DNA of 27,123 nt from a virus: positions 1 to 27,123 of the IMG/VR virus record IMGVR_UViG_3300025128_000257, one strand, 5' to 3'. The notes beneath the pieces were generated by a model, which was not told the DNA's origin, did no database searches, and saw nothing but the letters and a program-made list of their open reading frames with translations. The translations under genes were made by a program, and so were the position numbers. Shown here piece by piece: positions 1-27,123 of the stretch (position 1 is its first letter; the number at the start of each line of letters is the position of its first letter).

Positions 1-338
1 CCTTTTTTATATTCAATACCAGCATTATCTGCTACAGCAGTTATTAAATCAAATAATGATGGAGATATAATAATAGCTGTATCAATACTGTGTAATCCCT
101 CCATAACTCCAGCAAGCGTTATACTATCAACTAACTTTGCAGCAGGTAAACCTGACTCTAAAACTTCTAGCATATGTGCTGTTCTGTCTGCTGTACCTAT
201 TTGAGATACATAATATGTAAGAGCATCTTCTGGATCACTATATTTAGCAGGGGTTTCCCAAGGTCTTCCCTGTGGTTCTGTAGTCAAAGATTGGCCCGGA
301 ATAGGGGCAGTAAATTGTGCAGCATCGTGATCAAACAT
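1..338 (-). CDS. Uncharacterised phage protein, cut by window edge
   Basis: An open frame of 112 codons starts with ATG at 338 and runs off the left edge without a stop, so the C-terminus is missing. An AAGGAG ribosome site lies about 8 nt before the ATG, and the upstream gene ends TAA directly against this ATG, so the start is well supported. The protein is soluble and mixed in composition. It has a PWETPAKYSDPEDALTYY stretch near residue 27 and a more hydrophobic segment around residues 65-95 (LAGVMEGLHSIDTAIIISP). I have an impression that proteins with this pattern recur in marine phages near the tail genes, but I cannot name a function. No signal peptide or catalytic motif is visible. 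Confidence 0.8.
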   Translation of the reverse strand, partial: MFDHDAAQFTAPIPGQSLTTEPQGRPWETPAKYSDPEDALTYYVSQIGTADRTAHMLEVLESGLPAAKLVDSITLAGVMEGLHSIDTAIIISPSLFDLITAVADNAGIEYKK

Positions 339-800
339 TTAAGCTACTCCTTCTTCTTCTGTAGGTATATTTGCAGCTTGAGCTAACTGTTGTTCAATTG
401 CTCTTTTCACAGCACCATAAGCATTTTCAGGGGCAACTGCTGCTCCTGTAAACCCTGTAGGTTTGTCCATTAAACTAGATAAAAAATCTCCTGTTCTATC
501 TTCAGCTTTTCTTGCTGGTCTAGTTCCTGTTCTTTGTCTAGTTTTAGCTATAGCAGCACTTATTGATTGTACAGATTTTGGAGGAAGTCCTGCTTTTTCT
601 AATCCTTCACCAATAAGATCAAGACTAAGATCTTTGTTTTGCGACAAACTATTTACAAGCTTTTCCATATTACCTCCTTTTACGTATTCAGTAATTGCTG
701 ATGCTTGTTTTGCTCTAGGATTATTTTTATTAGAATTAGAGTATGCCTTTACTTCATCAAAATAACTAGATTTAGCTAGTGCTGTATGATTAACTGTCAT
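339..800 (-). CDS. Hypothetical protein, 153 aa
   Basis: I do not recognise this gene. It has a clear AAGGAG site just upstream of the ATG at 800, and its stop abuts the next gene, so it belongs to the same late operon. The protein is helix-rich and polar. A basic patch (KTRQRTGTRPARK) lies around residues 86-98 and the tail is acidic (IPTEEEGVA). There are no membrane segments, cysteines or recognisable enzyme motifs. Its place between a large Q/N-rich virion-type protein and another unknown suggests a minor virion or assembly protein; that is inference from position only. Confidence 0.8.
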   Translation of the reverse strand: MTVNHTALAKSSYFDEVKAYSNSNKNNPRAKQASAITEYVKGGNMEKLVNSLSQNKDLSLDLIGEGLEKAGLPPKSVQSISAAIAKTRQRTGTRPARKAEDRTGDFLSSLMDKPTGFTGAAVAPENAYGAVKRAIEQQLAQAANIPTEEEGVA

Positions 801-833
801 TATTATCTCCTTTTAGTTTTTTGTATTAATTCT

Positions 834-2996
834 CTAGGGAAAAAGACCGCCAAGGAAACCTCCTATACCAGATTGAGGATTAAATACATCTTTTGCTAAC
901 GAGGACACTCCTGCTACAGCAAACGGAGCTATTATATCTCCTACAAAACCTGCTACATTTGCAGAATTTTGTCTATCTGCAGTAAATTCTGCTAAGTCTC
1001 TATTTGCTCCTATATTAAGTCCAGCAAGTTGTAACCCTGCAACTCTATCTGCTTCATTTTCTGCAGATGTAAAAGCAAACTCAAGTAAATCTCTATACTC
1101 TTGCCAAAGATTATCGTATGCTTCATTGCTAATATCAAGTAAGTTTTGAGCATTGAATTGATTTTGAAAATTTAAAGCTGCTGTATCTGCAGTAGCAATT
1201 TGTCTACGCCATACTGCATTGCTTTGTTTAATTGCTAATTGATTACGAGCATTAAATTGATCTCTTTGATTAGCAATTTCTGAATTAAACCTTTGAATTG
1301 CATTGACTTCACCTGTATTAAATTGATTTATAGCATTAGTTTGAGAAGTATTATTTTGTGCTACAGACGCAACAAGATTAGCATAAAACTGATCTGTCTG
1401 TTGTTGATTAGTAGCATTTATTTGTCTTGCAGTATTTTCTGCTGCTGCATCGGTTAGAATACTTTGAATTTGAGTTTGAGAGTTAAACAAAGCTGCAGCT
1501 TGACTATTATCTAAATTTTTAGCATCTATCTGTAAAAAATTCTGTGCATTTTGTACTGCTGCTTGTTGCCTATTATTTAAATTAGAAATATCCAGATTAG
1601 CTAATGCTGCAGCATTTGCCATTACAAGAGCTTGATTATTATTTAAGTTTGATAAATCTACTGTCTGAGCAAATTTAGCATTTTCTAAAGCAATTTGTTG
1701 ATCTGCAGTAAAGTTTCTATTTGCAATGTCTGCTATATTAGCTGCATTTCTAACACGAGTTTGAAAAGCTTGGTCAAACTCTTGGTTTAAAAACTGTGCT
1801 CTGTACTGCCCTGTTAGCATAGCAGATTGTTGCCTGTTTGTCAAGTTCTGTGCTTCAAAAGAAGCGACTGTTCTTGCATCTGCTTGAGCTATTGGTAAGG
1901 AAGCTTCAAGAGCAGCTTGTACAATAGCTTGTCCTGCTATACTACTTGCGCCTAATCCTCTAGCTGAAAGTTTTTGTGTAGCTGCACGTACTGCACCTGA
2001 AGCCCAAAAAGGTACTTCTCCTTGTACAAACTGTTCAGATAGTATTGCAAGTTGTCCTTGAACTGTAGCAGCTAAACTTGGATTAGCTTGAGCAGCTTGT
2101 AATGAAGGTTCTATAAAAGCTGCAGCTTGTACTGCTTGTTGGTTAGGACCAGAAATTTGTTCATTGGCTTGCAACACTCTGTCCGTAGGAGCTTGAACTT
2201 GAGTAGCTTCAGCTTGTTGAGCAGCTTGTAAATTAGCTACTTGTGTTTGTGCTTGTTGTTGTGCTTCTATAGTTTGCGTAGGTGCAGCAAGTTGTTGTGC
2301 TTGTACTCCAGCTTGAGCTACAGCAGGTGCAGCTTGAGCAGCAGCTACTTGTGCTGCTTGTGTAGTTGTAGGAGCAGCCGTTTGTGCGATAGGTGCTTGA
2401 GCAGCATCTGTAATACTTAAATCTCTTGCTACTTGCCCTGTAGCTGGATCAATATTTTGCGATTGTTCAAAAGGAGTAAATGCCGCTTGAAATTGTGTAC
2501 CAAAAGGAAGTGCAGGAGCATCAATTCTTCCTGATGTAATTTGCCCTATGTTTGGATTAGTGGCTTGTTGAGCAGTAACACCTGTAGTAGTAGTTGCTGC
2601 AGTAGTAGTAGGAAGGTTAGTGCTAGGTATATCCGTAGGCGTAGCAGTAGTAGCTGCAGGTGTAGTTGTGGTAGGAGGAGTAGCTGCTTGTTGTTGTTGC
2701 TGCTGATTAAAAACAAATAAATTTTGAGCATTTACAGCTTCTGCTTGAGTGTTGTATATTGCCTCATTAAATCTAAATTTTGACGTTCCCTGTCCAGAAG
2801 CTACTTGTTCTATGGGAGGAACAAATCCCCCTACAGCAAAGCTAGGAGTTTTATCTATATTTTGATTTTGTTCCTGAAGATATTTTTGTGCTAGGGTTGG
2901 ATTTTGTTCTAAATATGCTGGAAATCCTGCCATATCCCCTTCATAGCCCATCTGTCTTGCTTTTTGAGCCAACATCTCTTGATTATAACCTACCAT
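834..2996 (-). CDS. Large Q/N/A-rich virion-type protein, 720 aa
   Basis: This long frame is preceded by AAGGAA a few bases before its ATG. Residues 1-75 are ordinary. Residues 95-300 are low-complexity, starting with a six-Gln run, then Thr/Pro-rich, then Ala/Gln-rich. Residues about 330-640 are predicted to be long helix, with a loose repeat of the form DLSNLNNNQAL, DISNLNNRQAA and DAKNLDNSQAA about 26-28 residues apart. The C-terminus is Gly/Phe-rich and hydrophobic (ending GIGGFLGGLFP). Long helical Q/A/N-rich proteins at the end of a podovirus tail operon are often internal virion or ejection proteins, or tail-associated rods. Composition and position fit that, but I see no diagnostic domain. 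Confidence 0.8.
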   Translation of the reverse strand: MVGYNQEMLAQKARQMGYEGDMAGFPAYLEQNPTLAQKYLQEQNQNIDKTPSFAVGGFVPPIEQVASGQGTSKFRFNEAIYNTQAEAVNAQNLFVFNQQQQQQAATPPTTTTPAATTATPTDIPSTNLPTTTAATTTTGVTAQQATNPNIGQITSGRIDAPALPFGTQFQAAFTPFEQSQNIDPATGQVARDLSITDAAQAPIAQTAAPTTTQAAQVAAAQAAPAVAQAGVQAQQLAAPTQTIEAQQQAQTQVANLQAAQQAEATQVQAPTDRVLQANEQISGPNQQAVQAAAFIEPSLQAAQANPSLAATVQGQLAILSEQFVQGEVPFWASGAVRAATQKLSARGLGASSIAGQAIVQAALEASLPIAQADARTVASFEAQNLTNRQQSAMLTGQYRAQFLNQEFDQAFQTRVRNAANIADIANRNFTADQQIALENAKFAQTVDLSNLNNNQALVMANAAALANLDISNLNNRQQAAVQNAQNFLQIDAKNLDNSQAAALFNSQTQIQSILTDAAAENTARQINATNQQQTDQFYANLVASVAQNNTSQTNAINQFNTGEVNAIQRFNSEIANQRDQFNARNQLAIKQSNAVWRRQIATADTAALNFQNQFNAQNLLDISNEAYDNLWQEYRDLLEFAFTSAENEADRVAGLQLAGLNIGANRDLAEFTADRQNSANVAGFVGDIIAPFAVAGVSSLAKDVFNPQSGIGGFLGGLFP

Positions 2997-3018
2997 ATTG
3001 TTTTTTCCTTATTATATT

Positions 3019-3177
3019 TTAATCTTCTTTATTTTCATCAGAACTTTCAAGGCTTTTTATTTTTTGTTCAAGCTCTATATTAAGTGCTGCAGAACTAGCA
3101 AGTTTATTAAATGCGTCATTTCTTTGCTCCATTAATACAGCAATAAGAGTTTTTGGGTTTATTTCTTGTGTAGACAT
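3019..3177 (-). CDS. Small coiled-coil protein, 52 aa
   Basis: This short frame fills the gap between the protease and the Q/N-rich protein. The sense strand has AGAGGT, five bases, then ATG at 3177, and the frame ends in TAA at 3019. The protein begins MSTQEINPKTLIAVLMEQRN and continues with an amphipathic, Glu/Lys-rich helix (residues 30-46) and an acidic tail (SSDENKED). It looks like a short coiled coil with no membrane segment. The good ribosome site, the fit into an otherwise empty gap and the coding-like composition support it. The function is unknown; a chaperone or small structural role is only a guess. Confidence 0.7.
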   Translation of the reverse strand: MSTQEINPKTLIAVLMEQRNDAFNKLASSAALNIELEQKIKSLESSDENKED

Positions 3178-3204
3178 ATTATACCTCTATAAAAGTTCTC
3201 CAAG
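3178..3204 (-). promoter_or_regulatory. Leader with repeated CTTGGAGAA element
   Basis: On the sense strand CTTGGAGAA (3196-3204) is followed by 18 nt, including AGAGGT, before the ATG at 3177. The same nonamer at the same 18-nt distance precedes the protease gene, so this looks like a duplicated translation leader. Confidence 0.4.
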
Positions 3205-3212
3205 TGCGTAAT

Positions 3213-4052
3213 TTATTTTATTTCTTGTTCTTCTTCTACTTCAGGCTCATCTCCTAAAATAAAGCCATAACTATTATCACGTAGAAAAATTCTTATTTCA
3301 GATATGGGTCTAGACCAAGCCATATGACTAACAACATTTCCCCAACCATATGCAGATACCATACTTGGAACACCAATCAATTCATATTTATGTCTAGGAC
3401 TATATACATACAAGCTTCCTCCAGAATTTCCAAATATGATAGGTGCGCTGGCAAGATACAAGTCTCTTCCATCTTGATCTCTAGAGTACCCTGCGAGAAG
3501 TCCCACAGTTGGAAACGGAGGTTTTCCAAGTCCTGCACCAACGGCATATACTGTTTGAAATATCCACGGTCCATCGTCCTCCCCTTCAGGATAAATATTT
3601 GCTACATACGGCATTTGTCTTTCATTGTCATTTATTTCTAAAAGAGCTAAATCTCTACCTTTATCGTATGCTACTATATTTGCTAATCTTCCTACTGTAC
3701 CAACTGCACTACTAAAATTATTATATTCCCATAAATCTATATTTACAGGTCTTCTAGTTTCAATCTCTATTCTTTCTTTTTTCTCAGAGTCCCACTCTTT
3801 TTTTATAATAACATTACTTTGTATTACATGATAGTTAGTAAGAACATAGCTTTTGTATTCTCGATTTTCATCTTGTTCTGAATAAATCACTGTTCCAGAA
3901 CCAGACCCTGACCTACCAACTCTTACAAGAACAGTAGGATATAGCATTTCAATGTGTTCTTTTTCTGGAATAGTTCCTCTATCATTAGCAAAACTTGGTA
4001 TTGCTATACACATAGAAATAATTAATGCAATCGTCAATATAAATTTATTCAT
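3213..4052 (-). CDS. Exported trypsin-like serine protease, 279 aa
   Basis: The first 22 residues form a signal peptide: Asn-Lys start, hydrophobic core ILTIALIISMCIAI, and a likely cut after Ser-Phe-Ala (residue 22). The mature part has the chymotrypsin-fold triad in order: His75 in LTNYHV, Asp134 in GRDLALLEI, and Ser210 in FGNSGGSLY. It also has SGSGTVI near residue 50, typical of the first barrel of trypsin_2/DegP-type proteases. The length fits a single protease domain without PDZ, and the tail is acidic (EPEVEEEQEIK). It probably acts outside the host cytoplasm or on the virion surface. Cys15 lies in ISMC, a poor lipobox, so a lipoprotein is less likely. Its place right after the tail fibre suggests a role in fibre maturation, receptor processing or late envelope damage; these are inferences. 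Confidence 0.88.
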   Translation of the reverse strand: MNKFILTIALIISMCIAIPSFANDRGTIPEKEHIEMLYPTVLVRVGRSGSGSGTVIYSEQDENREYKSYVLTNYHVIQSNVIIKKEWDSEKKERIEIETRRPVNIDLWEYNNFSSAVGTVGRLANIVAYDKGRDLALLEINDNERQMPYVANIYPEGEDDGPWIFQTVYAVGAGLGKPPFPTVGLLAGYSRDQDGRDLYLASAPIIFGNSGGSLYVYSPRHKYELIGVPSMVSAYGWGNVVSHMAWSRPISEIRIFLRDNSYGFILGDEPEVEEEQEIK

Positions 4053-4079
4053 AATTTTACCTTTTATAAATTCTCCAAG
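4053..4079 (-). promoter_or_regulatory. Leader with repeated CTTGGAGAA element
   Basis: The sense strand has CTTGGAGAA at 4071-4079, then 18 nt including AAAGG, then the protease ATG. It matches the leader of the 52-aa gene in word and spacing. Confidence 0.4.
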
Positions 4080-4106
4080 CGAGGAAGTTGTTTTATATTT
4101 ATTTTA

Positions 4107-4403
4107 TTATAATGGTTTATATCCATTATCAGCCATCCAAGTTCCTACATCTTCATTACTGTAAACACCATCTGAACCTAAACTATCGCAAGGAATGTTT
4201 GCTCTAGTTTCATACACCTCTACAAAATGAGAATTTTCTAAATTTCCATATTGGTAAGATGCATATATATTTTCACTATTTGGGTTTTGAGTAAATTTTA
4301 ATCCTCTTTGAGCAACTTTATAAACAGTAACTGTTCCGTTTACAGTAACTTCAAGATTAGAAGTTGAACCATTAGCGTTGATATTTTCGTAAACATGTGA
4401 CAT
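4107..4403 (-). CDS. Hypothetical small protein, 98 aa
   Basis: AAGGAG lies close before the ATG at 4403, directly after the tail-fibre stop, so the two are co-transcribed. The protein is probably beta-rich: an N-terminal strand-forming part (LEVTVNGTVTVYKVAQRG, residues 17-34) and a C-terminal part with Trp and Asp/Gly turns (DVGTWMADNGYKP). There is no signal peptide or membrane segment. A small protein right after a podovirus fibre could be a fibre-tip, chaperone or decoration protein, but I see no family signature. Confidence 0.75.
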   Translation of the reverse strand: MSHVYENINANGSTSNLEVTVNGTVTVYKVAQRGLKFTQNPNSENIYASYQYGNLENSHFVEVYETRANIPCDSLGSDGVYSNEDVGTWMADNGYKPL

Positions 4404-4413
4404 TTATCTCTCC

Positions 4414-7400
4414 TTAATTTGATCTCATAGTAACAAACCATGCTGATGTAGCATGTGAACCAGAACCATAGGCTAATTGTAAAGAACTACCTGAAGCGGA
4501 ATAAGTTCTAGCTGGAGGGCTATTTTTAACAACAGAAGAAATTGTAGCAGGGGTTCCACCACTACTATGAAACAAAACAAGATCCGTAAAAGTATTTGGA
4601 TCACTTCCTCCAGTAACAACAGCTAAAAGTCCACTCACACCAGCAATAGTTACAGTAGCAATAGTGGTAGCACTTGTTCCTACAGTAGTTTTTTGATTAG
4701 CTATAATTTGTCCAGTATCTTTACCTTGGCATTTAATAAGATCATATTGCGTTCCTAAAGAAGCAGACTCTGGCCCAACTTTAAGAAACTCTGTGTTACC
4801 CGGATCACACCCTATTCCTACAGCATTATTAGCAGCATTAACTTTAAGCATACTGGTATTATCATTACTTTCAACTCTAAAATCTATGTCTGCTGAACCT
4901 TCATTAAATACTGTTTCTGCTGCTGCTAAGTGTATTAAATCTGCAGTAGTTGCATTTCCTATTGTTTTACCATCTGCTAGAACAAGGTCATCTGATATTG
5001 TTAATAATCCAGTAGAGCTAAGAGACATTTTTTCAGCAGCAGCTTCACTAGCCCCTGTTTTAAAACTTAACTTTGTAGCATTATTACTTGAACTAAAATC
5101 TCCTTCAGATACAGCAGCTATACCAGCAGCAACTAATATTGCATCTGTGCCTGTACCTTCATCTGGTGCTTGAAAATCAATTTGTCCAATAACATCATCT
5201 TGAGCAATGTCTGTTTCACCAGTTTGTAGAGTTAGTACAAATGGGTTATTATCTCCAGTAGCTATGCTTTTTAAGAACAAACCATCATCAGGGTCATGTG
5301 TTACAGTTACATCTTGGTCATTACCAAAATAAATTATACCTCCGTCTGCAAGAAATAAATCAGACCATTCAGCAGATGCTGTACCTAATGAATCTCCATC
5401 AGCAGAAGATGGATCAGCAGAACTAGCTGCTTCAGCCCAAGATATATCTGTTCCATCAGAAGTTAATACATAGTTTGCAGAACCAGCAGCAAGGGCTGTT
5501 GGATCACCAGATGCATCACCAATAATAAGTTTACCTCTTGCCAAACCTGCCATCTTAGCAAGAGTTACAGCATTGTCTTGAATATCAGCAGTTTCAATTG
5601 TGTCGTTGGGAAGCAACGGAACTTGACTAAATGTTACTACGCCTGTAGAGGCAATAGTTATTGCATCGGCATCACTAGCAGAACCTATTGTACCACCATC
5701 TTTAATTAAAATGTCATCTACAAATGTAACTATACCAGTAGAGGCTACTGTTATTGCAGTAGCAGCAGAAGCTGAACCTATTGTTCCACCATCTTTAATT
5801 AAGATGTCATCTTTAAAAGTTACAATACCTCCAGAGGAAACTGTCATAGCATCTGTAGCTGAAGTTACACCGATTGTACCTCCATCTTTAAATACAATAT
5901 CATCTGCAACTGTAAGCAAACCAGCAGAACTTAAAGACATTTTTTCAGAAGCAAGTTCACTAGCAGCAGTTTTAAAACTTAACTTTGTAGCGTTATTATC
6001 TGCTGCAAAATTACCTTCCGATACAGCCTCGATACCAGCAGCAACTAATACAGCATCTGTTCCTGCTCCTTCGTCTGGTGCTTGAAAGAAAATAGAACCA
6101 AGCACATCATTAACTGCAATATCATTGTCTCCTGCTTGAAAAGTAAGAGAAGGTTCTTTACCGTCACCTGTGCCTACATGCTTGAGAATAAGTCCATCAT
6201 CAGGAGCGTGTGTAAGTGTAATTTCTTGATCACTACCAAAATAAATAGCACTATTGTCTGCAAGATAGATATCATTCCATTCTGCACTAGTAGTACCAAT
6301 ATCCCTTGTTCCACTTCCATCAGGAACAATATTTGAACCTATACTAGTAAGATCTGTAGTTCCTATATATGTTTTAAGTCTAGAAGCTGCAGTTTTTCTG
6401 TTTGTTCCTCCTGCTCCATTATCAATTATAAACAGGTCAGCATCTACAATAGCTTCTCCAATATCTGTACCACCATCTATGTCTAAAGCAGTTAAAGGAA
6501 ACCCTCCAGCAGTTTGAACTAAAGTATTAACTCTAGATAAAGCAGCTTTTCTATTAGTACCTCCAGCACCATCATCTACAATGATTAAATCAGAAGTAGT
6601 TAAATCTGCCCCGATATCTGTAGCACCATCAATATCTAAATCAGCAAGTGGTACACCACCGTCAGGAAATACTGGACTTTGAGAAAATGTAACTACACCA
6701 GTAGAACTGATAGCAATAGCATCTGTATCAGAAGCAGAACCTATATTACCTGCATCTGGTATTACAATATTTCCTCCTGTAGTCATAGTACCACCACCAG
6801 TATAAGTACCAGCACCAGTTACATTAGCACCACTAAACGTCATTGCAGTAGTAGGTGTAGAACCAGATTTAATTACAAGTTCACCACTACTATTTGTCAA
6901 ACTTCCAAAAGTAGTTCCATCATCTTTCAATGTTACATCTGCTCCACCTGCATCAAGAATAATATCTGCTGCAGCATCAACCGTAACATTATTTGAAGTT
7001 GAAATGGTCAAATTAGTGCCATCACCTTCTATCTTTTCGCCATCGTCACCAAAAGTTACACCTACTCCAGAAGGAATATTTACATCACTCGTAGCTGTTA
7101 AATTAATATCTGCTCCAGAAGTTACGGTTAGATCAGTACTATCTCCTTCTATCTTTTCACCAGAACCAAACGTAATGCCTACATCAGCAGGAATTACTAC
7201 ATCAGCCGTAGCAGTAAGATTAATATTGTTACCAGAGATAGTTAAATCTGTACCATCACCTTCAATCTTTTCACCGTCATTACCAAATGTCATACCAATA
7301 TTTGCAGGTATGTTAATATCTGCTCCTGATACTAAATATAAATCTGTACCATCACCATAAATGTACTCTCCACCTTCATCATTTAAGTATAATCGTTTAG

Positions 7401-7713
7401 TACCATCTATTACTATATCATCTGAGAATTTAAAATGATCTTCATCTTCCATCCAAGTTAAAACACCATCACTTGTTTCACCATCAAAAGTTACTGCAAT
7501 GTCTGTACCAGAAGTGCCATCTCCTATTGTAATAGCTGTACCTAAAAGTTTAGTTACAGGACCACCTTCAGCAGTTGTACCATCATGGCTATGTCCAGTA
7601 GATACAGCAAAAGCAGAGACAAGTTGCTCAAACTCATTATTAAAATCTGATGCTTGAATAACTTCTCCATCTACAATTTCTGTACTACTTTGTCTTGTAT
7701 ACGTTGAACCCAT
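4414..7713 (-). CDS. Tail fibre protein built of internal repeats, 1099 aa
   Basis: This is the longest gene in the window and the likely receptor-binding fibre. The N-terminus (residues 1-60: STYTRQSS, then VISAFAVSTG-like text and GHSHDGTTAEGG) resembles the virion-attachment end of fibres from marine phages. The rest is Gly/Asp/Thr/Ser-rich beta structure made of repeats. A 39-residue repeat with EKIEGDGTDLT occurs three times (residues 134-240). A 51-residue repeat with LDIDG and GAGGTNRK occurs twice (354-446). A 31-residue repeat with KDGGTIGSAS lies at 604-695. An ungapped 142-residue duplication joins 474-615 with 778-919. Residues about 930-1099 are unique and may carry the tip. The ATG shares a base with the stop of the nozzle gene (TAATG). 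The fibre role is well supported; the receptor is unknown. Confidence 0.88.
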   Translation of the reverse strand: MGSTYTRQSSTEIVDGEVIQASDFNNEFEQLVSAFAVSTGHSHDGTTAEGGPVTKLLGTAITIGDGTSGTDIAVTFDGETSDGVLTWMEDEDHFKFSDDIVIDGTKRLYLNDEGGEYIYGDGTDLYLVSGADINIPANIGMTFGNDGEKIEGDGTDLTISGNNINLTATADVVIPADVGITFGSGEKIEGDSTDLTVTSGADINLTATSDVNIPSGVGVTFGDDGEKIEGDGTNLTISTSNNVTVDAAADIILDAGGADVTLKDDGTTFGSLTNSSGELVIKSGSTPTTAMTFSGANVTGAGTYTGGGTMTTGGNIVIPDAGNIGSASDTDAIAISSTGVVTFSQSPVFPDGGVPLADLDIDGATDIGADLTTSDLIIVDDGAGGTNRKAALSRVNTLVQTAGGFPLTALDIDGGTDIGEAIVDADLFIIDNGAGGTNRKTAASRLKTYIGTTDLTSIGSNIVPDGSGTRDIGTTSAEWNDIYLADNSAIYFGSDQEITLTHAPDDGLILKHVGTGDGKEPSLTFQAGDNDIAVNDVLGSIFFQAPDEGAGTDAVLVAAGIEAVSEGNFAADNNATKLSFKTAASELASEKMSLSSAGLLTVADDIVFKDGGTIGVTSATDAMTVSSGGIVTFKDDILIKDGGTIGSASAATAITVASTGIVTFVDDILIKDGGTIGSASDADAITIASTGVVTFSQVPLLPNDTIETADIQDNAVTLAKMAGLARGKLIIGDASGDPTALAAGSANYVLTSDGTDISWAEAASSADPSSADGDSLGTASAEWSDLFLADGGIIYFGNDQDVTVTHDPDDGLFLKSIATGDNNPFVLTLQTGETDIAQDDVIGQIDFQAPDEGTGTDAILVAAGIAAVSEGDFSSSNNATKLSFKTGASEAAAEKMSLSSTGLLTISDDLVLADGKTIGNATTADLIHLAAAETVFNEGSADIDFRVESNDNTSMLKVNAANNAVGIGCDPGNTEFLKVGPESASLGTQYDLIKCQGKDTGQIIANQKTTVGTSATTIATVTIAGVSGLLAVVTGGSDPNTFTDLVLFHSSGGTPATISSVVKNSPPARTYSASGSSLQLAYGSGSHATSAWFVTMRSN
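4957..5382 (-). repeat. Tail-fibre large repeat, copy 2
   Basis: This encodes residues 778-919 of the fibre. It aligns without gaps to residues 474-615, offset 304. Shared words include AEW, DDGL, FQAPDEG, GTDA, LVAAGI, AVSEG, NNATKLSFKT and EKMSLSS. Confidence 0.85.
5629..5904 (-). repeat. Three tandem 93-nt fibre repeats
   Basis: This encodes fibre residues 604-695. Three 31-residue units share the pattern DDI-KDGGTIG-A-TV-S-GIVTF. The Asp-Asp-Ile anchors lie at 604/605, 635/636 and 666/667. A diverged fourth unit occurs alone near residues 313-343. Confidence 0.85.
5869..6294 (-). repeat. Tail-fibre large repeat, copy 1
   Basis: This encodes residues 474-615 of the fibre, the partner of the copy at residues 778-919. 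The equal length without gaps points to one duplication of a complete folding unit. Confidence 0.85.
6376..6654 (-). repeat. Two 153-nt fibre repeats
   Basis: This encodes residues 354-446. Two units 51 residues apart share PL-ALDIDG-TDIG, then D-IIDNGAGGTNRK-A-SR. Confidence 0.8.
6994..7314 (-). repeat. Three 117-nt fibre repeats
   Basis: This encodes residues 134-240. Three 39-residue units share IPA-VG-TFG-DGEKIEGDGTDLTI. The anchor prolines lie at 136, 175 and 214. Confidence 0.85.
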
Positions 7714-9221
7714 TATCTACGTCCTCCAGTTGTAAATTCTAATTGATATGAATGTAAAGTAAAAGGATTATTAGAACTATTATGATTAAGTTTAACAGCA
7801 ATTAAAAATCCTGATCCCTCAATAGATCTTCTAAATATAGGAGCACCGCTTGATCCATATACTGCATTATTATAAGTAGAAGAAGAACTACCAAATATTG
7901 CTATTCCACCGGGAGAGGTAATATCAAATTTTGCAGGTTGTGCCACCTCTTTATCATCTGAATCATATCTAACCCTAAGTTCCGCTTCTATAGTTCCTTC
8001 AACTTCATAATTTAAAATAACTCTTTGCATAAGCTTTCTAATACCTGTATCTCCAAGAGATAAATCAGGAGAACGATATACCGCTATAACATTTGATCCA
8101 TCAAAGGTATCTCCACTTTCTTGCCTACGTACATATCCATCATATCCTCCTTCAATAATGTACTCTGTATTACTAATAAAGCCAGAGTTCATAGCTGAAG
8201 GTTTTATTCCTACTAAATCTGAATACTCAAATCCAATACTTCCTTGTGGTGTTCTTTTTAATGTAGCTAGAATACCATTACTATTTTCTGTAGTTCCTCC
8301 TGTTTTGGGGTAAAACAATCTGTATTGACTTTTTCCTCTTACAATTACAGAACTAATATTATCAAAACCAATATCTTCAATACGTGCTTGTATGGGCTTA
8401 GATACAGTTCCCAATTCTATATCACCAATTCTAGCCGTAGCAGCAATTGTTCTTAACCCATCTGGAGACAGAAATAAAAGATCTCCTCCTATTTCTTGTA
8501 CCGAAAAACCATCAGCACAACCTAATGTTCTTGTTACAGGAACTACTTGCCAATCTGCTATGCTTGTACCTGTAAGCCTATATATTTTATCTTTCCCAAA
8601 AATAAATAAAGCATCACGGAATACTTTTAATTCCACAATGCTTGTATCAACTTTTATAGATCCTGCTCCATTTGCAGCAGTAAAATCATTTTCAAGAAAA
8701 GGTGCTGTAAATACAATTTCTTGTGGATTAGTAGACATTCCTCCAAAAAAGATATGATCTCTAAATACAGCTACAGAAGATGGATCAGCAGGAGCACCAG
8801 TACTACTTAGTAAAGTATATGTAGAACCATCATAGGTAGCAGCTTGATTTACATCATCTACCATTACTACTTTTTCAGCATTAGTAAAATTAAAATTATC
8901 AAATTTATAACGACCAGCAGAAGTTCTTGTAGCAATACTAGAAGACCAACCACTTCCTGTGCTAAACTTTAGCAAATTACCTGAAGCTGCTAATACTCCG
9001 CTATTAAATACTTTAACTCCTAAAACTGCACTTGTACCATTTACTTGATTACTATCAAACTTACTACTTCCTGTAAGTCGTCTGTACCCACCTTTTATAC
9101 TTGGTTCAAAGTTTTGAAGAGTTACTGCTGCTCCGGGAGGAATAGAAAAGTCGTCCTTATCTAAAATAAGACCACCACCTAAAGAAACTGTAACTGGAGA
9201 TATACTTGAAGTATCTGGCAT
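7713..9221 (-). CDS. Tail nozzle / tail tubular protein B-like, 502 aa
   Basis: This is a beta-rich protein of a size and order (adaptor, small proteins, then this, then fibre) that fit the podovirus tail nozzle (T7 gp12 / P22 gp10 type). The N-terminal GGLILDKDDFSIPPGAAVTLQNFEPSIKG pattern is typical: a defined start followed by a statement of loaded parameters. The middle has blade-like strands, FRDHIFFGG (near residue 154) and FRDALFIFGKDKIYRLTG (near 205), which suggest a beta-propeller. DLLFLSPDGLRTI follows near 248, and GGYDGYVRRQESG near 355. No enzymatic motif is evident. It would form the tube end through which DNA leaves. I am fairly sure of the role and less sure which named family it belongs to. 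Confidence 0.8.
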   Translation of the reverse strand: MPDTSSISPVTVSLGGGLILDKDDFSIPPGAAVTLQNFEPSIKGGYRRLTGSSKFDSNQVNGTSAVLGVKVFNSGVLAASGNLLKFSTGSGWSSSIATRTSAGRYKFDNFNFTNAEKVVMVDDVNQAATYDGSTYTLLSSTGAPADPSSVAVFRDHIFFGGMSTNPQEIVFTAPFLENDFTAANGAGSIKVDTSIVELKVFRDALFIFGKDKIYRLTGTSIADWQVVPVTRTLGCADGFSVQEIGGDLLFLSPDGLRTIAATARIGDIELGTVSKPIQARIEDIGFDNISSVIVRGKSQYRLFYPKTGGTTENSNGILATLKRTPQGSIGFEYSDLVGIKPSAMNSGFISNTEYIIEGGYDGYVRRQESGDTFDGSNVIAVYRSPDLSLGDTGIRKLMQRVILNYEVEGTIEAELRVRYDSDDKEVAQPAKFDITSPGGIAIFGSSSSTYNNAVYGSSGAPIFRRSIEGSGFLIAVKLNHNSSNNPFTLHSYQLEFTTGGRR

Positions 9222-9227
9222 TAAAAT

Positions 9228-9569
9228 TTATCCTGTAACATTTAGTTCTTCTTCAATAAATAATGATACTGTAAGATCATCTGCAGCAGAAGCTTGTGCT
9301 TTAAAAATATCTCCTGCTTCTAAAATAATATTTGCATCAGAAAGTTGTAGATAGTTATCTGCAGCTACACTAAAAGTACTAAGTAAATCATACGTAGCAC
9401 TTGCAGAAGTATCTGTCCATTTTAATGTTATATTAGCTGCACTTGAACCGTCTACATTTGTTACCCATACCTCTTTTATTCTTGCCGTAAAGTTTGTAGG
9501 GCAAGTATATATAGAGGTAAGATTAGTGCTAGATAATGCTGCTGCTGCATTTTTTAATCTTAACGCCAT
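9228..9569 (-). CDS. Beta-rich small structural protein, 113 aa
   Basis: The start at 9569 has a GAAGG ribosome site and overlaps the end of the upstream Cys-rich gene by 10 nt. The protein alternates polar and hydrophobic residues in strand-like runs, e.g. ARIKEVWVTNVDG (residues 29-41), ITLKWTDTSASATYDLLSTF (47-66), and AGDIFKAQASAADDLTVSLFIEE near the end. This is the look of a small beta-sandwich decoration, fibre-base or tail-accessory protein. There is no membrane segment or catalytic motif. Its place between decoration-like genes and the nozzle supports a virion role, but the precise function is unknown. Confidence 0.78.
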   Translation of the reverse strand: MALRLKNAAAALSSTNLTSIYTCPTNFTARIKEVWVTNVDGSSAANITLKWTDTSASATYDLLSTFSVAADNYLQLSDANIILEAGDIFKAQASAADDLTVSLFIEEELNVTG

Positions 9570-9694
9570 TCATTTTTACCTTCACTACATCCACAAGGGT
9601 TTTCAATAGAACATTGACAATTCTCACATGTGCAATTTATACATTTACAATTTTCATTGCCACATTTTGCAACAGCAGCATTACTATCTTTCAT
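9560..9694 (-). CDS. Metallothionein-like Cys-rich protein, 44 aa
   Basis: This frame is below the usual size cut-off and was found by translating the gap between two structural genes. It starts at ATG 9694, whose A is also the last base of the upstream TAA (TAATG), and ends TAA at 9560-9562, inside the start of the next gene. Nine of 44 residues are cysteine (11, 16, 18, 21, 23, 26, 28, 34, 36), arranged as CxC pairs in NCKCINCTCENCQC and later CGC. There is no His, and the sole aromatic is Trp43. Dense CxC spacing without other core residues is the hallmark of metal-thiolate clusters (metallothioneins). The likely role is binding Zn, Cu or Cd in the infected cell or in the particle. The main alternative is a small zinc-ribbon-like structural peptide. 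The ORF is well supported; the metal-binding function is inferred from the pattern. Confidence 0.75.
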   Translation of the reverse strand: MKDSNAAVAKCGNENCKCINCTCENCQCSIENPCGCSEGKNEWR

Positions 9695-10290
9695 TAAGAT
9701 ACAGAAGCACTAAATGGTGTAGCTTCAGTTCCAGAAGCATTAAGCAATCCACTAACCGTATATTGATTTGTAGCAATATCGGTCAGTAAAACATAATCAC
9801 CTATATTTACACCACCAGTAGTCGTACCATCAAGAGTAATAGTATCTGTAGCAGCTAGAGTAGGCCATGAAATAAGAGAAGCCGTACCACCATCCGTACT
9901 ATCGTTAGTTACAACTACTGAACCATCTATGGTATCTGTAGCATCTGCAACTTTAATTACGTAGTTAGAGGTATTAACTACAGACACAATAAACTTATAT
10001 TCATCACCAGAACCTGTAGCTGCTGGAAGGGTAAAGGTACAGGCAGCATCACCACCTACTTCACCCATAAGCAAAATACGTCCTGCATGTTCTGCTTGAG
10101 TAATAGCATCCGTTGCAGTAAGTGTTACAACATCACGAACAAACGACCCTCCTAGAGTAGTTGTTCCTGCTGTAACTGTAACGCCACCTGCAGTAACTGT
10201 TAAACCGCCTGAAGTTACAGTCATTCCATCTTCAACAAAGACATCTTCAGGTACACGAGATATACCCTGTGTCATTTTAAAACTTGCCAT
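9694..10290 (-). CDS. Decoration/fibre-like structural protein, paralogue 2, 198 aa
   Basis: Residues 51-198 are clearly paralogous to the upstream 161-aa protein. Shared words are LTATDAIT, LLMGEVGGDAA-TFTLPAATG, NTSNY-IKVADATDTIDG, and a closing ASNQY-VSG block. Residues 21-47 are an extra piece with short repeats TVTSGGLTVTAGGVTVTAG, which look like a beta-helix or fibre stem. A ribosome site AAGGAAAGGA precedes the ATG, and a promoter-like pair lies just upstream. Small Thr/Gly/Asp-rich beta proteins in this place usually decorate the capsid or tail. The fold is probably a beta-sandwich; this is inference. The single Cys in CTFTLP replaces an Ala in the paralogue. Confidence 0.82.
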   Translation of the reverse strand: MASFKMTQGISRVPEDVFVEDGMTVTSGGLTVTAGGVTVTAGTTTLGGSFVRDVVTLTATDAITQAEHAGRILLMGEVGGDAACTFTLPAATGSGDEYKFIVSVVNTSNYVIKVADATDTIDGSVVVTNDSTDGGTASLISWPTLAATDTITLDGTTTGGVNIGDYVLLTDIATNQYTVSGLLNASGTEATPFSASVS

Positions 10291-10313
10291 TTTGTATTCC
10301 TTTCCTTGGTTAT

Positions 10314-10342
10314 GTAGTATTAACAGTTTAGCGTGTTGTCAA
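10314..10342 (-). promoter_or_regulatory. Candidate sigma70-type promoter for second decoration gene
   Basis: The sense strand has a perfect -35 box TTGACA (10337-10342), a 17-nt spacer, and TACTAC (10314-10319), a weak -10. Transcription would start near 10307, about 17 nt before the ATG, leaving room only for the ribosome site. It is intergenic, which helps, but the -10 matches only three of six bases. Confidence 0.4.
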
Positions 10343-10357
10343 TCCACGTAGTATTTA

Positions 10358-10843
10358 TTAAGATACAGTAGCACTAAACATAGTTGCAATATTTGAACCT
10401 GCTGCACAAGTTACCATACCGCTTACTGAATATTGATTAGAGGCTATATCTATTAACTCAATATAATCACCAATTGCACCCCCACCGCTAGTTGTGCCAT
10501 TAAGTGTAATTGTATCCGAAGTAGAAGCTGTTACAAAAGAAGTAGCAGCAGTACCATCTGCATCAGTAATTATAATTTGTCCATCTATTGTATCTGTAGC
10601 ATCTGCTACCTTGATTAAGTAGTTAGATGTGTTAATTACTGAAACTACAAACTTAAATACACTGCCAGTTCCTGTAGCTGCAGGAAGAGTAAATGTAGCA
10701 GCAGCGTCACCACCCACTTCGCCCATAAGAAGCGTTCTTCCTGAATGATCGGCTGTAGTTATTGAAGCCGTTGCAGTAAGAGTTATAATATCTTGGGTAT
10801 GCCTGTCAACATTTTCATTTATAAGTCCTGCTAAAATTCCCAT
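10358..10843 (-). CDS. Decoration/fibre-like structural protein, paralogue 1, 161 aa
   Basis: This is the shorter of two tandem paralogues. Its body (residues 18-161) aligns over its whole length with the downstream protein, including LLMGEVGGDAAATFTLPAA, NTSNYLIKVADATDTIDG and GDYIELIDIASNQYSVSG. The N-terminus differs: MGILAGLINENVDRHTQD replaces the repeat-rich stem of the other copy. The protein is acidic, Thr/Gly-rich and strand-forming, with no membrane segment. It probably coats the virion, alone or as a mixed oligomer with its paralogue. A ribosome site (AAGGAG) lies close to the ATG. The structural role is inferred from place and composition. Confidence 0.82.
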   Translation of the reverse strand: MGILAGLINENVDRHTQDIITLTATASITTADHSGRTLLMGEVGGDAAATFTLPAATGTGSVFKFVVSVINTSNYLIKVADATDTIDGQIIITDADGTAATSFVTASTSDTITLNGTTSGGGAIGDYIELIDIASNQYSVSGMVTCAAGSNIATMFSATVS

Positions 10844-10853
10844 TTTGTTCTCC

Positions 10854-11153
10854 TTACGATAAAACTAGACGCATAGTTACATCAGTGCCACCTACACGAG
10901 CATAATTTAAATATTGACTATTTCCTACCTGTTTTGGAACAGTTAATGCATGAAGCCCTGCAGCCAGTTTGATATCATTTGCTGTACTTACTGCAGCAGT
11001 ACTTGAACTACTAAAATTAACATATGCTTCTCCATTTAAGTGTACTGTAGCTACGTTATAATTTGAAACATTTGTTTGGGCTGCGCTAGAGCCTACAGTA
11101 ATTACAGACTGCACATCCCAAAACATATTGTTACCTTGAGGTATTTGCGTCAT
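10854..11153 (-). CDS. Small beta-rich structural protein, 99 aa
   Basis: This 99-residue protein between the tail adaptor and the decoration paralogues is preceded by AAAGGAAA. It has strand-like runs (VQSVITVGSS, VATVHLNGEAYVNFSSSS) and ends in VTMRLVLS, a pattern common among small capsid or tail surface proteins. It is rich in Ser, Thr, Val and Ala, has no Cys, and has no charged clusters. It may be a decoration protein or the C-terminal-like domain of a head-tail completion protein. I do not recognise a named family. Confidence 0.78.
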   Translation of the reverse strand: MTQIPQGNNMFWDVQSVITVGSSAAQTNVSNYNVATVHLNGEAYVNFSSSSTAAVSTANDIKLAAGLHALTVPKQVGNSQYLNYARVGGTDVTMRLVLS

Positions 11154-11174
11154 TTTATTTTCCTTTCTTTGACT

Positions 11175-12110
11175 TTAAAAAGATGAAGATGTGGTATATG
11201 CAGAATTAGTTGAACGAGGAATATATGTTGAACGCATATAATCATATCTGTTTATCAATAATGTTTGCATAAATTTTATTCCTTCATTAAATAATGCAAA
11301 ACTTCTTTCGTATAAAGGGACTTCACTTCTGTATAAATACATATAAGATACTGCCCCATCTGTAATTATATGTTTAAATCTATCAGGAATAGTTGTTGTA
11401 TCTCCATGAGCAGATAAATCTGATGTTGGAAATGTATAATAATCAAAGGCCAATGTGTATGCCTTATTCGGATAGGGAAATAAACCATATCTATCATCTG
11501 GAGTACGAAAGACATGTGTAGGTATACTGCCACCATCAAATTGTGTTACAGTATCGTCATCTGAATGAGCAGCAGCAGTAGTTCCTCCTGCTCCTCTTGT
11601 AGCTCCAGTAAAAGTAGTTGAACTAGTTCCTGTATAAGTAATTTCTTCAGTGCCAACAACAATTGTACCAGTAGAGTCAAATCCTGAAGTAGAGTCTACT
11701 GTTATTGTAGTGACAGAATCTGTATGAGATCCATTTAATGCTGTACTAACTACTTCATCTTCTTGATTAATATGCTTATCTAAATATTCATGGTAATCTA
11801 GAACAGATAAATGTTGTGTAGCATTTCCTAATGTATCACTTTTTTGTACTCTAAAAGAAGAGTAATTAACCCATTTTGTAGAAGTAGGTAATGAGTATCT
11901 AGTAATTCCTGCTGTGAGTGTTTTTGAAGCCTCAGAAGCATTAAAAGGCCAAGTAAATTCTCTTTGGTTTATGTAACGGATAGCTTGATTTACAGCATTT
12001 TTTGCTTGTGTTTGAACACCACGAGAACTACTAAAATCAGATGAGGTTAATTGTACTTCATTCATTTTTGCTAAAACATCGTTAGTGTATATTAAAAAAG
12101 TGTTTGCCAT
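11175..12110 (-). CDS. Head-tail adaptor / tail tubular A-like protein, 311 aa
   Basis: The N-terminal half is helical (DVLAKMNEVQLTSSDF, then AKNAVNQAIRYINQREFTWPFN at residues 36-57) and the C-terminal half is helical again (DRFKHIITDGAVSYMYLYRSEV near 243-264). This two-part shape, the length and the place after the capsid genes fit the adaptor that joins portal to tail nozzle (T7 gp11 type). Residues about 123-190 are an insertion with TITVDSTSGFDSTGTI, EEITYTG and TTFTGATRG, a beta module I know as a recurring accessory domain on phage structural proteins. That insertion is Thr/Gly/Ser-rich, unlike the flanks, and probably projects outward. The ribosome site is weak (ATAGGATAA). The adaptor role is likely but not proven by a motif. 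Confidence 0.78.
   Translation of the reverse strand: MANTFLIYTNDVLAKMNEVQLTSSDFSSSRGVQTQAKNAVNQAIRYINQREFTWPFNASEASKTLTAGITRYSLPTSTKWVNYSSFRVQKSDTLGNATQHLSVLDYHEYLDKHINQEDEVVSTALNGSHTDSVTTITVDSTSGFDSTGTIVVGTEEITYTGTSSTTFTGATRGAGGTTAAAHSDDDTVTQFDGGSIPTHVFRTPDDRYGLFPYPNKAYTLAFDYYTFPTSDLSAHGDTTTIPDRFKHIITDGAVSYMYLYRSEVPLYERSFALFNEGIKFMQTLLINRYDYMRSTYIPRSTNSAYTTSSSF
11541..11744 (-). other. Inserted beta-module in tail adaptor
   Basis: Residues 123-190 of the adaptor form a Thr/Gly-rich module with TSGFDSTGTI and EEITYTG-TFTGATRG. It interrupts an otherwise helical protein and looks like a mobile surface domain. Confidence 0.55.
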
Positions 12111-12135
12111 CGGTTATCCTATATGTAAGTATGAT

Positions 12136-12159
12136 GGGGAGAAGAATATTCCCCTCCCC
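12136..12159 (-). terminator. GC-rich hairpin after capsid companion gene
   Basis: A 24-nt inverted repeat can form a stem of about 10 bp (outer GGGGAG/CTCCCC, two G-U pairs, AU-rich loop). It is the strongest hairpin outside the capsid leader. No run of T follows in the sense direction, so it may be a weak terminator, an attenuator, or an mRNA-end stabiliser below the abundant capsid messages. Confidence 0.45.
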
Positions 12160-12170
12160 ACCAAAATTAA

Positions 12171-12704
12171 CTACGCAAGCTGATCTCTATCAACTTCATC
12201 TGCGTCCTCTGCATAGCCATTTACGTCAGCTATACAAGCGTATACTCGCAGTCTTCCTTCAGTAACGTCAGCAGAACTAGCAATTAACTTAACGTCAATT
12301 GTGTCTGTGGTCGTTATGAAACATTCAAACAAAGAATCAGCACCAGTAATAACGTCATTGGACTGACCGTTTGTTCCTTCAGCGAGTATGCCTGTTGAGG
12401 TAACATCTCCACCATCAACAATATCATCACCAGCAGCAAAATCAATATCTACTGTTGGGGAGCTACCGTCAAAAGCTTTAAGAACTTCTGCTCCAGCAAA
12501 TAAAACAAAAGTATTTGCAGGAATTTCTAGAAGTTGGAAAATATCACCATTTGTACAGCTATAGCCATCTGCAGCTAAAGCATCTATATCAAGAATGGCA
12601 TCTACCATTCTCATAGCACTTCCGGGACGAGTAACTTGATTAGATGCAATAGAGTTAGCACTTACGCCAGTGGTTGATTTTAATGTCATATCAAAAGTTG
12701 CCAT
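12171..12704 (-). CDS. Structural protein following capsid gene, 177 aa
   Basis: A strong AGGAGG ribosome site lies before the ATG at 12704, immediately after the capsid stop, so it is likely made in quantity. The protein is acidic, Asp/Ala/Thr-rich and strand-forming, with FQLLEIPANTFVLFAGAEVL (residues 56-75), DIDFAAGDDIVDGGD (87-101) and VKLIASSADVTEGRLRVYACI (near 137). It contains three Cys but no membrane segment. Small beta proteins directly after the coat gene are often decoration or head-completion proteins. I recall this ANTFV-AG-EV pattern in marine phage structural proteins but cannot assign a family. Confidence 0.8.
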   Translation of the reverse strand: MATFDMTLKSTTGVSANSIASNQVTRPGSAMRMVDAILDIDALAADGYSCTNGDIFQLLEIPANTFVLFAGAEVLKAFDGSSPTVDIDFAAGDDIVDGGDVTSTGILAEGTNGQSNDVITGADSLFECFITTTDTIDVKLIASSADVTEGRLRVYACIADVNGYAEDADEVDRDQLA

Positions 12705-12719
12705 TGTACTATACCTCCT

Positions 12720-13793
12720 CTATGCTATATTGTAGATCGCTGTAGCAATTGCCTCTGGACGTAAAATCTTACGACCATAAAGGTGCATACCACGCACGAT
12801 ATCAGCAAAGCTATCAGGATCACGATACGCTTCCGTTTTCGTAATCTGGCTTGCGGTGGCTACTGAAGATGAATGTCCAGCAACAATAACCCCATAATTA
12901 GATTTCTGGTTTGCCGTACCACTTGTTCCGGGACCAGTACCTATTGAGGGTAGATTGTTAGAGACAAAAACTTGAAAGCCGTAAAGATTGTTGAGAACAA
13001 GACCGTTGCGTAATGCACCTGATTCACCAAAATCTTGATTTAAAAGACGCGAATCTTCATCCATCAAAACTTCCATGAAATGTGGTGACACAACTAACCA
13101 ACGACCATCTTTATCAACAAACTGAGTGTCTAAAAGACGCGCCATTCTAGCAATAACCATGTTGGGCGAAGCCGTAGCAGTCGGAAGCGCACTAGCTCCC
13201 GGCAACCTAGCAGCAATAGGAATCGAATGATCTCCTGCCGAACTGGTTGTAATATTACCAAAAAAATCTTTCCTCACTTTCATTGTAGTCAGCAATTCAT
13301 CTGTACCAGCAGTAGAAACAGCTTTGGTTCCAGAAACCGTAGTATTAGCGGTACTGGCTACAGAGCTAATAGAAGCTTGAGCATGACCCGAAAGGTATCC
13401 CAATACTTCCATATCATACTGATCTTTGAGGCGATAACCTGCTCGATCAGATGCTACTGACTGAAAATTCACATGTGAATGTGCTTCTTCAATGTCATCA
13501 ACCTTGAAAGCAAAGTAGTTAGCCTGATCTACGACCAAACTAAAATCTTCATCATCAAGATCTTGAGGAGAGATTTGAGTACCACGAGCATATGATCTGA
13601 CCGTGATCTCAGGCTCTTTGATAATACGTACTGTATCACCAAAGCTTGCGATATCACCAAAATAGTCGTTATTGCTGATACCTTCAGCTACAGAACTCTT
13701 ACGAAAAGCGACCTGTACCTGTTTAGAATAAATAACAGGGCTAAAATTGCCATTAGGCAAATTGTTATACCCTGCCGCACGTTGAAAAGCCAT
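12720..13793 (-). CDS. Major capsid protein, 357 aa
   Basis: The start at 13793 is chosen over an upstream in-frame ATG at 13829. AAGGAG lies 7 nt before it, and the extra 12 residues (LLTRYEKRR) would come from the untranslated leader. The protein has the HK97-fold coat pattern: N-terminal arm (SPVIYSKQVQVAFRKSS), E-loop-like part (GDTVRIIKEPEITVRSY, residues 53-69), and the helical spine after DDIEEAHSHV. A late P-domain has DGRWLVVSPHFMEVLMDED near residue 236, and the C-terminus is YGRKILRPEAIATAIYN. The gene has visibly less AT-biased codons than its neighbours, as expected for a highly expressed protein. A consensus promoter and a structured leader precede it, and scaffold lies just upstream. 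The exact coat family (P22-like or other) cannot be settled by eye. Confidence 0.9.
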   Translation of the reverse strand: MAFQRAAGYNNLPNGNFSPVIYSKQVQVAFRKSSVAEGISNNDYFGDIASFGDTVRIIKEPEITVRSYARGTQISPQDLDDEDFSLVVDQANYFAFKVDDIEEAHSHVNFQSVASDRAGYRLKDQYDMEVLGYLSGHAQASISSVASTANTTVSGTKAVSTAGTDELLTTMKVRKDFFGNITTSSAGDHSIPIAARLPGASALPTATASPNMVIARMARLLDTQFVDKDGRWLVVSPHFMEVLMDEDSRLLNQDFGESGALRNGLVLNNLYGFQVFVSNNLPSIGTGPGTSGTANQKSNYGVIVAGHSSSVATASQITKTEAYRDPDSFADIVRGMHLYGRKILRPEAIATAIYNIA

Positions 13794-14007
13794 AATCTTT
13801 CTCCTTTTCTCGTAACGAGTGAGCAGCAAGGCTCACAAGTGTAACATAAATGTCACACCACAAGGTTTAACTTTTCTAGGGCCAGATACAGTGAGGGTAA
13901 GATAAATAATGATCAAAAATTTATCGGCCTTGTTTACTGGGTAAACTGAAAAGAATAGTATAAAGAACTAGAGGTAGCATACTAAGTATGGGCCTAATTC
14001 TTTTAAT
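13794..14007 (-). promoter_or_regulatory. Structured 5' leader of capsid mRNA
   Basis: About 213 nt separate the predicted start site from the capsid ATG. On the sense strand hairpins lie at 13978-13990 (CATAC/GTATG), 13932-13946 (GTTTAC/GTAAAC, loop CCA), 13901-13925 (GATAAAT/ATTTATC), 13839-13858 (GTGTGACA/TGTTACAC), 13819-13836 (GTGAGC/GCTCAC) and 13809-13819 (CTCG/CGAG). The last three crowd right up to the AAGGAG ribosome site at 13801-13806. The leader has no plausible ORF. It may stabilise the mRNA or control capsid translation. Confidence 0.6.
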
Positions 14008-14013
14008 GATACC

Positions 14014-14041
14014 TTTATAGTTAAATATCATCATTTGTCAA
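14014..14041 (-). promoter_or_regulatory. Sigma70-type promoter before capsid gene
   Basis: The sense strand shows a perfect TTGACA (14036-14041), a 16-nt spacer and TATAAA (14014-14019), 11 of 12 consensus bases. It lies in the largest gap of the window, after the scaffold stop. It would be read by the host RNA polymerase and give extra capsid mRNA starting near 14007. Confidence 0.65.
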
Positions 14042-14056
14042 GCTAAAAATGTAAAA

Positions 14057-14941
14057 TTATCTAGCTTCTCCAGATAGATCGTAAATAAACTTTCCTGATC
14101 TAATTGCTTCCATGATTTCTTCTGAATTTTTTTCATATTCATCAGCACTCATTTTATCTACGGTAGATTCTCTCCATTGGGAAGAGTTTTGTTTATTTTC
14201 AGGATTGCTTTTTTTATTTCTTGTATTTACCTGTTCAGCAGCAGATTTGTTATTAGAAGTTTTTTTAGACTTAGGTACAATCATATCTTTGTCTACTTTA
14301 TACAAATCAATTGCTCTAGCTGCAGAACGAGCATCTGTTTCATTTTCATATAGAGCTTCTTGAACCCACTTTGGTTGTTCTTCTGCCCATTGATGAAAGT
14401 CATCAGTAGAACGAATATCTTCAAAATCAGGGTGTATAGAAAAAAGCTCTGCTTCTGCCTTTTCTTTTTTTGCTAAAGTTTGAAGATTATTTATTTCCTT
14501 CATCTTAGTTTCTAAATCTTCAGATTGTTCTTTTGCTTTTTTAATTGCAATTGTTTCTATTATTGCAGCTACATCAGGATATTCTTTTGACCATACATCA
14601 ATCTCTTCTTCTGACTTAGGTAATTGTATCTGTGCTTTTGTAGCTTCAGAAAGTTGAGACTCTAAAGAAGAAAGCTTTTCAGCATACTCTTCTTTTTGTT
14701 TTTGGTTATGTCTACGTAAATCACCATATCGTTTTTTAAAAGTTCTTTCTTCTGCATTGTCAGGTTCTATATCATCTTCAATTGCTTTTTGTGCTTTATC
14801 TTCTTCTGCACTTTGTTCTTGTTTTAATTCTTCTAGTTCTTTTTCTTCATCTTCAACTGTTTTTCTTGCATTGTATTTTTCACCTGCAAATCCTGCAACT
14901 TTTTTTACAGGTTCTACTGTGCCTACTACTTCTTCTGCCAT
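14057..14941 (-). CDS. Capsid scaffolding protein, 294 aa
   Basis: A highly charged, helical protein lies directly before the capsid gene. The Glu/Lys-rich coiled coil spans residues about 27-160, with TFKKRYGDLRRHNQKQKEEY near residues 67-86, a pattern I know from scaffold proteins of marine phages. LPKSEEEIDVWSKEYPDV follows near 103. Then IHPDFEDIRSTDDFHQWAEEQP (near 173) and a basic Asn/Lys-rich stretch (PKSKKTSNNKSAAEQ) lead to the C-terminus, likely the coat-binding end. The function is to organise capsid assembly and leave the head before packaging. AGGAG precedes the ATG at 14941. Position and composition make the assignment strong. Confidence 0.85.
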   Translation of the reverse strand: MAEEVVGTVEPVKKVAGFAGEKYNARKTVEDEEKELEELKQEQSAEEDKAQKAIEDDIEPDNAEERTFKKRYGDLRRHNQKQKEEYAEKLSSLESQLSEATKAQIQLPKSEEEIDVWSKEYPDVAAIIETIAIKKAKEQSEDLETKMKEINNLQTLAKKEKAEAELFSIHPDFEDIRSTDDFHQWAEEQPKWVQEALYENETDARSAARAIDLYKVDKDMIVPKSKKTSNNKSAAEQVNTRNKKSNPENKQNSSQWRESTVDKMSADEYEKNSEEIMEAIRSGKFIYDLSGEAR

Positions 14942-14954
14942 ATTCTTACTCCTG

Positions 14955-15002
14955 TGTTGGGGCCAACCGTAGCCTACGAGGGGGGGTTAGGTAAAGCCAA
15001 CA
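14955..15002 (-). promoter_or_regulatory. Structured scaffold leader with C7 run
   Basis: In the sense strand TGTTGG (14997-15002) can pair with CCAACA (14955-14960), enclosing a C7 run (14980-14986) and the imperfect palindrome CGTAGGCTACG, just before the scaffold ribosome site. No function is shown. Confidence 0.35.
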
Positions 15003-15011
15003 AAATGAGGA

Positions 15012-15488
15012 TTATTGTGGTAAGGCTAATCCTCTGCCTTGCTCCATTTGTGCTGGAGGTTGTTCTGCCTGTACTGGCATCTGTTGTGGTTGCATGGGTT
15101 GTGCTTGAATATCTTGTTCTGCAGCCATAGCTTCTTCACCACCATATTTTAAGATTAATCGTTTATTAGCTTCTGGATCACCTATTGCAGCATCAAACAA
15201 ATCCTTTAATTCTTCAGGTGGCATTTGTAAAGTTTCTAATACAGCTTCTGTTATAAGAGGAAAACGCATTACAAAAGATTTTAATGTATTAATTTTTTCA
15301 GGTTGCAAATTTATTAAAAATTGAGCAAGTGTTCCTAACGCTACTTTTGGATCATCTTGACGCAATCCCGAATCTGTAAGTTCTTCTTGAGGTTCTTCCA
15401 TAGCCATTTCTTCTGGCATAGGTTCAGCCATTTCTCTAGGCCGATTAAATACTTCCATTTGTTCTTGAGGTACAACTTCATCTACCAT
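15012..15488 (-). CDS. Acidic Met/Gln/Pro-rich protein, 158 aa
   Basis: The start at 15488 shares a base with the upstream stop (TAATG), so translation is coupled. The ends are low-complexity: residues 1-45 are Glu/Met/Pro-rich (EMAEPMPEEMAMEEPQEEL) and residues 120-158 are Gln/Met/Pro-rich. The core (residues 48-115) is helical, with ALGTLAQFLINLQPEKINTLKSF and LETLQMPPEELKDLFDAAIGD. I do not recognise it. Between a large virion protein and scaffold it may be a scaffold partner or minor head protein; this is from context only. Confidence 0.78.
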   Translation of the reverse strand: MVDEVVPQEQMEVFNRPREMAEPMPEEMAMEEPQEELTDSGLRQDDPKVALGTLAQFLINLQPEKINTLKSFVMRFPLITEAVLETLQMPPEELKDLFDAAIGDPEANKRLILKYGGEEAMAAEQDIQAQPMQPQQMPVQAEQPPAQMEQGRGLALPQ

Positions 15489-18400
15489 TATTTATCTCCT
15501 AATACTAAATTTGTATTTTTTTGTTTAAAGGGCAACATAGCTGCTCCTAATACTGCACAAATAGGAATAGCTATAGACAGCATAGCTAATCCTATTTTAG
15601 AACCTTTACCTACTCCCATCTGATGAGCAATTTCTTTTGTTACAGGAGTTGCTAACCAATTTATTTTTTTAGTTAAATTAGAACTTTTTTGCATTTGTTT
15701 TACTATTGGTTTTGCCCATAAATGATATCCATCTTTAACTATACTAGGAATAACTTCACCCCATTCTTCATCTGCTTTAAATATAATATCATCAAGTAGT
15801 CCTTGCTTATAAAGTTCTGTACAAATAACTGTACCACTACCACCTGTACCACCTCCACTCATACCACCACTTTGTATGCCTTGAATCCCTTCAGCACCTG
15901 TAGAAGAGATACCAGCAGCAGCATCTTGTCCTGTAGCTGCTGTACCGGGTGGACCTAAACTTGGTTGATTTGCTGACATTGCTGCGTTCATTTTAGCTAC
16001 GTTTAATGCTGTTTGTGCCTCTGCTTCTGCTTCTGCTTGTGCTTGTGCTTGTGCTTGTGCTTCTGCTTGTGCATCTTTCATACCTTTAAAACCTTCAGAT
16101 AAAGACTTCTGCTGTTGAGCTAATTGTCCTTCAGAAAGTGCTTTTGCTCCTTGTTCAGTTGCCATTCCATGTACAGAAGTCATTCCTTTCTTACCAATCT
16201 CACCTGCTACAGAAGGATCAATATTAGGCTCTGTAGATATTGCTCTTACGACTGCAATGTCGTTTTGTTGCTCCTCACTTAAATTGGGCAAATCTTTTTG
16301 AATATCAGGAAGTAAAGAGTTCATTTTATTTTGAAGAGCAATGGCCTTTGGTGTCATATAACTTTGCTCTACGCCTATAAGAAATGAAAGAGGATGCTTA
16401 CTTCGCTTAAATGATATAGTAGCTTGATCTTGATAACTCAAACTCTGAAAATCTGATTTATATCCTGTAGCAGATACATTACCATTATTATCTGTAAATG
16501 AACCATCACTATTAAAGCTTCCATTTTCTGTGCTTATACCTACTGGTCCTGAGTATGACCAATTTCCTGTTTTTTTATTTATACTAAAGTATAAGTCTGC
16601 TATGTTATCTGTAGATTTAAGACCTGTTAAATCTGCCTTACGAGCAATAGCCATTTGAGTAAAACCTTCAGTGGGGGACAGAGCATCAGTAGGATTATTC
16701 ATATTATAAGCTGCTAGAACAGGCATACCAAAAAGTGTACTTACAGCATGAATAGATATTCCAGTTATAGGATCAAATCCAGTACCCGGAATACCCATAA
16801 CAGCTTGATCTACTGCCGTTTGGGGTTGACTAGCATGATTAGCTATAGCATTTGCAACTTTTATTCCTACCCCTATTGGTCCCAAAAACCCACTTTTTAA
16901 ACCAAGAACAGATGGTACTATATTTGCTGCTGCTTCTAGTCCAAAATCAGATATATCCGTTGCAGAAACACTAAGTTCTCCAATGCCCTCTACTTTTCCT
17001 AAATTAATTGCAGGAGCATCGGGAGTATCTGTAGCTAATCCTGCAACAGTTTGTGCAAATGATGGAGGTTGTGTACTAGATATTATATCTGCTGTTGTAG
17101 GAGTAGGAACTGGAGACATTACACTAGGAGCTTTAGAACCACTAATTTCAGCACCAGTAGCTACTGCTTGTGCAGAAGGAGTAGGAGTTGATACAGAAGG
17201 AGGACCACTTACTGAAACTCCACCACCACCTCCACTTCCTGTAACACCACTTGGAGGCCCACCAACAGGTACTTCTTTTGGAGTTATTGTTTGAAGTTGT
17301 TTTGATATATCTACTTGTTGATCTGTAGCTGGAAAATATCCAGAAGGAATACTTCCCTGTATTTGCCCACCTATGCTAGTTGCATAAAAAATATTACCAG
17401 AAGAATTTACATAAGGAATAACTTTATATTCTCCTGCAGTTAAAAGACTTGTTTTTTGTTGAGTAGGACTATATGTATAATTAGGACCATATGTTTGAAA
17501 ACTTGGTCCGTATACAGATTCAGGAGTAGTTCCTACAGGAGCAATAATAGAATTACCTACTTGTGCTCTTGTGTATATATCTGTATACTGTTTTTCTGCT
17601 CCCGGAGGAGATACAAATTTATATTGATCTGCTCCTACCTCAATAAAATAACCATTAGGATATTGAGACATTACAGGAGTACTTTGTATACTTGTAGGTC
17701 TTAACGGTTGAATTAAAGGAGTATTAGAAATATTAGATGGTGTTAAAGTAGGAACTGAAGAAGGAGTTTCAGGAGGAAGTTGTGGAATAGGGGTTGAAGC
17801 TAGTCCACCAAATTGATATTCAGGAACATCTTCTTCATCCTGCATTTTAGGTAAAGGTTCACTCTCATCCATTATTGCTTCATCAGGATTTCCCATTAAT
17901 CCCATGTCTTGCATTTGCTGGTAACCTTCTTGTGCTTTTTGAATAGAGTCTATGTATGTTTCTACACCATGATAGTTTACAGCATACTCAGGAATTACCA
18001 TTTCTCCCGAACTAAGTTTTGCATCTATATCATCTCTTACACCTTCAGGTGTACCGCCTAATGGTACTTCATTGCCACTTACAGGATCAATTTCTTGTTC
18101 TTTAGGCTCAAATCCCATTATGTTCATTTGCTCATTTGCTTTAGCCATGTTTAAGCCCCCACTTTGAAAATTCTTTCTAGCGTTTGTTATAAGAACATCA
18201 CTAATATATCTAGAAAGATTTGTAGCTCTAGCTGCTGTTTCTGGTCCCTTTGGTCCTTTTACAAGTATATAATCTTTCTTAGCAATGGCTTCTTTAAAAG
18301 GATTATCTGGCTTATATAGTCCTTTCTTTCCCATTCGTATTGTTGGAACAAGAACTTCTCCTCCCAAATCTTCTGAGTAACCACTTTTAGTTCTAACAGT

Positions 18401-18535
18401 TTCATTTGCTTTTGTTGTAGATGTTGCAGGGTCCATTGCACGTATCAACCACTTAGGCTTTTTTTCTGGAATTAAAGATTCTAGTGCTTTCATTTCTGGT
18501 GGTGGAATACTTAGTAATGAATTTTTGTTAGCCAT
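15488..18535 (-). CDS. Large mosaic virion-type protein, about 1015 aa
   Basis: I choose ATG 18535 (MANKNSLLSIPPPEM). An ATG 15 nt upstream (MKLIH) is possible, and neither has a good ribosome site. Around residues 158-195 is GGTPEGVRDDIDAKLSSGEM followed by VIPEYAVNYHG, which I recognise as a recurring module of phage virion proteins. A Pro/Gly/Ser-rich stretch (residues about 235-480), an Ala/Glu/Gln repeat and a Gly-rich linker follow. The last 114 residues form a second recurring block: VICTELYKQGLLDD, DGYHLWAKPIVKQM, EIAHQMGVGKGSK, then a hydrophobic helix (LAMLSIAIPICAVLGAAM). The C-terminal helix could insert in a membrane. Its place between portal and scaffold suggests an internal or ejection-type protein; that is inference. 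Confidence 0.8.
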   Translation of the reverse strand: MANKNSLLSIPPPEMKALESLIPEKKPKWLIRAMDPATSTTKANETVRTKSGYSEDLGGEVLVPTIRMGKKGLYKPDNPFKEAIAKKDYILVKGPKGPETAARATNLSRYISDVLITNARKNFQSGGLNMAKANEQMNIMGFEPKEQEIDPVSGNEVPLGGTPEGVRDDIDAKLSSGEMVIPEYAVNYHGVETYIDSIQKAQEGYQQMQDMGLMGNPDEAIMDESEPLPKMQDEEDVPEYQFGGLASTPIPQLPPETPSSVPTLTPSNISNTPLIQPLRPTSIQSTPVMSQYPNGYFIEVGADQYKFVSPPGAEKQYTDIYTRAQVGNSIIAPVGTTPESVYGPSFQTYGPNYTYSPTQQKTSLLTAGEYKVIPYVNSSGNIFYATSIGGQIQGSIPSGYFPATDQQVDISKQLQTITPKEVPVGGPPSGVTGSGGGGGVSVSGPPSVSTPTPSAQAVATGAEISGSKAPSVMSPVPTPTTADIISSTQPPSFAQTVAGLATDTPDAPAINLGKVEGIGELSVSATDISDFGLEAAANIVPSVLGLKSGFLGPIGVGIKVANAIANHASQPQTAVDQAVMGIPGTGFDPITGISIHAVSTLFGMPVLAAYNMNNPTDALSPTEGFTQMAIARKADLTGLKSTDNIADLYFSINKKTGNWSYSGPVGISTENGSFNSDGSFTDNNGNVSATGYKSDFQSLSYQDQATISFKRSKHPLSFLIGVEQSYMTPKAIALQNKMNSLLPDIQKDLPNLSEEQQNDIAVVRAISTEPNIDPSVAGEIGKKGMTSVHGMATEQGAKALSEGQLAQQQKSLSEGFKGMKDAQAEAQAQAQAQAEAEAEAQTALNVAKMNAAMSANQPSLGPPGTAATGQDAAAGISSTGAEGIQGIQSGGMSGGGTGGSGTVICTELYKQGLLDDIIFKADEEWGEVIPSIVKDGYHLWAKPIVKQMQKSSNLTKKINWLATPVTKEIAHQMGVGKGSKIGLAMLSIAIPICAVLGAAMLPFKQKNTNLVLGDK
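16015..16074 (-). repeat. Hexanucleotide repeat coding Ala-Gln/Ala-Glu
   Basis: Ten hexamers of the gtgctt/ctgctt type on the plus strand encode an alternating Ala-Gln/Ala-Glu stretch in the mosaic protein. Slippage could change its length without a frameshift. Confidence 0.8.
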
Positions 18536-18815
18536 GTGAATTAACTTCATCCTTTAATTGTTTTATTTTACGTAAAGTAGCAATTGATCCCTGTGCTCTA
18601 CAAAAAATTACAGAGTTATCTGTTTGTTCTAAAGTAGCTTGTTGTTGCATAATCATCCAATCAATATAATCATTGAACGCGACCCACTGGCGTTTGTTGT
18701 TGACCAGTGTTTTGAGCTTGTTGAGGAGCTTGTTGTGTTCCACTAAATTGTCCCTCCATAGGTGTAGGTGCAGCCCCAACTCCAATAGTGCCACCACCAC
18801 CGCCTTGTAAATCAT
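18528..18815 (-). CDS. Small ORF nested at portal end, start uncertain
   Basis: The C-terminal half (about residues 50-95: DYIDWMIMQQQATLEQTDNS, then CRAQGSIATLRKIKQLKDEV) reads as a real helical protein and fills the gap between portal and the mosaic gene. It resembles small proteins I associate with phage head genes (RAQG-IATLR pattern). The first 50 residues overlap the portal gene in another frame and look like frame shadow. The ATG at 18815 has no ribosome site, and the later ATGs at 18656 and 18650 also lack one. The true start is probably at or after 18670, giving about 42-50 residues. Its stop overlaps the next start by 8 nt. Confidence 0.5.
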   Translation of the reverse strand: MIYKAVVVALLELGLHLHLWRDNLVEHNKLLNKLKTLVNNKRQWVAFNDYIDWMIMQQQATLEQTDNSVIFCRAQGSIATLRKIKQLKDEVNSHG

Positions 18816-20814
18816 TAGGATTTAAGCCGGGAGCTTGTTGTTGAGGTTGCTGTTGTTCAGCGAGAGGTTGTTCAGCTTGTTGTTGTTGTAGTATTTTTGC
18901 CTGTCTCATTGCTTCTTCAGGAGTATTACAAACCTTGTCAGGATCAAGACCCATTGAATTTGCAATCTCACGAATAATAGAGGTAAACTTAGCAAAAGGA
19001 GCAAGAGCAGGATTACCTACAACTTGCAAGAATTGTAATAGACGTTGACTTCTTACCTCATTAGCCATTAAACTTTCAGTTCCACGAGCTTTAATTTCAA
19101 GATCTCCTTTAATGTCAGGATCAAAATCAAACTGCATATTAAAACTATAGAAAGATTCTCCTAATGGACGTAATAGATAATCGTCAAAGTTTTTAACGAC
19201 TGTTTTAATGCTTCCTGCAGCAGCACCCATAAGCATAGACATTCCTGCAGCAGTTCTTCCTGTACCTGTTACTCCTGTCTGTCCATGTGAAAAACTAGGA
19301 AGTCCTGTAGCTTCATCTGAAAGCTGTCTAGCTTTGTCAAACAACTGCATGTTTTCGTTACTTACATTTGGAAACTTTGTACCAAACACAGCTTGTCCCG
19401 GAGCACCGCCTTGTCTACGAAATATTTTACCGGGATATACTTGCAAGTCCTGTCCCGGAACAAGATTAGTTTCATCTACTTCAATAAGAAGATTTCCACT
19501 AAGCACAGCATTATCTACTGCCATACGCATAAACCCATTCATTAAAGTTTGCGTATCGTCCATATTCTCAGCAAGGCCAATACCAAAGAAGCTATAAGGA
19601 TTAAGTTCATAAGGTACAGCATAATAAGGAATACGAGCAGGTTTAAATGGATTTACAACAAGGCGTAGAATAAAGTTATTACATACCCAACAATTAACTT
19701 GTATTTGATCTACATTTTTAAATGCTTTAGGTAAGTCTAATCCAAATTCTTCTGCCATATCAGTATCCATTGTTCCCCAATATTCAAGAACTTCATACCG
19801 TTCAGGATGATCATTTAAGTAATAATCTTTTAAGTCATCTTCCCAATATTCACTTGAGTATACTTCTCCCATTTCAATACATTTATCAATGGCTTCATCC
19901 CTAAAATGAGGTCTATCTTTTAATGCACGTAATTTAGATTTAGAAAGCTTATGACGTTCAATTACATATGTAACTTCATCCATGTTACTTGCATCTGGAT
20001 CAGGATATAAATCCCAACAAGATACACTACTTACTTTAGGTACAGTTTTAATTGTAGGATTATACTCTCCATCTTCTTCCCAATTAGCATATTCTTTATT
20101 AACGGCAAATGGACCCTTAATAATTCCTGTACCAAATAAAGCACACTCAAAAGAAGCAGATCGTAAATGCTTACTTGCACCTGATTCTTCTAATTGATCC
20201 ATTATTTTCTTTTCCATCTTTTTAGCTGCTACTGTTGCAGGATGAAATGTTACTGCAGAAGGTGTAAGTCCTTCTCCTTCTTTTAGCCCCTCAATGTCTG
20301 AAAGTTTGTCTTCCAAAGGACCAAGTTTTAGTTTACGTTCAGATAAACTTTCAGCAGTATCTCCGGGTTCTAAATCTTCTCCATCTCCCGGAAATCCATA
20401 CGGACTTGTTGGAGCTTGTTCTTCTTCTGCAACAGCTTCTTCTGTTTTGTCATTAGGATCAAAATGAACAGACTCCGTAACTCCTTCAGGTAAAGTTGTA
20501 GGTTCTATACTTAAAGGAAATTTTTGTCTTGCAAATAATACATCTGTAATTTGACCATAGGCTGCAAGAACTTTTGTTTTTGTTACCTTAATAAATACAC
20601 GAGATCGCTCTGATTCTGTAAACTGTACATCAGGACTATAAATACCACGATAGTTACGATAAGATTGCAACCATCTCTCTTCATCAAATCTTCTCCAATC
20701 TTTTGATCTTTTAAAATTGTCTTGAATAAAAGCTATTATACCTGACAATTCATCATCATTAGTTTTGTCATCTAAAACTAAAGTATCTTCTTCTTCAAAG
20801 TTTTTATCTACCAT
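18670..20814 (-). CDS. Portal protein, 714 aa
   Basis: This gene follows the large terminase by 3 nt. The length, acidic N-terminus and central architecture fit podovirus portals. SKDWRRFDEERWLQSYRNYRG (residues 36-56) begins the fold. Later come WDLYPDPDASNMDEVTYVIE (near residue 269), IPYYAVPYELNPYSFFGIGL and a GRTAAGMSMLMGAAAG stem/crown-like segment (near residue 520) followed by DDYLLRPLGESFYSFNMQFD. The last 80 residues are a Gln-rich tail. The product would form the dodecameric ring at the head vertex, docking TerL during packaging and the tail adaptor afterwards. No frame break is seen. The Gln-rich tail is unusual but common in low-complexity ends of marine phage proteins. Confidence 0.88.
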   Translation of the reverse strand: MVDKNFEEEDTLVLDDKTNDDELSGIIAFIQDNFKRSKDWRRFDEERWLQSYRNYRGIYSPDVQFTESERSRVFIKVTKTKVLAAYGQITDVLFARQKFPLSIEPTTLPEGVTESVHFDPNDKTEEAVAEEEQAPTSPYGFPGDGEDLEPGDTAESLSERKLKLGPLEDKLSDIEGLKEGEGLTPSAVTFHPATVAAKKMEKKIMDQLEESGASKHLRSASFECALFGTGIIKGPFAVNKEYANWEEDGEYNPTIKTVPKVSSVSCWDLYPDPDASNMDEVTYVIERHKLSKSKLRALKDRPHFRDEAIDKCIEMGEVYSSEYWEDDLKDYYLNDHPERYEVLEYWGTMDTDMAEEFGLDLPKAFKNVDQIQVNCWVCNNFILRLVVNPFKPARIPYYAVPYELNPYSFFGIGLAENMDDTQTLMNGFMRMAVDNAVLSGNLLIEVDETNLVPGQDLQVYPGKIFRRQGGAPGQAVFGTKFPNVSNENMQLFDKARQLSDEATGLPSFSHGQTGVTGTGRTAAGMSMLMGAAAGSIKTVVKNFDDYLLRPLGESFYSFNMQFDFDPDIKGDLEIKARGTESLMANEVRSQRLLQFLQVVGNPALAPFAKFTSIIREIANSMGLDPDKVCNTPEEAMRQAKILQQQQAEQPLAEQQQPQQQAPGLNPNDLQGGGGGTIGVGAAPTPMEGQFSGTQQAPQQAQNTGQQQTPVGRVQ

Positions 20815-20817
20815 ATT

Positions 20818-22473
20818 TTAATATCCAAAGGTTGCATCAGATGGAATATATTTATCTGACATTTTTTCAATCGTAAAATCAAATATGCCTCTTCTTGGCC
20901 TACTCATTACGCCGTATCTTAAAGCATCGTATAAATGATCTTCTGCTTTTGTGTCTACATCTTCACTATTCTTTTTATCAAGAGGAATTGAAGGAAGTTG
21001 AGAAATAAGATTTCTACAAGTATAAAATACCGTCATGCCGGGAATTTGACCATCATCATCATATGATTCCTGCATTTGCAATCGACGGTGTATCTCATTC
21101 TTTCCTGCTATTCTACTTCCAGCACTTCTATCACTTGGCCTCCAACGACATCCAGTTAAAATCATTTGTTCTGCTAAACTTGGTCCTGTATCTCCTCGTT
21201 TGTGCCAACAAGAACTATCTAAAACACCATAAAGAATTGTACCATCATTTTCCTCTAAATGCAATACTTTATTAGCTAAATCTTTTGCTAACACTTTTGA
21301 TACATACAATTCTCTGTATACAACTAGCTGACCATCTGGAGCCACTGCAAACCATAAAACAGCACTGTAAGAACCATAGCCATAATCACAGGCTCTAAAC
21401 TTGGGCCAATTCTTTGGTATATCAAATGGTTCAACAACATGTACTGTCCTATCAAATTCAGGAAATGCAGCACCTTCTGCTACATCCCAATTACCGTCCA
21501 GTAATCTTTTTCTTTGATTTTCTGGTAACGATAACAACATTGTTTCATAATCCCCACTTGTTGATAGATAAGGATTATCAAACAGCTTTGCAGGAATAAA
21601 TTTCCTGCTAAATAATGGCTCACCTTCTTTACTATGATTTTTAGGATATACCAAAGTTTTTCCATTTTCATCTGTAGCCCAAAAAGATGAGCCGGGAGTT
21701 GAAGGATCTATAAAATACTTTTTTACCCAAACATGTCCTGCACCACCGGGATTTGTAGTAGCTCTCATATACACTGGAAGATCAGGCGCAGTAGACCTCA
21801 ATCTTGATCTTAAATAATCCCACGCAAATGGTGTGGGCCATTGCGTAAGTTCATCAAAACCTATCCAGCAAAAAGATAACCCTTGGTAACGGAGTACATC
21901 ATCATCTCTATCTAGATATGACAGCCACAATCTACCGCCTGAAGGGGAAGTCCACTGCATTTTTCTTTCCGACCATTTTGCGCCAGAAATTATTTTTGGA
22001 TAAAGCTCTTGTGATTTCCAAACCAACTCTCTTAATTCTTCTGTAGTTCTACGTAAAAGTAGACCAGAAAATTGTGGGTGATTTAAATACCTAAGAGGAT
22101 CAGCCAACATTGCGTAGCTCTTTCCTCCTCCTGCCGCACCACCATATAATACTTCACGATCTGATGACGCTAAAAAGTTTGTTTGTGGTCCTTCATTGGG
22201 TTCAAATAAAACATTGTATTTTTCTTTTAAAGATAACTCTGTACTTTTTTCTTTTATCTGTGGTTTAGGCTGCGGAGGGTTTTCTTTCTTTTCTTTCTGT
22301 TCCTTTTTCTTTCGCGCCTGTACGTTTTTCCTCAAGTTCTTCAAGTTTTTTGATGGCGGTTTCATACTTTTTAGCCCACGACCTATATGTTGCTGCCTTA
22401 CTTTTCCGTTGCTTTTCTTTTTGGACTCTTTTTCTAAGTCCGATATGGGAGATTTGTCGTCCTGTTCTGTCAC
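20818..22473 (-). CDS. terL: Terminase large subunit, 551 aa
   Basis: This is the DNA-packaging motor ATPase and nuclease. Walker A is GGAAGGGKS (residues 111-119), Walker B is CWIGFDE (Asp207, Glu208), and the coupling motif is ATTNPGG (near 238-244). The RNase H-like nuclease has Asp363 in RACDYGYG, Asp419 in GVLDSS and Asp512 in EDHLYDALRYG. The conserved part begins near residue 85; residues 1-80 are Lys/Pro-rich and overlap the upstream gene. I keep GTG 22473 because AAGGTGG lies 4 nt before it. ATG 22365 (residue 37) is the alternative and has no such site. It acts with the small terminase and portal to fill heads. Confidence 0.92.
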   Translation of the reverse strand: MTEQDDKSPISDLEKESKKKSNGKVRQQHIGRGLKSMKPPSKNLKNLRKNVQARKKKEQKEKKENPPQPKPQIKEKSTELSLKEKYNVLFEPNEGPQTNFLASSDREVLYGGAAGGGKSYAMLADPLRYLNHPQFSGLLLRRTTEELRELVWKSQELYPKIISGAKWSERKMQWTSPSGGRLWLSYLDRDDDVLRYQGLSFCWIGFDELTQWPTPFAWDYLRSRLRSTAPDLPVYMRATTNPGGAGHVWVKKYFIDPSTPGSSFWATDENGKTLVYPKNHSKEGEPLFSRKFIPAKLFDNPYLSTSGDYETMLLSLPENQRKRLLDGNWDVAEGAAFPEFDRTVHVVEPFDIPKNWPKFRACDYGYGSYSAVLWFAVAPDGQLVVYRELYVSKVLAKDLANKVLHLEENDGTILYGVLDSSCWHKRGDTGPSLAEQMILTGCRWRPSDRSAGSRIAGKNEIHRRLQMQESYDDDGQIPGMTVFYTCRNLISQLPSIPLDKKNSEDVDTKAEDHLYDALRYGVMSRPRRGIFDFTIEKMSDKYIPSDATFGY

Positions 22474-22696
22474 TTAACCACCTTGCTACATCTCTGTATG
22501 AGTATTCTGTTAAATACTCTCTTGCTAACTCTAGAGCTTCTAACTCATTGACAATAGGTACAAGAACATCTTCATCTTCCTCATGTACTTTATAGCCAAA
22601 CGGAATAGTTCTACTTATTCGTGGTATTTCTAACCAGACACTATCTTCTTGTAGACCGATAGGATCAGGCATTTTAAAGTATCCTGCATCATACAT
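22265..22696 (-). CDS. HTH-like protein overlapping terL, 143 aa
   Basis: The frame starts by a TAATG overlap with the HNH gene and ends 209 nt inside terL. The N-terminus is hydrophobic-acidic, then LEALELAREYLTEYSYRDVA (residues 52-71) leads to ARWLSDRTGRQISHIGLRKR (residues 70-89). That reads like a helix-turn-helix of the resolvase type and resembles proteins I recall directly upstream of terL in marine phages. The C-terminal third is a Lys/Glu-rich coil. It may bind packaging-site DNA as an accessory terminase factor. Both frames of the overlap are Lys-rich, so each may tolerate the other. Confidence 0.75.
   Translation of the reverse strand: MYDAGYFKMPDPIGLQEDSVWLEIPRISRTIPFGYKVHEEDEDVLVPIVNELEALELAREYLTEYSYRDVARWLSDRTGRQISHIGLRKRVQKEKQRKSKAATYRSWAKKYETAIKKLEELEEKRTGAKEKGTERKERKPSAA
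22478..22484 (-). promoter_or_regulatory. Ribosome binding site deciding terL GTG start
   Basis: The sense strand has AAGGTGG 4 nt before GTG 22473, inside the coding region of the upstream gene. It supports a long gene overlap instead of a later ATG. Confidence 0.5.
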
Positions 22697-22914
22697 TATT
22701 GTTTTTTTCTATTTTTTCTACCTGACACTACTCGTAAATTCTTTTTTGAATTATTTTTAGGATTACCGTCTTTATGATCTATATGTTTACCATCTCCTTT
22801 ACGTACTTTTCCTTTACGTTGCGCTTTTCTTCTATTTTTATTTCTTAACGCACGTTCTTCTTTCATACGCTTACTTTTATGGTACTTTTTATAATCCCCT
22901 TTACTGTATGCCAT
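22696..22914 (-). CDS. HNH endonuclease-like protein, 72 aa
   Basis: The protein is short and very basic. Its C-terminal half holds KHIDHKDGNPKNNSKKNLRV (residues 43-62), the compact HNH signature: Asp46-His47, Asp49, Asn51, Asn55 and Asn59-Leu60-Arg61. The third position is Asn and not His, as in many phage HNH proteins. The N-terminal 40 residues are Lys/Arg-rich and probably contact DNA. HNH proteins beside terminases can be needed for packaging cleavage, or they may be free-standing homing nucleases. The overlap with both neighbours (14 nt and 1 nt) suggests it is part of the operon and not a recent insertion. Confidence 0.8.
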   Translation of the reverse strand: MAYSKGDYKKYHKSKRMKEERALRNKNRRKAQRKGKVRKGDGKHIDHKDGNPKNNSKKNLRVVSGRKNRKKQ

Positions 22915-23266
22915 GTTCTTTTGGTGGAAGAAGCATGATACCTTGCGGTGCAGATACTTCTACCTTATCTGTTTTTTGAATACCAATACGGTCTAGCATT
23001 TCTTTAGCTGCATTTAACCTATGTTGATTACCTAATTCAGCAGGATGATCTAGAACATTAATTAAAGCATTTGCTGCTTTTGGTGCATTAACTGCAAGAT
23101 ACTCTTTTGTTAGTTCAAGTATCTCATCTTTAAGTGAACGCACAATTTCAGAAGTGCTTGAACCTTCACTATAACCAGCTAAGACTTTAGCTCTAGAAGA
23201 ATCTCCTCCAGCTTCATCAAATAGTACTTGTAAAAATGTATTTTGTTTTGTTGTTAATTCTCTCAT
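22901..23266 (-). CDS. terS: Terminase small subunit, 121 aa
   Basis: The N-terminal part LTTKQNTFLQVLFDEAGGDS (residues 4-23) followed by AGYSEGSS reads as the helix-turn-helix that recognises the packaging site. The central helices (EILELTKEYLAVNAPKAANA) are the oligomerisation part, and LNAAKEMLDRIGIQKTDKVE (residues 84-103) is a very typical small-terminase C-terminal phrase. The length is normal. The start overlaps the holin gene's stop by ATGA. It should hand DNA to the large terminase two genes downstream. The function follows from family pattern and context. Confidence 0.82.
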   Translation of the reverse strand: MRELTTKQNTFLQVLFDEAGGDSSRAKVLAGYSEGSSTSEIVRSLKDEILELTKEYLAVNAPKAANALINVLDHPAELGNQHRLNAAKEMLDRIGIQKTDKVEVSAPQGIMLLPPKEHGIQ

Positions 23267-23718
23267 TTTCTAAGACTTCTATCTCCAAACCACCAAGCTA
23301 CAGCAGTGGTCGTTAAAAACATAATCTGGTTTGATAGCTCATGTACAATGCTAGGATTTTCTCTGACTTGCCAAAAGATATAACCAGTAAAAGCAAGAAG
23401 TAAAAAAGTAAGTACAGGACGTACAAACCGTAGCATAGAAGAAATAAAGACAGTTGTAGGTCCATAAGAAGCATCATGTGCATATGACGCAGACTTCATT
23501 TCTGCTACAGATTCCATTTCTGCAATAGCTCTTTCACTTTCAAGTTCTTCTTTACGTGAACTAATTTGTAATTCCTGTAGTTTAAATTCCTGATCAAACT
23601 GAAGGGTCATTTCTTTTAGCTTTTGTTTCTTTTCTAAGAAACGTCCTACAGTGCCAATTAAACTACCTAAAATACCAGTAGCACCACCTGTTAATACAGA
23701 AGCAATAATATCGAACAT
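23263..23718 (-). CDS. Holin-like protein of the GTA/3TM type, 151 aa
   Basis: There is an N-terminal Gly-rich hydrophobic segment (residues 4-22, VLTGGATGILGSLIG), a long charged coiled coil (residues 28-75), and two membrane helices (residues 101-117 VLTFLLLAFTGYIFW and 131-146). It ends WWFGDRSLRK. The order Gly-rich helix, coiled coil, VRPVLT helix and WWFGDR end matches what I know as the 3TM holin family of gene transfer agents and phages. It would open the inner membrane at lysis so that the neighbouring M15 peptidase reaches the wall. It is co-directional with the endolysin, with a 10-nt gap. Confidence 0.75.
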   Translation of the reverse strand: MFDIIASVLTGGATGILGSLIGTVGRFLEKKQKLKEMTLQFDQEFKLQELQISSRKEELESERAIAEMESVAEMKSASYAHDASYGPTTVFISSMLRFVRPVLTFLLLAFTGYIFWQVRENPSIVHELSNQIMFLTTTAVAWWFGDRSLRK

Positions 23719-23728
23719 CTAATTCTCC

Positions 23729-24100
23729 TTACCAAGTTGCAAAGTATTTACGATTATCTACGTGTACAAAACTTTTATAATTTATACCTAGTCCTTTAAA
23801 ACCTGCAGCCTTTGCTGCTTCAATTAAATCTTGTTTATCTAATCCTTTTAACGATATATCAAAAGCAGTGGAAGGACATTGTTCTGTTGCCCTATGTTGG
23901 CTCTTAGGAGAACCTCCCACCCTTACATTATGTAAAGGACATCTTGCTGCACTATTAATAATCATGGGCCTTTGAAGTATGTTTCTTAGCCTTTGAAGGG
24001 TATCAATTGCTTCATCTTGTACATACCTTGTTCCACATCCACACTTACATTCTAGTTCAGACCATTTAAAAGATACGCTTGCTTGTGAAGGACTAGCCAT
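23729..24100 (-). CDS. M15-family peptidase endolysin, 123 aa
   Basis: This is a compact zinc peptidase of the D-Ala-D-Ala/L-Ala-D-Glu type that cuts peptidoglycan cross-bridge peptides. The zinc ligands are His69 in SPKSQH, Asp81 in STAFDIS and His113 in FVHVD. The conserved NSAARCPLHNVRVGGSPKSQ (residues 49-68) is diagnostic of the phage M15 group. It has no signal peptide, so it needs a holin. An N-terminal cluster CKCGCG (Cys18, 20, 22) is typical of this subgroup's start. The length is normal for a single-domain lysin. Confidence 0.9.
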   Translation of the reverse strand: MASPSQASVSFKWSELECKCGCGTRYVQDEAIDTLQRLRNILQRPMIINSAARCPLHNVRVGGSPKSQHRATEQCPSTAFDISLKGLDKQDLIEAAKAAGFKGLGINYKSFVHVDNRKYFATW

Positions 24101-24104
24101 TTTT

Positions 24105-24323
24105 TTAAAATATTTTCCATAGTACAGTTATTAAAGCAATCAGCAATGTTAATGTAGAACCCATAATTAATGCTTCTACTCGTCGTATTCTACTAAATAA
24201 GCTATCAAGTTGTCGTTGCACAGATTCTGCCCTTACAAAACATTCTCTTTCATGCGCTAACAATTCTGCTTGAACTGCGTGTACAGATGTGCTACCATTA
24301 TTTTCTTCCTTGCTATTTGGCAT
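24105..24323 (-). CDS. Small coiled-coil membrane protein, possible XhlA-like lysis factor, 72 aa
   Basis: The N-terminal 48 residues form a charged amphipathic helix (ERECFVRAESVQRQLDSLFS), and residues 52-70 form one membrane helix (LIMGSTLTLLIALITVLW) with a short Lys-Ile-Phe end. This helix-then-anchor layout resembles the XhlA-type lysis proteins and small holin partners. It overlaps the dioxygenase gene by 11 nt and precedes the endolysin. It may regulate membrane opening or be the anchor half of a spanin-like pair; no lipobox partner is seen. The lysis role is inferred from neighbours. Confidence 0.75.
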   Translation of the reverse strand: MPNSKEENNGSTSVHAVQAELLAHERECFVRAESVQRQLDSLFSRIRRVEALIMGSTLTLLIALITVLWKIF

Positions 24324-25263
24324 TGTTGAGTGGCTTTGTAACTGATTCTTTTAGTTTTTTTACTTCTAACATATCTACTGGTTCCACTCCTGTATTTTCT
24401 CTAGTTCCAAATAGCATGGTTACATTGATCCTTTTATTCTCAAACCCCGGATGAAATTCTACATCTGCCGTTTTGTGAAATAAATTAGAATCGAACATTA
24501 CACACCTATTATACTTGTATGGTATATAAAGAGCCTTTGAATCATTGTCCTTTAAGAATTTAATAACTTCGGTTTTGTCGTCACCATTGTATCTAGTAAA
24601 ATCCCAATCAGGCGGTGCTCCTTTGTCCCAAACCCACATACCTCCTGACTTACCAATGTCCTTCTCTTCATCATAGTGAACATTACACTTTGTAGGGGTA
24701 ATCCAAAAGTTTGTATTAATTGCTGCAAAGTCTGCATGAATATCAATACCGGGACATTTAGATTCATACTTAAAAGCCCACATCTGGCTCAAATGCCTTT
24801 TGTTAGCATTATTAAATATGCCGGGAAGTTTCTCCATTAACTCTGTCGCTAATGTCGTCAACACATTTGGTTGAAAGCCATGCTCTCGAAATGCTCCTAA
24901 ATATCCCCTGCCATAAATAGTATTCCAAAAAGGAAACTCAAGACAGTAACTACGCAACTTTTGTAAAGCTTCTTCATTTAAAAAATCGTCCAGTATTACA
25001 AGATTAGGATTTGTATTGTAATAGCTTTTCTCTATATTGTCAAATGGTAAATTAAAGTTTAATGATCCTTGCCTGTGTTCGTGGTAAGGAAGAGTTAATT
25101 TACCATTATTTAAAAGCCATATTAAATGTCCGACATCATGGGCTTCTTTTAAATACGGACGATGTTCCTCAAAAGGTTGTTGACTACAGTTTTCTAATGG
25201 ATCGTATGGTTTTTTAGCTACTTCTTTTTTCTTATTTTGTCTCTTCTTTTTACTTTGGGACAT
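24313..25263 (-). CDS. 2-oxoglutarate/Fe(II) dioxygenase-like protein, 316 aa
   Basis: Residues 88-110 (LVILDDFLNEEALQKLRSYC) are the usual first strand and helix of the prolyl-hydroxylase-like fold. The iron site is His176-Ala-Asp178 in IDIHADFA and His263 in SNLFHKTADV. Arg278 in NKRINVTMLFG would bind 2-oxoglutarate. The order and spacing match the double-stranded beta-helix oxygenases (2OG-FeII_Oxy). The first 18 residues are very basic (KKKRQNKKKE). The substrate could be a protein side chain, a nucleic acid or a small molecule; nothing in the sequence decides. It sits between basic miniproteins and the lysis genes, in the late operon. Confidence 0.85.
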   Translation of the reverse strand: MSQSKKKRQNKKKEVAKKPYDPLENCSQQPFEEHRPYLKEAHDVGHLIWLLNNGKLTLPYHEHRQGSLNFNLPFDNIEKSYYNTNPNLVILDDFLNEEALQKLRSYCLEFPFWNTIYGRGYLGAFREHGFQPNVLTTLATELMEKLPGIFNNANKRHLSQMWAFKYESKCPGIDIHADFAAINTNFWITPTKCNVHYDEEKDIGKSGGMWVWDKGAPPDWDFTRYNGDDKTEVIKFLKDNDSKALYIPYKYNRCVMFDSNLFHKTADVEFHPGFENKRINVTMLFGTRENTGVEPVDMLEVKKLKESVTKPLNNAK

Positions 25264-25266
25264 TAA

Positions 25267-25413
25267 CTACCCCTTTTTGCGAGTTCTCCTAGCAGAGGAA
25301 TTTTTCTTTTTTTCAATTTTCTTTACATATTTCTTAATCTTGGCTGATTGTCTTTTATGCATTTTAGATGCTTTTACTAATTCTTTAGATACTCTTTTTA
25401 AAGTTTTTACCAT
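25267..25413 (-). CDS. Tiny basic protein, 48 aa
   Basis: This frame fills the gap before the dioxygenase. ATG 25413 shares a base with the stop of the preceding gene (TAATG), and the TAG at 25267 lies 3 nt before the next start. Over a third of the residues are Lys or Arg, and there are no acidic clusters. It begins MVKTLKRVSKELVKASKMHK and ends SSARRTRKKG, likely a helix that binds nucleic acid. The exact fit between neighbours argues it is real. The function is unknown. Confidence 0.68.
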   Translation of the reverse strand: MVKTLKRVSKELVKASKMHKRQSAKIKKYVKKIEKKKNSSARRTRKKG

Positions 25414-25703
25414 TATTTCTTACTCTTCTTTTTATTTTTAATTGTTCTAACCATTGTAGGTTTTCCACCTACTCCTTGTGTTTTTGCTCTTTTTCTTTTA
25501 ACAGCACTTTTTACTTGTGATTTTGTCATGCTATTAGCTTTTGACCTTGGCACACATTTAGGATATTTTCTTTTACTGCCCTTTGCAGACTTTCTACCAC
25601 AAGACTGAAACTTACCTTTTTTCTTGGGTGCTCCTATGTCTACCCAATCACCTTTCGGTCCTTTACCAAACCATGCTGTAAGTCCACCTGTAGGTTTAAC
25701 CAT
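25413..25703 (-). CDS. Basic conserved virus-type protein, 96 aa
   Basis: The sequence GGLTAWFGKGPKGDWVDIGA (residues 6-25), then CGRKSAKGSKRKYPKCVPRS (near residues 35-54) and MTKSQVKSAVKRKRAKTQG is a pattern I have seen in proteins of marine phages and large DNA viruses (possibly DUF5872; not checked). Two Cys (35 and 50) in this small basic protein may bind a metal or form a link. The C-terminus is Lys-rich. It overlaps the next gene by TAATG. No activity is known to me; a DNA- or RNA-binding role is plausible. Confidence 0.78.
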   Translation of the reverse strand: MVKPTGGLTAWFGKGPKGDWVDIGAPKKKGKFQSCGRKSAKGSKRKYPKCVPRSKANSMTKSQVKSAVKRKRAKTQGVGGKPTMVRTIKNKKKSKK

Positions 25704-25705
25704 TA

Positions 25706-25888
25706 TTAGCTCCTATACCCACCACCACGTTTTTTATAAGTACGTACTAACCAAGCATTAGCATAAGCAGAAGGATATACATCAAACTTTCTTTTTGCTT
25801 CTGATTTTACTCTTGCATATAAAGAAGGATTAGTAGGTTTAGCACCACTTGTTTTCTTTTTAGCTTTAGACTTTTTTGTTTTAGCCAT
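25706..25888 (-). CDS. Small basic conserved protein, 60 aa
   Basis: A Lys-rich start (AKTKKSKAKKKTSGAKP) is followed by a compact conserved core, NPSLYARVKSEAKRKFDVYP (residues 20-39), then SAYANAWLVRTYKKRGGGYR. I know this LYARVK-EAK-KF-VYPSAYAN-WLV-YKKRGG phrase as recurrent in marine phages and algal viruses, without known function. The start overlaps the previous stop as TAATG. It is encoded next to a second basic protein of the same distribution, which suggests a functional pair. Confidence 0.8.
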   Translation of the reverse strand: MAKTKKSKAKKKTSGAKPTNPSLYARVKSEAKRKFDVYPSAYANAWLVRTYKKRGGGYRS

Positions 25889-26067
25889 TATGCTTTTTTC
25901 TTTTTTGCTTTTCTCTTTGTTGGCTTTTTAGCTGTGCCTACAGCAATCATAATGGAAGCACCACCGCCACCTTTTTTATCGTCTACATATTTACCACCGT
26001 ATTGTCTAGCAGCAGCTTTTGCTTTCTTTTCACCCTCTTTTGTATAGGGAAATTTTACCATTGGCAT
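25888..26067 (-). CDS. Small basic Gly-containing protein, 59 aa
   Basis: This frame was found by reading the gap. ATG 26067 has AAGGAG about 9 nt before it, and its stop overlaps the next gene (TAATG). The protein starts MPMVKFPYTKEGEKKAKAAA, has a GGKYVDDKKGGGGASIM stretch and ends in a Lys/Arg-rich tail (KKPTKRKAKKKKA). The FPYT--G---A--AA pattern is known to me from small phage proteins of unknown role. It is probably a nucleic-acid or capsid-interior binder, by charge only. Confidence 0.72.
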   Translation of the reverse strand: MPMVKFPYTKEGEKKAKAAARQYGGKYVDDKKGGGGASIMIAVGTAKKPTKRKAKKKKA

Positions 26068-26099
26068 ATTACATACTCCTTTATTTTTTTATATTGTAT

Positions 26100-26687
26100 T
26101 CAAAGATAGACATTCCAAATATGATATTTAATAATTGTGTAAATAAATCCCATAAAAAAGATTGCCATACCAATTTCGTGTAGTCTTCTATTAGCAGAAA
26201 TTATTAATGGTAACATAATAATAAGCATAATAACTCTACCTAATACTTTAACAGATAAATACTCTTCAGCGTAGAATACAAAAAAATTACCAAGAAGACA
26301 TACTTGTAGGGTCCATGCCAGACCTAATATAATTCTATGATATTTATAGTAGTATTCTTTAAGGTCAATTGCCTTTACATAATCAGTCGTATTATGTGGT
26401 GTAATCACTTCACAGATCATAAACATAAGCATTGGAACTGCTAAAAACAATAAATATGTAAATAAATTCCAACCACTATTAGGAAAAAAATCTAAATTAT
26501 TTAAGGGATAACAAGTCCACCAAAACAATATCATAGTAAAAAAAGTTATAAAACAGAATATTGTATGGGGCCAATAAAATTTAACCTGTGCTTTATTTGC
26601 TACTAATGCCGTTACGTTAGTCATTAGATTTACAAACGCTAGTCCTAGTATTAAAAATGCTACAGGGGCAAGATGTGCAAAAACCAT
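26100..26687 (-). CDS. Six-helix membrane protein, 195 aa
   Basis: There are six hydrophobic spans near residues 6-30, 40-59, 73-95, 117-138, 148-166 and 172-188. Marks of interest are FWW near 55, DLKEYYYKYH (residues 108-117) in the middle loop, and ISANRRLHEIG (163-173) before the last helix. The layout, including the NRRLH loop, resembles a family of bacterial inner-membrane proteins of unknown function, so a host origin is plausible. The length is normal for that family. No ribosome site is obvious; the gap to the upstream gene is 20 nt and contains a short hairpin (TACTA/TAGTA). It is not obviously a holin. The function is unknown. Confidence 0.78.
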   Translation of the reverse strand: MVFAHLAPVAFLILGLAFVNLMTNVTALVANKAQVKFYWPHTIFCFITFFTMILFWWTCYPLNNLDFFPNSGWNLFTYLLFLAVPMLMFMICEVITPHNTTDYVKAIDLKEYYYKYHRIILGLAWTLQVCLLGNFFVFYAEEYLSVKVLGRVIMLIIMLPLIISANRRLHEIGMAIFFMGFIYTIIKYHIWNVYL

Positions 26688-26707
26688 GTTACTAGGGTAG
26701 TACTATT

Positions 26708-27049
26708 TTACATTTTTATTTCTTTAACTAGCCCACCAGCAGCGTACATATGTTTCTTACCTTTGTACATGCCACCCTTCATCATTTCAGGCTTCTTCAT
26801 TGCCATACCACCATATCCACCTTTATTCATTTTCTTAGGTTTTTTACGAGGCAGACGTACATCCTCAGTCACTAAACTTGGTCCTGAAAGTTCTGTAGAC
26901 ATGCTTGTATACCTATCTGCTAAGTCTCTTAATTCATCTAAAGTCTTTGCTCCATTAATCTCTTTATCTGAAGCTCCATATTTTTTAGCTCTTTCTATTA
27001 AAGAAGCCATTTCAGCATCTTTATCTGTATATCCTATTCCTTCGGGCAT
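26708..27049 (-). CDS. Met/Lys/Gly-rich small phage protein, 113 aa
   Basis: AAGGAG lies a few bases before the ATG at 27049. Residues 1-60 are a charged helical part (EMASLIERAKKYGASDKEIN, then GAKTLDELRDLADRYTS). Residues 68-113 are Lys/Met/Gly-rich with KKMNKGGYGGMAMKKPEMM and end YAAGGLVKEIKM. That Gly-Met-Lys tail is a recurrent ending in small marine phage proteins I have seen, function unknown. A disordered tail that binds the capsid interior or nucleic acid is possible. Confidence 0.75.
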   Translation of the reverse strand: MPEGIGYTDKDAEMASLIERAKKYGASDKEINGAKTLDELRDLADRYTSMSTELSGPSLVTEDVRLPRKKPKKMNKGGYGGMAMKKPEMMKGGMYKGKKHMYAAGGLVKEIKM

Positions 27050-27123
27050 GTTCTATTCTCCTTATGTCAATATAATCAATATGACTTCAATTAATGTGTT
27101 TAACCATGTATTTATTGACCTAC
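27050..27123. other. Upstream edge without a visible gene
   Basis: These 74 bases hold the ribosome site of the first gene and AT-rich sequence. A TTGACA occurs only about 14 nt from the ATG, too close to act as its promoter. Nothing else is supported. Confidence 0.5.

Follow-up and report, generated by a model that had tools for sequence, protein, structure and literature searches.

DUF5872 (PF19197) is a Pfam family whose model joins two halves in one sequence, and the name is also attached to proteins of the algal viruses CeV-01B and CpV-BQ1. No paper characterising DUF5872 or DUF6321 was found in the open-access literature that was searched; the family is already known yet uncharacterised. 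Among phages, the closest described proteins are those of T4-GC_119 from cyanomyoviruses (PSSM2_123 of P-SSM2, SBM3_00185 of S-BM3 and S-SCSM1 ORF29) and ORF160 of cyanophage S-CREM2, in which the modules that we call C and B follow each other, in that order, in one protein. PSSM2_123, SBM3_00185 and S-SCSM1 ORF29 lie beside the genes for TerS or TerL; the fused form of P-SSM2 is found between gp15 and TerS and that of S-BM3 after TerS. Small basic proteins are also known from inside the head of phage T4, as its internal proteins. Here we describe a marine phage locus in which B and C are separate small genes, flanked by two further small basic genes, A and D.

The window that we analysed is the whole IMG/VR virus record of 27,123 bases. 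Its main genes, among them those for the terminase and the major head protein, are on the minus strand. The terminase large subunit (20818..22473, minus strand, downstream of the cassette) matches PHROG 979 (E 5.5e-61). By tblastn, it is 72.6% identical to the terminase of Puniceispirillum phage HMO-2011 over 84% of the query and also resembles those of Roseobacter CRP phages. This similarity places the phage carrying the cassette, a marine podovirus of the HMO-2011 type, near HMO-2011 and the Roseobacter CRP phages. The whole HMO-2011 record contained neither B nor C. Since HMO-2011 belongs to the same phage group by its terminase, the B-C pair is accessory and dispensable and not a core component.

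On the minus strand, a 113-aa gene and a 195-aa gene precede A, B, C and D, which are followed by a 316-aa gene, a 72-aa gene, a peptidase M15 endolysin gene, more genes and the terminase. The 316-aa gene (24313-25263) begins after a 3-base gap downstream of D. Its product has a Lys-rich start and matches PHROG 1644, 'minor coat protein' (E 2.5e-8); its relatives (the cluster of L147 1791-2789, 9 loci) are also found near the B-C pair in other contigs. The 195-aa hydrophobic protein (26100-26687, minus strand), encoded upstream of A, matched no Pfam or PHROG family, and contig L009 has no gene for it at that position. The 113-aa protein (26708-27049, minus strand) has a low-complexity Met/Gly/Lys stretch as its C-terminal part and is similar in style to CRP-2 gp68, which adjoins the CRP-2 B-C pair. 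Elsewhere in the window, a 95-aa ORF (18528-18815, minus strand) overlaps the end of the large ORF 18670-20814 in another frame and may be a chance frame or an overprinted gene. The Rfam search of the window gave no match. Promoter-like sites were at chance level (15 vs a shuffle mean of 13.1), and the three terminator-like sites (1.5 in shuffles) were all on the plus strand, opposite to the cassette genes.

All four cassette genes are on the minus strand. Gene A (25888..26067, 59 aa) starts with MPMVKFPYTKEGE..., has its own GGAG motif and overlaps B by one base. Gene B (25706..25888, 60 aa) encodes the conserved pattern KxxAKxK...PSAYA. Gene C (25413..25703, 96 aa) has L..WF, W, CGR and YP.C.P as its conserved positions in the alignments. 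Gene D (25267..25413, 48 aa) encodes a basic protein with the core motif KASxxHxxQ and overlaps C by one base. Lys and Arg make up 31, 30, 32 and 44% of A, B, C and D, the net charges are +14, +16, +29 and +19, and the predicted pI values lie between 10.3 and 11.6. Stop-start overlaps of the form TAATG join A to B at 25888 and C to D at 25413, and the gap from B to C is 2 bases. These positions and lengths, the Lys/Arg richness, both couplings and the minimal gaps are all as given in an earlier note on this DNA, which had described four chained genes. The overlaps within A/B and C/D stand. However, a GGAG Shine-Dalgarno-like motif is present upstream of A and C and is lacking before B and D, so the layout is that of two coupled pairs, A-B and C-D. 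This is more exact than a single four-gene chain.

The cassette region has a GC content of 31-36% and its proteins are of low complexity, as would be expected if the Lys-rich ORFs were functionless products of AT-rich sequence. Intact-frame homologues of all four ORFs exist in other viral contigs. Between the window and its relatives, dN/dS was 0.26-0.45 for A (8 comparisons) and 0.12-0.97 for D (8 comparisons), D being the weakest of the four. Where dS was at least 0.3, we obtained 0.13-0.28 for C (3 comparisons; a fourth was saturated) and 0.18-0.28 for B (4 comparisons). The near-identical pairs, with 0.36-0.48 for C (3) and 1.27-1.29 for B (3; dS about 0.03), are uninformative. In nearly all informative comparisons there are thus fewer amino-acid changes than expected for unconstrained sequence. 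Of the 9258 ORFs in the loci analysed, 50 contain the core motif of D, against 0 per replicate among composition-shuffled K/R-rich ORFs. Conserved frames and motifs, dN/dS below 1, and the fusions and Pfam/PHROG matches given below make a functionless origin extremely improbable. For B, C and D the present data refute it; for A the number of contigs is smaller. The proposal of the earlier note hinged on the small frames being conserved, and the intact relatives and the dN/dS values below 1 bear this out.

B matched the Pfam family DUF5872 at positions 1-38 of 116 (E 7.8e-9, 36.6 bits vs a cut-off of 27.5). The C protein of the window matched no Pfam family at E up to 1, and its relatives match DUF5872 positions 53-112; C was placed in the family through alignment to these relatives and not by a match of its own. 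It does match PHROG 23735 (E 1.3e-22, profile positions 9-81 of 81). NCBIfam gave no match for A, B, C or D. In another contig (L246), two overlapping neighbour genes match DUF5872 positions 1-45 and 54-114, each above the cut-off. Both halves adjoin in the window as two genes, and they are likewise together in nearly all relatives. Judged by these matches, B and C are in all probability the first and second halves of one module, which the Pfam model joins and the window holds as two genes. The suggestion that two of the four belong to families common to marine phages and algal viruses proved right for B and C, by Pfam and structure matches. Measured against the open-access literature searched, what seems to be new is that the module is split, that its fusions have the reverse order and that it can be connected with virion proteomics.

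The family is abundant in marine contigs. At least 546 of 600 marine-contig pattern stretches for B and at least 553 of 599 for C were confirmed as relatives. In prokaryote genomes there were 30 loci with B, on contigs of 3-62 kb that are mostly titled as MAG or single-cell assemblies, and we read these as probable viral contigs in bins.

The linkage of the genes was counted in loci selected by one of them. Among 80 loci chosen for their C gene, 77 also have B, and among 80 chosen for their B gene, 78 also have C. Four of the five misses lay at the edge of the stored sequence and the fifth, L023, is a real or apparent exception. Among 80 loci selected by a divergent C, 73 had B, and in the other seven the stored locus begins no more than about 210 bases before the start of C. 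These counts are not counts of independent lineages, since the C- and B-selected sets share contigs; the single-domain ORFs amount to 195 distinct sequences for C and 157 for B. B and C most often overlap by one base, as they do in 48 of 77 cases among the C-selected loci. In eight ORFs the modules were fused as C-B, in reverse order to the Pfam model.

Some of these larger proteins have additional parts. In the C-B fusions of L110, L108, L126, L137 and L150, a stretch rich in Cys and Gly is added at the N-terminus and one with four Cys at the C-terminus; these matched no Pfam family above the cut-off. The C-B fusion of L139 (3515-4615) carries two DUF3721 stretches and is followed, after 152 bases, by the gene for a major head protein (PHROG 10, E 1.8e-62). 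In L229, a 108-kb contig, C is inside a 1537-aa protein and B starts the neighbouring 463-aa protein (191-4804 and 4814-6205), so the modules occur also in very large proteins.

The structure of the module was approached through a natural C-B fusion (L148). Its predicted model is confident within each module, with ten-residue blocks averaging 72-96 over residues 21-90 (C) and 97-98 over residues 111-150 (B). The overall pTM was 0.37, so the relative placement of the two modules is not established. For the C protein of the window by itself the model was weak, with a mean pLDDT of 65.4, and gave no fold match. With the fused model, Foldseek against the PDB returned nothing with E under 0.001 and VIA-align showed one chain with Z 2.6. 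Sequence searches of solved structures with C, B and the profiles gave nothing credible; the best profile match, myosin-binding protein C (E 0.75, 13 positions), was rejected. A missing fold match is not evidence for a new fold. Against the predicted viral structures of BFVD, Foldseek matched unnamed or uncharacterised phage proteins and the 517-aa S-SCSM1 'virion protein' A0A6M2ZIM9 (E 0.06); much lower in the ranking came a DUF5872 protein from the algal virus CeV-01B (E 0.34). By its length, label and phage, A0A6M2ZIM9 would be S-SCSM1 ORF29.

The linkage of A and D to the pair is a different matter. Across B-C, the window is 95-99% identical in DNA to L009 or L011, and in the aligned flanks 72-91%. 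Correspondingly, the synonymous difference between the window and L009, L011 and L174 is 0.02-0.09 for B and C and 0.24-0.43 for A and D. The simplest reading is that B and C have recombined as one unit; strong constraint on the DNA itself could also keep the block alike. The same divergence is what one would see if B and C alone formed the functional unit, with A and D independent small neighbours that met them by chance in a narrow clade. The distribution of A fits this as well. Its relatives were found in 15 viral contig loci, 11 of them without B, C or D. A belongs to no Pfam, PHROGs or NCBIfam family, and a tblastn search of 50,697 phage records with E up to 0.1 did not find it. The order A-B-C-D was seen in the window and four other contigs only (L009/L178, L011/L138/L173, L164 and L174), and one of these, L164, shares 99.87% identity with the window across 5.2 kb and is not countable as independent evidence. 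The co-occurrence expected from the earlier note therefore holds for B and C, which are nearly always together, and is weaker for A, which stands alone in most of its loci. D, however, precedes B within one fused protein in 14 loci (11 different sequences), and in L038, L040, L046, L048 and L050 it lies directly after B and before C, with an A-like gene further down. These arrangements argue for D as a partner, though not for A, and we consider a unit of B and C alone somewhat unlikely. That D is a frequent partner of B-C and A a looser one has, jointly with the role proposed for B-C below, about even or better odds.

The surroundings of the pair in phage isolates point to the head and packaging genes. 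CRP-2, CRP-207, DSL-LC04, HTVC027P, HTVC203P, C72C1 and P-SCSP2 resemble the window in having small, adjacent or near-adjacent B and C genes. At E up to 0.001, matches to B were found in 15 of 18 records and to C in 17 of 18; in immuto_3-5A and CRP-7 only a divergent B-like sequence was recognised, by eye. The pair lies between the scaffold and major capsid genes in Prochlorococcus phage P-SCSP2, 168 bases before TerL in Roseobacter phage CRP-7, upstream of TerS and TerL in Roseobacter phage CRP-2 and in CRP-207, between the portal and capsid genes in Pelagibacter phage HTVC027P and in 023Pt_psg01, and downstream of the capsid and cement genes in DSL-LC04. By manual reading, the pair or fusion was at most 2 kb from a head or packaging gene in 12 of 17 isolates. 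The binomial chance of this is 9e-6, 7e-4 or 0.01 for an expected fraction of 0.2, 0.3 or 0.4, with the 17 isolates taken as independent, which they are not, and with distances entered by hand. In C75C1 the distance was 4.1 kb, and in the stretches seen of HTVC106P, HTVC203P, immuto_3-5A and S-CREM2 (ORF160) the modules were not near known head genes. In the metagenomic loci, head genes were near the pair in 42 of 80, 26 of 73 and 14 of 80, counts that are seed-limited and without a control; such neighbours are common but not general.

The isolates differ from the window in their other small genes. A was not found in the phage records by tblastn, and D is shared with HTVC027P. Most isolate pairs have a DUF6321 gene nearby, which the window record lacks. 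DUF6321 was detected in 12 of 19 records, 11 of them above the cut-off. In DSL-LC04, HTVC027P, 023Pt_psg01, HTVC203P, C75C1 and P-SCSP2 it is no more than about 0.5 kb away from B-C, and in S-BM3, P-SSM2, S-SCSM1 and S-B43 it is part of the protein that contains the modules. In P-SCSP2 (L260 6174-6979), two further tiny basic genes are present between B and the capsid gene, besides C and the DUF6321 gene. Here a capsid operon contains another set of chained genes for basic miniproteins.

S-CREM2 offers a link between the modules and phage particles. Its ORF160 (128342-129235) holds both C (E 3.5e-5) and B (E 5.7e-6) and is 56% identical to T4-GC_119 of P-SSM2 over 167 aa. Table 3 of the S-CREM2 study lists ORF160 as a hypothetical protein of the purified-virion proteome, with 7 unique peptides and 13.1% coverage, and ORF137 with 4 peptides (PMC10665884). 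The latter product, gp137, holds DUF6321. Neither gp136 nor gp137 has B or C. S-SCSM1 ORF29 (517 aa) contains C, B and DUF6321 and is labelled 'virion protein' in its record; another S-SCSM1 stretch with virion-labelled genes contained no B/C module. We counted 48 CDS with this label, and the S-SCSM1 paper gives 45 detected proteins. Because of this small mismatch between labels and mass spectrometry, the virion argument rests on S-CREM2 ORF160, for which the published table gives the coordinates. The idea of virion-interior proteins raised by the earlier note thus gains support, as regards the virion, from relatives; the relatives detected in particles are the larger fusions and not small split proteins, and the window proteins are known from their genes.

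Taken together, the B-C linkage, the fusions, the gene neighbourhoods and the S-CREM2 proteome lead us to propose that the cassette encodes late, accessory small basic proteins tied to head assembly, packaging or the virion, with B and C as one module and D and A as helpers. We give this reading a probability of roughly 0.5. The B and C products would act together in or at the head, presumably in contact with each other, and may enter the virion. Their many Lys and Arg residues would most likely bind DNA that is packaged or soon to be packaged; for the cassette proteins as a whole, DNA binding is a guess from charge alone. D, and less firmly A, would be helpers made in step with their partners through the stop-start overlaps, C with D and A with B.

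The neighbourhoods could also mean that these are assembly or packaging factors that stay outside the finished particle, for example peptides that help the terminase or act like a scaffold and are then released or degraded. The position between the scaffold and capsid genes in P-SCSP2 suits such a role, as do the positions beside TerS or TerL in CRP-7, P-SSM2 and S-BM3. In the S-CREM2 virion table, however, the fused ORF160 is present and TerS and TerL are absent (PMC10665884). The table also contains the scaffold and the prohead protease, so detection there is compatible with an assembly role, and the authors state that co-purification or incomplete separation is possible for virion-associated proteins (PMC10665884). 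We regard a function confined to assembly as unlikely.

The charge and size of the proteins would also befit effectors that are produced late or travel with the particle and target transcription, ribosomes or nucleic acid of the host, host shut-off included. The pair is accessory, the copy in immuto_3-5A lies among metabolic genes, and a published study names T4-GC119 among the members of a putative mobile cassette that also holds zwf, gnd, petE and PTOX (PMC3037559). Yet the usual location is in late structural modules, and no similarity to known inhibitors was found in Pfam, PHROGs and NCBIfam. An effector role is quite improbable in our view, and host shut-off, which the earlier note had offered as an option, found no support.

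Beyond the proposed late head-associated cassette, a broader idea can be put forward tentatively. DUF5872 may be a two-part virion module of tailed phages and algal giant viruses, with halves that reunite after translation and organise DNA in the head, and with B, C, D and DUF6321 as a freely combined kit. In marine phages the halves would be separate, often overlapping genes, and elsewhere they would be fused in either order; the rebuilt module would condense or organise the DNA in the head. We consider this generalisation rather unlikely as a whole. Linking the split-module view to the published proteomes of virions makes it possible to frame, for several families annotated as 'unknown', a hypothesis about phage heads that can be tested. 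Should the protein of the algal viruses have the same task, unrelated virus realms would share a particle-associated component.

Compared with T4-GC_119 and S-CREM2 ORF160, which are single large proteins, often with DUF6321 and with no separate A or D, the window falls outside the T4-GC_119-like type, because its B and C are separate genes and its record has no DUF6321. With the T4 internal proteins no sequence relation was seen. The likeness is one of description, for a cassette known from its genes: small size, strong positive charge and a presumed location in the head.
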